This document shows, in pieces, positions 1 to 64,000 of a stretch of 64,000 nt of DNA. The notes beneath the pieces were generated by a model. That model was given only the letters and a program-made list of their open reading frames with translations, was not told where the DNA came from and ran no database searches. A program made the translations under genes and the position numbers. Position 1 is the stretch's first letter, and each line of letters starts with the position of its first letter. Source of the stretch: Myxococcales bacterium FL481 (GTDB lineage: Bacteria; Myxococcota_A; Polyangia; Nannocystales; Nannocystaceae); assembly GCA_006508105.1 (NCBI GenBank), contig QKPP01000105.1, positions 1 to 64,000 on the forward strand, read 5' to 3'.

Positions 1-2
1 GT

Positions 3-132
3 GACGGTGACGGTGACGGTGACGGTGACGGTGATGGTGATGGTGATGGTGATGGTGATGGTGATGGTGACGGCGATGGAGACGGTGATGGCGATGGTGA
101 CGGTGACGGTGATGGTGATGGTGATGGCACCG
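3..132. repeat. Hexanucleotide-like tandem repeat (GGTGAY units) encoding Asp-Gly
   Basis: Visible near-perfect ggtgac/ggtgat repetition. Confidence 0.9.
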
Positions 133-266
133 GATCGACCGACACGGGCGCGACCGACACGCCGGGGAGTGCGACCGCCGAGCCCACCGCCACCGGCGGA
201 AGCACCACCACCCCCGAGGACACCGACGGGGCGGCTACGGGCACCGGCGCGAGTGCGAGCGACTGA
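3..266 (+). CDS. C-terminus of an upstream protein ending in an (Asp-Gly)n low-complexity tail (5' truncated by window)
   Basis: Frame 3 reads DGDGDG...GDGTGSTDTGATDTPGSATAEPTATGGSTTTPEDTDGAATGTGASASD then TGA at 264-266; the provided frame-1 ORF (MTVTVTV) is the same repeat read out of frame. Confidence 0.75.
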   Translation, partial: DGDGDGDGDGDGDGDGDGDGDGDGDGDGDGDGDGDGDGDGDGTGSTDTGATDTPGSATAEPTATGGSTTTPEDTDGAATGTGASASD

Positions 267-620
267 GTCTGCGATCGGGGGCATGCGACACGCGCGAGGC
301 TCGGGCCGCCCGCTGCGCCAACCGGTTTCGCCGGTTCGGCGCCGATCATCGGCGTCGTATCGCGCCTTTCGCATGCCGCGCAGCCGAACCTGCCGATCAC
401 CGCTTCGCGTTCTCAGACTGGGGCCTGCGACACTCCCGAGTCGGGTGGGTGAAGCCTGCGTCAGTTTGGCGAAGCGTCGCGCGATTCGATCGAAGCGCCA
501 GATCGCCTCGCAACGGCGCGAAAGTGCTCCAAATGCACGCGAACGTGGCGTTTCTCCGCTGAGTGCACGCGCGCGACCATTGACCGCCCCTGCCGACCAC
601 CCGATAGTTTTGCACAGTCC

Positions 621-2222
621 ATGAACGCCGTTCCTCCTCCTCCCCTCGGCGGCCAATCCGTTCTTGTCGTGGACGACAACGATGCCATCCGCTCGTTGCT
701 CGCGACCTACTTGAGTACCTTGGGCTGCGTCGTGGAAAGCGCACCGGGCGGCAGCGATGCGCTCGAGCGCATGGCCGAGCAAACCTACGACTTGGTGCTG
801 CTCGACCTGAAGATGAACGACCTCGATGGTCTCGAAGTGCTCAAACGGGCGAAGCCGCAGGGCCTCGCGCGAAACTACATGATGATGTCGGCCCAAGGGT
901 CTGTCGGCACGGCGGTCGATGCCATTCGGCTGGGCGCGGCCGACTTCCTACTCAAGCCCTTCGATTTGCCGGACCTGGGTGACGCGGTGATCCGTGTGCT
1001 CGGCCGCAGCGTGAGCGCGACGGGCACAAGCGACGACCGTGTCGCCTGGCGCGATCGCTACGCACCGCGCCTGCTCGGGCAGCACGAAGCGCTACTCAAG
1101 GTGTTTTTGGTGCTCGAACGCATCGCCGAGGACAACTGCACCGTGTTGATCCACGGGGAAAGCGGCACAGGCAAAGAGCTCGTCGCCCGGGCCCTGCACG
1201 ACTCATCACCCCGGGCCGAGCACCCCTTCATCCCGCTCAACTGCGGGGCCATCCCCGAAACACTGATCGAAAGCGAGCTGTTCGGTCACGCGCGGGGAGC
1301 GTTCACTGGGGCGCAGGCTCGGGAGGGGCGATTCGAAGCAGCGAATCGCGGGTCGCTGTTTCTCGACGAGATCGGCGAGATGAAGCTCGATGTGCAGGTG
1401 AAGTTGCTGCGTGTGCTGCAAGAGAAAGAGTACGTGCCCGTCGGAGAAACGCGTCCAAAGAAGACCGACGCACGCATCATCGCGGCGACCAACAAGAACC
1501 TCGAAGAGATGGTGGAGGCGGAGAGGTTTCGCGAGGACCTGTTCTTCCGTCTCAATACGATCACCATTCATCTGCCGGCTCTACGCGATCGAGCCAGCGA
1601 CGTGCCGCTGCTCGCCCGCCACTTCCTGTCGCAGAGCACCGCGCGGCGCCGCCGACCGCTTTCCGGCTTCACCGACGCTGCACTCGAAGCGTTGCAGGCC
1701 TATCGCTGGCCCGGCAACGTCCGCGAACTGCAAAACCTGGTCGAGCGCGTGACGTTGCTCCACGCCGGCGAGGGGCTCATCGACATCGAGGATCTGCCGC
1801 AACGGATCCGTGAAAGCGCGGCGACCCCTCGCAGCTCGTCGCGTGCCAGAGCCCGGGACGCACCGGCGGCCAACATCGGGCCCGAGTCACCGCCGGTGCC
1901 TTCGTTGTCGGTGGCCCAGCCGGCGTACGACAGTCCCGCGACTGTCAGCCGGCCCACGCCGAGCGCCAATGACTCGCCAGACGACATCCGAACACCTGCC
2001 GCGGGCGGCACCCACACCACGGCCGCGGTGTTGCTCCCCGAAGACGGCGTCAACCTCAAAGACCTCGTCGAGAGCATCGAGAACGGCCTCATCGACCAAG
2101 CGCTGGCTCGTACCAGCCGCAACGTCGCTGCGGCCGCCCGACTGCTGGGCATGAACCGGACCACTTTGGTCGAACGCCTGCGCCGTCGCCACAAGGATCA
2201 GCCCAACGAAAACGGATCGTAG
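621..2222 (+). CDS. Sigma-54-dependent response regulator (REC-AAA+-Fis HTH), NtrC/FlrC-like
   Basis: REC with [10 protein letters not shown] phospho-Asp; Walker [15 protein letters not shown] loop; [10 protein letters not shown]-terminal Fis-type HTH ([16 protein letters not shown]). Confidence 0.93.
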
Positions 2223-2241
2223 CGGGCGTTCTCACGCGCGC

Positions 2242-2258
2242 TGGCACGAACGTTGCGT
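2242..2258 (+). promoter_or_regulatory. Sigma-54 (-24/-12) promoter
   Basis: TGGCAC-GAACG-TTGCGT; GG-N10-GC spacing exact; intergenic between EBP gene and TPR/flgB operon. Confidence 0.8.
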
Positions 2259-2270
2259 ATTTGCGCAACG

Positions 2271-4040
2271 GTGCTCTCCGCCGCTGTCAGAAAACCGTTC
2301 ATCGCCGGGGTGATCGGTGCCGTCGTCGGCAGCGTCAGCCCGACGGTTGACGGCGCGACACGTGGTCCTCAGCTGCAAGTCGACGGCGTGGCACGAGAGG
2401 TTCGGATCGACATCCCCCTCCCGCCCAAGTCGCCGACGCCCACGGCGGTACCGCTGCCCGGCGGCCACGCGCTGGAGATCGACTTGCCGGTCGCGCGGGA
2501 CGTCGTCGAGCGCGCGCTGGCCCGGGTGCCGACCTCGTTCGCCACGCGGCTGCAGTCCGTGTCGACCGGCACGCGACTGCGCATCGTCCACTCGGGACGG
2601 CGGCTTCGGTTCGTCGAGGGCCGCCGGCGCAACACCTACAGCCTGGCCACGGGGTCGGAATCGGAGGACACGCGCCTGCGGGAGATGGCCACCGAAGTGC
2701 GCCACCCCCTACCCCAACCGCGGAACCTGGGCGCCCACTTGGAGCTGTGGCAGGAAGCGGAGCGGGCCACGGCTCGCGCCGACCTCAAGCAGGCGATGCG
2801 CTTGTGGGAAAAACTGGCCGACGAACACAGCCTGCGCGACCTCGCGGGACTGCGGATCGCCGAGTTGTACGTGATCAGCGGCCACATCGAGCAGGCCACG
2901 GAGTTGCTGCGCCAAGTGTCGCGCGAGTATCCGCGATCGTCGGGCGCGGCGTTGGCCCGCCTCGACGCGCTGCGATTGGAAGTGATCACGCAACAAGGCT
3001 CTCCCACGGCCGAACAGGTGGTCATCGCCGCCATGTCGGGAAACCGCCAGCGCTTTGAACCGTTCGCGTGGCTGCGAGCGACCCGCGTGTTGATCGAATT
3101 GGACGCGGCTGACGTCGCCCTCCACAACTTCCCACTCCTAGAGCAACTTCCGGCCCACGTGCGTGACGACGCGAAAGCGGCCCGTGACGCGTTGGTCAGC
3201 ACGGCGATCGGCATCCCGGCCGCCGCTGACCGACCATTCGACACAGTGGTCCAGTATCGGGCCTGGTCGGACTACCTCCGGGACCACCCCGAGGTGGACA
3301 CAATCCGACGCCTCGTGGCGGAGGCCCATCTTGCCATCGGCCTGTTCGAGCACGCCATTCCCTTGTTCCGCTTGGCTCTAGGGAAATCGGGGTCGGAGAC
3401 AGGCGAGGCCGCGACCATCTCCGCACTGGCCGATGCCTATCTCGGCGCGGAGGACCTGCCGCACGCCCTGGAGGTCGTACGGTTTCAGATCGCCAACTAT
3501 CCCCGTGCCCCGGATCTGCCGGCCCGCGTCCTCGCTTTGGCCTTGTTGTCGCGCGAGCAGCAAAACGTGGCCTCAGCGCGGGAGTTGCTGACAAACCTGC
3601 GCGATCAGGCCAAAAATCGCGCCCTCAAGCGCGCCGTGGTCGGCATCGAAGTCGACTTCGCCCTGGCCTGGGGCACGGCAAAAGAACAAGTCGCGTTGCT
3701 CGACACGATGCGAGGTATCGGCTTCGACGACGACCGGAAACGCGGCTCCCAACTCGCGATGGCCCTCGCTCGCGATGGTCGATTCCCTCGGGCAGTGCCA
3801 CTGCTACGCGCCCAGATCGGGCGAGCGACCGACCCCGAGCTCCGCGACGAGATGACGTACCTGCTGGCTCGCGCGGAAGCGGAGCTGGGGCACAAAGATG
3901 ATGCCCGCAAACTACTCGAATCGATTGCGACGCACTCAACTCACTGGGGGCTTGTCGCCCGGTCACGACTGCGCGAGCGCACGCTCACTGACTTGGTCGC
4001 GCACGTCGAGCGCAGGAACAACTCGCGCCGCGAAAACTAG
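2271..4040 (+). CDS. Secreted TPR-repeat protein with N-terminal beta-rich domain, first gene of flgBC-fliE operon
   Basis: ORF 2253-4040; the TTG at 2253 lies in the -12 element so GTG 2271 (or 2310) is more likely; hydrophobic N-terminal segment; helical repeats typical of TPR. Confidence 0.7.
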   Translation: MLSAAVRKPFIAGVIGAVVGSVSPTVDGATRGPQLQVDGVAREVRIDIPLPPKSPTPTAVPLPGGHALEIDLPVARDVVERALARVPTSFATRLQSVSTGTRLRIVHSGRRLRFVEGRRRNTYSLATGSESEDTRLREMATEVRHPLPQPRNLGAHLELWQEAERATARADLKQAMRLWEKLADEHSLRDLAGLRIAELYVISGHIEQATELLRQVSREYPRSSGAALARLDALRLEVITQQGSPTAEQVVIAAMSGNRQRFEPFAWLRATRVLIELDAADVALHNFPLLEQLPAHVRDDAKAARDALVSTAIGIPAAADRPFDTVVQYRAWSDYLRDHPEVDTIRRLVAEAHLAIGLFEHAIPLFRLALGKSGSETGEAATISALADAYLGAEDLPHALEVVRFQIANYPRAPDLPARVLALALLSREQQNVASARELLTNLRDQAKNRALKRAVVGIEVDFALAWGTAKEQVALLDTMRGIGFDDDRKRGSQLAMALARDGRFPRAVPLLRAQIGRATDPELRDEMTYLLARAEAELGHKDDARKLLESIATHSTHWGLVARSRLRERTLTDLVAHVERRNNSRREN

Positions 4041-4055
4041 GAACTCGTCGCTCAC

Positions 4056-4448
4056 ATGGCTCAATTCGACAAACTCCATCTCGGCAAAACGCCCTTCGTC
4101 GGGCTCGATCGCCTCTCACACCACCTAACCTACCACTCTCGCCGCCAGGAGGTGATCGCCGGCAACCTCGCCAATCTCGATACGCCGGGCTACCGGTCGC
4201 GTGATTTGGTGTTTCACGAGCAGCTCAACGCACAGATCCGTGACGGTGAGTGGGTCGGTGACATGGAACACCGCGAGGAAATGGTGACGTGGGACGACGA
4301 GGTGCCGGATCAAGACGGCAACACCGTTTCGCTGGAGCGACAGATGGCTCGCACGGCGGCCAACACCTTGCGATACGAGACGATCAGCCAACTGCTCTCG
4401 CGCAAGCTCACCATGCTGCGCTACGGCGCCAAAGACGGAAAGCAATAG
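4056..4448 (+). CDS. flgB: Flagellar basal-body rod protein FlgB
   Basis: HSRRQEVIAGNLANLDTPGYRSRDLVF rod motif. Confidence 0.93.
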   Translation: MAQFDKLHLGKTPFVGLDRLSHHLTYHSRRQEVIAGNLANLDTPGYRSRDLVFHEQLNAQIRDGEWVGDMEHREEMVTWDDEVPDQDGNTVSLERQMARTAANTLRYETISQLLSRKLTMLRYGAKDGKQ

Positions 4449-4458
4449 GACGGTCGCA

Positions 4459-4902
4459 ATGAGCTTCTTTGATGCATTTGAAATCGCTTCTTCGGGCATG
4501 TCCGCCCAGCGGACCCGGATGAACGTGTCGGCCATGAACATGGCCAACAAGAACACCACCCGCACGCCCGAGGGCGGGCCCTACCGCCGCCGCGACGTCA
4601 TCTTGGCGGCGGTACGCGTTGATCAGCGCCCGTTCGCCACGCGCTTGGCCAACAACCTCGACGAGGAGGCGGCCGTCGGGGTGCGGGTGCAAAACGTCGC
4701 GGTGAGCGACGATCCTCCCTCACTGCACTACGACCCCGGTCATCCCGACGCCAATGCTGAGGGATACGTAGAAATGCCGAACGTCAATGGTCTCAAAGAG
4801 ATGGTGAACCTCATGAGTGCGGCCCGAGCCTATGAGGCCGGCGCCAAGGTACTCAAGACCGCCCGAACAATGGCCCAGCAGGCGCTACGGATCGGCAAAT
4901 GA
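4459..4902 (+). CDS. flgC: Flagellar basal-body rod protein FlgC
   Basis: SGMSAQRTRMNVSAMNMANKNTTRTPEGGPYRRRDV; C-terminal VNLMSAARAYEAGAKVL. Confidence 0.93.
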   Translation: MSFFDAFEIASSGMSAQRTRMNVSAMNMANKNTTRTPEGGPYRRRDVILAAVRVDQRPFATRLANNLDEEAAVGVRVQNVAVSDDPPSLHYDPGHPDANAEGYVEMPNVNGLKEMVNLMSAARAYEAGAKVLKTARTMAQQALRIGK

Positions 4903-5201
4903 GCAAGGTTGACCTGGAATCGGGGCGCGTCCTCCTCGGCGAGGTCACGCCGCCGAGAATCGCCCCCGAACCGACCGGCGACGACGGCGAGTTCGCCCAA
5001 AGGATGCGTGCCGCATTCGGACAGCTCGAGACGGCCACGCGCGACGCGGACACGGCCGCCGAGGACCTGGTCCAAGGTCGTCTGGATATTCACGAAGCGA
5101 TGGTCACAATGGAGAAAGCCGACCTCATGCTGCACCTTGGTGTCACGGTGAGAGACAAGCTTCTCGACGCTTATCACAAGCTCATGACCGCAGGAAATTA
5201 A
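4899..5201 (+). CDS. fliE: Flagellar hook-basal body complex protein FliE
   Basis: Position after flgC, ATGA overlap; HEAMVTMEKADLMLHLGVTVRDKLLDAYHKLM. Confidence 0.88.
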   Translation: MSKVDLESGRVLLGEVTPPRIAPEPTGDDGEFAQRMRAAFGQLETATRDADTAAEDLVQGRLDIHEAMVTMEKADLMLHLGVTVRDKLLDAYHKLMTAGN

Positions 5202-5210
5202 TCGGCGTTC

Positions 5211-6806
5211 ATGGACGGACTCAAACAGTTCTTCACGCAGATCCGCGACGGCTGGAACAAAACCGGTCCCCGCCTCCGAGCCGTGACCGTGTTTGTCTTG
5301 CTCGTCGTGCTCACCGGCTTGGGCCTGCTCGCCTCACTGGGCGGGGCCCAGCACGGCATTTTGTTCGCCGGACTCGATCCCCGCGACGGTGCCGCGGTCG
5401 TGGCCGCCCTCGATACCGCCAAGATTCCGTACCGCATCGAATCGGGCGGCTCCGTGATCACCGTGCCGACCACCGAAGTCGGGCGCGCTCGCATGCTGCT
5501 CGCCGAACAAGACCTCCCTCGCGGCGGGAACGTGGGCTTCGAGTTGTTCGCCGAGCAAAACTTCGGGCTGACAGACTTCGCCCAGCGCGTCAACTACAAG
5601 CGGGCCCTGCAGGGCGAGCTCGAACGCACCATCGGTTCGATTGCCGCGGTGTCGGGGGCTCGCGTCCACATCACCACGCCCGAGCGTGCGGTGTTCGAAG
5701 ATGAGATTTCCACGCCGACGGCATCGGTCACCGTAGATTTGCTCCCGGGACGACGGCTCACCAGTGGAAACGTCGGCGCCATCACCTACCTCGTGGCCGC
5801 CGCAGTCGATGGACTCGCAGCCAACGACGTGACGGTCCTCGATACCGGCGGCAACCTACTGAGTCGACCGGGCACCGACGCGGCCACCGCCGCGGCCCTC
5901 GACTACAAGCGCGACCTCGAACAGCGCCTCGAAAAGCGCGTGCGAGACCTTCTCGAACGCACGGTGGGGGTCGGCGGGGCGCAAGTGACGATATCTGCCG
6001 ACATCGACTTCAACCGGGTTGAAACCACCGAAGAGATCTTTGATCCGGAGCAAACGGCCGTCCGCAGCGAGGCCACGCAAGAGGCCTACGAGGGCAAGCC
6101 TGGAGCCCAACCGCAAGGTCTCGCCGGCGCGTTGGCCAACGAGCCGGGAGCCGAAGGTGGCGGCCTCAACCGCAACGCCGCGAACTCCAGTCGGCTGGTC
6201 AAGAGCAAGAACTACGAGGTCAACCGGACCGTGGTGCACACCACGGGTCCCGGCGCGGAAGTCAAGCGCCTGACGGTGGCGGTCCTCGTCGACGGCACCT
6301 ACACCCCGGCCGAGGACGGGACCGAACCGGTGTTTTCGCCGGTCCCCGCCGACAAGCTGGCTGATTTTCAGCAGGTCGTGGAGCACGCGGTCGGCTACAA
6401 CGCCGCTCGGGGCGACCGCATCAAAATCAGCAGCGTCCCGTTCGTCAACCGCCCGCCAGGCGAAGGCGCCGTGCCAATTCCCGAGCCGCCGTTCCCGGCG
6501 TGGTTGCCCTACGCCGTGGGCGGCGGCGTGTTGGCGTTGATCGCCGCAGCGATGGTCGTGTTGCGACGCGGACGCCGACCGGAAGTCGTCCCTCAACAAG
6601 TCCTGCAATTTCCAGCCACAGTCGAGGCAGCTCAAGAAGCCCTCGCACGAGCCGAAAACAGCGAGCCAGGCGAACTACCCGAAGGGGACCAACCGGCGCT
6701 GCCCGACAGCGCGAGCCTCCGCGAGCAGGTGATCCAGACCGTCGAAGCGAACCCCGAGCGCACGGCAGAGATCGTCAAATCCTGGATCGGACAGGAAGCC
6801 TCGTAG
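5211..6806 (+). CDS. fliF: Flagellar MS-ring protein FliF
   Basis: GLDPRDGAAVVAALDTAKIPYRIE...VGFELFAEQNFGLTDFAQRVNYKRALQGELERTI. Confidence 0.95.
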   Translation: MDGLKQFFTQIRDGWNKTGPRLRAVTVFVLLVVLTGLGLLASLGGAQHGILFAGLDPRDGAAVVAALDTAKIPYRIESGGSVITVPTTEVGRARMLLAEQDLPRGGNVGFELFAEQNFGLTDFAQRVNYKRALQGELERTIGSIAAVSGARVHITTPERAVFEDEISTPTASVTVDLLPGRRLTSGNVGAITYLVAAAVDGLAANDVTVLDTGGNLLSRPGTDAATAAALDYKRDLEQRLEKRVRDLLERTVGVGGAQVTISADIDFNRVETTEEIFDPEQTAVRSEATQEAYEGKPGAQPQGLAGALANEPGAEGGGLNRNAANSSRLVKSKNYEVNRTVVHTTGPGAEVKRLTVAVLVDGTYTPAEDGTEPVFSPVPADKLADFQQVVEHAVGYNAARGDRIKISSVPFVNRPPGEGAVPIPEPPFPAWLPYAVGGGVLALIAAAMVVLRRGRRPEVVPQQVLQFPATVEAAQEALARAENSEPGELPEGDQPALPDSASLREQVIQTVEANPERTAEIVKSWIGQEAS

Positions 6807-6827
6807 TTCGCCGCGAAAGCGATCGCA

Positions 6828-7838
6828 ATGGCCAAAGACAAGAAAGAATCGCCCCTGACCGGACCGCAGAAAGCGATCAGCTTGCTGTTGACACTGGGGG
6901 AAGACCGCGCGGCCAAGGTGGTCGAGCACCTCGGGGAGACCGAGATTCGGCGGCTGACCGAAACGCTGGCCACGATGGGCTCGGTATCCAGCCATCAGCT
7001 ACGGACGCTGTACCTCGAGTTCGCCGCGGCGCAGGACGAGCACGCGCTCCCTATCGGCAGTGGAACCGAGATGATGCGGCGCATTGCGGGTCAAGTCATG
7101 GGCCAAGAGAAAGCCGATGACATCTTGGCCAAAGAAATCACGGCCCCGGACCCGCTGCTGCTACTCAATCGCATCGATCCTCAAACCCTATCGGGACTGT
7201 TGGGCAAAGAGCACCCGCAAAGCTTGGCCGCGTTGCTGGCCCACGTGGACGTGGACAAAGCCACCAGCGTGCTGCAGTACCTGCCCCAAGATACACAAAA
7301 AGACATCGTGCGCCGGATGGCCGAACTCGAAGCGATTCCAAAATCCACCATCGAAGAAGCAGAAAAGGCATTGCGCGCGGAGCTGGCGTTGGTGGCCGAA
7401 GCCAAGGTCGCCCCCATCGCGGGGATCAAACGCGCGGCAGAACTGGTCTCGGGCCTGGCCTCGGAGGTCAGCGAGCGGCTGCTAGAAGAGATCGACGAAG
7501 ACAACGAAGACTTGTGCCTCGCCATCAAACGCTCGATGTTCACGTTTGAAGACCTCATCAACGTCGACAACCGCGATATGCAAACGCTGCTGCGCGAGGT
7601 GTCGAGTGAGCAGCTCAAGCTGGGGCTCAAGACCGCTTCTCCCGACCTCAAAGACCATGTGCTGGGCGCGATGAGCCGCCGCGCAGCCGAGATGCTACTC
7701 GACGATATCGACAGCATGGGGCCGGTCAAGCTCAGCCAGGTAGAAGAGGCGCAAGGCCAGGTCGTAGAAGTTGCGCTCAAGCTGCAAGGCGAGGGCAAGA
7801 TCGCGGCGATCGGTGGCGGCGGTGAGGAGATGGTGTAA
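6828..7838 (+). CDS. fliG: Flagellar motor switch protein FliG
   Basis: LTGPQKAISLLLTLGEDRAAKVVEHLGETEI; C-terminal FTFEDLINVDNRDMQTLLREV. Confidence 0.96.
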   Translation: MAKDKKESPLTGPQKAISLLLTLGEDRAAKVVEHLGETEIRRLTETLATMGSVSSHQLRTLYLEFAAAQDEHALPIGSGTEMMRRIAGQVMGQEKADDILAKEITAPDPLLLLNRIDPQTLSGLLGKEHPQSLAALLAHVDVDKATSVLQYLPQDTQKDIVRRMAELEAIPKSTIEEAEKALRAELALVAEAKVAPIAGIKRAAELVSGLASEVSERLLEEIDEDNEDLCLAIKRSMFTFEDLINVDNRDMQTLLREVSSEQLKLGLKTASPDLKDHVLGAMSRRAAEMLLDDIDSMGPVKLSQVEEAQGQVVEVALKLQGEGKIAAIGGGGEEMV

Positions 7839-8530
7839 TGGCGAACTCGCGGTACATCCCCGATCGGGTCGAGATCAACGCGGGCCCCGTCCCGTTCCCC
7901 CAGCGGGGCCAGCGGTCGGGGGAGCGCGCCTACACCCGGATGGCGTTGAGCGAGACCATGGATCGGCCCTCCGCGGGCGCCACCGCGGCGCCCGTCGATG
8001 AACAGCAGGTTGCGTTCGAACAGGCCAAGCAAAGCGGATACGAAGCCGGGCTCGCCGAAGGCCGTGCACAAGCCGAACGCGAAGTCAGCGAGCTCCTCGC
8101 GTCGTGGCAAGCGAGCGTCAACGATGTCCTCGGAGCGCGACAGGTCGTCTTGGAAGCCTACCGCCAAGAACTCGTGGAGCTGGCCCTGGTGGTGGCCGAC
8201 GCGATCGTGCAGCGGCATATCGCGCGCGAACCCGACTTCAGCCAGCACCTGGTGGAGCAAGCGTTTGCCACGCTCGGTCGGGCCGAGGCGTTCACCTTGA
8301 CCCTCTGTCCCCAAGACGCCGAGGAGCTCGACGCCTGGTTACACCAGTTGGCGGAGACCGGGTGCAGCGTGGTGGTCCAACGCGACGAGTCGCTGGGTCG
8401 GGGCGACCTGCGACTGCGAACCGCGACCGGTTCAGTGGAGAGTCTGATGTCCGAGCGGGTCGCTCGGGCGCGACAGCTGGTTTTGGGCGACGCCAACCGC
8501 GATGACCCGCCGACGGAGCCGACGCCATGA
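7838..8530 (+). CDS. fliH: Flagellar assembly protein FliH
   Basis: Position between fliG and fliI; FliH/HrpE-type C-terminal domain pattern. Confidence 0.85.
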   Translation: MANSRYIPDRVEINAGPVPFPQRGQRSGERAYTRMALSETMDRPSAGATAAPVDEQQVAFEQAKQSGYEAGLAEGRAQAEREVSELLASWQASVNDVLGARQVVLEAYRQELVELALVVADAIVQRHIAREPDFSQHLVEQAFATLGRAEAFTLTLCPQDAEELDAWLHQLAETGCSVVVQRDESLGRGDLRLRTATGSVESLMSERVARARQLVLGDANRDDPPTEPTP

Positions 8531-9867
8531 CCCCCGACCACCCCCCTCGCCCGCCGCTGAGTCACATCGATCCGGCCGCGCTCAAGGACGCGCTACGACC
8601 CCGAGCCGCGGGGCACGTCAGCGGCGTCGTGGGCCTGTTGGCCGAGGGCTACTGCCCCGGCGCCGCGGTGGGGGACCTGGTCGAGATCCACAGCGAGCGT
8701 CGTCGGATCACCGCCGAAGTCGTGGGACTGCGAGACGGCAAAATGCTGATGGTCGGGTTGGACGACCTGCGGGGAATCGGCCTCGGAGCGCGGATCGAAC
8801 ACCGGGGTCTCGCCGCCAGCGTCTCGTGCAGCCCGCATCTGCTCGGCCGCGTCCTCGATGCCCGCGGTGCAGTCCTCGACCGGGCCAACGGCCCGATCGC
8901 GGGTCCGTTCGAATGGCGACCGATCTACGCCCCCGCCCCCGGGCCGTTCGAACGCCGTCTGATCGACGAGCCGCTCCCGGTGGGGATACGCGTGGTGGAC
9001 GGATTGCTCACACTGGGTCAAGGTCAGCGGATCGGCATCATGGCCGGGGCCGGCGTGGGCAAAAGCACGCTGATTGGGAGCATGGCCCGGCACACCGCCG
9101 CGGACGTGATCGTCATCGGACTGATCGGCGAGCGCGGACGCGAGGTGATGGAGTTTCTCGAGCGCACACTCCCGCAAGAGGCCCGGGCACGCTGCGTGAC
9201 CGTGGTGGCGACGTCGGAACGGTCCCCCCTCGAGCGCACGCGCGGGGCGTTTGTCGCCACGTCGATCGCTGAGTACTTCGCCGGCTCAGGGCGCTCGGTG
9301 TTGCTGCTGATCGACAGCGTCACTCGCTTCGCGATGGCGCAACGCGAGCTCGGCCTGAGCATGGGCGAGCCGCCGGCGACCCGCGGCTACACACCGTCGG
9401 TGTTCGCCATGCTCCCCCGGCTGCTCGAACGGGCGGGCCGGTTTCGCCGCGGCGGATCGATCACCGGCATCTACACGGTCTTGGTCGAAGGCGACGATCT
9501 CAACGATCCCGTGGGGGACGCTGCGCGGTCAATTCTTGATGGGCACCTTGTGCTATCGCGCGACCTCGCGGCCGTGGGGCACTTCCCGGCCGTCGACGTG
9601 CTCGCCTCGATCTCGCGCGTCGCGAGCACCGTATGTTCCCCTCCACATGTCGACGCGGCGCGGCGCGTGCGACGAATCATCGCCCGCATCGCCGAAGGGC
9701 AAGAGCTGCGACAGATCGGCGCCTACGTGGCTGGTGCTGACCCCGAACTCGATCGCGCCCTCGCATTGCGCCCGGCGATGGACACATTTTGCCAACAGGG
9801 CGACGCCGAAGCCACGGCGTTCGCCGACACGGTGCGGGCGATGGGCCAACTGGCGGAGGCGGCATGA
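8527..9867 (+). CDS. fliI: Flagellum-specific ATPase FliI
   Basis: GIMAGAGVGKSTLIGSMARHT Walker A; VLLLIDSVTRFAMAQRELGL; GSITGIYTVLVEGDDLNDPV. Confidence 0.97.
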   Translation: MTPDHPPRPPLSHIDPAALKDALRPRAAGHVSGVVGLLAEGYCPGAAVGDLVEIHSERRRITAEVVGLRDGKMLMVGLDDLRGIGLGARIEHRGLAASVSCSPHLLGRVLDARGAVLDRANGPIAGPFEWRPIYAPAPGPFERRLIDEPLPVGIRVVDGLLTLGQGQRIGIMAGAGVGKSTLIGSMARHTAADVIVIGLIGERGREVMEFLERTLPQEARARCVTVVATSERSPLERTRGAFVATSIAEYFAGSGRSVLLLIDSVTRFAMAQRELGLSMGEPPATRGYTPSVFAMLPRLLERAGRFRRGGSITGIYTVLVEGDDLNDPVGDAARSILDGHLVLSRDLAAVGHFPAVDVLASISRVASTVCSPPHVDAARRVRRIIARIAEGQELRQIGAYVAGADPELDRALALRPAMDTFCQQGDAEATAFADTVRAMGQLAEAA

Positions 9868-10259
9868 AGACGCGTTCACTCGCCAAGCTCGTGCGGGTGC
9901 GGACCCGTCAACGCAACCTCGCGACCGCTCGCTTGCGCCAAGCCACGGCCCAGCTCGATCGCAGTCGTGAGGCCGAAACCGAAGCGGTGGAAGCGGTGCG
10001 AGCCTTGGCTCACGTCGACGAGACACCGGCCCACGAGGTCGATCGCCGCGAGGCGACCGCTCAGCGTCGCGCCGCCCAAGTCGGCCACGCGGAGCACCAA
10101 GTCGTGGGCCACCGCGAAGACCTGCAGCGTGCTGCGATGGCCCTGCATCGCGCCGAGGTCCTGCTCGAACGAGCTCGAACCCGGGAGGCCGCCGTCCGTC
10201 GCCGCCTGGAGCAACGCGAACAGGACGAAATCGCCAGCCGGCGCGGAGGATCGGCATGA
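9864..10259 (+). CDS. fliJ: Flagellar export protein FliJ
   Basis: Small coiled-coil protein (MKTRSLAKLVRVRTRQRNLATARLRQATAQLD) after fliI; ATGA overlap; real start inside longer ORF 9789. Confidence 0.8.
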   Translation: MKTRSLAKLVRVRTRQRNLATARLRQATAQLDRSREAETEAVEAVRALAHVDETPAHEVDRREATAQRRAAQVGHAEHQVVGHREDLQRAAMALHRAEVLLERARTREAAVRRRLEQREQDEIASRRGGSA

Positions 10260-11071
10260 TCACATCACGACCACGACGGGTTCATTCGATCGCTTGGCTC
10301 GGCTTGTGGGTCCTCGTCGCGCCGGGCTGCGGCGAGGAGGAGCCCCTCCTCCCCGCGGCCCCCGCGGCACCCGCACCGGACGAGGCCGACGGCGAGACCG
10401 GCGACGAGACGGGCCACGACGAGGCCGACGAGGCCGACGAGGAGGCTGAGGTCACCCGAGACGGGACCCCGGCCGAGGTGCAACAAGCCGAGGCCGAGTT
10501 GCTCGACGACCTCAACGCGCGCCGAGCGGCCTGGCACAAACGCCAACTCAAGGTCGCCGAACGCGATGCTGCCCTGGGCGCCTTGGAGAGTGAGCTGGAG
10601 ACCCGCATGAACTCCATCGCGGAGCTCGAGCGTCGCCTCCAAACGCAGCTCGGTATCGGCAAACTGGCGCAGGAGCGTCGCGACGAACGCGTCGCATCCC
10701 TCGCCGATCTGATCGCGACCATGCCGCCGCAATCCGGGGCCGAGATCGTCGCGCAGATGAGCGACCGAGATGCGCAGTGGCTGATTTTGGCCATCGCCCG
10801 CAAAAGCGATCGGAAGGCCGCCAAGTTGCTCGCCTCGATGCCGGCCGATCGGGCGGCGGCCCTCGGCCAGCTGTACCTCGACACCGACCCCGACTCGATC
10901 GTGCAAAAGGGCGAGCTGCGAGAGGGCTCCACCCCCGTCCTGCCCGAACCCAAGCCCCCGCCGCCCCCGGCGGTGGAGCCCGCTGCCACGCCGAGCGCCG
11001 CTTCGACGCCGGGTGCGAGCCACGAAGCCGCCCCCGACGCATCCCCACCGACCCCGGAGGCGAAGCCATGA
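10256..11071 (+). CDS. MotE-like protein (MgtE N-terminal-like domain)
   Basis: MPPQSGAEIVAQMSDRDAQWLILAIARKSDRKAAKLLASMPADRAAAL; coiled coil; hydrophobic N-terminus with possible lipobox (VLVAPGC). Confidence 0.75.
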   Translation: MITSRPRRVHSIAWLGLWVLVAPGCGEEEPLLPAAPAAPAPDEADGETGDETGHDEADEADEEAEVTRDGTPAEVQQAEAELLDDLNARRAAWHKRQLKVAERDAALGALESELETRMNSIAELERRLQTQLGIGKLAQERRDERVASLADLIATMPPQSGAEIVAQMSDRDAQWLILAIARKSDRKAAKLLASMPADRAAALGQLYLDTDPDSIVQKGELREGSTPVLPEPKPPPPPAVEPAATPSAASTPGASHEAAPDASPPTPEAKP

Positions 11072-12933
11072 AACTGTTGATGCAACTCGATCCCCGTGCC
11101 GCACAGCTCGGAGAGGATCGCCCCCCGCCCCAAGCCACGCCGGATGAAGAGACGGACCCGACCCCGTTCGCCGACGTGCTGGCGACCACATGGGACGACG
11201 GCGGCGAGCCGACGCCACCCGCATCGACCGGGCCGACGGGGTCCTCGCCGGGGCCGATCGCCACCGAACCAGCCGCCAGCGCGCTCCCGGCCCACGCCGC
11301 CGTGTCGGATGCGTTGGCGTCCGCGAGTTTGAACGCCGTGGCGACATCGGGGGAGGTCGCGGGGAGGCCCGGTCCTGGGACAGCTTCGACCCAGATGAGC
11401 CCCCCGGGCGTCGACGCGGTCCCCGGTTCGTGGCCGGGGCCGGTGGTCTCGGCGGCCATTCAACGAGGCACCGACACCGTGAGCCCGGCTGTCGGCGGTC
11501 GAACGGACAGCGCGGCCACGCAGAGTTCCGCGGAGACCCGGTCGACCGCGGAGACTCAGTGGACCGCCGCCATGCCATCGCACGCCGGCGCTCCGAGCCC
11601 GACGGCCGAGCTCCGGCTCGGGGTGGCGGATCGGGCGACCCACCGCGATGGCCCGGTCGACGTCGCCGCCGTGTTCGCCCCGGAGTCCGCACCACCCGAC
11701 GCCACCGCGCGGCCCACCGCGACCGCTCCGGCCGTGGTCGAGCGGGACATGGCCCCTGCGGCGCGGGGGTCGACCGGGTCGCAAACCGCCCAGACCGCCC
11801 ATGCGGCGATCGCCTCGTCGACGACGGCCGCCGTCGCCACCGGCCACCGCCCCGCGGGCGCAACGCCACCGTCCGCCGCATCGCCGCGGGGATCGACCCT
11901 ACCCGCCGGCCCCCGCTCGGGCCGTTTGCCGCCCGCGTCGGACGGCACGTCTGGCGCCATGAACCCGCTCGGGACGAACGCCCGCGATGCAGCCAGCGGG
12001 GGCCCGGGTGTCGACCAGCTCGAGCCGCAGCTAACGCCGACTCGAGCGCCCGCGTCCACCGAGCCCGTTCCGTCGGCGGCGAGCGCCGAGCCAGGCCCCG
12101 CCGAACGGGGTCGCTCTGGTTTGGGTTCGTCGGAACGCCCATCGGGCCCGCCACCCGCCACGGACCGCCAGCCCCCACTGGCGAGCGGCCAAAACCAGTT
12201 TGGCGACTCGATGGCCGTCGAGTCGGAGGGGCCGGCGGAGGCAACGTCCGAATCCACGAGCGACTCGGAAGCCAGCCCGATCAGGCCCGGGGCCGCCGCC
12301 ATCGCGGCCCGAGGGGAATCGGCCGCGCAGGGCGACCTCTCCCAGCGCCAGCCGCCTGACCCACGTACGCAGGCCTCTCGCGTCGCGTTGACGCGGGAAA
12401 GCTCGGCCGAGACGCCACCGACCGAGACCGCTCCATCCCGACCCACGCCCCCCGCCGACCCGACGGCACTGCGCGAGACGATCGAGGGGCACCTGTCGCG
12501 CTTGCGACCGATCCCACACGGGGGCGCACGGGTGAAGATTCAGCTCCCCGAGATCGGCGAAGTCGAGCTGCGTGTGCGTGCGCGGGACGACGGTCGCTAC
12601 GAAGTCGATCTCCGAGCGACTGAGACTCAGTCGGCGCGAGCGCTCCTCCGCGAGCAAGCCGCCTTGGCCGAGCACTTGCGTCTCGACGGCCGGAGCGTGG
12701 AGCTACACGTCCGCGCCGAGGACCCGTCGGCGAGTTCGTCCGACCTGATGCAAGAGCGCCACGGCCACGGCGAACGGTCCGCTCGGGGTCAAGCGCGTGA
12801 CGACGAACCGACGCCGCAGACGTCACGTTCTCCGTCCCCGCACCCTCGATCCGGCCGGCCCGCCACCGCGGGACCGTCGGGGGACGCCTCCCACCGTCTC
12901 CCGCGGCGCGGGCTGGTCGATGCGCTCGCATGA
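11068..12933 (+). CDS. fliK: Flagellar hook-length control protein FliK
   Basis: Long Pro/Ala/Thr-rich region then ARVKIQLPEIGEVELRVRARDDGRYEVDLRATETQSARALLREQAALAEHLRLDG (Flg_hook-type); ATG at 11068. Confidence 0.88.
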   Translation: MKLLMQLDPRAAQLGEDRPPPQATPDEETDPTPFADVLATTWDDGGEPTPPASTGPTGSSPGPIATEPAASALPAHAAVSDALASASLNAVATSGEVAGRPGPGTASTQMSPPGVDAVPGSWPGPVVSAAIQRGTDTVSPAVGGRTDSAATQSSAETRSTAETQWTAAMPSHAGAPSPTAELRLGVADRATHRDGPVDVAAVFAPESAPPDATARPTATAPAVVERDMAPAARGSTGSQTAQTAHAAIASSTTAAVATGHRPAGATPPSAASPRGSTLPAGPRSGRLPPASDGTSGAMNPLGTNARDAASGGPGVDQLEPQLTPTRAPASTEPVPSAASAEPGPAERGRSGLGSSERPSGPPPATDRQPPLASGQNQFGDSMAVESEGPAEATSESTSDSEASPIRPGAAAIAARGESAAQGDLSQRQPPDPRTQASRVALTRESSAETPPTETAPSRPTPPADPTALRETIEGHLSRLRPIPHGGARVKIQLPEIGEVELRVRARDDGRYEVDLRATETQSARALLREQAALAEHLRLDGRSVELHVRAEDPSASSSDLMQERHGHGERSARGQARDDEPTPQTSRSPSPHPRSGRPATAGPSGDASHRLPRRGLVDALA

Positions 12934-12975
12934 TCGCTGACCGCGTCCCGTTTTCATCCCCAACACCGTGCGACT

Positions 12976-12991
12976 CGGCACGCAACTTGTA
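12976..12991 (+). promoter_or_regulatory. Weak sigma-54-like site upstream of flgD
   Basis: CGGCAC-GCAAC-TTGTA; -12 GC is GT here. Confidence 0.25.
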
Positions 12992-13007
12992 GCCATCCCC
13001 GCTGACC

Positions 13008-13904
13008 ATGTCCATCGACCCTCTCGCGAGTACCCTCGGCGCGCCCGCGCCGGATCCCCGCACCGACGCACTCACGTCCGCACAAAACGGCATGGGACGG
13101 GACGAGTTTCTCAAGCTGCTCACCACGCAGATCGAGAATCAAGACCCGCTCGACCCGCTCAAAAACCACGAGTTCGTGGCCCAGCTCGCGCAGTTCTCGG
13201 CTCTCGAGCAGCAGATCATCACCAACGATTCGCTGTCGCAGATGCAACAGTCGCAAATGTCGCTGTCGAACGCCCAGCTGACGAACATGATCGGCAAAGA
13301 GGTCGTCGCCCGCGGCGACTCGGTCCGCATCGCGGGTGGTGACGCCCAATCGATCGGACTGATGCTCCCGAGTGCGGCGAGCCGCGTGGAGATCACGGTC
13401 AGCGATCAAAACGGCAATGCCGTGGCGCAGGTCAACCGCGATCGCCTGTCCCCCGGGTACCAAGACGTCGCGTGGAATGGCCTCAACGTCGACGGGCAAC
13501 CACTTGCAGATGGCCGCTATCACGTGAGCGTGTCCGCCGTGGACGCGGCCGGCAATCCGATGACGGTCGACACCATGACGCGCGGACGCGTCGAAGCGGT
13601 CACGTTCGAAAACGGGATCGCCGAGCTCATCGTTGGCAATGCCCGCGTCGTGCCGGGGGATGTGCTGTCGATTCATGACCTCGTCCCTGCCGCGTCACCG
13701 TCTGCGAGCGCCCCCCCTTCGGCGATCCCCGACTCGCAATCGCAAGCCGAACCGCAACCCGAGCCCCAGTCGCCCCCCCCGGCCCCGGATCAGGCCAGTC
13801 CCATCCCGCCGAACGCGGAGTTCGACCCGGATGCGTTGATCCCGGACGAACTCGCGGCCGAGGGCAACGCCCCGCCCGCGTGGTTCCAAGCCCTCACGCG
13901 CTAG
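13008..13904 (+). CDS. flgD: Flagellar hook-capping protein FlgD
   Basis: MGRDEFLKLLTTQIENQDPLDPLKNHEFVAQLAQFSALEQ. Confidence 0.95.
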   Translation: MSIDPLASTLGAPAPDPRTDALTSAQNGMGRDEFLKLLTTQIENQDPLDPLKNHEFVAQLAQFSALEQQIITNDSLSQMQQSQMSLSNAQLTNMIGKEVVARGDSVRIAGGDAQSIGLMLPSAASRVEITVSDQNGNAVAQVNRDRLSPGYQDVAWNGLNVDGQPLADGRYHVSVSAVDAAGNPMTVDTMTRGRVEAVTFENGIAELIVGNARVVPGDVLSIHDLVPAASPSASAPPSAIPDSQSQAEPQPEPQSPPPAPDQASPIPPNAEFDPDALIPDELAAEGNAPPAWFQALTR

Positions 13905-13949
13905 TTCTCGACTGTCTCCCCTTCGCCCGTTTTCACCTCAGGAAAGCCA

Positions 13950-15251
13950 ATGTCTATCACAGGAAGCATGTACACCGGCGCGGCCGGCCTCACCTCGCAC
14001 AGCGACGCGATGAGCGTCATCAGCGACAACATCGCCAACGTCAATACCGTCGGGTTCAAAAGCGGACGGGCGAACTTCACCGACATGCTGGGCAACGTGA
14101 TCGCGGGCCAACCCTCGGGTTCGGGCTCGAGGATCGGCAGTGTCCAGACCAACTACTCGCAAGGCGCGTTGCTCGGGACCGGGAACGTGACCGACCTCGC
14201 CATCCAAGGCGACGGTTTTTTCATGGTCGAAGGCGTCGTAGACGGCGTCCGATCCACCTACTACACCCGTGCGGGGCAGTTTCTCATCGACGATCAGGGC
14301 TATCTGGTCAATAGCGAGAAGCTGCGTGTGCAGGGCAATCCGATCGATGCCAACGGCAACTTGCTCAATTCAGTCGGAGATCTGAGCTTCGAGTTCAACT
14401 CGATCCCGCCCGAAGCCACCACCGAGGTGGAGCTGGTGGCCAACCTTGACGCCGAGCAGCCGGTCTCGACCGCGACCTTCGACATCACCGACCCCGCCGG
14501 GACCTCCGACTTCTCGACCCAAATTCTCGTTTACGACTCGCTGGGTAACAAGCACGAGCTCGAGCTTTACTTCAACAAGACGCAGCAAACTCCGAACCCA
14601 ATCTGGGAGTACCACGTACTCACGGCCGGGCCCGATGTCGGCGGCGCGGCGGGAACTTGGGTCGAGCTCACGGACGGCTCCGGCGCGACCCCCTCGATCG
14701 AGTTTGACGCCAACGGAGCCGTCGTGGACTACAGCATGACTTCCATCGACGCCGCGTGGCTCGGCGCCAATGCGGAGACGATCGATCTCAACCTCGGAAC
14801 ATCGACCGCCTCGGGCGGCAACGGGGTCGATGGGGTGACCAGCTACGGCCTCAAGTCGGCGGTGACCTTCTCGAGCCAGGACGGGTACCCATCCGGGGAC
14901 TTGGCCGGGCTCGAGATCGACCAAACGGGCCTGATGTCGGGCTTGTTCTCCAATGGTCAAAGTCGCATGTTGGGACGCGTGTCGCTGGCCGGCTTCGCCA
15001 ACGTCGACGGCCTGTCCCGTCGTGGCGCCGGGCTCTACGCCGCGACCAACGAGTCGGGCTCTCCCGTGGTGGGCGAACCGTCCAGCGGCGGCCGCGGCTC
15101 GGTGGCGTCAGGGAACCTCGAGAGCTCGAACGTCGACCTCGCCCGCGAGTTCGTCGACATGATCTCGGTCCAACGCGGCTTTCAAAGCAACTCCCGCTCG
15201 ATCACCACCGCTGACGAGATGCTCTCCGAGGTGTTGAGCCTCAAACGCTAG
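13950..15251 (+). CDS. flgE: Flagellar hook protein FlgE
   Basis: MYTGAAGLTSHSDAMSVISDNIANVNTVGFKSGRANFTDML; C-terminal EFVDMISVQRGFQSNSRSITTADEML. Confidence 0.95.
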   Translation: MSITGSMYTGAAGLTSHSDAMSVISDNIANVNTVGFKSGRANFTDMLGNVIAGQPSGSGSRIGSVQTNYSQGALLGTGNVTDLAIQGDGFFMVEGVVDGVRSTYYTRAGQFLIDDQGYLVNSEKLRVQGNPIDANGNLLNSVGDLSFEFNSIPPEATTEVELVANLDAEQPVSTATFDITDPAGTSDFSTQILVYDSLGNKHELELYFNKTQQTPNPIWEYHVLTAGPDVGGAAGTWVELTDGSGATPSIEFDANGAVVDYSMTSIDAAWLGANAETIDLNLGTSTASGGNGVDGVTSYGLKSAVTFSSQDGYPSGDLAGLEIDQTGLMSGLFSNGQSRMLGRVSLAGFANVDGLSRRGAGLYAATNESGSPVVGEPSSGGRGSVASGNLESSNVDLAREFVDMISVQRGFQSNSRSITTADEMLSEVLSLKR

Positions 15252-15275
15252 CCCTCACGATCCCACTCTACCTTG

Positions 15276-15307
15276 ACCGGCGTAGTCATCGACTGCGCCG
15301 GTTTTTT
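15276..15307 (+). terminator. Rho-independent terminator after flgE
   Basis: ACCGGCG-loop-CGCCGGT followed by TTTTTT. Confidence 0.85.
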
Positions 15308-15330
15308 GTCGGCTCAACTCGGACCTCGGT

Positions 15331-15346
15331 CGGCACAGTTCGTGCA
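15331..15346 (+). promoter_or_regulatory. Sigma-54-like promoter upstream of fliL operon
   Basis: CGGCAC-AGTTC-GTGCA with exact GG-N10-GC, just after a terminator. Confidence 0.6.
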
Positions 15347-15420
15347 CGAGGGGATCACCGCGGAGATCGAGGCGACACCAAGCCGTCCCTGTCCGCCGCC
15401 CTGCTCGAGAAAGGACCCCC

Positions 15421-15939
15421 GTGGCCGAGGAAACGACCGAAGAAGAGGAACCAAAAAAGAAAAAACCCGTACTGCTCATCATCATCGCCGTCAACGTGTT
15501 GTTGGGTGGTGGCGCGGCCGCCTTCTTCTTCCTTCGCAGCGCTCCGCCCCCACCCCCGGCCGGCGAACACGGCGAACACGGCGAGGAAGCCCACGCCGAA
15601 CCCGAGCACGACAAGCCGTCTCGCGAGGCTCGCCCCACCGGGCCGGTGGTTCAGTTTGAGCCGATCATCGTGAACCTCAACGAGCCCGAGGGCACGCGAT
15701 TTCTCAAGATCGCGTTGGCGGTACAGCTCGCCAACGAAAAGCTGACCACGCCCGTGGACGAAGCCAAGCCGATCATCCGCGACCACTTCATTCGCGAGCT
15801 GTCGGACCTCAACTACCGCCAAACCGCCGGGAACAAGAACAAACTCGCCATCAAGCGGCGACTGGTCAAGCGATTCAACGAGGCGTTGGGTACCGAGGGC
15901 GCGGTTGAGATCCACATCACCGAATTCATCGTCCAGTAG
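15421..15939 (+). CDS. fliL: Flagellar basal body-associated protein FliL (GTG start)
   Basis: Single N-terminal TM segment, FEPIIVNLNEPEGTRFLKIALAVQL...DHFIRELSDL. Confidence 0.92.
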   Translation: MAEETTEEEEPKKKKPVLLIIIAVNVLLGGGAAAFFFLRSAPPPPPAGEHGEHGEEAHAEPEHDKPSREARPTGPVVQFEPIIVNLNEPEGTRFLKIALAVQLANEKLTTPVDEAKPIIRDHFIRELSDLNYRQTAGNKNKLAIKRRLVKRFNEALGTEGAVEIHITEFIVQ

Positions 15940-15945
15940 ACCCGG

Positions 15946-16911
15946 ATGTCACGCGATCTTCCCGAGCCGATTCTCAGCCCCGATCAGGTTCGAGAGCTCC
16001 TCGAGACCAAGTCCTCGCGGCGACACGAGGGCATACGCTCGGCGCCGGAAGCCATCGATCTTCTGGCCAACGATCGCCATTTGCAGGCGATGGTGCCGGC
16101 GTTGGCCGTCGGCTACACCCGCACGGCCGACAGTTTTCGCAAGATCTTGACGGCCGTGTTGCGTCGCAAGACCGAAGTTCGAGACGAAGCGCCAGAAGTG
16201 CTCACCGGCCGCGGGTTGTCGCGCGTCACGAGTCGGGCCGCGTGCATGTTCGCCCTACGCACCACGGTGCTGGGGAAAGACCGTGGCTACGCCATTTTGG
16301 CCCTCGACCCGATCATCACGTACTCGGTGATCGAGCGCATGTTCGGCGGGGTGGGCTCGGAACCCAATATCCCCGTGGATCGCCCGCCCACGACGTTGGA
16401 GCGGCGATTACTCCTGCGGTCCATGGCCCCGCTCATCGAGGCGCTCGACCACACGCTCGAGCCAGCCGAGGCCTTTCACTTTCACGCGGAACACATCGAG
16501 GCCCAACTCGATTTGGTGCCGGGGTTTAGCCCGGACACCAGCGTGCTGCACGTTCCGTTCACGATGACCCTGGGTGATCAGCTGTCGAGCATGTCGTTGG
16601 CCATCCCCAGTAGCGTGTTGGAACCGCTGCGGGATGTCCTCAGTGGCCCCGAACCCGAGCCCGGGTCCCATCACGCGGGTGACATGCCGGACATCGTCAA
16701 ACGCACCCCCGTGACGTTGGCGGTTGAGCTCGGTTCGACGTGGATGCGGCTACGCGACGTGCTGTCGCTCAGCCCCGGCATGACCATCCGGCTCGATCGC
16801 CACCCGGCGGAAGAGCTGCCCGTCAGTGTGGAGGGGGTCACCAAGTTCCACGGTTTCCCCGTGCACGATCAGGGCGCCATCGCCCTTGAAATCACCAGGC
16901 GATCGACATGA
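15946..16911 (+). CDS. fliM: Flagellar motor switch protein FliM
   Basis: LSPDQVRELLE N-terminal motif; YAILALDPIITYSVIERMFGG. Confidence 0.95.
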   Translation: MSRDLPEPILSPDQVRELLETKSSRRHEGIRSAPEAIDLLANDRHLQAMVPALAVGYTRTADSFRKILTAVLRRKTEVRDEAPEVLTGRGLSRVTSRAACMFALRTTVLGKDRGYAILALDPIITYSVIERMFGGVGSEPNIPVDRPPTTLERRLLLRSMAPLIEALDHTLEPAEAFHFHAEHIEAQLDLVPGFSPDTSVLHVPFTMTLGDQLSSMSLAIPSSVLEPLRDVLSGPEPEPGSHHAGDMPDIVKRTPVTLAVELGSTWMRLRDVLSLSPGMTIRLDRHPAEELPVSVEGVTKFHGFPVHDQGAIALEITRRST

Positions 16912-17225
16912 GCGAACAACCGGACGACTTGAGCTTGGTCTTGGACATTCCGGTCCAAGTGTCTGTAGAACTCGGCAAGCGAACCATCCCGATCGCGGAG
17001 ATTTTAGCTCTCGGGCCGGGGTCGGTGGTGGAGCTGGGCAAAGCGGCCGGCGAGAGCCTCGACGTTCTCGTCAACGGCAAGCTGATTGCCCGCGGCGAAG
17101 CCGTGGTGATGGGCGAAAAGTACGGCGTACGGATCACGGAAGTCGTGAGTTCGGCGTTGGACACCAAAAACCTGTTCGGCGCAGCGGCCAACGGCGGCGC
17201 CTCTGGAGGAGAAAATGCGGCATAG
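16908..17225 (+). CDS. fliN: Flagellar motor switch protein FliN
   Basis: LDIPVQVSVELGKRTIPIAEILALGPGSVVELGKAAGESLDVLVNGKLIARGEAVV. Confidence 0.97.
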   Translation: MSEQPDDLSLVLDIPVQVSVELGKRTIPIAEILALGPGSVVELGKAAGESLDVLVNGKLIARGEAVVMGEKYGVRITEVVSSALDTKNLFGAAANGGASGGENAA

Positions 17226-18438
17226 AGCGTTGCGATTTCTACAGTGTCTCGGCCCGCTCGTCGTGGCCGTCATCGCCACCGCCTCGACGGACGCCTGGGC
17301 GGGACCGTTGCGAGTCGAGCTCGTGGACGAAGACGGACAAAGCACCGTGCGCGTGCTGGATGCGGACGGCGAGGTGCCACAACCGGAAGTCACATCGTCG
17401 CGACGTGGCTACATGCTGACGTTCATCGGCGAAGCCGTCGAGCCGACCCGCATCGAGTCGAAGAGTCGACGGCTTGAGTACGTGCAAGCGGCGCAGTACG
17501 GCAATCGAGCCGTGGTCCGGTTGGCCCAACGGCCCAACCAGCGCGGCGGGATTGCGCCCAACACCACCTTGACCCGACAAGACGGCGGGTTGCGTCTGGT
17601 CGTGCTCGAGAACCAGCCGAAGGCGCCGGCACCGGCAGCCGAGCCGCCGGCCCCGGCCGATGCGGCCGATGCTGTCGCCGCGCTCAACGACAAGCTCGGA
17701 CCGGCCCCCAAGACGCAGCCCTCGGGCCCGGCGTTGGCCGAGCCCGACTTCGAGGGGCTCGAACTCGAAGAGGACGCGCCCCCGGTCGCCGTGGCGGCGG
17801 CCTCCCCAAAGGCCGCCGCCCCCTCGCCGCCGGACTGGCTGGCCGAGGAGCCGCCGGAGGCCGCGGGCGGACGCGGGCAAGTGACGGACCGCTCGACCCT
17901 GTGGGCCGTGGCCGGTCTGTGCGCCGTGGCCATGGCCTGCGTTCCCCTCGCGCTGTGGGTGCGACGTCGCAAGGGACTGAGCTGGACCACGCAGCAGCGC
18001 CTCGAGGTGTTGTCGAAGACATCGCTGGGTAGCAAGCAGCACGTGGTGTGCATTCGTGTCGATCAGCGCGAGCTGCTGATCGGCGTCACGGAGCACCAGG
18101 TGCGCCTGCTCGCGGATCTCAGCCACCCCACCTCGCCGGCGGTGGCCACACCGATGCGCGAGTCCGTCCCCGTCCCCGCCCCCGCCCCCGCGCCCGTGAT
18201 GACCGCCGAGCCGCCGCCCCCGCCCGGTCCGAACCAGGTGGCCGCCGCCGACCGGCTCGACGCCTTCAAGTCCAAGCTCGCTGACGCGTTGGTGACTCAG
18301 GGCCAACAAGCGCCCGCGACCAGCTGGGCCGACAAGAGCAGCGGCGTGATCGAGCTCGAGCGGATCTTGTCCCGCCGCGACGTCGGCGGGGTCAGCAGCA
18401 GCGATCCCAAGTGGGCATCGGGTCGCGAATCCGCGTAG
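17215..18438 (+). CDS. fliO: Flagellar biosynthetic protein FliO
   Basis: Between fliN and fliP; TM segment followed by LEVLSKTSLGSKQHVVCIRVDQRELLIGVTEHQVRLL. Confidence 0.85.
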   Translation: MRHRALRFLQCLGPLVVAVIATASTDAWAGPLRVELVDEDGQSTVRVLDADGEVPQPEVTSSRRGYMLTFIGEAVEPTRIESKSRRLEYVQAAQYGNRAVVRLAQRPNQRGGIAPNTTLTRQDGGLRLVVLENQPKAPAPAAEPPAPADAADAVAALNDKLGPAPKTQPSGPALAEPDFEGLELEEDAPPVAVAAASPKAAAPSPPDWLAEEPPEAAGGRGQVTDRSTLWAVAGLCAVAMACVPLALWVRRRKGLSWTTQQRLEVLSKTSLGSKQHVVCIRVDQRELLIGVTEHQVRLLADLSHPTSPAVATPMRESVPVPAPAPAPVMTAEPPPPPGPNQVAAADRLDAFKSKLADALVTQGQQAPATSWADKSSGVIELERILSRRDVGGVSSSDPKWASGRESA

Positions 18439-18454
18439 CTGGGACGACGTTGCC

Positions 18455-19309
18455 GTGACCGCCCGCCCGCCCATTTCTCCCCGCCGTGGTCTGAGACGCA
18501 GGGCACGGCCTTGGATCCGGGCACTGGCGCTAGTCTTCGCTGCCGTCGCCATCGCGTGGGCCACCACGGCCGGCGCCGAACCGCCATCCGCCGCGCCGGC
18601 CGATCACACCACCGCTCCGTTGACCGCGGCGGCTGACGCCATGCTGCAAACCGTCGCGCCGACGGCCCCGTCGCCTTCGGGAGCCCACACCGCGCTGCGC
18701 ATCCTGGTCATGATGACGGCGTTGTCGCTGCTGCCGGCCATCGTCCTCACGATGACCTGCTTTACGCGCATCATCATCGTGTTCTCGTTCTTGCGCCAGT
18801 CGCTGGGCATCCAGGGCATGCCCCCCAATCAAGTCATGATGGGCATGGCGTTGTTTCTGACCGCGTTCATCATGGCCCCCGTCGGGGAGCGAATGTACAC
18901 AGAAGCGTTCGAACCCCTCGCCGAGGAGCGCATCTCGGTGGAGACGGCACTCGAGCGGGCGAAGCAACCGATCGCTGAGTTTATGCTCGCGCACACCAGC
19001 GACGACGACCTGCGCTTGTTCTACGATGTGTCCAATCGGCCGCGCCCCAAGACCCGGGCCGAGGTGTCGATGTTGGTGCTCGTCCCCGCATTTACCCTCT
19101 CCGAAGTCCGCATCGCGTTTCAGATGGGGTTTTTGGTGCTGATGCCGTTTTTGGTGGTCGATTTGGTGGTGTCGTCCGTGCTGATGGCCATGGGCATGAT
19201 GATGCTCCCGCCCACCCTCATCGCCCTGCCGTTCAAGGTCATGATATTTGTCCTCGCCGACGGCTGGGGCCTGGTCGTATCCGCCCTCGTCAAAAGTTTC
19301 CACCCATGA
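18455..19309 (+). CDS. fliP: Flagellar biosynthetic protein FliP
   Basis: LRQSLGIQGMPPNQVMMGMALFLTAFIM; LVPAFTLSEVRIAFQMGFLVLMPFLVVDLVVSSVLMAMGMMMLPP. Confidence 0.97.
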   Translation: MTARPPISPRRGLRRRARPWIRALALVFAAVAIAWATTAGAEPPSAAPADHTTAPLTAAADAMLQTVAPTAPSPSGAHTALRILVMMTALSLLPAIVLTMTCFTRIIIVFSFLRQSLGIQGMPPNQVMMGMALFLTAFIMAPVGERMYTEAFEPLAEERISVETALERAKQPIAEFMLAHTSDDDLRLFYDVSNRPRPKTRAEVSMLVLVPAFTLSEVRIAFQMGFLVLMPFLVVDLVVSSVLMAMGMMMLPPTLIALPFKVMIFVLADGWGLVVSALVKSFHP

Positions 19310-19575
19310 GCCCCGACGCGATGCTGGCGGTGCTCAACCGCGCCATTTGGACTGCGGCCGAGTGTGTGGGTCCGCTGCTCGTCATCGGTGGTGCAACCGG
19401 CCTGGTGATGGCCGTTTTGCAGGCCGCCACTTCCGTCAACGAGAACTCGCTGACGTTCGTGCCCAAGCTGGCTGCCCTCGGCGGCGCCTTCGTGCTGATG
19501 GGCAGCTGGATTGTCGACAAGCTGGTCGCGTTCAACGTCGAAGTCTACGAGATGATCGCGGCGATCGGCCGATGA
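19306..19575 (+). CDS. fliQ: Flagellar biosynthetic protein FliQ
   Basis: 89-aa two-TM protein between fliP and fliR; QAATSVNENSLTFVPKL. Confidence 0.93.
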   Translation: MSPDAMLAVLNRAIWTAAECVGPLLVIGGATGLVMAVLQAATSVNENSLTFVPKLAALGGAFVLMGSWIVDKLVAFNVEVYEMIAAIGR

Positions 19576-20384
19576 ACGCCTTTCTCGCCCAACTCGAGCC
19601 CTACTTGGCGCTCGCGTTGCCATGGCTGATGCTTCTCGGTTTGGCTGCCGCTCGCGTGGCCGGCATCATGCTCGCGCTGCCCCAGCTCGTCGGCAGCCGA
19701 GTCCCCCCCCACGTCCGGGGCCTTGTGGCCTTGGCGCTGGCGGCATCGTTGGTGACGATTCGTCCACCTACCCCGCAGTTCGTCGGCGGCGCGAACCTCG
19801 ACTTCGGCTTCGCCCTCGGACTGGGCCTCGAAATGCTGTTCGGCCTCGCCATCGGCTTCGTGATCCACGTGGGATTCGCCACGATCCGTGTCGCCGGCGA
19901 GCTGATGGGAATTGAGATGGGCTTGTCGTTCGGCGCCGTCGTCGACCCGCTGTCCAACGCCGACACCACCCCGGTCTCGGCCATCTTCGGCCACCTCGCG
20001 GTACAGATGTTTTTGGCGCTCGGACTGGATCGGTCGGTGATCGCCGCGCTGGCGTATAGCGTGGAGCGTCAACCGCTCGGCACCGCACGCCTCTCGGGTG
20101 ACACAGCCGTCGGGTTGGCCGCGCTCGGGGACGGTATGTTCATGACGGGCGTCCGCATCGCGTTGCCGGTGCTCGGGGCGGTATTCGTTTTGAAGCTCGC
20201 GATGGCGCTGTTGACCCGAGTTGCACCCAAACTGCAAATCTTCACGCTGGCGTTCTCGCTGTCGATTCTGGTGGGTCTGTATGTGTTGCGTTCGGCAGTG
20301 CCGTCGCTCGGCGCGGCAGTTGCATCAAGTTTGGGCGATACCGTGGCGACCGTTCGATCGGTCGCCTCTGGCGCCGCCCCATGA
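19572..20384 (+). CDS. fliR: Flagellar biosynthetic protein FliR
   Basis: ATG 19572 inside ORF 19248-20384; LALAASLVTIRP, MGIEMGLSFGAVVDP, polytopic. Confidence 0.92.
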   Translation: MNAFLAQLEPYLALALPWLMLLGLAAARVAGIMLALPQLVGSRVPPHVRGLVALALAASLVTIRPPTPQFVGGANLDFGFALGLGLEMLFGLAIGFVIHVGFATIRVAGELMGIEMGLSFGAVVDPLSNADTTPVSAIFGHLAVQMFLALGLDRSVIAALAYSVERQPLGTARLSGDTAVGLAALGDGMFMTGVRIALPVLGAVFVLKLAMALLTRVAPKLQIFTLAFSLSILVGLYVLRSAVPSLGAAVASSLGDTVATVRSVASGAAP

Positions 20385-21463
20385 GCGAACAGAGTCACGC
20401 CGAGAAAACCGAGGAACCGACGGCCAAGCGGCGCGGCGAGTTTCTCGACCGCGGTACCATCGCGAAGAGCCAAGATATCGCCGGCGTGGCCATCCTGTCC
20501 GGGATGGTGGTCCTGATCATGCTCCACGGTCAGACGATCTACGCGGTGTTGGACGCCAATCTTCGCGAAACCTTGGCGATGGTGGGCGAACCCGCAGCCA
20601 GACACGTCACGCAAGCCACCATGGCCAAGGCACTCGGCCTCGGCGCGGGTGCGTTCGTGTCGGCGCTGACCAGCGTGTTTGCGGTGGCCATCATCTTGGG
20701 AGTCGTCGCCGGCGTGGCCCAAACCGGCGGAAACATCGCCGGCAAGGCGTTCGAGATCAAGTGGAGCAAGTTCAATCCGGTCACTGGTTTGACCAAGCAG
20801 CTGATCACGTGGGCCAAGCTGCAGGAAGTCGGGCTTGCGCTGCTCAAAGCCGTGTCCATTGGGACCATCTTCTTCGTCGTACTGCGCGGGCAAGTCGGCG
20901 AGCTGCTCACCTTGGCCGCGTTCCCGCTGCTGTCGGGCCTGGCCCAGATCGGCAGCTTGGTGCTGCGTTTGCTCATCGCGGCGATCCTGGTGTCCGCGGC
21001 GCTGGCGGTCGTGGATTACTTCCTCTCGTTTCGCCGGATCCACGAAGAGATGAAGATGACCAAGCAGGAGGTCAAAGACGAACGCAAACAAGCCGAGGGT
21101 GACCCCACCGTCAAAAACCGCAGGCGGCAAAAGATGCTCCAGATCGGCTACAATCGCATGCTCGCGGCCACCGCCGACGCGGATGTGGTGGTGGTCAACC
21201 CGACCCACTACGCCGTCGCGTTGGCCTACCGGCCCGAGCGTGACGCGGCCCCCAAGCTCCTGGCCAAAGGCAAAGACGCGGTCGCGTTTCGGATCCGGCA
21301 AGTCGCCCGCGAGCACCAGATTCCGGTGATCAGCAACCCTCCCGTGGCGCGAGCCGTCTACCACACGGCTAAGGTGGGCGCCGAGATACCCGCCGAGCTG
21401 TATGAAATCGTCGCCCGCGTACTGGCCTACATGTATCGCATGACCAGGCGAGCCCCCGCATGA
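20381..21463 (+). CDS. flhB: Flagellar biosynthetic protein FlhB
   Basis: EKTEEPTAKRRGEFLDRGTIAKSQDI; NPTHYAVAL autocleavage motif. Confidence 0.97.
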   Translation: MSEQSHAEKTEEPTAKRRGEFLDRGTIAKSQDIAGVAILSGMVVLIMLHGQTIYAVLDANLRETLAMVGEPAARHVTQATMAKALGLGAGAFVSALTSVFAVAIILGVVAGVAQTGGNIAGKAFEIKWSKFNPVTGLTKQLITWAKLQEVGLALLKAVSIGTIFFVVLRGQVGELLTLAAFPLLSGLAQIGSLVLRLLIAAILVSAALAVVDYFLSFRRIHEEMKMTKQEVKDERKQAEGDPTVKNRRRQKMLQIGYNRMLAATADADVVVVNPTHYAVALAYRPERDAAPKLLAKGKDAVAFRIRQVAREHQIPVISNPPVARAVYHTAKVGAEIPAELYEIVARVLAYMYRMTRRAPA

Positions 21464-23508
21464 GCCAAACCGAAGCATCTCCGGCGCCGACATCAAAGGC
21501 GTTCGGCTTGGGCATGGTCGCGGTCGTGCTCATGCTCATTTTGCCGGTTCCGCCGCTCCTGCTCGACACGCTGCTGACGCTCAGCGTCTCGATCTCGCTG
21601 CTGATCTTCCTGCTGGCGATCAGCTTCGGCGATCCGGTTGAGTTTTCCACGTTTCCCGCGGTGCTGTTGGTCACCACCACTTTTCGGCTGTCGCTGAACA
21701 TCGCGTCGACCCGACTGATCCTCTTGCACGGCAGCGAAGGCGCCGATGCGGCCGGACAAGTGATTTTCGCGTTCGGCGAGTTCGTGGTGGGCGGTTCGTA
21801 TGTGGTCGGGATCATCGTGTTTCTCATTCTTGTGGTCATCAACTTCAAAGTGATCACCGCCGGTGCCGGTCGCATCGCCGAGGTTGCCGCCCGGTTCACC
21901 CTCGACGCCTTGCCGGGCAAACAAATGGCCATCGACTCGGATCTGTCCAATGGCTACATCACCGAGCCGGAGGCCCGCCGCCGGCGCGAGGAGCTGTCCA
22001 ATCAAGCCGACTTTTACGGGGCCATGGACGGCGCCAACAAGTTCGTCAAAGGCGACGCGGTCGCTGGTCTGATCATCACCGCCATCAATGTGGTCGGAGG
22101 CATCGTCATCGGGATGGTGCAAAAGGACATGGCCTTCGCCGCGGCGGCTGAGACGTACATCATCTTGACCATCGGCGATGGGCTGGTGTCGCAGATCCCC
22201 GCCCTGCTGGTCTCCACCTCCGCCGGCTTCATTGCCACCCGCACGTCGGGCGGCGACGACCTCGGCTCGACCCTCAAAACCCAGCTTCTCGGTCGCCGCG
22301 AGCCGCTGACGATGGCCTCGATCGCGCTATTGGTGATCGGTTCGTTTCCCGGCATGCCGTTTTTCACCTTCGCCGCGCTGGCCGGCGGCACCTTCCTCCT
22401 GGCGCGACGTGCCTCCGGCGTGGCCGCCGCGGACGCGGCGGAGGCCACGGAGGACACCGCCGGCGCTGCCCAAGCCGAACCCACGCTCCACGAACTGATG
22501 AGCGTGGACTTGCTGGCCCTCGAAGTCGGATTTGATCTGGTCCCCCTCGTCGACGGCAAACGCGGCGGCGAGTTGCTCGGTCGAATCTCCCAGATCCGCA
22601 AGCAGATCGCCCAAGACCTCGGCGTCGTGGTGCCGCCGGTCCGCGTCCGGGACAACCTCCAACTGGCTCAAAACAGCTACCGACTGCTGGTATCGGGAAC
22701 GTCGGCCGGCGGGGGCGAGCTGGAGATTCACCGCCTGATGGCGATCGATCCGGGCGGCGCGGTGGGAAATCTCCGCGGCCGCCCGGCCAAAGAGCCCGCG
22801 TTCGGCATGCCCGCCGTTTGGATCACCGCCGCGGATCGAGAACGGGCCGAAGTCATGGGCTACACCGTCGTGGATCCGCCGACCGTGGCCGCCACGCACC
22901 TCACGGAGATGTTCCGGGCCCACGCGGCCGACTTCCTCGGCCGCGCGGAGGCCCAAGACCTCATCGACGCGTTCGCGGAGACCAATCCCAAGCTGGTCGA
23001 GGAGGTCATTCCCACGCTGCTGCCATTGGGCGAGGTCATTAAAGTCCTCAAGAATCTCTTGCGTGAAGGGGTCAGTATTCGTGACCTTCGCTCCATCCTC
23101 GAAGCCATCGCCGACCACGCCGCCACCGTCAAAGAAACGGAACCGCTGACCGAGTTGGTGCGCCAACGCATGGCGCGAGCGCTCACCGACCGCTTCTCCG
23201 ATCCGCAGGGGCAGGTGCACGCGTTGGTCCTCGACCCGTCCGTGGAGGCGGTGTTTCGCGGCGACGGCACGCCGGCGGCCAATGTTGACCCCGCCGCGTT
23301 GCCTCGGGTCGTGCGCGGCCTGGAACAAGCCCTTGGAGCCCTCGCGAGCGTTCCGAGCGATCCGTTGCTGCTCACCTCGCCGGATATTCGAGCGACGGTG
23401 GCCACCGTGACGGCTCGTCATGCACCGGGTCTTGCAGTGATGAGCTTCCGAGAGGTCGACGCACGCGCCACCGTCAAAACCGCCGGTGTCGTGCGCCTCG
23501 CCGCCTAG
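21460..23508 (+). CDS. flhA: Flagellar biosynthesis protein FlhA
   Basis: FPAVLLVTTTFRLSLNIASTRLIL; RFTLDALPGKQMAIDSDL (FHIPEP region). Confidence 0.97.
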   Translation: MSQTEASPAPTSKAFGLGMVAVVLMLILPVPPLLLDTLLTLSVSISLLIFLLAISFGDPVEFSTFPAVLLVTTTFRLSLNIASTRLILLHGSEGADAAGQVIFAFGEFVVGGSYVVGIIVFLILVVINFKVITAGAGRIAEVAARFTLDALPGKQMAIDSDLSNGYITEPEARRRREELSNQADFYGAMDGANKFVKGDAVAGLIITAINVVGGIVIGMVQKDMAFAAAAETYIILTIGDGLVSQIPALLVSTSAGFIATRTSGGDDLGSTLKTQLLGRREPLTMASIALLVIGSFPGMPFFTFAALAGGTFLLARRASGVAAADAAEATEDTAGAAQAEPTLHELMSVDLLALEVGFDLVPLVDGKRGGELLGRISQIRKQIAQDLGVVVPPVRVRDNLQLAQNSYRLLVSGTSAGGGELEIHRLMAIDPGGAVGNLRGRPAKEPAFGMPAVWITAADRERAEVMGYTVVDPPTVAATHLTEMFRAHAADFLGRAEAQDLIDAFAETNPKLVEEVIPTLLPLGEVIKVLKNLLREGVSIRDLRSILEAIADHAATVKETEPLTELVRQRMARALTDRFSDPQGQVHALVLDPSVEAVFRGDGTPAANVDPAALPRVVRGLEQALGALASVPSDPLLLTSPDIRATVATVTARHAPGLAVMSFREVDARATVKTAGVVRLAA

Positions 23509-23567
23509 CCGCGTCTCCGCGCGGCAACAGTCGGCGACGAGGACACCGGACCTCGTAAGGAAACAGC

Positions 23568-24749
23568 ATGCCACAAGTCCGCACATTTCAAGCCCGCGAG
23601 ATGAAAGAGGCACTGGCCCTGGTCCGCCGTGACCTGGGGCCCGAGGCCATGATTCTGGGCACTCGACGCGTACCGGGCCGAGCCATGGGGTTGCTCGGCG
23701 GGTCGCTCATCGAGATTCAGGCCCGCGCCGCGGACGTGGACCCTAGCGCGCCACCCGGCGCGCCGGCCCCCTCGCCGACCCCCTCGTCCTCCGCCGCACC
23801 ACCCGGCGAGGAGGGCCCGCCCGCGGTGGCGAACCGCCATCGGGCCTTGCTCGCGCTGAGTCGGGCCCAGCGGCGGCAGCACGACCGACCGTCCCCGAAG
23901 ACGCTGCGCGAGCAAATCGATGACCAACCGAACAGCGCCCTGGCAGCTGCGACGGGGTCCGCCAGTCGCGACACGCCGGCCCACAACGCGCTACGCCGGC
24001 GACTCTTGTCCGGCCTGGTGCCGAGGGAACTGTGTGAATCTTGGCTGCGTCAGGTCCCCGACCACCTCGACGAGTCCAGCGCCCATCGCCACCTCGCCGA
24101 AATCTTGACACGAGCCTTAGGAGAGGAGGCCGCGTTGACGGCCCCGGGCAGTCGCATCGCGGCCTTCGTCGGTCCGACCGGTGTCGGCAAGACCACCACG
24201 ATCTCGAAACTCGCGGCGATCGCCAAGCTCATCGAAAACCGCAGCGTCGCCTTGGTGACCCTCGACGACGCCAGAATCGGGGCCTCGGCCCAGCTTCGTG
24301 CCTACGCCGAACTGCTCGAGGTTCCCTTTCACGTCTGCGGCCACAACCTGAACCTCGCCCGGACACTGGCCACGGTTCTCGATGCCGATCTCGTCCTGAT
24401 CGACACCGCGGGTTGCCCAATCAACGATCTTAGCGAGCTGGCGGCCCTCAACCAGCGATTGCAACGCGCGGGGGAACCCGTATCCGTCCACCTCTGCGTC
24501 GCCGCGGCGACTCGATTCGCCGAGCTGGAACGCATTCTCCATGTGTACCGCCCCTATTCGCTCCACGCGGTACTCCCCACAAAACTCGACGAGGCGGTGG
24601 CCGTGGGATCGATGTTTGCAGCACAGGCTGAAACTCGCTTGCCGTTCTCCTTCGTCACCACGGGACAACAGATTCCCGATGACTTGGCGCGAGCCACTCC
24701 CCAACTCCTTGTCTCGACCCTGCTCGGCGAATCAACTCATGACCGCTAA
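23568..24749 (+). CDS. flhF: Flagellar biosynthesis GTPase FlhF
   Basis: RTFQAREMKEALALVRRDLGPEAMILGTR; FVGPTGVGKTTTISKLAA SRP-GTPase P-loop. Confidence 0.95.
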   Translation: MPQVRTFQAREMKEALALVRRDLGPEAMILGTRRVPGRAMGLLGGSLIEIQARAADVDPSAPPGAPAPSPTPSSSAAPPGEEGPPAVANRHRALLALSRAQRRQHDRPSPKTLREQIDDQPNSALAAATGSASRDTPAHNALRRRLLSGLVPRELCESWLRQVPDHLDESSAHRHLAEILTRALGEEAALTAPGSRIAAFVGPTGVGKTTTISKLAAIAKLIENRSVALVTLDDARIGASAQLRAYAELLEVPFHVCGHNLNLARTLATVLDADLVLIDTAGCPINDLSELAALNQRLQRAGEPVSVHLCVAAATRFAELERILHVYRPYSLHAVLPTKLDEAVAVGSMFAAQAETRLPFSFVTTGQQIPDDLARATPQLLVSTLLGESTHDR

Positions 24750-25668
24750 ACCGCAACGACAAAGCGCCGCGAAGCCTTTGACCCGACCCACGTCTGGTGG
24801 GACCGCCCCGGCCCACTCGGGCACCGTGGTACCGATCGGGTCGGGCAAAACGCCCATGTCCCCGACCGTCATCGCCATCACCTCCGGCAAAGGCGGGGTG
24901 GGCAAAAGCAACATCGCCGTGGGACTGGCCATCGCCTTGGGACGCCGCGGCGCCCGGGTGCTCTGCGTCGATGCGGATCTGGGACTGGCCAACATGGATA
25001 TCCTGTTCGGCGTGGCGCCGACTCAGACCACGGCGGACCTCGTGTCTGGCGACGCGGACATTGATGATGTGATCGTCGAAGCCGCGGACAATGTATGGCT
25101 GCTTCCCGGCGCGTCGGGACAGGCCGACCTCGCGGATCTGAGCGACCAGAAACGCCGAGCGTTCTTCACGGCCATCGACTCGGTCGACGACCGGTTTGAC
25201 GTCGTCGTGGTCGATACCGGCGCCGGCGTGGGCTCAAACTCCGTCGGTTTCGCGGCCGCGGCCAAAGACATCGTGGTGGTGGTGACTGGCGAGCCCACGA
25301 GCGTCGCGGATGCCTACGGGATGATCAAAGTGCTGTGCACTCGCTGTGGCGTGCGTCGTCTCCACGTGTTGGTCAACATGGTGAACAACCATCACGAAGG
25401 GGAAGCGGTGTTTCGACGCCTGGACAATCTCACCTCCCGCTTTCTCGATGTGCGCCTCGAGTTTTTGGGCGTGTTGCCGCGTGACCAGGGCGTGGCGCGG
25501 GCGGTGATGCGTGGTGAGCCGTTTTTGCGCAGTCATCCCGACGCACCGGCCTCCAAAGCACTGCTGAGGATCGCCGATGGTCTCGCCGACTCTAGCGATC
25601 CCGACGATCGCCAAGGCGCGATTCGGCTGTTCTGGCGCAAACTGTTGCGCCAAGGAGGCGCCCAATGA
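24739..25668 (+). CDS. flhG: MinD-like ATPase FlhG/FleN
   Basis: VIAITSGKGGVGKSNIAVGLAIALGRRGARVLCVDADLGLANMDILFG; ATG 24739 overlapping flhF. Confidence 0.93.
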   Translation: MTAKPQRQSAAKPLTRPTSGGTAPAHSGTVVPIGSGKTPMSPTVIAITSGKGGVGKSNIAVGLAIALGRRGARVLCVDADLGLANMDILFGVAPTQTTADLVSGDADIDDVIVEAADNVWLLPGASGQADLADLSDQKRRAFFTAIDSVDDRFDVVVVDTGAGVGSNSVGFAAAAKDIVVVVTGEPTSVADAYGMIKVLCTRCGVRRLHVLVNMVNNHHEGEAVFRRLDNLTSRFLDVRLEFLGVLPRDQGVARAVMRGEPFLRSHPDAPASKALLRIADGLADSSDPDDRQGAIRLFWRKLLRQGGAQ

Positions 25669-26630
25669 GCCGCTCTTCGGCCGCCAAGAACAAGGGATCC
25701 GAGGCGAATTCGTTCGCCGAGCCCTCGACCGGTACCGCCAGTGCGCAGCGCGGCGACGGCGAGGCGGCCACGAGCGAAGCCGCCGCCAACGATGCCATTG
25801 CCGACGATGCCGCACCCGACGAGGCGGCCGCCAACGATGCTGCACCCGAGCCCGCGGCAAACGAGGCCCCCCGTGCCGCTCGCTCGCGCGGCCGAAAACG
25901 TCGCGCTCGGACCAAGCCAACGAGCAAGGCGAATATCGATCCCACGCAGTACCTCGACTTCGTCCGCAAGATCGCGAGCCGAATGGCGAGAAACCTGCCG
26001 AGCCACGTCGCGCTCGACGACCTGATTGGCGCCGGTATCTTGGGCCTCATCGACGCGATGGAACGCTACGATCCCGCGAAAGCGGATCGGTTCGAGACGT
26101 TCGCGGAGTTTCGCGTCAAAGGAGCGATCCTCGACGAGTTGCGGCGCTACGACATCATGGCCCGCAACGCTCGCTTGACGTCGAAGCGCATCGCTCGACG
26201 GGCGCAGGAGCTGACCGCGGTCTTCGGCCGCCCCCCGACCGACGCCGAATTGGCCAAAAGCCTGGATCTCGCCGTCGAAGACTACCGTGCCCTGGTCAAC
26301 CGCGTGGGTAACGTACGAGTCCTCAGCCTCGACGATCTCACGGGAGAGCACGACACCGCCAACGACCACGCCGTGGAGCTGTCGTCGCCGGTGCTCGGGC
26401 CCGACGAGCTCACCTCGTTGCGAGAGCTCAAGACCCACCTGGAAAGCGCGCTCGCGGGGCTGCCCCAGCGCCAGCAAAAGATCATCGACATGTACTACCA
26501 CCGCGAGATGACGCTCAAACAGATCGGTCTCGAGGTCGGCGTCACGGAATCTCGGGTATGTCAAATTATGGGTGAGGCCACGTCAAAGCTTCGCGCCATG
26601 CTGCGTCAGGAGAGCAGCCGTCGTGGCTAA
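25665..26630 (+). CDS. fliA: RNA polymerase sigma-28 factor FliA
   Basis: DDLIGAGILGLIDAMERYDPAKADRFETFAEFRVKGAILDELRRYD; region 4 QQKIIDMYYHREMTLKQIGLEVGVTESRVCQIM. Confidence 0.95.
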   Translation: MSRSSAAKNKGSEANSFAEPSTGTASAQRGDGEAATSEAAANDAIADDAAPDEAAANDAAPEPAANEAPRAARSRGRKRRARTKPTSKANIDPTQYLDFVRKIASRMARNLPSHVALDDLIGAGILGLIDAMERYDPAKADRFETFAEFRVKGAILDELRRYDIMARNARLTSKRIARRAQELTAVFGRPPTDAELAKSLDLAVEDYRALVNRVGNVRVLSLDDLTGEHDTANDHAVELSSPVLGPDELTSLRELKTHLESALAGLPQRQQKIIDMYYHREMTLKQIGLEVGVTESRVCQIMGEATSKLRAMLRQESSRRG

Positions 26631-27348
26631 CGGCGTCTATATCGCCATGTCGGCCGCCGTCGCGGCCGAGCGCCAACTGTCGGTGACCGCGAACAACCTC
26701 GCCAACGTCAACACGACGGGGTACAAGCAAACGCGGACCGCGTTCGACGCCTATCTCGTCAAGACGCTCGATGGGGCCCCGGAAGAAAAGGGGTTTACCG
26801 CCATGAGCCTGACGCAGTCCGATCTCCGGGCTGGCGCGCTCGAGACCACTGGCAATCCCCTCGACGCCGCGCTCGCTGGCCCCGGCTTCTTCGTGGTGCA
26901 AACTCCCGACGGTGAACAGCTGACGAGAGCCGGCAGTTTTCGGCTCAACGAGCAGGGAACGTTGGTCACTGCGCTGGGGCATCCGGTGCTGACCGGAAGT
27001 GGAGCGGGTCGCCGCGCTCCGATTCAAATCGACCCCGGCGGCGGCCCGGTCACGCTCGGGTCGCGGGGCGAGGTCGCGCAGGCTGGCACGGTGCTCGCAT
27101 CACTGGCCATCGTGAACGTCGATCCGTCAAGCCTGACCAAAGTTGGAGACACCGCATTTCGGGCTCCGGCCGAGGCCTATATCGACGTCGGCGATCCGAT
27201 CATGTCGTCGGGCTATCTCGAACGCAGCAACGTCAATCCCATCCGCGGGATGATCGAGCTCATCGGGGCGACCCGCGAGTATGAACGGAGCGCGAAGATC
27301 ATGAGCAAGTACCGTTCCCTCGACCGCCGCACGCTCGAAATCGTGTAG
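26623..27348 (+). CDS. flgF: Flagellar basal-body rod protein FlgF (GTG start)
   Basis: YIAMSAAVAAERQLSVTANNLANVNTTGYKQTRTAF; C-terminal GMIELIGATREYERSAKIM. Confidence 0.9.
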   Translation: MANGVYIAMSAAVAAERQLSVTANNLANVNTTGYKQTRTAFDAYLVKTLDGAPEEKGFTAMSLTQSDLRAGALETTGNPLDAALAGPGFFVVQTPDGEQLTRAGSFRLNEQGTLVTALGHPVLTGSGAGRRAPIQIDPGGGPVTLGSRGEVAQAGTVLASLAIVNVDPSSLTKVGDTAFRAPAEAYIDVGDPIMSSGYLERSNVNPIRGMIELIGATREYERSAKIMSKYRSLDRRTLEIV

Positions 27349-27371
27349 CGCCACTCATTGCGAGACCACCT

Positions 27372-28157
27372 ATGATCCGTGCCCTGAGTACGGCTGCCAC
27401 GGGTATGGAAGCCCAACAGCAGCGTATCGACATCACCGCCAACAACCTCGCCAATGTCAATACGACGGGCTTTAAGAAGTCGCGTGCGAGTTTTCAAGAT
27501 CTCTTGTACCAAACCGTGCGAGCGCCGGGAACCTCGGCCGCGCAGGGAGTGCAAGTCCCGACGGGACTGCAGATTGGACAGGGGGTGCGAACGGTCTCGT
27601 CACAAAAGATCTACACGGGCGGCGACTTTGCACAAACTGGCAATCAACTCGACATCGCCATCGAAGGCGGCGGTTTTTTTCAGGTGTCGTTGCCTGGCGG
27701 CGAGCTGGTTTACAGTCGCGCGGGCAACATGACGCTGAACAGCGAGGGCCAAGTCGTGACACAGGACGGCTACCCCCTGGAACCGGCCGTCAGCATTCCT
27801 CAAGACGCCACTTCGGTCACGATTGGATCGGACGGCACGGTCTCCGTGATTCAGGCCGGGCAGCCCGCGGCCACCGAGGTCGGTCAGATCCAACTCGCGG
27901 GGTTTCTCAACCCAGCCGGTCTCGACAGTATTGGCCGCAATTTCTACCGTCAGACCTCGGCCAGCGGCGATCCTCAGGTCGGTCCTCCGGGGATTCAAGG
28001 CCTGGGTACCCTGAGTCAAGGCTCACTCGAAATGTCGAATGTCAAGGTCGTCGAGGAGATGATCTCGCTGATTTCGAGCCAACGAGCCTACGAGGTCAAC
28101 TCCAAGGTAATCAAGGCCGCCGATGAGATGCTCCAGACGACGTCGAATGTCGGTTAG
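27372..28157 (+). CDS. flgG: Flagellar distal rod protein FlgG
   Basis: MIRALSTAATGMEAQQQRIDITANNLANVNTTGFKKSRASFQDLLYQ. Confidence 0.97.
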   Translation: MIRALSTAATGMEAQQQRIDITANNLANVNTTGFKKSRASFQDLLYQTVRAPGTSAAQGVQVPTGLQIGQGVRTVSSQKIYTGGDFAQTGNQLDIAIEGGGFFQVSLPGGELVYSRAGNMTLNSEGQVVTQDGYPLEPAVSIPQDATSVTIGSDGTVSVIQAGQPAATEVGQIQLAGFLNPAGLDSIGRNFYRQTSASGDPQVGPPGIQGLGTLSQGSLEMSNVKVVEEMISLISSQRAYEVNSKVIKAADEMLQTTSNVG

Positions 28158-29133
28158 TCGACCGCGCCTTGAATCCGCGCCGGCCAACTCGAGCCGGCGT
28201 CGACGACCGTCGGTACACGCCGCCGTGGTGGTCTGCCTCGCGCTGTTGGTGGCGTTGGGGCCGGCCACGAGCGGAGCGGCCGTCGACGCAGTGCGGGTGG
28301 AGAGCGATCGCATCGAACTGGGGGCCCTCAGTCCCGCCGCCCCGCGCGAGCTGTTGCACCTCGACATCGCCCCCGCCCCGCAACCGGGCCGGCGCGTGCG
28401 GATCAGTCGGGATGCGGTCCGACACGCGTTGCGACGCGCGGGGGCCGACCCCACTCTCGCGGACGGACTCCCGCCGGTGCAGGTCGTGGAACGAGCGGCG
28501 AAGACCGTTGCCGCAACCACCCTCGGCGAGGACATCACCCGCATCGTCGCCCGCGACCTTCCGCAGGGCGTGCGCGTGCAGGACATCGTCGGCCTGCGTG
28601 AAGTGGTGCTCCCGGTTGGAGAGCACCAAGTCGACGTTCGCCTGAGCCGCCTGCGGCGGGCGACGTCGGCCATGGTCAAAGTCAGCGCGGATGGGCGTAG
28701 CTACGCGAGCTTCCCGGTGACCGTCAATCTCGTGGGTCAGGCGCAGACGCCCGTGTTGACGCGCGACGTCGACTCGACCGCGGTGATCCGTCGCGCCGAC
28801 GTGGCCATGGTCGACACCCCCCTCGACAAACTGCCGCCGCGCGCCCTACTGCGCCAAGATCAGCTTGTGGGGCGGGCGGCCGTCACCCGGCTGCGCGCGG
28901 GCCAAACGGTGAACGCACGGGCGGTCAAGACCCCGCCCCTGGTCACGCGCGGCAAAACGGTGACGTTGGTCGCGGCGTCGCGGGGCATTCGGATCACACA
29001 AACGGCCCGCGTCGAGGAAGACGGTCAGGCCGGGCAGTGGATCCGTGTCCAACCCCTCACCGGAGCCCACGAGGTCAAGGCCCAGGTGGTATCTCCGTCC
29101 GAGGTGCGCATCGACTTGGGAGCGCAACCATGA
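28147..29133 (+). CDS. flgA: Flagellar P-ring chaperone FlgA
   Basis: SAF-like C-terminal domain (TAVIRRADVAMV...LVGRAAVTRLRAGQTVNARAVKTPPLVTRGKTVTLVA), between flgG and flgH. Confidence 0.88.
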   Translation: MSVSRPRLESAPANSSRRRRPSVHAAVVVCLALLVALGPATSGAAVDAVRVESDRIELGALSPAAPRELLHLDIAPAPQPGRRVRISRDAVRHALRRAGADPTLADGLPPVQVVERAAKTVAATTLGEDITRIVARDLPQGVRVQDIVGLREVVLPVGEHQVDVRLSRLRRATSAMVKVSADGRSYASFPVTVNLVGQAQTPVLTRDVDSTAVIRRADVAMVDTPLDKLPPRALLRQDQLVGRAAVTRLRAGQTVNARAVKTPPLVTRGKTVTLVAASRGIRITQTARVEEDGQAGQWIRVQPLTGAHEVKAQVVSPSEVRIDLGAQP

Positions 29134-29822
29134 GTCGACGCGGTCGCCTCAAGCTGCTGTTGGCCTCGCTCGCGTGCACCCTCGGGTGCGCGGGCCCGGC
29201 GACCGCGTACAAGTTTCCTGAACGCAAGTACGAACCCGGCGAGTACGCCCCCGACGTCGCCGACCAAAGCGGATTGTTGTGGGGCGAAAACACGGCGTCG
29301 GTGTTCGAGGATAACCGGAGTCGACGACTCGGCGACCTCCTCATTGTGCGCGTCGAAGAAGCCGCCAACGCGAGTGACACCGCGAGCACGCAGACCAGCT
29401 CAGAGAGCACGGCCGACGCGGGTATCAACAATCTTTTGGGGATCGTGGAGCACTGGGCCGACAAACATCCGTACGTGGACAAAGCCGCGCTCATCTCGGC
29501 CGTGATGCGTAACTCCTATAAGGGCTCGGGCCAGACCAAGCGCAACGGCTCGCTTTCGGCCACGATCCCAGTCCAAGTCAAGCAAGTGATGCCCAACGGC
29601 GATCTGTTCGTCGAAGGCGGCAAGACCATCCAGATCAACCAAGAAGAGACCCACTTGTACCTCAGCGGCGTAGTGCGACCGTTCGATATCGACATGGACA
29701 ACACGGTCTCGTCCAACCGGGTGCTCGAAGCCCGAATCGACTTCAGTGGCCGTGGCGTGGTGTCCGACAAGCAAGGTCCCGGCTTGCTGCACCGCGGAAT
29801 GGACGCGGTATGGCCGTTCTGA
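29130..29822 (+). CDS. flgH: Flagellar L-ring protein FlgH
   Basis: LLWGENTASVFEDNRSRRLGDLLIVRVEEAANASDTASTQT; NGDLFVEGGKTIQINQEE. Confidence 0.92.
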   Translation: MSRRGRLKLLLASLACTLGCAGPATAYKFPERKYEPGEYAPDVADQSGLLWGENTASVFEDNRSRRLGDLLIVRVEEAANASDTASTQTSSESTADAGINNLLGIVEHWADKHPYVDKAALISAVMRNSYKGSGQTKRNGSLSATIPVQVKQVMPNGDLFVEGGKTIQINQEETHLYLSGVVRPFDIDMDNTVSSNRVLEARIDFSGRGVVSDKQGPGLLHRGMDAVWPF

Positions 29823-30988
29823 TCTCGCGTACACCCCGGCTGGGATCGCGCGGCGTGAGTGGCCGGGGGGCGGCCCGACCCCCGCTCGCGACGCTCGTGG
29901 CCGCGGTCGTGCTCATGATGGGGTTCGCGATCCCGTCCTCGGCCCGCGCCGATCGTCTCAAAGAGCTCGCGACCGTGCGGGGTGTCACCTCCAACGCCTT
30001 GGTGGGCTACGGCCTCGTGGTCGGCCTGGCGGGCACCGGAGACAACCTGCAAAGCGTGCAGACCCAAAAGATGATGGCCAACGTACTCAGTCGGCGTTTT
30101 GGCACCAACATCACCCCCGCTCAGATCCGGGCCCAAAACGTCGCGGTGGTCATGGTCACCTCTCGTCTACCCCCGTTTTCTCGAGTGGGTCGCCGGCTCG
30201 ACGTCACGGTCTCGAGCGCATCGAATGCCAAGTCGCTGCTCGGCGGGACCTTGCTGCCCACCGCACTCAAAGGCGGCAGCGGAGCCACGTTCGCGTGGGC
30301 CGAGGGAGCCCTGACGGTCGGAGGGTTTTCCGCTTCCGGCGGGAGCGGCAGCAGTGTGACCCGTAACCACCCGACGGTGGGCCAAGTCCCGGGCGGCGCG
30401 GTGGTGGCCAAGGAACTCAACTATCGCCTCGACCCCAAACGACCGCTGACCATCGCGCTCAACAACCCGGACTTCACGACGGCCGCCCGGGTTGCGAAAG
30501 CCATCAACGCGCGCCTGGGGGCCAACGTGGCCGCCGCCGCGGACCCTGGGACGATCCGGATTCAGGTTCCCCCAAACCTGCGCAAAAACCTGGTGGGCCT
30601 CGTGGCCACCATCGAAAACATCGAAGTGATTCCTGACCAACGAGCCCGCGTCATCGTCAACGAGCGCACCGGCACCGTGGTCATGGGCACGCAAGTGCGA
30701 ATCTCCGCCTGTGCCATCTCCCACGGCGGATTGACGGTCCAGATCTCCGAGTCTCCGGCGGTCTCGCAGCCGAACCCGCTAGCGGATGGGGAGACCGTCA
30801 CGGTGCCTCAGTCCGAAGTCGAGATCGTCGAGGATACCGGCGACATCAAGCTCATCAATCCCGGCCCCACGCTCGGGGACGTCGTCCATGCCCTCAACGC
30901 CTTGGGGGTGCGACCACGTGACCTCGTGGCGATTCTCATGGCCATGAGCCAAGCCGGGGCCTTGCGCGCCGAGATCGAGATTCAGTGA
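29810..30988 (+). CDS. flgI: Flagellar P-ring protein FlgI
   Basis: DRLKELATVRGVTSNALVGYGLVVGLAGTGDNLQ; RVIVNERTGTVVMGTQVRIS. Confidence 0.97.
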   Translation: MAVLISRTPRLGSRGVSGRGAARPPLATLVAAVVLMMGFAIPSSARADRLKELATVRGVTSNALVGYGLVVGLAGTGDNLQSVQTQKMMANVLSRRFGTNITPAQIRAQNVAVVMVTSRLPPFSRVGRRLDVTVSSASNAKSLLGGTLLPTALKGGSGATFAWAEGALTVGGFSASGGSGSSVTRNHPTVGQVPGGAVVAKELNYRLDPKRPLTIALNNPDFTTAARVAKAINARLGANVAAAADPGTIRIQVPPNLRKNLVGLVATIENIEVIPDQRARVIVNERTGTVVMGTQVRISACAISHGGLTVQISESPAVSQPNPLADGETVTVPQSEVEIVEDTGDIKLINPGPTLGDVVHALNALGVRPRDLVAILMAMSQAGALRAEIEIQ

Positions 30989-31824
30989 TGAAGTCTTTGG
31001 ACGCCGAGCTCGCGTTGCACCAGGCCCACCGCCTCCCGACCAACCCCCGCCCGGGAGGGGACGACGCCCAAACGGCTGCCGCGAAGTTCGAAACGCTCGT
31101 CTTCGGCGAGTTGATCAAAGCCATGCGCGCCACCGTCCCCCGCGACGAGGAGGACGAGAGCTTCGGTCTCGAGCTCTCTGAATCGATGTTTGACGAGGCG
31201 ATCGCCGATGCCAGCGCGGGCAGTTTGGGTCTCGAGCGCCTCTTCGCCCGCGAACTTGGCGAAGATGGGTCGGCTGCGCCGGTGCCCGGCATCGAGATGC
31301 CTCACCGGCACCGAGGGGCCCTCGCCGCGTACCGCCCCACCGAGACGGTGCCCTCCGTCACCGTCCAAGGGCCCCGCTCACGCTACGGCGCCCTGGCGCC
31401 GGCCCTGCCCGTCGCCGGTGAGCGACCCACCGTCGGCGTGGTCAGCTCGCACTTCGGATGGCGACACCACCCCATCAAGCACACGCGCTCGTTCCACGAG
31501 GGCCTCGACATCGCCGCGCCCGAAGGCACGGAGATCACCGCGGTCCAAGCGGGACGGGTGCGTTTTGCCGGCCGCCGCGGCAGCCTCGGCAACCTGGTCG
31601 AGCTGGAGCACGCCGACGGATCGATCACCCGCTACGCCCACGCGTCACGATTGTTCGTGCGCCGAGGCGATCGCGTGGAGGTTGGCGAGACCATCGCCGA
31701 CGTCGGGGCGACTGGCGCGGCCACGGGCCCCCACCTTCACTTTGAAGCGCTCGTCAACGACAAGGCGGTCGACCCCGAGCGCTACCTCGCCAAGCTCCGC
31801 GCCCAAGCGGAGGACTCGAGATGA
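30988..31824 (+). CDS. FlgJ-type rod-binding domain fused to M23 (LytM) peptidase
   Basis: N-terminal AAAKFETLVFGELIKAMRATVP rod-binding domain; C-terminal SSHFGWRHHPIKHTRSFHEGLDIAAPEGTEITAVQAGRV...GPHLHFEA M23 motif. Confidence 0.9.
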   Translation: MKSLDAELALHQAHRLPTNPRPGGDDAQTAAAKFETLVFGELIKAMRATVPRDEEDESFGLELSESMFDEAIADASAGSLGLERLFARELGEDGSAAPVPGIEMPHRHRGALAAYRPTETVPSVTVQGPRSRYGALAPALPVAGERPTVGVVSSHFGWRHHPIKHTRSFHEGLDIAAPEGTEITAVQAGRVRFAGRRGSLGNLVELEHADGSITRYAHASRLFVRRGDRVEVGETIADVGATGAATGPHLHFEALVNDKAVDPERYLAKLRAQAEDSR

Positions 31825-31828
31825 ATCC

Positions 31829-32275
31829 ATGAGCTTGCCTCCACCACGTACCGCCATCGAGATCCCACCCAACACCGCTCGAGTCGACGCTATCGTCGAG
31901 CGCGAGATCGCCGTACTCGGCGATCTACAACGCCTGCTGCAGCGCGAAGCCACCGCTTTGCGCGAGCTCGACTACGCAGCGATCGACGACATCACGGACC
32001 AAAAGGAACGCATCGAAGGCGCGCTGATCGAGCTTCGGAGTGCACGACAGCGGGCTGACGGCAAACTCGCGGCCGGCCAAAAGGAACGCTACCGCGGGAT
32101 CGCGACCCAAGTCCGTCAGCTCGGGGAGCAAAACAGCCGTCGCCTCCAGGTCTGCGTCGCCTCGGTCCGCGAGCTTCTCAACGCACTCACCGGGGTGTCC
32201 ACCGCGGCGTATGGCCGCCAAGCCCAGGCCAACCCGGCGGGCATTCGGCCCGTGCTCACCTCGTCGATGGGCTAG
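31829..32275 (+). CDS. flgN: Flagellar chaperone FlgN-like
   Basis: Helical ~148-aa protein between flgJ-like and flgK, VEREIAVLGDLQRLLQREATALRELDYAAIDDITDQKERI. Confidence 0.75.
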   Translation: MSLPPPRTAIEIPPNTARVDAIVEREIAVLGDLQRLLQREATALRELDYAAIDDITDQKERIEGALIELRSARQRADGKLAAGQKERYRGIATQVRQLGEQNSRRLQVCVASVRELLNALTGVSTAAYGRQAQANPAGIRPVLTSSMG

Positions 32276-32283
32276 CGCGACCG

Positions 32284-33657
32284 ATGGCCAGCATCAACGG
32301 CATCTTGGACACGGGACGGAGCGCCATCTTGGCGCACCAAGGCGCGATCTCGACGACGTCGCGCAACACGGCCAATGTCAACACGCCTGGGTACCACCGA
32401 CGCGACGTGGTGCTGTCCAATATCAAAAGCCTCCCGGGGGTACAGGTCGAGGAGCGTCGCCGCAGCAGCGACGCCTACCTCGGACGCAAAATACTCGAAG
32501 CCCACGGTGCCTTGGGATCGGCCGAGGCCCAAGCCCCCTCCCTCGGTGCGGTGCAGCAGTTGTTCGCCGACCGCGACGGAGGCCTCGGCACCAGCGTCGA
32601 CGCCTTCTTCAACGCCCTTCGTGCCCTGGAAGCGTCGCCGATGAACCTCGATCTGCGACGCGATGTGGCCAGCACCGGGACGACGATGGCGGACCAGATC
32701 TCGGCTACGGCCCAGTCCCTCGCGCTCGAACGCCGGCAGGCCGACCGCATCGTCGATGGCATGATCGCCCGGGTCAATGAGCTGACCGCGACGATCGCCG
32801 ACCTCAACCACCAAATCGCCAACACGCCCCAAGAGGCCGACGGCTTGTACGACCAGCGCCAACTGATGGCCAACGAGCTCGCCTCGTACATCGACGTGCA
32901 TACGTTCATCCGTGAGCCCGGCCAGATGGTGGTCCTGTTCGCCGACGGGATGAACTTGGTCGACAAGGATTTCGCAGCGACCTTGACCGCGACCCCCGAC
33001 CCGGCCTACAGCGATATGCGACGGGTCGACTTCACGGGCAACGGCGGCAATCCGGTCGATGTCACCGATCGCCTCGAGTCCGGTCAGTTGGGCGGTGTGG
33101 TCAAACTGCGCGATCAGGTCATCACCACGCTCATCGATCGCATCGACCAGTACGCGTACGACTTCATCACCGAATTCAACACTCGCCACCAAGCGGGCTT
33201 CGGCACCGATGGCGCGACGGGTCGCGATTTCTTTGATCCGCCGCTAACTGGCGTCTCGGACGCCGCCTCGGGCATGTCGGTCATGACCGGGATCAGCACG
33301 AACCCAGCTTGGATCGCCGCCTCCAGTTCCGCCGCCGAGGCGGTAGGCGGCAACGGCAACATCGCCAACCTGCAAGTCCTCGAACGCCAGCCACTCGCGG
33401 CCGGAGGCACGCGATCGTTCGTCGAAGAGATGGCCGATATGCTCGGAACGGTGGGGCGAATCGTGCAAAGCAACGAACGCGACAGGCAATCCGCCACCGT
33501 CGAACTCGAACAGCTCGAGTCGCTGCATTCCTCACAAGTCGGCGTGGCCATCGATGAGGAGATGATCGATCTGACCCGATTCCAACGCGGCTACCAAGCC
33601 GGCGCTCGTATCGTGACGACCGTCGACGAGATGTACCAGACCATATTGGGGATGTGA
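32284..33657 (+). CDS. flgK: Flagellar hook-associated protein FlgK
   Basis: ILDTGRSAILAHQGAISTTSRNTANVNTPGYHRRDVVL; FQRGYQAGARIVTTVDEMYQTIL. Confidence 0.95.
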   Translation: MASINGILDTGRSAILAHQGAISTTSRNTANVNTPGYHRRDVVLSNIKSLPGVQVEERRRSSDAYLGRKILEAHGALGSAEAQAPSLGAVQQLFADRDGGLGTSVDAFFNALRALEASPMNLDLRRDVASTGTTMADQISATAQSLALERRQADRIVDGMIARVNELTATIADLNHQIANTPQEADGLYDQRQLMANELASYIDVHTFIREPGQMVVLFADGMNLVDKDFAATLTATPDPAYSDMRRVDFTGNGGNPVDVTDRLESGQLGGVVKLRDQVITTLIDRIDQYAYDFITEFNTRHQAGFGTDGATGRDFFDPPLTGVSDAASGMSVMTGISTNPAWIAASSSAAEAVGGNGNIANLQVLERQPLAAGGTRSFVEEMADMLGTVGRIVQSNERDRQSATVELEQLESLHSSQVGVAIDEEMIDLTRFQRGYQAGARIVTTVDEMYQTILGM

Positions 33658-34559
33658 TGCGTGTCACCGAAATCAGACTCCATCAGTTGGGCTCCACGTC
33701 GATTCGCGACGCTCGCGAGCGGCTCATGGAAGCCCAACGCGTCGCGGTCTCGGGCGCTCGGGTCAACGAGCTGTCCGACGATCCGGCCTCGGCCGCGCGC
33801 GCGCGGCTGGCCCGATCGCTGATGCACCAGGCCGAAAGCCACCAGCGCAGCATCGAACTGGGGAACCTTCAGCTCGAGCGCGCAGAGCAAGCCCTCAGTG
33901 AGGTGTCGAACCTGCTCGTGCGAGCCAAAGAACTGACGTTGGCCATGGCCAACGAAACGATCACCGCATCCCAGCGCTCACTCGCAGCGCAAGAGATCAA
34001 CGAGCTTCGCCTCACGGCGATCGACTTGGCCAACACCAAGGCTGGCAACGAGTACGTGTTCGCCCACGTGAACACGACCAGTCCGCCGGTCGACGCCGCG
34101 GGCACGTTTACCTACGACGTCAACACCTACCAGACCGTCCGCGAGGCCGAAGTCGGCCCCTCGTCACGGGCCGAGATCGGGTCCTCCGCCAGCCTCGCGT
34201 TTGCCCAGCGCGTGGCCGACCCGGGCAGCATCGATGTTTTCGTGGCGCTGTCCGACCTTGTCGCCGATCTCAACGCCAATGATCCCGACGCCGTTCGAGC
34301 GGCGGTCGATGACCTCGACTCGGCGCACGATCAGGTCGTGGCCGAGCGCGCCCGCATCGGGCTACGCACGTCGCGGTTGACCACGGCCCAGGAAACGGCC
34401 ACTGCGGCCCAGGACGTGTACCGCCAGCTCGAATCCGACCTCGTCGACGCCGATGCCGCCGAAGCGTTTTCGTACCTCAACCTGGCCGAAACCGGTCTGC
34501 AGGCCTCACTCGCGGTTACCTCCCGAATCCTTGGCCCTAGCCTGCTCGACATGATGTAG
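33657..34559 (+). CDS. flgL: Flagellar hook-associated protein FlgL
   Basis: Flagellin-like N and C termini following flgK. Confidence 0.92.
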   Translation: MRVTEIRLHQLGSTSIRDARERLMEAQRVAVSGARVNELSDDPASAARARLARSLMHQAESHQRSIELGNLQLERAEQALSEVSNLLVRAKELTLAMANETITASQRSLAAQEINELRLTAIDLANTKAGNEYVFAHVNTTSPPVDAAGTFTYDVNTYQTVREAEVGPSSRAEIGSSASLAFAQRVADPGSIDVFVALSDLVADLNANDPDAVRAAVDDLDSAHDQVVAERARIGLRTSRLTTAQETATAAQDVYRQLESDLVDADAAEAFSYLNLAETGLQASLAVTSRILGPSLLDMM

Positions 34560-34679
34560 TCCGTTCCTGGTGTAAATGTCCGATCAAACGACGTCCCGTG
34601 CCGCGGAGCTTGCACGAAGGTTGATCGCGCACAATAGAGTCTACTGGACGCTGGCATGACAGCACACGCCCGGAAACAA

Positions 34680-34702
34680 GACGAGGCTCAGCAGGCCTCG
34701 TC
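34680..34702 (+). promoter_or_regulatory. Hairpin in csrA leader
   Basis: GACGAGGC-tcagcag-GCCTCGTC immediately upstream of AAGGAGGG SD. Confidence 0.6.
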
Positions 34703-34725
34703 ATCAAGCCAAGGAGGGCATACCG

Positions 34726-34995
34726 ATGCTCACGCTGACCAGGAAGGCCGGCCAGAAGATTCGAATCGGGGACCGCATCGAGATCGTGGTCCGGGAGATT
34801 CGGGGTCGTCAGGTTCGGTTGGGAATCACGGCCCCGGAGGGGCTACCGGTGTACCGCGAAGAGCTCTACCAGCAGATCGCGCAGGAGAACTCGAGAGCGG
34901 CCCAGAGCGTGGATCTGGACGCGCTGACGGAGCTCAGCGGACCGTCAACACCACCCGCTTCGGACTCGTCGAAATCCCCGAAGACCGAATCGTGA
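34726..34995 (+). CDS. csrA: Carbon storage regulator CsrA
   Basis: MLTLTRKAGQKIRIGDRIEIVVREIRGRQVRLGITAPEGLPVYREELY; strong SD AAGGAGGG. Confidence 0.97.
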   Translation: MLTLTRKAGQKIRIGDRIEIVVREIRGRQVRLGITAPEGLPVYREELYQQIAQENSRAAQSVDLDALTELSGPSTPPASDSSKSPKTES

Positions 34996-35369
34996 CCATG
35001 CCACTGGGCATCCCCGGGTTCGTGCAAGCGCAAGAGTTCTTCTTGCTCGATCACCGCCCGGGCTCGATGTTCCGTTGGCTCCAGTGCGTCAATCTTCCCG
35101 AACTCGCGTTCGTGGTCGTCGACCCCCTCACCGCGATTCCCGACTATCCGGTCGACCTCGTCCGCCGCTCGGTCAACTTTTTGGACCTAGACCCGGACGA
35201 AGACATGATCGTCCTCGCTATTTGCACCGTACCGCCGGCCCCCGAACCGCCGACCCTGAACTTGCTAGCCCCGATCGGCATCGGGCTGACGTCACGGCGC
35301 GGGGCTCAAGTGGTGTTGCACGAAACGGGCTTCGGCCCCCGCGAAGAGTTCTTGCCCCCGCGGCCTTAG
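34944..35369 (+). CDS. fliW: Flagellar assembly factor FliW (start codon unresolved)
   Basis: TTRFGLVEIPEDRIVTMPLGIPGFVQAQEFFLLDH...; conserved region begins inside csrA in another frame; open frame extends to ATG 34656. Confidence 0.88.
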   Translation, partial: VNTTRFGLVEIPEDRIVTMPLGIPGFVQAQEFFLLDHRPGSMFRWLQCVNLPELAFVVVDPLTAIPDYPVDLVRRSVNFLDLDPDEDMIVLAICTVPPAPEPPTLNLLAPIGIGLTSRRGAQVVLHETGFGPREEFLPPRP

Positions 35370-35378
35370 GTCCACATC

Positions 35379-37250
35379 ATGGCCGATCTGCCCGAGCCGA
35401 TCCGTCTGCAGCAACTGTTCGCCCGCGATCGGGACGGCCTCGACGCCCTGCTCCAACAACAAGTCAGCGAGCGCGTGTCCACCACCGACACCCCGCACGG
35501 CCCCGTGATCTCCGTCGACGGCCGCAAGTTGCACAGCACCCGAGATCCGTGTCGTGAGGCGCGACGATTCGTCCGCAACGTCGACCTCGGCGAGTCCACG
35601 ATGGTGATCTTGCTGGGATTGGGCAGCGGCCACGTTGCGCGCGCCATCGCACACCAAACCAGCGCGCGCTTGGTGGTGTTCGAGCCCGACCTCGAGGCGC
35701 TGGCCGTGGGTCTCGGTCACGGTCCGCTGCCGCCCAACACCCAGATCCTCACCACGCCACGGCGCTTGGGCTCGGCCCTGTACGCGCAGCTTACGTCGTC
35801 TGACCGCGGGCTGATTTTGGTCTGGCGCCCTTGCGCTCGGCAAGCTCCCCTCGCCTACCGCAACGCGGCGCGGGAGGCCCGACTGGCGATCGAACGCGCC
35901 CGGTTTCGGGATATCACGACGCAGGTTCGCATTGAAGGCTGGCTGGATTTCTACCTCGACAATTTGCCCCAGCTGTTGCGGGGACCCGGGCTGGACAAGC
36001 TGCGAGGCAAGCTTACCGGCGTGCCGGCGTTTATCTGCGCGGCGGGACCCAGCCTAGACAAAAACATCGCGCAGCTACGCCAAGTTCAAGACAATGCGTT
36101 GATCCTTGCCGTCAACACGGCCGCGTCGGCGCTCGCCGCCGCCGGGGTCCAGCCCCACGCGATCGTCTCGGTGGAGTCGTTGGACATTACCCAGCAACTG
36201 GCCGGCCTGCCTTGGCTCTCAGAGATCGCCGCCTTCTTGGAACTCACTGGCAACCCAGCCATGTTCGATCTCCCGGTGCGCCGCGTGCTACCGATCTCTG
36301 TCGACACCAGCACTTGCTCGCGGTTCACCGCGGCGCTAGCCGGCGGGCAGGACTTCAGCGGGGGCTTTTGCGTGGCGAATACTGCTACTGCACTCGCTCA
36401 AGCGATGGGCTGCCGTCCCCTGGTTTTGGTCGGGCAAGACCTCGCGTACGCGGGGGACCGCGTGTACGCCGAGGGCACGATGTTCGAGGATGTACGCATC
36501 GACGTCGCCGACGGCGTCGGCGAGCTGCGCAATTTCGAGAGCAAGCGAGCGATCGAACGCGGGTCACAAGGCTCGCTCAAGGCCGGGGTGCGCCAGGCCA
36601 CTTCGTTTCGCACCGACGTGGTTCCGGGATGGGGCGGCGGCCCCGACGTCGTCTCCCCCGCCGACTTTCAGCTGTTCCGGGATTGGTATGCCCACTCGGC
36701 CGAGACGCTGCGTGACCATGGGATCCGTCCGATCAACGCCACCGAGGGCGGCGCCAGCATCGACGGGTGGGACGAAGTCCCACTGGCGGAGGTCATCGAC
36801 ACGTACCGGCTCGCCGAGCCCCGCCCGGACGAGCCCAGCGTCGGTCAGCGATTCAAGGCAATGACCAGTGTTGACGGTCTCGACCGGGACGCGTTGGTCG
36901 CCGCGGTGCAAGCCGAGCGCGAGGTCATCGCCACCATGCTGCGGCTGGGTCTCGAGGCGAGGGCCCTGGTCGACCACGACCCCGACGGCGACCTCAATGC
37001 CCCCCTCGAGGTCTCGACTCGCCTCGCCACGATCAATCAAGATGTCTCCGCGCTGCTTCGGCGGGGGCCGCTGTGTACGGAAGCGTTGACCGTACCGCTG
37101 GATCTCCTGCGAGATCGCCAAGAACTCAACACCGTGTCGATGCACCAGGTCATCGAGCAACACCTCGAGCGCCTCGACGAACGGCTCGAAGCGGTCCTCA
37201 ATCGTCTCGATGGTTCGACGTCAAGGCCTTCGCTCGACAAGAGCGCTTGA
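35379..37250 (+). CDS. Motility-associated factor (Maf/DUF115) glycosyltransferase, putative flagellin glycosylation
   Basis: PAFICAAGPSLDKNIAQLRQVQDNALILAVNTAASALAAAGVQPHAIVSVE; next to flagellins. Confidence 0.85.
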   Translation: MADLPEPIRLQQLFARDRDGLDALLQQQVSERVSTTDTPHGPVISVDGRKLHSTRDPCREARRFVRNVDLGESTMVILLGLGSGHVARAIAHQTSARLVVFEPDLEALAVGLGHGPLPPNTQILTTPRRLGSALYAQLTSSDRGLILVWRPCARQAPLAYRNAAREARLAIERARFRDITTQVRIEGWLDFYLDNLPQLLRGPGLDKLRGKLTGVPAFICAAGPSLDKNIAQLRQVQDNALILAVNTAASALAAAGVQPHAIVSVESLDITQQLAGLPWLSEIAAFLELTGNPAMFDLPVRRVLPISVDTSTCSRFTAALAGGQDFSGGFCVANTATALAQAMGCRPLVLVGQDLAYAGDRVYAEGTMFEDVRIDVADGVGELRNFESKRAIERGSQGSLKAGVRQATSFRTDVVPGWGGGPDVVSPADFQLFRDWYAHSAETLRDHGIRPINATEGGASIDGWDEVPLAEVIDTYRLAEPRPDEPSVGQRFKAMTSVDGLDRDALVAAVQAEREVIATMLRLGLEARALVDHDPDGDLNAPLEVSTRLATINQDVSALLRRGPLCTEALTVPLDLLRDRQELNTVSMHQVIEQHLERLDERLEAVLNRLDGSTSRPSLDKSA

Positions 37251-37302
37251 GCCGAGGGGCCGTGCCCCGCGAGCGGCCCCCCGACGGCCTTTGGGTGCGA
37301 GT

Positions 37303-37318
37303 TGGCCCGCGACGTGCA
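37303..37318 (+). promoter_or_regulatory. Sigma-54-like promoter upstream of flagellin 1
   Basis: TGGCCC-GCGAC-GTGCA; exact GG-N10-GC. Confidence 0.5.
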
Positions 37319-37418
37319 CCGGTACTCGAGTGTTGCTGACGCCGGACTCTCGCAGTCGGCCGGCGGACGCGGAGGCCAGGAAGGCTCTCACCGCCAAGCA
37401 CTCGGCATCCCTTCGCCC

Positions 37419-37433
37419 CGACGAACGCCGTCG
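37419..37433 (+). promoter_or_regulatory. Leader hairpin of flagellin 1
   Basis: CGACG-aacgc-CGTCG, 8 nt before AGGAGA. Confidence 0.4.
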
Positions 37434-37453
37434 ACCGCTCAGGAGAGTACCTC

Positions 37454-38290
37454 ATGACGATCTCACTTCGCACCAACGTCGCATCCATTCAGGCAAACGC
37501 GGCGTTGAATCGCACGAACCACCGCCTGACCGACAACATGACCCGACTTTCGTCCGGTCTTCGCATCAACCGAGCCGGCGACGATGCGGCCGGTCTCGCC
37601 ATCTCAGAGAAGTTTAGCGCCGACATTCGCTCGCTGTCGCAGCTCAAGCGCAATGCCAACGACGGCATCTCGCTGATTCAAACCGCTGAGGGTGCCCTCT
37701 CGGAAGTTTCGCAGATTCTCATGCGGATGCGCGAGTTGGCCATTCAAGGCGCGACCGACACCGTCGCGGACCCGCAAAAGGCTTTCCTTCAAGAAGAGTT
37801 CAACGAACTCAAGTCGGAGATCCGGCGCATCGGATCGACCGCCGATTTCAACGGCATCACCTTGTTGTCCGGCACCTACGGGTCGACCAACGCCCTCACT
37901 TTTCAGGTGGGGCTAACCGGCGAAGCCGCGCAACAGATCTCGGTGTCGCTCGCGACCATGACCCCGACGGCTATCGGCGTCGACACCATCTCGGTCACGA
38001 GCTCGGATGATTCGCGCGCCTCGTTGTCGGTCATCGACTCCGCCTTGTCTACGCTTTCGGCCCAGCGAGCGGTCATGGGTGCTGCCCAAAACCGCTTGCA
38101 AGTGGCGGTGAACAACATCTCGACCCAGTTCACCAACATCAACGCCGCGAACTCGCGGATCCGAGATGTCGACGTCGCCGAAGAGACGGCGCACATGAGT
38201 CGCAACCAGATCTTGATGCAAGGCGGCGTCGCGGTGTTGGCCCAAGCCAACAGTATCCCGCAGCTCGCCGTACGATTGCTCCAAGGCTAG
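37454..38290 (+). CDS. fliC: Flagellin 1 (compact, D0/D1 type)
   Basis: MTISLRTNVASIQANAALNRTNHRLTDNMTRLSSGLRINRAGDDAAGLAISEKF; SRNQILMQGGVAVLAQANSIPQLAVRLLQG. Confidence 0.97.
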   Translation: MTISLRTNVASIQANAALNRTNHRLTDNMTRLSSGLRINRAGDDAAGLAISEKFSADIRSLSQLKRNANDGISLIQTAEGALSEVSQILMRMRELAIQGATDTVADPQKAFLQEEFNELKSEIRRIGSTADFNGITLLSGTYGSTNALTFQVGLTGEAAQQISVSLATMTPTAIGVDTISVTSSDDSRASLSVIDSALSTLSAQRAVMGAAQNRLQVAVNNISTQFTNINAANSRIRDVDVAEETAHMSRNQILMQGGVAVLAQANSIPQLAVRLLQG

Positions 38291-38316
38291 GCCGTCTCGC
38301 GGGACGCCATCGAGGA

Positions 38317-38359
38317 GCACGCGGGCGCGCCGAAGCTGCGGCGCGACCGCGTGCTTTTT
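38317..38359 (+). terminator. Strong intrinsic terminator after flagellin 1
   Basis: GCACGCGGGCGCGCCG-aagctg-CGGCGCGACCGCGTGC (one mismatch) then TTTTT. Confidence 0.9.
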
Positions 38360-38881
38360 CGTGCTTGGGACCTCAAGCCGCGGCGCTCTCGGCCGATGGC
38401 CCCTGTAACACAAACAAGGCACCAGCGCTTCGGCTGGCTCGCCACAACGCTGGGCACGATGCCCACCCCTACACACCGCCAGCGTGTCGGGATGATCCAA
38501 GAAAGGATGCACCATGGCCTCTCAAACTCCGCTACGCGACCTTTGCCGCCCTACGGCTGCGCACCCTCCCGTCCACCGCGGGAGATGTCGGCCCACCTAG
38601 GCGCGTCCGCAAAGCGATCGTCGCGACGACTTGGTGCGCGGCTTTTGCCGCGCCGTCACGGATGACCCCGCGTCGCCGCGACCCCGAACTCGAGTCAGCA
38701 CCCGAAGGTGCCCTCTGCGAATGCGACCACAGCTCGTGGTCCCCGACTCTGTCGCCGAGGCCCTGAGTCACTCACCCCAGTGATGAAGCCTCGCCCAGCG
38801 GCCTCCTCGACGCCGCGAAGCGACCGAGATTCTCTTATGACTTAGAAACTCGTCCCCCCCTGGTTTGGGCACGAACGCCCG

Positions 38882-38900
38882 CCGCGACACGACGTCGCGG
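38882..38900 (+). promoter_or_regulatory. Leader hairpin of flagellin 2
   Basis: CCGCGAC-acgac-GTCGCGG, 10 nt before AAAGGAAA. Confidence 0.5.
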
Positions 38901-38923
38901 AACTTCCACGAAAGGAAATCATC

Positions 38924-39748
38924 ATGATCACGGTAATGACCAATGTCACCTCGTTGGTGGCGCAACAAAACCTCAACAAGAACAATCACAAACTCACCGA
39001 TTCTCTCTCGCGCTTGTCTTCTGGACTTCGTGTGCGCTCCGCCGCAGACGATGCGGCCGGCCTCGCGATCTCTGAGGACTTTAAAGCCAAGATCCGCAGC
39101 CTAGGGCAAGCCAAGCGCAACGCCAACGATGGCGTCAGCCTGGCTCAGACCGCCGACGGATCCCTCAACGAGGTCGGTGCGCTGCTGATTCGCATGCGAG
39201 AGCTCGCCGTGCAAGCTCGCAACGGTACGGTCAATGACACGCAGCGCGGCTATCTCGACGACGAGTTTCAGGAGCTCAAAAGCGAGATCGACAGAATTGT
39301 CAACACGACCGAATTCAACGGCGTCAATCTGATCAACGGCGATCAGTCCGGTGGCATCGAGTTCCAAGTCGGTGTGGGAACCACCGCGAACGACCGCCTG
39401 ACGTTGTCCATCGCCACCACGTCTGCCGCGGCCTTGTCCATCGACAGCGCCACAATCGGCGGCGTCACTGCGGCCGACACGGCCATCGCTCGCCTCGACT
39501 CGGCGATCGAAGCGGTCTCGACCCGCCGGGCCGCGATCGGTGCCATGCAAAACCGCCTGACGGTCACCATCTCCAACATCGATACCTACTCAACCAATCT
39601 CGACGCCGCGAAGTCTCGCATCATCGACGTCGACGTCGCGGCCGAGACCTCGCGACTGACTCGTCAACAGGTATTGGTCCAAGCGGGTACGGCGATGCTG
39701 GCTCAGGCCAACCAAAGCCCGCAGGTGGCCTTGTCCCTGCTTCGGTAG
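38924..39748 (+). CDS. fliC: Flagellin 2
   Basis: Flagellin N/C termini; closely resembles flagellin 3. Confidence 0.97.
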   Translation: MITVMTNVTSLVAQQNLNKNNHKLTDSLSRLSSGLRVRSAADDAAGLAISEDFKAKIRSLGQAKRNANDGVSLAQTADGSLNEVGALLIRMRELAVQARNGTVNDTQRGYLDDEFQELKSEIDRIVNTTEFNGVNLINGDQSGGIEFQVGVGTTANDRLTLSIATTSAAALSIDSATIGGVTAADTAIARLDSAIEAVSTRRAAIGAMQNRLTVTISNIDTYSTNLDAAKSRIIDVDVAAETSRLTRQQVLVQAGTAMLAQANQSPQVALSLLR

Positions 39749-39772
39749 TTCCAGGTAACCCCCGCCGAGTCG

Positions 39773-39791
39773 CCCCGCCCTCGCGGCGGGG
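39773..39791 (+). terminator. Putative terminator after flagellin 2
   Basis: CCCCGCC-ctcgc-GGCGGGG. Confidence 0.55.
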
Positions 39792-39864
39792 TGAGCTCTC
39801 CTCATTTGTTTCCCCCCATCGGTTGACCCGGTGCCGTTCGCGACGAGGTCCTATGCAACACAAG

Positions 39865-39887
39865 TTCGGGGCAATTCTGCCCCCGAA
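39865..39887 (+). promoter_or_regulatory. Distal leader hairpin upstream of flagellin 3
   Basis: TTCGGGGCA-attc-TGCCCC(C)GAA with a one-nucleotide bulge. Confidence 0.4.
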
Positions 39888-39926
39888 GCCCGAGCCGGCT
39901 CAGGCTCATTGGGGCACGACGCCCCC

Positions 39927-39944
39927 GTCTCGCACACGCGAGAC
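39927..39944 (+). promoter_or_regulatory. Proximal leader hairpin of flagellin 3
   Basis: GTCTCGC-acac-GCGAGAC, 10 nt before TAAGGAAA. Confidence 0.5.
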
Positions 39945-39972
39945 GCTCTCCATGTAAGGAAAAACAACAACA

Positions 39973-40800
39973 ATGGCAATCAACATTAATACCAACGTCA
40001 CATCGCTCTTCGCCCAAAAAGCCCTCAATGGTTCGACCATGGGGTTGGCGGATAGCATGTCTCGCCTGTCTTCAGGTTTGCGAGTCAGAAGTGCGGCCGA
40101 TGACGCCGCCGGACTGGCCGTTTCTGAGGACTTCAAGGCGAAAATCCGCAGTTTGAACCAAGCGAACCGGAACGCGAACGACGGCGTCTCCCTCGCTCAA
40201 ACCGCGGATGGCGCGTTGTCGGAGATCGGCAACATGCTGGGCCGTATGCGCGAGCTGGCCACTCAGTCGCGCAACGGTACGCTGAACGATACTCAGCGTG
40301 GCTTCCTCGACGATGAGTTCCAGGAACTCAAAAGCGAGATCGACCGCATCGTTGAAACGACGGAGTTCAACGGGGTCGCCTTGATCGATGGCACTCAAGC
40401 CGCAGGCATTGAGTTCCAAGTGGGGGTGGGAACCAGTTCCAACGATCGCTTGACGTTGTCGATCGCGGACAGTGACCCCACCGCTTTGTCGATCAGCTCT
40501 TCGACGATTAGCGCCACGGCCGGAGCCAGCGCGGCGCTCACTGCATTGGATACCGCTATCGAGGAGGTCTCGACCCGGCGGGCGGCGATCGGCGCCATGC
40601 AGAACCGGCTCGCGGTCACGATGTCGAATCTCGACACGTACGCCGCGAACCTCTCCGCTGCGAACTCTCGCATCGTCGATGTCGACGTCGCATCGGAAAC
40701 GGCCCGCCTCACGCGCCAGCAGATCCTGGTGCAAGCGGGTGCGTCGATGTTGGCGCAAGCCAACCAAGGCCCGCAGATCGCCTTGTCGCTGTTGCGATAG
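39973..40800 (+). CDS. fliC: Flagellin 3
   Basis: MAININTNVTSLFAQKALNGSTMGLADSMSRLSSGLRVRSAADDAAGLAVSEDFK. Confidence 0.97.
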   Translation: MAININTNVTSLFAQKALNGSTMGLADSMSRLSSGLRVRSAADDAAGLAVSEDFKAKIRSLNQANRNANDGVSLAQTADGALSEIGNMLGRMRELATQSRNGTLNDTQRGFLDDEFQELKSEIDRIVETTEFNGVALIDGTQAAGIEFQVGVGTSSNDRLTLSIADSDPTALSISSSTISATAGASAALTALDTAIEEVSTRRAAIGAMQNRLAVTMSNLDTYAANLSAANSRIVDVDVASETARLTRQQILVQAGASMLAQANQGPQIALSLLR

Positions 40801-40817
40801 TCGAGTCCTGCGCTCGG

Positions 40818-40883
40818 CCCGGTCGTTGTCGTTTGACGACCGGGTCGGTCACGGCGGCCCACTTTCGGGTGGGCCACCGTGAC
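40818..40883 (+). terminator. Tandem hairpins after flagellin 3
   Basis: CCCGGTCGT-N9-ACGACCGGG (40818-40844) and GTCACGGCGGCCCAC-N6-GTGGGCCACCGTGAC (40848-40883, one mismatch). Confidence 0.7.
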
Positions 40884-41029
40884 CTTCATCCTGACCTTCG
40901 CCTATGTCCCCCCACTTCACCCCACCGAGATCCAGCCCTCTCGCGACGTATTTGGGCCACCGTTTGGCCTCAAGGACGGCAGCGAGCCGCCGATGTCCCT
41001 AGCCGGGGACCGCCCCGAGTATCATCGTC

Positions 41030-42361
41030 ATGCCCGCCGTACAGTTCTCAGGCCTCGCTAGCGGCCTCAACACCACCGAGATCATCGGCGCCATTATGGG
41101 CGCTGAGCGTATCCCGGTGATGCGCATTGAGAACGAGAACCGCGAGCTTCGTTCTCAAGTCAAAATCCTCGATGAGCTGACCGGGGCTTTGAGCAATCTC
41201 AGCGGCAAGTCCGAAGCCCTGGGCACGCTCGGAGACTTTCTCTCTTACAAAGGCTCGATCACCGACAGCGAGAAGGCCACGGTGACCGCCGGCGGGGAAG
41301 CGGTACCGGGGACCTACAGTCTCAATATCACGCAGCTGGCCGCGGCTCAACGCACCTATTCCACCACGTTCTCGGATGAGACCGCCTCGCTCACGAGCAG
41401 CGACACCACGCTGACTATCTCGATGAACGGCGAAGACACGGAGGTCGAAGTGGAGGCCGGGACCTCACTCAACGACCTCGTGGGACTGATCAACGGATCT
41501 GGAGCCAACGTGACCGCCGGTCTGATGTACGACGGCTCTGACTACCGTTTGCAGGTGGTCGGCAACGAAACCGGCGCAGACAACGCGATCACCTTCGACG
41601 ACGGCGACATGACCCTCGACTTGTCGAACACGGTGCAAGCGGCCGTCGACGCCCAGTTCGATCTAGACGGAATCGACATCACCAGTGCAACCAACACGGT
41701 CACCGATGCCCTCGCCGGGGTGGCCTTGGAGCTCAAAGAAGTCACCACCAGCGAAGAAACCATCCGCATCGAACCGGATCCGGAGTTGGTCAAGACCAAG
41801 GTGACGGAGTTCGTAGACGCGTACAACGAGGTCATCAATATCATCCGCTCTCAGCAAGGCGAGGGCAAAGGCGGCGACACCCTCAACGGCGATTCTTCAC
41901 TTCGCACCGTTGAACAGCAGCTGCAAAGTCTGGTCACCAGCCCTGTCAACGACTTGACCGACTCGAACGGCGACCAACTAGCGCTGGGCCGGTTGGGTAT
42001 CGAGACCCAACGCGACGGGACTTTGCTCGTCAGCGACACAGATTTGAGCAGCTTCTTGGCCGAGGACTTTCGCCTCGCGGCAACAATCTTCGTGGGCGAG
42101 CCCGAAAACGAGGTCGATGGCCTGGCGGCACAGCTCGACGACCTGATCGACGGCTACACGCAATCCTCAGACGGTCTGCTCTCCATCCGGAAAGACGGTA
42201 TCAACTCGCGGATCGATTCCAATCAGGACCGCATCGCCACCCAAGAGGCCTATCTCGAGCGCTTCGAGGCCAATCTTCGCAACCAGTACACGCAGCTCGA
42301 GAGCACCATGAGTGCGTTGCAGAGCCAACAGCAATACCTGGCACGTTTTCTGCTCGGATAA
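41030..42361 (+). CDS. fliD: Flagellar hook-associated protein 2 / cap FliD
   Basis: FSGLASGLNTTEIIGAIMGAERIPVMRIENENRELRSQVK; C-terminal LRNQYTQLESTMSALQSQQQYLARFLLG. Confidence 0.95.
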   Translation: MPAVQFSGLASGLNTTEIIGAIMGAERIPVMRIENENRELRSQVKILDELTGALSNLSGKSEALGTLGDFLSYKGSITDSEKATVTAGGEAVPGTYSLNITQLAAAQRTYSTTFSDETASLTSSDTTLTISMNGEDTEVEVEAGTSLNDLVGLINGSGANVTAGLMYDGSDYRLQVVGNETGADNAITFDDGDMTLDLSNTVQAAVDAQFDLDGIDITSATNTVTDALAGVALELKEVTTSEETIRIEPDPELVKTKVTEFVDAYNEVINIIRSQQGEGKGGDTLNGDSSLRTVEQQLQSLVTSPVNDLTDSNGDQLALGRLGIETQRDGTLLVSDTDLSSFLAEDFRLAATIFVGEPENEVDGLAAQLDDLIDGYTQSSDGLLSIRKDGINSRIDSNQDRIATQEAYLERFEANLRNQYTQLESTMSALQSQQQYLARFLLG

Positions 42362-42370
42362 TCACCGTCC

Positions 42371-42763
42371 ATGTCTCAGCTAGCCACGGCGCGCCGCTAC
42401 CAGGCGGTCCAAATCGAGTCGGCGAGCCCCGGCCAGATCCTCATCGCGTTGTACGACGGCTGCATTCGCTTTTGTCGTGCCGCCCAAAGCCACATCAAAG
42501 CGGGGGACGTCGCGGAGAAGGGTCGCATGATCTCCAAGGCCGTTGCCATCATTGGCGAGCTGCGCAGCACCTTGGACCACTCCGTCGCACCTGAACTGTG
42601 TGACTCCCTCGAGCGCTTGTACCTGTTCTTTCAAGAACAGCTGAGTATGGCCAACATCAAGATGGACGCGTCCCTCATCGACCCCGTCATCAAGCTGATG
42701 TCCGACCTGCGGGAGGCCTGGAGCGAGGCCGTGAAGACCTCCGAACAGGAGCAAAAACGATGA
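42371..42763 (+). CDS. fliS: Flagellin chaperone FliS
   Basis: RRYQAVQIESASPGQILIALYDGCIRFCRAAQSHI. Confidence 0.95.
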   Translation: MSQLATARRYQAVQIESASPGQILIALYDGCIRFCRAAQSHIKAGDVAEKGRMISKAVAIIGELRSTLDHSVAPELCDSLERLYLFFQEQLSMANIKMDASLIDPVIKLMSDLREAWSEAVKTSEQEQKR

Positions 42764-43077
42764 CCCGCAGCGACGTACTCGCTCAGATCCGCGATCGTAC
42801 GGCCCGCGTGGTGACGGATCTACGCACGGGTTCCGCGACGCTCGACGACCTGGTCGAACTGGTCCGAGAGCGTCAACAACTCGTCGAGTTTCTCGCCGAG
42901 ACCGACGAAGCACTGACGCCCGGTGTCCGTGAGCTGGCGGCCGAGATCGGCCAGCTCGATCGCTACGTACAACATTGGTGCAGCGAGTCCCAAGCCGACA
43001 TCGCCGCCCGCCTGGTCCGGCGCCGCCCTCGTCCGACCGCTGCCCCCGCCGCTCGCATCATCCACGAGAGCGCCTAA
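42760..43077 (+). CDS. Putative FliT-like chaperone
   Basis: 105-aa helical protein directly after and overlapping fliS; no strong family motif. Confidence 0.45.
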   Translation: MTRSDVLAQIRDRTARVVTDLRTGSATLDDLVELVRERQQLVEFLAETDEALTPGVRELAAEIGQLDRYVQHWCSESQADIAARLVRRRPRPTAAPAARIIHESA

Positions 43078-43102
43078 CCACTCGCGAACGAAAGTACCTC
43101 AC

Positions 43103-43738
43103 ATGTCGCAGGAACACCCCGATCACACTGTCGTCACCCAGTTGCTACCGCCTTTGGACCGCGAGTGGGTCACTACAGATGCCGCGAACGACGCTCCTCT
43201 GCCCGGCACCGACGCGTCTTGGGTCCACGATGTCAACCGTCTGGTCAGCGGCGTGGTCCACCAGCTCTCGCGCCGCTTGATCGAGCACCGAGTGTTGCTC
43301 GAGCTCGACTTGTGCCCCGGCGCGCCGTCGGTCTCTGGCGACCCGCAGCAGCTGGCTTTCGTGCTCGAGGGTATCTTGGCGGCCGAGATGGAGAGCGTCG
43401 CCGACGTTGAGCGCGGCGTGATTCGCATCAAGACCTCGGTCAGCCCCGACGCGGTGAAAATCAGCGTGCTCGGCAACTCGCTGCCGCTGCTGCGATTCAT
43501 CCGCGCGGTGGCCGAGGACGAGTCCGGCCTCGGCGACATGGATCCCACCGTCGCTCACTGCCGTCGGGTCCTCGAAGAGCTGGGCGGCTGGATCGAGTTG
43601 CGGGACGAGCGTGGGTTTGTTGGGTTCGAGTTGAACATCCCGGCCCTGCCACTGTGCAACCCCACCAGCGTGGTTCCATTTCGCCTCCACTCCACGCGCG
43701 CCCGATCGTTTGAGCCCGCTTTGTGCATGGCGGGGTAG
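43103..43738 (+). CDS. Degenerate histidine-kinase-like ATPase domain protein
   Basis: LVSGVVHQLSRRLIEHRVLLELDLCPGAPSVSGDPQQLAFVLEGILAAEMESV...LEELGGWIELRDERGFVGFELNIP resembles HATPase_c layout; canonical N-box Asn not seen. Confidence 0.55.
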   Translation: MSQEHPDHTVVTQLLPPLDREWVTTDAANDAPLPGTDASWVHDVNRLVSGVVHQLSRRLIEHRVLLELDLCPGAPSVSGDPQQLAFVLEGILAAEMESVADVERGVIRIKTSVSPDAVKISVLGNSLPLLRFIRAVAEDESGLGDMDPTVAHCRRVLEELGGWIELRDERGFVGFELNIPALPLCNPTSVVPFRLHSTRARSFEPALCMAG

Positions 43739-43739
43739 C

Positions 43740-44141
43740 ATGTCACAAGAAGCCCTCGCCATTGCCCGCTCGGCGTCCGAGACCGCGGCCCAGTTCGCCG
43801 AGCTGCTCGCCACGCGCTACGGCGACATCGCCAACGCGTTGCGCAATGGTGACGACGCACCGGCCCTCGATGCCCTCGGTGCAAGCACCGACGAGGTGGA
43901 ACAGTTTCTCATCTTCCTCATCTTCGCCGCCGATCTCGTCCAGCGAAATGACGCGGAGTTCGCCCAGACGCTGCGCGGCTATCACCGCCGCCTCATGACC
44001 ATCTTTGAAACGCTCGGACCGGCGCTCAAGGACATGGACCTCGTCGAAGTCGCCGATACCCTCGAGCACGATGTGGTCACGTCGCTCAACGAGTACCGAG
44101 AACTCGACGACGGGGTCCAAGGCGCCCTCAAAGCCGCCTAA
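43740..44141 (+). CDS. Small alpha-helical acidic protein, unknown function
   Basis: 133-aa ORF between pseudokinase-like and REC-GGDEF genes. Confidence 0.6.
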   Translation: MSQEALAIARSASETAAQFAELLATRYGDIANALRNGDDAPALDALGASTDEVEQFLIFLIFAADLVQRNDAEFAQTLRGYHRRLMTIFETLGPALKDMDLVEVADTLEHDVVTSLNEYRELDDGVQGALKAA

Positions 44142-44150
44142 GCGGTCTGC

Positions 44151-45113
44151 ATGCGCGACGCGGACACGACCGGTGCGTGGGTTTTGGTCGTCGACGACGA
44201 CAAGACCAGCGCACGACACCTCGCGAGCGCGGTGTCGAGCTTCGGCCATCACGCGGAGGTTTCGCATTCTTGGACCGACGCGTTGGCTCGATTCGAACGC
44301 CGGCAGTTCGATTTGGTGTTGATGGACGCGGTCTTGCCGGGTGTCGACGGATTTCGCCTCACCCAGCTACTTCGCTCCCGCGCCCGGTCGTACGTACCCA
44401 TCCTCTTCGTCACCGGCTTGCACGAAACCCGAGCGAAAGCGCACGGGTACTCGGCGGGCGCCGATGACTTTTTGACCAAGCCAGTCGAGCCGGTTGAGCT
44501 GCAGGTGCGGATGACGGCGATGCTGCGGATCCGTCGCCTGACCGTCGATCTCGAGAGCAAGCGAGCCGCGCTCGAGCGAGCGGCGAACCTCGACGCGCTC
44601 ACGGGCATCGCCAACCGTCGCCAGCTCGGCCCGCGCTTACGCGACGAACTCGAACGGTGCGTCCGCTACGGCCACCCGCTGAGTGTCGCCCTGGCGGACA
44701 TCGATCACTTCAAGCAGGTCAACGATCGCTTCGGCCACCCGGTTGGCGACGAGGTGCTGCGTTGCTTCGGACGAACGTTGAGTACCCACGTGGGTGACCC
44801 CGACGCGGCGTTTCGCATGGGCGGCGAAGAGTTCGTCATCTTGTGCCCCGAGACCGACGTGCACGGCGCGGCCAGCCTGGCCGACCAGGTGCGTCGAGCG
44901 TTCGCAGCGGCCAGCAAAACGACGGCTGCCGGCCGCTGCAGCGTGTCCTTCGGGGTGTCGGGCAGTTGTGCGTTAGGATCGGAGGCGACACCCGATCGGC
45001 TGCTGGCCACCGCCGACGAGGCGATGTACACCGCGAAGCGGTCAGGCCGTGACTGCGTGCGTATCTACGGCGACGCGAACGCGTATCATCTGCCGACGGC
45101 GAAGGCGAGCTGA
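44151..45113 (+). CDS. Response regulator diguanylate cyclase (REC-GGDEF)
   Basis: VVDDDKTSARHLASAV, LVLMDAVLPGVDGFRL, FLTKPVEP; NLDALTGIANRR and MGGEEFVIL. Confidence 0.93.
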   Translation: MRDADTTGAWVLVVDDDKTSARHLASAVSSFGHHAEVSHSWTDALARFERRQFDLVLMDAVLPGVDGFRLTQLLRSRARSYVPILFVTGLHETRAKAHGYSAGADDFLTKPVEPVELQVRMTAMLRIRRLTVDLESKRAALERAANLDALTGIANRRQLGPRLRDELERCVRYGHPLSVALADIDHFKQVNDRFGHPVGDEVLRCFGRTLSTHVGDPDAAFRMGGEEFVILCPETDVHGAASLADQVRRAFAAASKTTAAGRCSVSFGVSGSCALGSEATPDRLLATADEAMYTAKRSGRDCVRIYGDANAYHLPTAKAS

Positions 45114-45130
45114 GGGCCCCGCGGCCTTCG

Positions 45131-46471
45131 CTAGCGGCCTCCGACACGCCCCCGCACTCGCGCGCTGCCTGTGTGGCGTACGTCGTCGTCGTTCGACGAC
45201 GCAACCACTTGCGGATCTCGACGGGTGGTCGCCACACCAAGGAGTCGCCACTCGTCCCGATCGACGTGCAGCCGATACACCGGATGCTCCGCCAGCCAAG
45301 CTTCGGCCCGCGCCGTGGCGTCTAGTCCCAGCAACACTCGCACCGCCCCCGCGCTCGTGCGAGCCCGCGTGGTTACGAGGACTCGAAACCCTTCCTCCAA
45401 GCGACGCAGGCAAAACCCCAGCCACCGACTCGGGTCCTCATCGCGCACGACGACGCAGCTCTCGGCGGGGTCCTCCGGAAGCGCTGGCGGTTTGGCGTCA
45501 CCGGCCTCGGCCTCCGCGCGATCAAGCCGCGCGCCGTCGCCAATCGAGACGCTGATGACCCGCACGCGCCGCACCAGTTCGGACACATGCCGGTCCGCGA
45601 CGAAGCACAGCGAACCCGCCGGTAGATCGAGCGCAGCGCCGGACCCATCACCCTCACGCCGCGACGGGTAGCGGGCGGCTCCCAGCGGCGGCGTATCGTC
45701 GAAGTCTCGGGGTTGCGGCGCCCCCTCGCTGCCTCGCGTCGCGTCGCCGGGGGTGTCCTCGTCAAGCGCATCCCGGACGCCAAATGTATCCGTCGCCGGC
45801 GGCACGGTGCTGTCTTGCAGCCCGCGATCGGCCACGGGCGGCCGAGCGAGCACGTGAATCAACGGCGAGCTCAACGACTCGCCGCTCCCCGTCGGGGCGG
45901 CGGGCGGTGATGGGGCCGGCGCGAGCTCCAGCCACCCCTCGTCGTCATGGCCCCCGGGACCGGTGTCCTCTGCGACCGACGGAGCCAGGTCGACCGGCGA
46001 TGCCGCGGTCGGTGGAACCTCATCGTCGCCCGCCACCCCGAAGCCCCCGGCGCCAGACGGTGCCGACGACCGGCTTGGGGCAGCTTCGGCGACCGGCTCC
46101 GACGGGGGCTCGACCGCGGTCGCCGCTGACATCATCTCGCCGCCACATGCCGCCGCCGCGGCCTCAACTTGCGCCGTTGCGAGGCTGGCCGTAACGGTCA
46201 CGGAATCCACGCTCGCGCGCGCCTCCAGCTGCCAGCGCCCACTCGGAACATCGATCACCCAGCGCGCCGGCTCCCCGAGGGCGAGCTCGGCTTGTTGGCT
46301 CGTGGGCAACGATGGGGTAATCGCGTCCAAAATCCGATCCGTCGGCAACGCTTCGCCGCGAGTTTGGGCATCGCCGGCTCCCAGCAGCAAAATCGGGCGA
46401 TCGCTGGCCAATCGCACCCGAACAAACCCCTCTCGCGCCGCGGTGACAAGTAGCTCGGTGAAGGGCACCAC
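45131..46471 (-). CDS. Hypothetical protein, N-terminus weakly reminiscent of the PilT/PilB N-domain, long disordered middle
   Basis: FVRVRLASDRPILLLGAGDAQTRGEALPTDRILDAITPSLPTSQQAELALGEPARWVIDVPSGRWQLEARAS; no Walker motif. Confidence 0.55.
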   Translation of the reverse strand: MVPFTELLVTAAREGFVRVRLASDRPILLLGAGDAQTRGEALPTDRILDAITPSLPTSQQAELALGEPARWVIDVPSGRWQLEARASVDSVTVTASLATAQVEAAAAACGGEMMSAATAVEPPSEPVAEAAPSRSSAPSGAGGFGVAGDDEVPPTAASPVDLAPSVAEDTGPGGHDDEGWLELAPAPSPPAAPTGSGESLSSPLIHVLARPPVADRGLQDSTVPPATDTFGVRDALDEDTPGDATRGSEGAPQPRDFDDTPPLGAARYPSRREGDGSGAALDLPAGSLCFVADRHVSELVRRVRVISVSIGDGARLDRAEAEAGDAKPPALPEDPAESCVVVRDEDPSRWLGFCLRRLEEGFRVLVTTRARTSAGAVRVLLGLDATARAEAWLAEHPVYRLHVDRDEWRLLGVATTRRDPQVVASSNDDDVRHTGSARVRGRVGGR

Positions 46472-46765
46472 CCGCGGATGCTAGCAGTATCGCGGTGGGT
46501 CGAGGAGTGGCGAACTCGGTTCGATCCCTACCCTCACCAGAGCGGCCTGACTCGGACCTCGCGCGCGTGGCTGCGCGAATCCCCCCCGGAACGGCGAAAC
46601 CGCTGTCGCGGCCCATCTGAGGCCAAACTCGACGTGGTTTTTTGCGTCGGGCCACACGAGACGTAACCCTCACTCGTCGACTACGCTGGGCCCGGCCGTC
46701 GGCTCCCCGCCGGCGGCCACTTTGCGGCACCCACACGCCCCTTCCTCGAACCACGGAGCACGACC

Positions 46766-48055
46766 ATGAGCGACACCGCGACACTAAAGATCGGAAACGA
46801 CACCTACACGCTGCCCACGATCGTTGGGACCGAGGGCGAACGAGCCATCGACGTCAAGCCCCTTCGTCGAGAAAGTGGGCATATCACCCTCGACCCAGGC
46901 TTCCTCAACACCGGGTCGTGCCGGAGCGAGATCACCTTCATCGACGGCGAACGCGGTGTGCTTCGGTATCGTGGGTACCCCATCGAGCAGCTGGCCGAGC
47001 AATCAAGCTTTCTTGAAGTGGCCTACCTACTGACCCAAGGCGCGCTCCCGTCCCCGAGCGCGCTGACGGAATGGGAGCAGCGGATCACCCGGCATACGCT
47101 CGTCCACGAGGACATGAAGCGCATGTACGAGGCGTTTCCGCCCAACGCCCACCCCATGGCGATCCTCTCGGCCGCCGTCTCGGCGCTATCGACGTTTTAC
47201 CAAGACGAAGTCGATCCACTCGACCCCGACCAGGTTCAGATCAACACCATCCGTTTGCTCGCCAAAGTCCCCACCATCGCCGCGTTTAGCCTCAAGCGCT
47301 CGCAGGGGCACCGCTACACCTACCCTGACAACGGCTTGTCGTACGCAGGGCGGCTGTTGAAGATGATGTTTGGCTACGGTACCGAGCCGTACGAGCTCGA
47401 CGAGGACCAGGAAAGCGCCCTCGACAAGCTCCTGATTTTGCACGCCGACCACGAGCAAAACTGTTCCACCACCACCGTGCGCATCGTGGGAAGCTCCAAG
47501 GCCAACCTCTACGCGTCGATCTCTTCGGGAATCTCCGCGCTGTGGGGCCCGCTGCACGGCGGGGCCAACCAAGCGGTCATCGAGATGCTGGAGACGATTC
47601 AAAACGACAGCGACGGTATCGACAAGTACGTCCGCTTGGCCCGCGACAAGAGCTCTGGGTTCCGCCTCATGGGGTTCGGCCACCGCGTGTACAAGAGCTA
47701 CGATCCACGCGCGAAGATCCTCAAAGGAGCTGCGGACAAGATCCTCGCTGGGCTAGGGCAAAAAGACCCGCTGCTCGACGTGGCGCGACGCCTCGAGGAA
47801 GTCGCACTCGAAGACAGCTACTTTCGCGAGAAAAACTTGTACCCGAACGTCGACTTCTACAGTGGCATCATCTACCGCGCGATGGGCATCCCGGTGAACA
47901 TGTTCACCGTCATGTTCGCGCTGGGTCGACTGCCCGGCTGGATCGCGCACTGGCGCGAAGGCAACGAGCAAGGGTTGCCAATCGGTCGTCCGCGCCAGAT
48001 CTACACCGGCTCCGGCGAACGGCCCTACGTTCCCGTGGGTCAGCGCGAAGAGTAG
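46766..48055 (+). CDS. gltA: Citrate synthase
   Basis: RGYPIEQLAEQSSFLEVAYLL; GPLHGGANQAVIEML; RLMGFGHRVYKSYDPRA. Confidence 0.98.
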   Translation: MSDTATLKIGNDTYTLPTIVGTEGERAIDVKPLRRESGHITLDPGFLNTGSCRSEITFIDGERGVLRYRGYPIEQLAEQSSFLEVAYLLTQGALPSPSALTEWEQRITRHTLVHEDMKRMYEAFPPNAHPMAILSAAVSALSTFYQDEVDPLDPDQVQINTIRLLAKVPTIAAFSLKRSQGHRYTYPDNGLSYAGRLLKMMFGYGTEPYELDEDQESALDKLLILHADHEQNCSTTTVRIVGSSKANLYASISSGISALWGPLHGGANQAVIEMLETIQNDSDGIDKYVRLARDKSSGFRLMGFGHRVYKSYDPRAKILKGAADKILAGLGQKDPLLDVARRLEEVALEDSYFREKNLYPNVDFYSGIIYRAMGIPVNMFTVMFALGRLPGWIAHWREGNEQGLPIGRPRQIYTGSGERPYVPVGQREE

Positions 48056-48245
48056 TTCGCCCCCGGTGGCCCGGGCCACGCCGCCGACCGAGCCGTGGAC
48101 CCGCGGCCCCGCGCATCCGCGCCGAGGGTCGCCAAGGGTTTCGGCCGCGGGGCGCGACGCTGGTCAGCCCTGCGCTCTCGGGACTCCGCCGACGCGGCGC
48201 CCCGGCACGATGTCGGTCGGCCCCGCCTCGGCTTTGGCACCTGAC

Positions 48246-49283
48246 CTAGGCGCTGATCTCCGACCGCTCCGGCCACTCGGCGAGCGTGTCTTCGATGCGT
48301 GAGCGCATGTCGTCCGCCTCGATCGGCTTGGCGAAGTACGACGCGGCGCCTGACGCCAAGCAGGACACCACGTGCACCCGCGTCGGGTTCGATGCCGCGA
48401 GAAACACCGGCAGCGGCTCGGACCTCGCGGCAAGGACTTGGGCCAGCGCCGCGAGGCCGCCGGACGGGCACGCATCGGCATCGATCACCACCACCCCCAC
48501 GTCGCCCGACTGCACGAGCCGACGAACGCTGTGTGCGTCACGGACCACGATCACGGGCAAAGTGGCTTGCTCGAAGCGCTCCTCCCATGCGGACCGCTCG
48601 CGATCGACGGGCAAGAGCAACGCGATCGTCGGGACCGACCCAAGCCCGTCGAGCGTGGCCTGGCGGATCGCCGCCGCCTCTTCGGGACTGAGCTCAACCC
48701 CGGAGCCCGCCCCGTCAGCTTGACCCGCCTCGGCGGACTCGCCCGTGAACATCTGCTCGGGCATTGCCAGCGTCAAGCGCCCGGTGTGCAGGCTGCCGAT
48801 GCTCAGCTTACCCGAGGCGCTGAGGATTCGCGCCCCGGCGTACTTGTCGAGCGACTCGATCCCGTCGACCGCCCCCTCACTAAAGCGCATGTGATAGGCG
48901 GGGCCCAACGATTGCCGCACCGCGTCGGTGATGACCGAGCCGATCTGATTGACACACTCGCCCATCGCGTCGAGGTCGTCTTCCACCATCTCGCGCCGGG
49001 TCATCTTCTCGCGGATGACCTTCTCTTGCATCATCACGAGCAACCCGCTAAATGCGATCGCGCTTTTTACGTCGAACAGCAGGAACATGTCTACCGCTTG
49101 GGGCTGTTCGGTGGACAGCACGGCGATGTAGCAGTCGCGGTACTTGTCGACGTCGAGGTCGGCGGTCTTCATCGACCCCAACGAGATCTCGGTGCCCAAA
49201 ATCTCGCCCGCCTGGGCAGGAATTGAGGTCCACAGCGCTTCGAGCAGCTCCTGCTCGCGCTCCGTGTCGGGCGATTCAGCCAT
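48246..49283 (-). CDS. CheC/CheX-family domain fused to a receiver-like domain
   Basis: LDAMGECVNQIGSVITDAVRQSLG (D-x3-E-x2-N); C-terminal VVVIDADACPSGGLAAL...GAASYFAKPIEADDM. Confidence 0.75.
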   Translation of the reverse strand: MAESPDTEREQELLEALWTSIPAQAGEILGTEISLGSMKTADLDVDKYRDCYIAVLSTEQPQAVDMFLLFDVKSAIAFSGLLVMMQEKVIREKMTRREMVEDDLDAMGECVNQIGSVITDAVRQSLGPAYHMRFSEGAVDGIESLDKYAGARILSASGKLSIGSLHTGRLTLAMPEQMFTGESAEAGQADGAGSGVELSPEEAAAIRQATLDGLGSVPTIALLLPVDRERSAWEERFEQATLPVIVVRDAHSVRRLVQSGDVGVVVIDADACPSGGLAALAQVLAARSEPLPVFLAASNPTRVHVVSCLASGAASYFAKPIEADDMRSRIEDTLAEWPERSEISA

Positions 49284-49458
49284 GCGGTACCTCGCACATC
49301 GCCGCCCACCCGTCCGCGCTTGATGCCCTAAGTGGTCCTTGGATGGACCCGTCGGGGGTCGGCCGGTCCTCACCGCGGAAACCGAGGTCGCGGGGCCGCC
49401 CTGCGGCCATGAAGGGGACGGCTGCGGCCTAGGGCGTCCGCTGCTAGGCTCGCCCGCG

Positions 49459-50298
49459 ATGACCTTCCAAGGCCGCTGGGTGCTGGTGACGGGGGCCTCT
49501 TCGGGCCTCGGCCGTGAGATCGCACGTCGCCTCGCGAAAGACCACCGGGCCCACCTCGTGCTCGCGGCACGACGGACGGAACGATTGGCCGCGCTCGCGG
49601 ACGAGCTGCGCCAGGCCCACGGAGTCGACGTGGCCACCGTCACGGTGGACCTGTCGACCCATGCTGGCGTCGAGTCACTGCTGAAAGCCGCCCGCGAGCA
49701 CACTCCCCTGGCGGCCGTCGTGCTCAACGCCGGAGTCACGTTCTACGGCCACCTTCTCGACCAGTCCGTCGAGGACGCGACGACACTGATGCGCACCAAC
49801 GTCGAAGGCGTGGTGCACAGCTCCCGCGCAATGGCCGATTTGATGGCGCGAAACGGTCAGGGGTCGATGCTGCTGGTGGCCAGCCTCACCGCGCTGGCGC
49901 CGTTCCCGACCGAGGCCCTCTACGGAGCGAGCAAGGCGTTCATCACCCAGTACGGCCTCGCCTTGCGCCACGAGCTCGCGCCGCACGGCGTACATGTGGG
50001 CATTTTTGCTCCAGGCGGCATCGCCACTGAGATGCTCAGCAACGCGGGCCTCGACAAGAAGTTCGCCTCCGATCAAATTGGGATGATGTCGGCAACCACG
50101 TGCGCCAAGTATGCCGTGCGAGCGCTGGTTCGCCGGCGTGCCTATGTCGTCCCCGGCCTGCTCAACCGGGTCCTGGCCACCCTCATGCGGTTCGCTCCCC
50201 GATGGGTTGCCACGCGCGTCGTCGCCGGGCTTTATGACAACGGCGAACAGACCCGCTGGCAGCGACGGCATCCGCTGGGTCAACGCCCCGTGCCTTGA
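49459..50298 (+). CDS. Short-chain dehydrogenase/reductase
   Basis: WVLVTGASSGLGREIARRLA; VLNAGVTFYG; YGASKAF. Confidence 0.95.
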   Translation: MTFQGRWVLVTGASSGLGREIARRLAKDHRAHLVLAARRTERLAALADELRQAHGVDVATVTVDLSTHAGVESLLKAAREHTPLAAVVLNAGVTFYGHLLDQSVEDATTLMRTNVEGVVHSSRAMADLMARNGQGSMLLVASLTALAPFPTEALYGASKAFITQYGLALRHELAPHGVHVGIFAPGGIATEMLSNAGLDKKFASDQIGMMSATTCAKYAVRALVRRRAYVVPGLLNRVLATLMRFAPRWVATRVVAGLYDNGEQTRWQRRHPLGQRPVP

Positions 50299-50572
50299 AC
50301 TGACCGCGTGACGCCTCGGTCACCATCCTCGCCAACCACGTCCACCCACGGCGTGGGCCGGCAGCGCCCGGCGTCGACCCACGACGGCGCGTGAAGGCCC
50401 GAAACCCGGCCGCACAAACCGGCCCCGGCGGTCCACCGACTCGATCGACCGCGGACTGAACTGAGCCCGTCGCCCCCGCGGGCGAACCCATTCGCCGCCC
50501 TCGGGCCGCATCTACCCCGGCGCCACGCAACTGGACCTAGCCGTGTAGCCGCCATGCGTTACGGATCCCGCG

Positions 50573-51520
50573 ATGGCATTGGCCCCGCGTCTCCAATGGT
50601 CTCCCGCCAGCGCTGTGCGGCTGGACGACTCTCAAGTTCAAGTCCGCGATCGAGTGCGGCAACGCCTGCAAAACGGGACGTACCCGACGGAGTCTGTGCC
50701 GTGCATCTGTGGGGACGACGGCGAGAACGTGATCGCGGAACGCGATCGCTACGGCCTGCCCGTCCGCACGCTGCTGTGTCTCCGCTGCGGCCTGCTGCGC
50801 ACCTCGCCGCGCATGACCGCGGAGGCAACGGCCCGGTTTTACGAAGAGGACTACCGTGGCCTGTACACCAGTGCCGGGCAGACCGCCGCGCAGTTGTTCG
50901 AGCATCAGACGCGCACCGGTCGGGCATTTTATCAACGCTTTCGCAAGCTGACCGACCGCGTCGACAAGGTGTTCGAGGTCGGGTGTGGAGCCGGCGGGTT
51001 TTTGCTCCCGTTCGCCGAAGCCGGCAAAGTCGTCGCCGGCGTCGACTTGGGATCTGACTACCTTGAAGAGGGCCGACGCCACGGCTTGAATCTGGTGCAC
51101 GGCGACGCCGAAGCCCTGCTCGAACGCTGCGGACCGGCCGACGTGGTGTTCGCCCTGCACGTCGTCGAGCACTTTCTCGACGTCCCCGCCGAGCTCGACC
51201 GCCTTCGGCGACTGCTGACCCCAGGGGGCATCTTGGTGATCGAGGTGCCGGGTGTGCGCGCCATCGAAACCGCGTATCGAGGCGACACGCTGCTCTATCT
51301 GCAAAATGCTCACACGTACCACTTCACCGCCACCACGCTGCAATACACCCTCAACCGCTGCGGCTTCGACGTGCACTACTGCGACGAAAGTGCCCTCGCG
51401 GTCTGCACCGCGAGCGCGGCCAACCGACGTGAAGTGCCCCCGCCCGCGAACGAAGCCCAGGAGACCATGCGCTATCTCGCCGGCCTGGAGCGCAACTGGC
51501 TAGCCGCCCAGGCCGGCTAG
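50573..51520 (+). CDS. Class I SAM-dependent methyltransferase with N-terminal CxC...CxxC segment
   Basis: VFEVGCGAGGFLLPFAEAGKVVAGVDLGSDYLEEGRR; CICGDDGENV...LLCLRCGLL. Confidence 0.88.
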   Translation: MALAPRLQWSPASAVRLDDSQVQVRDRVRQRLQNGTYPTESVPCICGDDGENVIAERDRYGLPVRTLLCLRCGLLRTSPRMTAEATARFYEEDYRGLYTSAGQTAAQLFEHQTRTGRAFYQRFRKLTDRVDKVFEVGCGAGGFLLPFAEAGKVVAGVDLGSDYLEEGRRHGLNLVHGDAEALLERCGPADVVFALHVVEHFLDVPAELDRLRRLLTPGGILVIEVPGVRAIETAYRGDTLLYLQNAHTYHFTATTLQYTLNRCGFDVHYCDESALAVCTASAANRREVPPPANEAQETMRYLAGLERNWLAAQAG

Positions 51521-51673
51521 TCCCGCGTCAGCGCGGCACCGCGGTCGAAACGGCGGCCGCCAACCGCCCTCGACCTGCGCCGGGTCCCGCCCCGCAACTC
51601 GATCCCAGGGCCCCGGGTTGGCCACGTGCCCGTTGGGCCCCGATCCCCGACTCGAGTCTGTCCGACGTGCGCT

Positions 51674-53185
51674 ATGGTGCCCGACGTGGCCGACTGGCTC
51701 CTCGATCGCATCGACCAACCCGCCCGTTGGGTGATCGAACTCGGATTTGTCGTGTACGTGCTCTCGATCAGCGCGGTGGTGCTGCTCGAGCGACGCCGAC
51801 CGGTGGCCACGTTGGCCTGGGTTCTCAGTCTGGTATTCGTGCCCGTCATCGGGTTGGTGCTGTACCTCGTGTTCGGACGGCGGCAGATCCGGCGCCATCG
51901 TCGACGTCGTCGCCTCGCCGAACGGCGACGCGGGGCCGCCACCAGAAATCTCGCGCGACTCGATCACCTCCCGCACGGCCTGCATGAACCCGTCCTCGGC
52001 CTCGTCCGACTCGCCCTGCGCACCGCGGCCGCTCCGCTGAGAGCGGCGCAAGCCGTGAAGCTGTTGCCCGAGGGCCAAGATGCGTTCGACGCGATGGAGC
52101 AGGCCATCGAGCGCGCGCGCGAGCAGATCCACGCCGAGTTCTACATCTGGCGCGATGACGAGACCGGTCGGCGCTTGACCTCGCTTCTCGCCACGAAGGC
52201 TCGGGCGGGCGTGGCCGTGTACGTCCTGTACGACGACTGGGGAAGCATCGGCACCCCACGCGAACACTTTGCCTCGCTGGTCGCAGCCGGTGGCCATGTC
52301 GCCGCGTTCGGCCGTTTGCGGCTGCGTCTTCGGCTGCGACGCAGTCGCGTCAACTTTCGCAACCATCGCAAGATCCTCACGGTCGATGGCCGAGAGGGAT
52401 TCACCGGGGGGCTCAACGTGGGCAACGAGTACTCGGGCCGCGGTCTGCCACGATCGCCGTGGCGCGATCTGATGGTGCGGATCACTGGCGACGCCGTGCT
52501 CGGCCTCGACGAAGTGTTCGTCGAGGACTGGGCCGACGCAACGCTTCGCGAGGCAGACGATACCGCCCCCGCCCCCGCTCCCAAGACAAAGCCGCCAGTG
52601 TTGGACAGCGATGATCCGGGTCACGACGACCGGTTGGTGCAAATCATTCCCAGTGGGCCGATCTCTTCGGTCGTCTCGGCGATCGCCATTCAGATCGCCG
52701 CCGCCGCGGCCAACGCCACCACCCGGTGCTACATCGCCACTCCGTACTTCGTCCCCACCGAGGCACTGGACCAAAACCTCAAGCTCGCCGCGCTGCGAGG
52801 GGCCGACGTGCGAATCTTGGTGCCCGCGCTGAGCTCTAGCGACAATCCACTCGTCGGCCTCGCCGCCCGCAGTTACTACGACGAGTTTCTGCTCGCGGGA
52901 TGCCGCATCTTCGAGTACCAACCGGGCATGCTGCACGCCAAGTACATCGTCATCGACGAGTGTGTTGCGATGATTGGTTCAGCGAACATGGACGTCCGCA
53001 GTTTCCACATCAACTACGAAGTCACCGCGATGTTCTACGACCGGGATCTCACGACGCAGCTTGCTGAGATTTTCCAGCGCGACTTGGCGCAATCTCACGA
53101 AGCAACTTTGGCATCACGCCGCCAACTCTCCACGCCGCACCGACTCGCCGAAGCCTCCGCTCGCTTGTTCTCGCCGCTGCTCTAG
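51674..53185 (+). CDS. cls: Cardiolipin synthase (PLD family)
   Basis: Two N-terminal TM segments; NFRNHRKILTVDGREGFTGGLNVG and MLHAKYIVIDECVAMIGSANMDVRSF HKD motifs. Confidence 0.94.
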   Translation: MVPDVADWLLDRIDQPARWVIELGFVVYVLSISAVVLLERRRPVATLAWVLSLVFVPVIGLVLYLVFGRRQIRRHRRRRRLAERRRGAATRNLARLDHLPHGLHEPVLGLVRLALRTAAAPLRAAQAVKLLPEGQDAFDAMEQAIERAREQIHAEFYIWRDDETGRRLTSLLATKARAGVAVYVLYDDWGSIGTPREHFASLVAAGGHVAAFGRLRLRLRLRRSRVNFRNHRKILTVDGREGFTGGLNVGNEYSGRGLPRSPWRDLMVRITGDAVLGLDEVFVEDWADATLREADDTAPAPAPKTKPPVLDSDDPGHDDRLVQIIPSGPISSVVSAIAIQIAAAAANATTRCYIATPYFVPTEALDQNLKLAALRGADVRILVPALSSSDNPLVGLAARSYYDEFLLAGCRIFEYQPGMLHAKYIVIDECVAMIGSANMDVRSFHINYEVTAMFYDRDLTTQLAEIFQRDLAQSHEATLASRRQLSTPHRLAEASARLFSPLL

Positions 53186-53431
53186 GCAGCCGACGGCAGG
53201 CGCCCTCGCTTCGATCGGACCGGCGACCTCGCCGCCCGTCGACGCCACGGGACGCAGCGCCACGCCGAAGACGTGAACGACCACGGGACCATCCTGGAAC
53301 CGCGACAGATCGCAACCTTGGTCGCCCCACATCGGTACGTCAACTAGTTCAAGACGCACAACTGGTTGGTCGAGACTCCGACTAGCTCGCGCGCTAGCGG
53401 CCCGCGGCGGCGATTCACCCCGGAGATCGAG

Positions 53432-53797
53432 ATGAAGATCCTGATTATCGACGATAGCAAGGTCATGCGCGCGATCGTAAAGCGCACCCTTCGGCAAGCT
53501 GGATTCGGCGGCCATGAGATCCAAGAAGCGTCGAACGGCGTCGAGGGTATGGAGGCAGTGGGGACCTTCGAACCGGACCTTATCCTGTGCGACTGGAACA
53601 TGCCGCAGATGAACGGCATTGAGCTACTCAAAGAACTCCGCGGCAAAGGTGACGAAACGCCATTTGGCTTTGTGACCTCGGAGGGCATGCCAGAAATGCG
53701 GCAGGAAGCGGTCGATGCCGGAGCCAAGTTTCTCATCGTCAAGCCATTCACCGCCGATGATTTCGAGCAGCAGCTCGGAAGCATACTCGCGGCCTAG
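53432..53797 (+). CDS. cheY: Chemotaxis response regulator CheY
   Basis: MKILIIDDSKVMRAIVKRTL; LILCDWNMPQMNGIELLKELR; FLIVKPFTADDF. Confidence 0.9.
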   Translation: MKILIIDDSKVMRAIVKRTLRQAGFGGHEIQEASNGVEGMEAVGTFEPDLILCDWNMPQMNGIELLKELRGKGDETPFGFVTSEGMPEMRQEAVDAGAKFLIVKPFTADDFEQQLGSILAA

Positions 53798-53816
53798 CCC
53801 GGCGACGAGGCCACCG

Positions 53817-54290
53817 ATGGTGACGCTGGAAGCGTTGACCGAAGTCGCGATCGCGGGATTGGGAGAATGCATCGAGACCTTGGGCTACGAGGGCCTCGAG
53901 CTTGGGTCGACGATCGAGACCATTCCCGAGGGGATGGTGGGCGGCTACATTCGCCTTGCGGGCGAGGGGCAAGACGTCCAGCTCGGCATCGTGTCGTCGC
54001 TGGCGGGTTGTCAGTCTCTGGCCGGGACCATGTTGGCCCTCGACCCCGAAGAAGACGACCCCCTCCCTGAAGACGAGCTTTGGGACGCCCTCGGGGAGCT
54101 CTCCAACATCTTCGCGGGAAGCGTCAAGACCCGTCTGAGCCATGCCGGGATGCCGGTCAAGATCGGTCTGCCCACAGCATGCGACGGATCTGGTGAGTCA
54201 CCGACGAGCGAGCGGAGCTGCCTTCGATCGATCAAGATCGGCACGGTCGAAGCGGTGGTGTCGGTTGGTTTCCACGACGCCGCGGCCTAG
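53817..54290 (+). CDS. cheX: CheX-like chemotaxis phosphatase
   Basis: LWDALGELSNIFAGSVKTRL (D-x3-E-x2-N), adjacent to cheY. Confidence 0.82.
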   Translation: MVTLEALTEVAIAGLGECIETLGYEGLELGSTIETIPEGMVGGYIRLAGEGQDVQLGIVSSLAGCQSLAGTMLALDPEEDDPLPEDELWDALGELSNIFAGSVKTRLSHAGMPVKIGLPTACDGSGESPTSERSCLRSIKIGTVEAVVSVGFHDAAA

Positions 54291-54409
54291 AGGATGACCA
54301 ACGAGACTCGCTCCCTCGCGTGGCACCCGATCCGTGTCGCGCCGAGGCTCGAACGCGCCGATTCACTCCGCGCGAACGCGCCGAGCCGATCGTCGGCGAC
54401 TTGACCCAA

Positions 54410-55291
54410 CTACGCGGCCTTGCTCCGCTCACCCTCGCCGAGCAGGCTCTTGGCGCTGTCGACCCATTGCGAGGGGTCTGGCTGCTTGGGCAAGATCGCT
54501 TTGATGTGACCCGCGACGGGACCGAGCGCGGATTGAATATCGGCCTCGGGTAGCGCCGAGACCACCACGATCGAGGTCTCTGGGAGGATGACGTGTAGCG
54601 CCCCGACCACCGCGGCCCCGTTGACTCCCGGCAGCTCGATGTCGGTGAAGACCAAGTCGCTGCCTTGAGTCACCGCGCGCCGGATCCCCTCGACCGCGTC
54701 GATGGATAACGAAACGTCGTACCCCGCCTGCTGCAGTGCGCGCACGGTCTGTTTGCCCGAGGCCGCATCGCTGTCGATGACCAAGATCTTGGGAGCTTGC
54801 TCTTCTTTGGCCTTCGGCGCCCCAAAGCCCAGCCACACCTCAAGCGGGTGGCCGCACAAGGTCAGCTCGAGACCGTGCCATTGTGTGGTCTCGCCCGAAT
54901 GCAGCGAAACGACATGATGGCTGTCGTCCGGGACCGTGCGGTGAATGTGTGGCAGGCCGATCCCGACCGAGTACCCCTCTTGGGCAAACAGGTTCTTCAC
55001 CGCGCCCGCGAGAACGTTCGCGATCTCACCCACCCCGTCCAGCACGTCTTCCATCGGCACCTCGTCGTCGCCCATCATCTCCCCTACCAATGCCGTGCAA
55101 GCGGGAGTGGCCGCCGCGACAAGAATCACCCCCTCGACTTGTCCCGTGAACGGGACCTGTGCAGACACCCCGAGCGTGCGTAGCTCGCCGGTTCGCTCCA
55201 GCTCTTCGACAATCGCTGGCGCCTCGCCCAACAACGAGGTCAGACCCTCGTTCACCATTTCAGTAATGCCTTCGCTCGTGACAATGGTCAT
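54410..55291 (-). CDS. CheX-REC fusion protein
   Basis: VLDGVGEIANVLAGAVKNLF then ILVIDSDAASGKQTVRALQQ...LVFTDIELPGVNGAAVV...AILPKQPDP. Confidence 0.85.
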   Translation of the reverse strand: MTIVTSEGITEMVNEGLTSLLGEAPAIVEELERTGELRTLGVSAQVPFTGQVEGVILVAAATPACTALVGEMMGDDEVPMEDVLDGVGEIANVLAGAVKNLFAQEGYSVGIGLPHIHRTVPDDSHHVVSLHSGETTQWHGLELTLCGHPLEVWLGFGAPKAKEEQAPKILVIDSDAASGKQTVRALQQAGYDVSLSIDAVEGIRRAVTQGSDLVFTDIELPGVNGAAVVGALHVILPETSIVVVSALPEADIQSALGPVAGHIKAILPKQPDPSQWVDSAKSLLGEGERSKAA

Positions 55292-55505
55292 GTAAAATCC
55301 AGTCGTCGGTGGACGCAGTGCGACCCTCGTAGGGCGCACCACGAACCCGTCGAGTCGAAAAAGCGGGCATCCACCGCGGATTCCGGACGTGTTTGCGCCC
55401 GCCCTGCCCCGATTGCGGACGCCAGATCGCATCTCGCTTCCGGAGCCGACTCCTCGTCACCGGCGAGCCCGATCTCGAGCTTCGCTGTAGCGCGAAGCTG
55501 ATTGG

Positions 55506-56048
55506 TCACCGCAAGCAGCTGAGCATCGGATCGCCGGGCGCATGGCAGCGCAAGCAAACGCGACGACTGCGAGAGGCCAACGCCTGGCACCGAGCCGACC
55601 CGGCAAAGGCGGCGCCGTGCGGGTTGACCCCTAGCCCTGCGCCCGGCCCCGTCGCGGTGGCGTGACACGACATGCAGGTCTGCTCCTCATGGCAGCTGAC
55701 GCACGCGGCGAGGTTTTGCTGCGCGGCTACTGCGTGCCCTTGGCGGGCTACAGAACCGGGAGGGCCCGCCCAACCCTGCGGATGAAAACGCAACGGAGAC
55801 CCGACGCCAAAGCTGCCACGCGGTCCCGAGATCACTCGCAGGCGCTCGTGGCAGGCCCGACAGTCGCTCTGCAGGCGATGACCGGCCTGGCAATCGAGCG
55901 CACGGGCGCGAGCATCGAGCGCGTGGGCCGTGATGTAGTCGGCCTGGTGAATCCGGAGCGGGCGCACGTCGCCGTTGTGGCACTGCACGCAGTCCGCGTC
56001 CGCGTGACAGGTCTGACAAAGCGCCGGGTTGCCTCGAAGGCGACCCAC
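55506..56048 (-). CDS. Multiheme c-type cytochrome fragment lacking a signal peptide
   Basis: CXXCH motifs CQTCH, CVQCH, CRACH, CVSCH, CMSCH, CLRCH plus degenerate CQAGH. Confidence 0.7.
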   Translation of the reverse strand: MGRLRGNPALCQTCHADADCVQCHNGDVRPLRIHQADYITAHALDARARALDCQAGHRLQSDCRACHERLRVISGPRGSFGVGSPLRFHPQGWAGPPGSVARQGHAVAAQQNLAACVSCHEEQTCMSCHATATGPGAGLGVNPHGAAFAGSARCQALASRSRRVCLRCHAPGDPMLSCLR

Positions 56049-56076
56049 GCGGGCGATCGAACTCGCACGCGCTGAC

Positions 56077-56253
56077 CTACTGCACGAGACGTCGACGCGT
56101 CACAAACCACGGCTCGCGGCCCGGGCCTTGCACCATGTACCCTTCCCCGACCGTGCGAGCCGACCCGTAGACCTCGGTGGCCACCGCCGATGCGGGTCCC
56201 GTCGCGACCGCCACGCCGATCGCCGCCAGCCACCACCGCCGTCCCCGGTGCAT
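56077..56253 (-). pseudogene. Possible truncated secreted-protein N-terminus (58 aa)
   Basis: MHRGRRWWLAAIGVAVATGPASAVATEVYGSARTVGEGYMVQGPGREPWFVTRRRLVQ then TAG. Confidence 0.4.
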
Positions 56254-56597
56254 GCGAGCGAAACGAGAGCACAACATGAACCAGCCTCACGTCATGCATG
56301 CCACGCCGCGTTCGCGGGATGGCCGCAAGACGGCAGAGCGGTCGATGGCCCGGTTGCTTCCCCGGCTCGAGGGGTCGCGCCAGCCGACCGGGGCCCAAGC
56401 GCTGGGCCAGCGAGGGTCGTCGCCGTGCGTCCGCCTTCGATCGCCGCCCGGGGTCCGACGGTTCGCGCAGCGCAAGCCGGCCCTAGCCGATCGCTGGCCC
56501 GACGGCGATTCCATCGAGGTTCGTCGCCATGCACCCTACCGGGGAGGCTACGACGGCGCGGCCCGGAACTTAGCTGGCGCCCGCGTGTCTCCACCCC

Positions 56598-58457
56598 GTG
56601 CGCTCGTTCCGACCCGCTGGCCCCTTCGTCTTCACCCACGGCCTGGTCTTGGCCTTGAGCCTCGCGTGCGCCCACTCGCCGCGTCGTTCACAAGTCCCGG
56701 CGGCACCGAATTGGATCGATGGCAGCCTCGCCGCCGTCGCGATCGACCCCGAACAGCAGCAACTCGCGGCCCTCGCCAACGATCCGTCGGCCGCGGCCCA
56801 GCTCGCCCGACTCGACCGTTTGCTTGACCTGTTCGACGCCGCCCGGTTCGGTGATGATCCGGCGCCTCGCCGCGCGCTGTGGTCTGCCCTGGGCGACACG
56901 CCGATCTCGCGCGGCCCGCAGGGCACCCAAGCGGCCTTGACCGCACTCATGGAGCAAGCGTGGCGAGTCGAAGACCAGCACGACCTCAGCGGCGACGCGG
57001 CCAAGTTCCTCGCGGATCTGATTATGCTCGTCAGCGTGGACTTGCACCATCCCCAAGATACCGAGGATTTGCGTATCCGCGCGGACGCGTATCGGGACCT
57101 CGCACAACACGGCCACCCTCGCATTGCTGACAACGCGCGCTGGCGACTGTTTGACCACGTCTATCACGTGCTGGATGCGACGTCGGAAGCTCGACCTGCG
57201 CGCCGGCGCGAGATCGTCGCCCACATCCTGTACACGTCGCAGTCAGACATCGCTGCGTATCTGGTGCCGGGGCCGTCGGGGCACCGCAAAGACCTCCCTA
57301 CGGCGTCGCAGCTGGTGGGCGAGCTCGACGGACAACGCCGGTCACTGGTGCAAATCGAACGCTGGCGAGCGCTCGTCGAGCGACGTGCCGATCACGATCG
57401 TGATCTGGTCGAAACCGCGCTGGCGGCTCTCCCCGCGCCTCGGACCACACACTGGGCAGTGCCGATGGTCCCCACCGGCTCCGGCCGACCCGATCCGCTG
57501 GCCCCCGTGGTGCTCGCGGGCCCGCAACACGTGATCATCGAGCCTCGCACGCCCACCGAACGACAGGTCTCGTACGCAAGTGAGGACCTCGCCGAGCTGC
57601 TCCGAGCCCAGATGACCCGCGATGGCCGGGGCCGGTTGTTGCTGGCCGCGGCCCCCGACCTGCCCACGGAGAACTTGTCCGCGGTATTGGACGCGACCGA
57701 CAAGGCTGCCGCGTCCACGCTCGATCTCGCCGTGCTCGAGCCAGCCGGATCGGCGGACGGGGCCCGCCGGGTCACGGTGCTGCCGGTCCAGCTGTACCGA
57801 CCCGACGACTCCCTCGCGGCCCGACCGTTTACCGCATCCCGCCTCCACGTGCATCTGGACCGCGCAAGCGCCAGCCTGTGGGCCGACGGGCGCCTGGTGC
57901 CCGCGCCCGCGGGGCTGGTCGCACGAGTCGATCTCGCCCGGTCGGCCTACCCTCACGAACGGGTCTTGACCTTGTCTCTCGGCAACAGCGTCGGGGTGTC
58001 CGACCTTGTCGAGCATCTCGTCCCCCTCATTGGCGGGACGTCGCCCCGGTTTTCGGCCATCGCCTGGATCCCCCAAGCGCCACCTCCCCCCGACGCCTCG
58101 CAGTCGGCCGAGGACATCATCGAGCGGAGACTCGCGACGCTCTCGGCCGCCGGTTCCCCTCGGCTCGACCAACCGTACCCGCTTCGTGAGCAGGATCAGG
58201 CCACGCTGACGGCCTTCGGTGAACAAGTCCACCAGTGCAGCGCTGAACTCGAAGACGCTCGTGCGGCTCGTCGGTGCATCGTCGAGGTCGAGTTTGCCAA
58301 CGGCGTGCTACAAGACGTCGAGGTCCGCGCGCGACCGGCGGGCCGCGCCGCTCGACTCGCCATGCAGTCTTGTGTGTTCGACGTGGGCGCGACATTGCGG
58401 TTTCGGGATCATCGCGACCGTTTCTCAGTACGCATCCACCTCGGTGACGCGCCCTGA
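56598..58457 (+). CDS. Putative lipoprotein of unknown function
   Basis: 619-aa ORF; LALSLACAHS lipobox-like N-terminus. Confidence 0.75.
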   Translation: MRSFRPAGPFVFTHGLVLALSLACAHSPRRSQVPAAPNWIDGSLAAVAIDPEQQQLAALANDPSAAAQLARLDRLLDLFDAARFGDDPAPRRALWSALGDTPISRGPQGTQAALTALMEQAWRVEDQHDLSGDAAKFLADLIMLVSVDLHHPQDTEDLRIRADAYRDLAQHGHPRIADNARWRLFDHVYHVLDATSEARPARRREIVAHILYTSQSDIAAYLVPGPSGHRKDLPTASQLVGELDGQRRSLVQIERWRALVERRADHDRDLVETALAALPAPRTTHWAVPMVPTGSGRPDPLAPVVLAGPQHVIIEPRTPTERQVSYASEDLAELLRAQMTRDGRGRLLLAAAPDLPTENLSAVLDATDKAAASTLDLAVLEPAGSADGARRVTVLPVQLYRPDDSLAARPFTASRLHVHLDRASASLWADGRLVPAPAGLVARVDLARSAYPHERVLTLSLGNSVGVSDLVEHLVPLIGGTSPRFSAIAWIPQAPPPPDASQSAEDIIERRLATLSAAGSPRLDQPYPLREQDQATLTAFGEQVHQCSAELEDARAARRCIVEVEFANGVLQDVEVRARPAGRAARLAMQSCVFDVGATLRFRDHRDRFSVRIHLGDAP

Positions 58458-58477
58458 TCGCGCCGGCCCGCGTCGGG

Positions 58478-60058
58478 CTACGCCACGATCGACTCGCCCC
58501 AGGGCACGTCGTTTTCTGCCAGCGCGACTCGATCGCGCCCCGACTGTCGCGCGGCCAACAACGCCTTGTCCGCGGTACGGTACACCCGAGTCAAGATCGC
58601 ATCGGGGTCCCAACTCGCGCGGCAGGGGCCCGCGACCGTGACCAGACCGACCGAAACCGTGACCCGGGCCTCGCGGCGTTGCGGCGTCGTGATGCGCCGC
58701 TGGCGAACCGCCGCCAATAGCTTGTCCGCGACCACTTGCGCGCCAGCTCGATCCGTCGCGGGGAGCATGACGACGAACTCGTCGCCACCGACGCGCGCCA
58801 CCACGTCGGTCTGCCGCACGGCCGACGTCATGGCCACGCTCACCGCCTGCAACACCGCGTCGCCAAACCCATGCCCCATGCCGTCGTTGCAGCGCTTGAG
58901 CTGATCGACATCGACCAACAAGAACCCCATCGACTCGCCGTTGCGAGAGATCCGCCCGAGTTCGTCCGCGACGCGCTGCCAGCAGGCTCGGCGATTGGGT
59001 AGTCCGGTGAGCGTGTCGCTGAGCTGCAACTGGGCAAGCTCGCGTTCGCGAGCCTCGAGCCGGCGCCCCAGGACGTTGCGTTCGTGGCGGCAGTCTTCCA
59101 ACTCAGCCAGCGCCGCGTCGAGCTGTTGCACCAGCTCCTCGTAACTCGCGTTGACCCGGGTCAACCCGCGCTCCGCCTCGGCCACGATTTCGTCGACCGT
59201 CGGCTGCTCTCGGATGCTGAGCTGAAACGTGGCGGCAGCTTCTTCGACCCGTCCCGAGACCGCCGTGATGAGCTCCTCCACCTCGGCGAGAGTGAGCTTC
59301 GTCTCCGCCACGAGTGTCTCGCGGGCGTAGTCAAGCGCTCCCGCGCGATCGCTGGTGGAAAAGACGCCGGCCACGATCTCGGCCCAGCCTGCGATCTGGC
59401 ACAGACCGTTGACCTCCGGGTCGGCTCGCCGGGGCTCGTGGTGGAAACACAATGGCTCCGCCAACTCGAGCGGAAGCCCCCATTGCTCGGCCAACCGCGC
59501 ACCGAGCTGATCGTGGGTCATCCCGAACAACTCCGACTCCGCCTGGCGCCGGGATGCCGGGGTGTCGCCGACCGCCGCCATCCACTGGGCGGCTTCCTCG
59601 GGTCGCGTGAGGATCAGACCCAGCACGCCGAGATCCTGCAGCAGGCCGGTGGTGAACGCCTCCGTCGGCTCACCGATGCCAAGTTTTTCGGACAGCAGCT
59701 GGCTGGCGACGCCCCGGCGCAGCGAGTCCTCCCAGTATCGCCCTAGATCAAACTTGCCCAGCTGATCCGGGTCGACGCAGTTGCGAGCCGCCGCGCATAG
59801 AGCCATGTTTCGTAGCCCCCGGGCCCCGAGCACCGCCACGGCCCGCATCACCGACGTCACCGCCGCCCCCCGGCGATAAAGCGGCGAGTTCGTGACACGC
59901 AGTAACTCGGCGGCGAACGCCGGATCGTGGCTAGTGAGCTTCCCGAGCCGAACGATGGATGTCTCGGGATTTCCGGCCGCCCGCACGATTTCCGCCAGCA
60001 CCGGCGGCGGACAAGGCAGGCGAAAAGTCGGCGGACGGGCACTACGAGGTTCGGCCAT
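58478..60058 (-). CDS. HDOD-GGDEF signalling protein
   Basis: HDOD-like PPPVLAEIVRAAGNPETSIVRLGKLTSHDPAFAAELLRVTNSPLY...AVLGARGLRNMAL; SDTLTGLPNRRACW and VGGDEFVVML. Confidence 0.92.
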   Translation of the reverse strand: MAEPRSARPPTFRLPCPPPVLAEIVRAAGNPETSIVRLGKLTSHDPAFAAELLRVTNSPLYRRGAAVTSVMRAVAVLGARGLRNMALCAAARNCVDPDQLGKFDLGRYWEDSLRRGVASQLLSEKLGIGEPTEAFTTGLLQDLGVLGLILTRPEEAAQWMAAVGDTPASRRQAESELFGMTHDQLGARLAEQWGLPLELAEPLCFHHEPRRADPEVNGLCQIAGWAEIVAGVFSTSDRAGALDYARETLVAETKLTLAEVEELITAVSGRVEEAAATFQLSIREQPTVDEIVAEAERGLTRVNASYEELVQQLDAALAELEDCRHERNVLGRRLEARERELAQLQLSDTLTGLPNRRACWQRVADELGRISRNGESMGFLLVDVDQLKRCNDGMGHGFGDAVLQAVSVAMTSAVRQTDVVARVGGDEFVVMLPATDRAGAQVVADKLLAAVRQRRITTPQRREARVTVSVGLVTVAGPCRASWDPDAILTRVYRTADKALLAARQSGRDRVALAENDVPWGESIVA

Positions 60059-60330
60059 GACCCGCTCTACATAGTGCAGACGACCTGGCTCATGCCCGTC
60101 GGTGGCCCGTACTCGCGAGGCCACCCCGGCCGAGACTCGACAAGGGGCCGCCTGTCGGGCCGCCGTCACAAAGTCGCGCAGGGCGACTGACCCCGCCGAG
60201 TCATCTGTGACCACGCGAGACCGACCCGGCCTCGCCGGGCATCCATGGTGCGTCTGCGTCATCGCAGCCGCCGTCCGGTCAGCGACCGAACGCGACACGA
60301 CGACTGCGGCGGGGCCCAACTCCTCCGGCT

Positions 60331-61419
60331 CTACGCCGGGGCGTCGGACGCCAGCTGCTGTTGTTGCTGCTGCTGACGCATCATGCGAACCGCCAACGCC
60401 GACACCTGAAACCGCAGCACGTACGGAGCCCATTCGTGTTGCTCGGGAGCCTCGCTCGCTCGCAGTTGTGTGGCGAGGTCGACCAAGAGCTTGGCCGTGC
60501 CGTCCTCTCCGGATTGCCATTGCGCCACCGCAGCGTCCTCGAACAGATTGGCGATGGGACCACGCAGCGCCGCGCGGACGGCCTCATCGCCAGCCGAGGC
60601 ATGGCGCACGGTGTCGACGCGCTGCTCGTCACTGAGGCCGTCGTCGGGCGCCTTCACATCGGTCAAGGCCGCTGCGTCGTCCGTGGCCGCTTCGTCTCCG
60701 GCGCTCGGCTTGCGCACCGCGTCGTACTCTTTGCCGATACGGTCGACCAACGGCTCGATCGCAAACAACACCGGCCACCGGTGGCACTCGGCCGCCATCA
60801 GCGCTTCGTCGTAGCCCAGCTCGGCCGGCGCGTGATCGGCCAACAGCGGCCCGAGAAAGCTCTCGGGTCGTGCGCTGGCGGTTTCGCCCAAACGATCCGC
60901 GAGCTGATCCAGGGTCGGCGGCGTGGTCCACCCGCCGGCCACGGTGCGAGCGCGGGCCCATGTTACGCGCGAACGCAGCCAGTCCACGGGCACCCGCCGC
61001 GGTGGATCACCCGTGTGCCATTTTTGCACCAGGCGATTGCGCTGACCGTCGGTTTGGCTGTAGGCCTGGCAGGCGAGCAATCGATCCTCCCCATCGATGA
61101 CGAAGGAGCAGAGGATCGACCCCGCCTCCCCCACGTCCACCAGCACCATGGTCGTCGCGCCGGGGTTGGAGGTCACGTCCAGGCGCGCCGCGGGATCGGT
61201 GTCCCCTCGCATGGCGGCCAGCTCCCGGCCGGCCGTCCAGGTGGCCACCGGCTCCGCAGGAATCTCGATCCCCCGGCTACGAAGCTGGTGCAAGGCTCGA
61301 CGCGCGGCTTTGCGAACCGCCTTGTCGGCGTGACGTTCGAAGCCGACGATGGTAGCGGCATCACCGGCCGCGACGAGTTGCGGGAGGGACTCCAGGATCT
61401 GCGCCGACTCTTGGCTCAT
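60331..61419 (-). CDS. Hypothetical protein with C-terminal poly-Gln tract
   Basis: MSQESAQILESLPQLVAAGDAATIVGFERHADKAVRKAARRALHQLRSRG...MMRQQQQQQQLASDAPA. Confidence 0.75.
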   Translation of the reverse strand: MSQESAQILESLPQLVAAGDAATIVGFERHADKAVRKAARRALHQLRSRGIEIPAEPVATWTAGRELAAMRGDTDPAARLDVTSNPGATTMVLVDVGEAGSILCSFVIDGEDRLLACQAYSQTDGQRNRLVQKWHTGDPPRRVPVDWLRSRVTWARARTVAGGWTTPPTLDQLADRLGETASARPESFLGPLLADHAPAELGYDEALMAAECHRWPVLFAIEPLVDRIGKEYDAVRKPSAGDEAATDDAAALTDVKAPDDGLSDEQRVDTVRHASAGDEAVRAALRGPIANLFEDAAVAQWQSGEDGTAKLLVDLATQLRASEAPEQHEWAPYVLRFQVSALAVRMMRQQQQQQQLASDAPA

Positions 61420-61583
61420 GGCGGCTCGAAATACTACAAACTGCGGTTCGGTGCGAACGCGGCGGTCGGCGAAGGGCGCTGCCGGCCCGGACTCGCGGGC
61501 CCGCCAAGCGGCCAGCGCATTTCGCACCCAAGTCGACCCCACGACCCGGCCGGCGCGCCCGAACGGTGGCCCCGTGAGGCTCT

Positions 61584-63980
61584 CTAGAGGCCGTGGTCCA
61601 ACGCGAACGCGGGCCGCAGGTTCGCCCCCGTCCCCCACCGGGTACGGCGCCAACGGTGCTCCTCCCACAGATGCCAGGTCAGCGCGTTGCGAACGATCCG
61701 CAGCCCGACCCCATCGCCGCCCCCGTCGAGGCGCGGCGCGGCGTTGAGCTCTCGATACTGCTGGGCGCCGCGCCCCCGCCCGGGCCCCAAAATCAGCTTG
61801 TGGCGGCCTACGATCGCGGCGCGACTGCCATCGCCGAGGTGCGAGACCGCCAGGCGTGGTGGGGGAATCGGATCGTCAATCACCCCCACCAAGCTCTCGC
61901 CTTGCCATGTCGACGCCGCCTCCAACCCCAGCAGGTCCGCGAGCGTGGGCGTCAGATCCAACAGATCGACGGGAGTCGACACGCGGCCCGGCGCCAACAA
62001 ACCCGGAGCTCGAATCGCAAACGGCACGTGAATACTCTCATCGAACAGGGTGCGGCCGTGCCCCGCTCCACCGTGCTCGAGAAACTCCTCGCCGTGCACG
62101 CCGAGGAACACCACAATCGGCGCCGGGTCGACCGGCTCGCTGTCGATCGCGGCGATCAACCGCGCGAACGCTCGGTCGACCAACTGGAGCTCCCCCCGGT
62201 ACAAGCGCCGCACGTACGTCACTTCCTCCAGCGAAGGCTCGTGCTTGCCGAGTCGCACGCGACCGACCCACATATGCGTGAGATGACGGGCGGGCGCGTC
62301 CTGCGGGGGAATCACCCCCTCGAGCAGCGACGGCGGCGGCACGTAGGGGGCCTGCGGGTCGTTGAGATTGACAAAGCCGAACTTACGCCCGTCGTGGCCG
62401 GCCAGCTGCTCCACGAGTCGCTCGACCACTGCGCTCGCGGGACTCGTCTGACTCGGCGCGCGCAAGATATGTTGAAAGTCGCCGAACCCCGCCGTCAGGC
62501 CCCGACTATCGTTCACATCGGCATTCGCACTGATCCCGACGTTGCGGAATCCCGCGCGATCGAGGGATTCCGCGAGCATGATCTGGCTGCCCGCGACATA
62601 CGTGCCGCGAACCGTCAGATGGTTCGGAGGCACCACCGAAGACATCCACCCCGCGTGACTGGGGACGGCCGCCGAACCCAACGCGTAGGCGCGATCGAAC
62701 ACCATCGACTCGGCGAAGAACCGCTCAAGCGCGCCCAAACGCGGGACGAACCCCGGTGTGCACAGGTCCGCCCGAGCCCCCTCGACCGCGAAGACATACA
62801 CGTCGCGCAAGCTTCGGGCGCGACGATCAACTGGCGCGGTACGACGGGCTTCAAGGTCGAGCCCGCGAAACCTCGCATGGTTGCCGTGCACGCGAATCTC
62901 GAGTCGCGCCGGCACGCCAGCGTAGCCCGTGAGGTCGACCAGATGGCGGTTTCGCGTGGCTCGCAGGGGTCGGTCCAATAGACGCTTCGGCTCGCGGCCG
63001 AGACGATGGTCCGCATCCGTGCTCGCCCACACCTCCAAGCGACCCGCACCGACGGCATCGACGGCCAAGCGAGCGCGACGCGGTAGCTCCAGGTGGTAGA
63101 CCAGGCTCGACCCTCCCGCGACGCGAAGCTCAAGGTCCCCGCTCGTGCCTGGCAAGACATCGTATGCGGCCAGCCGCGTCGGCGGGCCGGAGACGATGAC
63201 CTCCCTCGGCCCGACTTCGATGCTCTCGATCGCCACCGAAGCCCGGTGTTCCCCGTACGGCACCGCCGACCGCAAGTACACGCGCAAACGGTTTTCCCCG
63301 ACGCGCACCAAGTCCGCGGGCAACGAGAACGTGCGCCGCTCCCAACCGCCCGATAGCGACAAATTCGCCAGCGGACGCTCCTCCCAAAACACGGTGACCA
63401 GCTGTTTCGGCGCGAGCGACCGCAACGTGATGGCCATGGCGAGTTGGGGCACCTCGTCCACCGGCGGGTGCAAGGCGGGAGAGAGCCAGCCGTCGAGCGG
63501 GATATCGAAGCTGCCTCCCTGACTCGTGAGCACGCCCGCTCGCCGCCCGCCGATCGACTCGCCCAGTAGCCAGGGCGGATCGGACGAGAGCTCGAGATAC
63601 TTGCGAGCGGCGAGCGACCCCAGATAGACGAGGAGTCGCTGCTCGCGTTGATGGGCCGCGCTGATCCGCTGCGCGAGCAAGTCCACCCAACGGTCCTCGG
63701 TGGTGACGCGAGCGACGGGAGCCAAACGCACCGGGGCCTCACTCACGGGGATCGGAGGGGACGGAGGCGCGGGCGGAGACGCATCGGGGTCTGGCGGCGA
63801 TCCACGACTCGTCGGCCACACGAACGACCGCCACGCGTCGCACCCGGCCGCGAGCAGGGCCGAAGCGACGACGACCGTCATGGCCACCGACGCGGTGACC
63901 CGAGCCGCGAGCGCACCCACGCGCGGCTTTCCTTGGGGTCGACTACGGGCCACGCTGCTTGTCCTTGGCTGCGACCGCAC
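61584..63980 (-). CDS. Sulfatase-fold putative lipoprotein (start near window edge)
   Basis: ALLAAGC lipobox; FAVEGARADLCTPGFVPRLGAL...AVPSHAGWMSSVVP...LFDESIHVPFAIRAPGL...DLTPTLADLLG. Confidence 0.82.
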   Translation of the reverse strand: MRSQPRTSSVARSRPQGKPRVGALAARVTASVAMTVVVASALLAAGCDAWRSFVWPTSRGSPPDPDASPPAPPSPPIPVSEAPVRLAPVARVTTEDRWVDLLAQRISAAHQREQRLLVYLGSLAARKYLELSSDPPWLLGESIGGRRAGVLTSQGGSFDIPLDGWLSPALHPPVDEVPQLAMAITLRSLAPKQLVTVFWEERPLANLSLSGGWERRTFSLPADLVRVGENRLRVYLRSAVPYGEHRASVAIESIEVGPREVIVSGPPTRLAAYDVLPGTSGDLELRVAGGSSLVYHLELPRRARLAVDAVGAGRLEVWASTDADHRLGREPKRLLDRPLRATRNRHLVDLTGYAGVPARLEIRVHGNHARFRGLDLEARRTAPVDRRARSLRDVYVFAVEGARADLCTPGFVPRLGALERFFAESMVFDRAYALGSAAVPSHAGWMSSVVPPNHLTVRGTYVAGSQIMLAESLDRAGFRNVGISANADVNDSRGLTAGFGDFQHILRAPSQTSPASAVVERLVEQLAGHDGRKFGFVNLNDPQAPYVPPPSLLEGVIPPQDAPARHLTHMWVGRVRLGKHEPSLEEVTYVRRLYRGELQLVDRAFARLIAAIDSEPVDPAPIVVFLGVHGEEFLEHGGAGHGRTLFDESIHVPFAIRAPGLLAPGRVSTPVDLLDLTPTLADLLGLEAASTWQGESLVGVIDDPIPPPRLAVSHLGDGSRAAIVGRHKLILGPGRGRGAQQYRELNAAPRLDGGGDGVGLRIVRNALTWHLWEEHRWRRTRWGTGANLRPAFALDHGL

Positions 63981-64000
63981 GCACGGCGTCGGCCCACACC

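Follow-up and report, generated by a model that had tools for sequence, protein, structure and literature searches.

The closest precedent for the arrangement described here appears to be the rpmH/rnpA pair of Thermus (Feltens et al. 2003), in which rpmH is nested in rnpA and which has been described as unique among bacteria in its type of start-site overlap (PMC9841429). In that pair, a small upstream gene lies wholly within its N-terminally extended neighbor, on the same strand, in another frame and on one mRNA, as csrA appears to lie within fliW here. The two Thermus AUGs are 1 nt apart behind one shared Shine–Dalgarno sequence, and expression of that pair has been demonstrated (PMC9841429), whereas here the starts are 52–70 nt apart, csrA has a Shine–Dalgarno of its own and the nesting of csrA in fliW is predicted from sequence. 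Unlike rpmH and rnpA, moreover, csrA encodes a regulator and fliW its antagonist. In Bacillus subtilis, where the fliW and csrA frames also overlap, translation of csrA is dependent on that of fliW and the FliW:CsrA ratio is critical (PMC6529632). The gene order in that species is fliW–csrA, with a terminal overlap (PMC6529632); in our case csrA sits entirely inside fliW, and the conserved FliW domain is encoded 3' of the csrA core. The comS gene within srfAB of B. subtilis is likewise an out-of-frame nested regulatory gene but, unlike csrA/fliW, it is a small gene in a synthetase gene and has no antagonist relation to its host (PMC8160284). Finally, ordinary csrA–fliW pairs with ATGA or GTGA junctions (for example L010 and L020) have the same genes in the same order, but their fliW has a canonical start no more than ~12 nt from the conserved strand, and csrA ends at or about that start. 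Long same-strand nesting of two genes of known function is, to our knowledge, very rare in bacteria, and the literature searched gave no report of csrA/fliW nesting, of FliW with Myxococcota or of FliW with overlapping genes and reading frames.

The DNA studied (the window) is a 64,000-nt stretch of contig QKPP01000105.1 from the draft genome (322 contigs) of Myxococcales bacterium FL481 (Nannocystaceae, Myxococcota), and its relevant features are listed in Table 1. Profile searches identified csrA (PF02599, E = 1.7e-22, 79.5 bits compared to a curated cut-off of 27; NCBIfam PRK01712, 75.5 compared to 73) and FliW (PF02623, 92.6 bits compared to a curated cut-off of 25), with the PF02623 domain match itself starting only after FliW strand 2. 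FliW is encoded in the -1 frame relative to csrA, and this frame runs without interruption from 34638 up to its stop codon at 35367–35369, so that csrA (34726–34995) lies inside the long fliW ORF (34656–35369) on the same strand and in another frame, as it does in ten loci of the family. Based on the neighboring flgK, flgL-like and Maf/MptE-like genes, and on three flagellin-like genes 2–5 kb downstream, the pair is in a normal flagellar setting. Scanning for sigma-70 promoters and searching Rfam gave no match, and no relatives were present in a viral collection.

Table 1 Features of the csrA/fliW locus and its surroundings (positions in the window)
Feature	Position	Strand	Remarks
fliW long ORF, 237 aa	34656..35369	+	ATG start at 34656, TAG stop; ~90-residue disordered N-terminal tail (predicted) and FliW domain
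csrA, 89 aa	34726..34995	+	Wholly within the fliW ORF in another frame; FliW strands 1–2 are encoded across its final ~55 nt
Pre-csrA part of fliW ORF, 70 nt	34656..34725	+	Equivalent segment is 52–70 nt in ten family loci
csrA Shine–Dalgarno AAGGAGG	34711..34717	+	Inside the fliW coding sequence; duplex energy -11.4 kcal/mol
FliW strand 1, residues 94–99	34935..34952	+	Encoded in the csrA tail; no start codon nearby
FliW strand 2, residues 103–108	34962..34979	+	Likewise within the csrA tail
GTGA	34992..34995	+	csrA stop TGA overlaps an in-frame fliW GTG; candidate start of a truncated FliW (rival reading)
8-bp hairpin	34680..34702	+	Between the fliW start and the csrA Shine–Dalgarno
flgK	32284..33657	+	Context
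flgL-like flagellin-domain protein	33654..34559	+	Context
MptE-like/Maf-type motility-associated gene	35379..37250	+	Context

The original prediction held that fliW has no canonical start codon for its conserved N terminus, which overlaps csrA in the -1 frame, and that in-frame ATG, GTG or TTG codons ahead of the conserved core are limited to ATG 34656, followed by GTG 34992 and ATG 34998. The list of codons was borne out, and the start was found to be missing in seven relatives from the family as well. Between the csrA start and the FliW anchor, the fliW frame of the window contained no ATG, GTG or TTG, and the ~75 codons that end 9 nt beyond the anchor, counted from the csrA start, included none of the near-cognates CTG, ATT, ATC, ATA, ACG, AAG or AGG. 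Starting at GTG 34992 or ATG 34998 had been expected to cost a conserved strand; based on the predicted fold, it would remove both strands 1 and 2 (residues 94–99 and 103–108; pLDDT ~87–92).

To place this in context, we collected FliW loci from the window's own order, class and phylum and from a named species-wide collection, and in the 154 distinct loci that include the N-terminal part we sought a start from -60 to +9 of the conserved anchor. The relatives are all draft genomes, and the named ones are MAGs (Nannocystaceae, Myxococcales or Deltaproteobacteria). A start was present in 145 loci, most commonly 6 nt ahead of the anchor, and missing in nine. Eight of these nine belong to Nannocystaceae, comprising the window and seven further genomes from four genera in all, with two genomes of a fifth genus being similar; the ninth (L017) comes from another family of the same class. 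An ordinary ATG just before the TRFG strand, which a comparison of junctions in relatives might have revealed, is thus the rule for FliW outside the family but not within it. Only in Nannocystaceae does csrA extend 28–52 nt beyond the FliW anchor, compared with an end at +5 or before elsewhere. Across the family relatives the TRFG strand is retained and the anchor codon is GTC, ATC, TTC or CTC, or GTG in genus g10. The absence of a start near the FliW strand is therefore a real family trait, beyond chance.

All ten family loci carry an ATG or GTG in the fliW frame at 52, 55, 58, 67 or 70 nt before csrA, with no stop until FliW. Among 45 control csrA genes with comparable GC3, only one showed the same combination of upstream start and open frame (Fisher P = 4e-10 without correction for kinship; 3e-6 by our own arithmetic when five genera are set against the 45). 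In genera g5 and g10, DNA identity is 82–91% inward from the upstream start compared to 17–65% in the preceding 60 nt, and the proteins open with MTKRE, MSKRE or MSTRE. Ribosome-binding signals are less uniform. The upstream start of genus g11 is a GTG with a good Shine–Dalgarno (-5.7 and -11.4 kcal/mol), compared to a weak one in the window (-3.4 kcal/mol) and pairing near zero in genera g2 and g5. This weakness in the window, g2 and g5 appears to be the main soft spot of a fliW start upstream of csrA.

Outside the family, locus L017 has an ATG preceded by GAGGAG at -237 to the anchor, 22 nt before a TTG-started csrA, with the fliW frame open; the sole alternative start for its FliW is a CTG overlapping the csrA stop. 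The GAGGAG was judged by eye, and the Shine–Dalgarno energies above were computed without this locus. L017 may thus represent another instance of nesting.

Constraint on csrA from the fliW frame was assessed from the upstream-start comparison above together with paired substitution tests, in which the silent csrA changes of five independent species pairs were replaced by random draws from a codon pool. The observed silent changes gave no fliW-frame stop in any of the five pairs (null chance 0.21–0.56 each, product ~0.005) and were conservative in the fliW frame (combined P = 0.014). By comparison, 16 control pairs matched the null (P = 0.52), and 8 of the 16 carried a fliW-frame stop. These results are moderate evidence that the fliW frame constrains silent sites of csrA, and they weakly suggest a preference for conservative fliW-frame changes. 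The -1 frame over csrA was open in 10/10 family loci compared to 24/42 controls (P = 0.008, uncorrected for kinship), but openness alone is weak evidence because this frame is often open in such GC-rich genomes. Two other measures were not retained. Wobble sites of csrA in the overlap group evolve only slightly more slowly than in controls, and the difference is indecisive as a sign of dual coding; a codon-usage model of stop chance (0.12–0.34 per gene) was set aside, as it overstates stops and the -1 frame over csrA was open in more than half of the controls anyway.

In the predicted fold of the 237-aa protein, residues 94–108 lie within the FliW barrel and residues 1–90 are disordered. A Foldseek comparison of this model to 5dmd, 5jak and 5dmb gave E values of ~1e-11 to 1e-12 and TM scores (by target) of 0.86–0.88, and solved FliW structures match the long protein by sequence as well as by fold. 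The FliW fold is thus predicted to be complete, including its N-terminal strands.

We consider it probable that fliW starts at ATG 34656 and that its ~237-aa protein is dual-coded over csrA, with csrA fully nested out of frame. The original prediction had listed such an extension without preferring it, alongside non-AUG initiation, a -1 frameshift and a sequencing error. Only the extension gained support, from the upstream start, the open frame and the substitutions. A sequencing or assembly error concealing an ordinary start might be suspected in a draft of 322 contigs, but the arrangement recurs in eight distinct genomes from four genera and several studies, and we reject this option as having a negligible chance of being correct. 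Non-AUG initiation shortly before the conserved strand, coupled to csrA, is strongly disfavored and very improbable: genus g5 does have ATC at the anchor codon and L017 the CTG noted above, but the window lacks any near-cognate over the stretch searched and none is conserved among genera, while the GTC/ATC/TTC/CTC series at the anchor follows the pattern of a hydrophobic strand residue, unlike a start. In genus g10, the GTG at the anchor could serve as a FliW start, which counts against the nested arrangement in that genus.

Two further readings are unlikely. A -1 ribosomal frameshift in csrA would yield a CsrA–FliW fusion and would fit the constant -1 relation of the genes in ten loci, the extension of csrA past the FliW start and the in-frame CsrA–FliW fusion ORFs known from Nitrospirae MAGs. 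However, the earlier statement that no classic slippery heptamer is present holds for the window and for all ten family sequences (strict X_XXY_YYZ in 0/10), no relaxed site is shared near the junction, and a frameshift leaves unexplained the upstream start codon, the conservation step there, and the open frame and stop avoidance over csrA; we therefore disfavor it and regard it as unlikely. Alternatively, FliW could lack strands 1–2 and start at GTG 34992, coupled to the end of csrA through the GTGA overlap. The overlap exists in the window, the PF02623 match begins past strand 2 in any case, and genus g8 (L016 and L018) appears to use such a start, with L016 still matching PF02623. Yet, of the ten loci, the window alone has a GTG at the csrA stop, with relatives having CTG, GTA or ATA at a position shifting from +25 to +49, and R6, F7, G8 and P13 are invariant in the fliW frame of the family although they would be untranslated with this start. 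The motif has moreover decayed in g8, where the start truly moved, unlike in the start-less family loci. A start at GTG 34992 is accordingly quite improbable.

With the preferred start at ATG 34656, fliW translation would begin 70 nt before csrA and run through it in the -1 frame, and csrA would start inside fliW from its own strong Shine–Dalgarno on the same mRNA, so that ribosomes translating fliW would cross the csrA start region. The ancestral pair would have had the usual ATGA/GTGA junction, where one mutation could remove both the fliW start and the csrA stop because they share bases. We infer that such a change removed the two together and that an upstream open frame then rescued FliW, whose survival would have required an uninterrupted frame leading back to a further start.

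The two genes encode a regulator and the protein that antagonizes it, the ratio of which matters in B. subtilis (PMC6529632), and by analogy it is plausible that linking the two translation starts on a single mRNA helps to set the CsrA:FliW ratio. More tentatively, and with less chance of being right, FliW translation through the csrA ribosome-binding site and start may directly gate CsrA initiation, and CsrA bound to leader GGA could feed back on both genes; the overlap would then be a device for setting the ratio and the disordered tail its by-product. GGA motifs lie at 34646–34648 and 34713–34715, around both starts, and with the hairpin between them (Table 1) CsrA autoregulation is possible. 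A hairpin with a GGGA loop also lies ahead of csrA in L004. The arrangement has been kept over five genera of one family, and automated gene calling will probably yield a truncated FliW in such genomes.

Natural controls are available in a paralogue and in a genus that left the arrangement. In the FliW tree, Nannocystaceae form one group (moderate support), with the start-less state spread over its main branches. Genome G021 carries two csrA–fliW pairs, one nested and start-less (L005) and one with an ordinary GTGA junction (L020), and the latter falls inside genus g5. L020 and genus g8 have a proper GTGA fliW start, and the -1 frame over csrA is interrupted by stops in L016 and L020. In g8, where the TRFG strand is decayed, FliW seems to restart at the csrA GTGA without the first conserved strands.

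A different arrangement was observed in the Nitrospirae MAGs, in which CsrA and FliW share one frame with no intervening stop (L096, positions 2755–3453; L100; L101). The L096 ORF spans 233 codons with both Pfam domains over cut-off, and the CsrA part of these ORFs begins at ATT with no ATG, GTG or TTG upstream. The three loci possibly represent an in-frame CsrA–FliW fusion with an ATT start.
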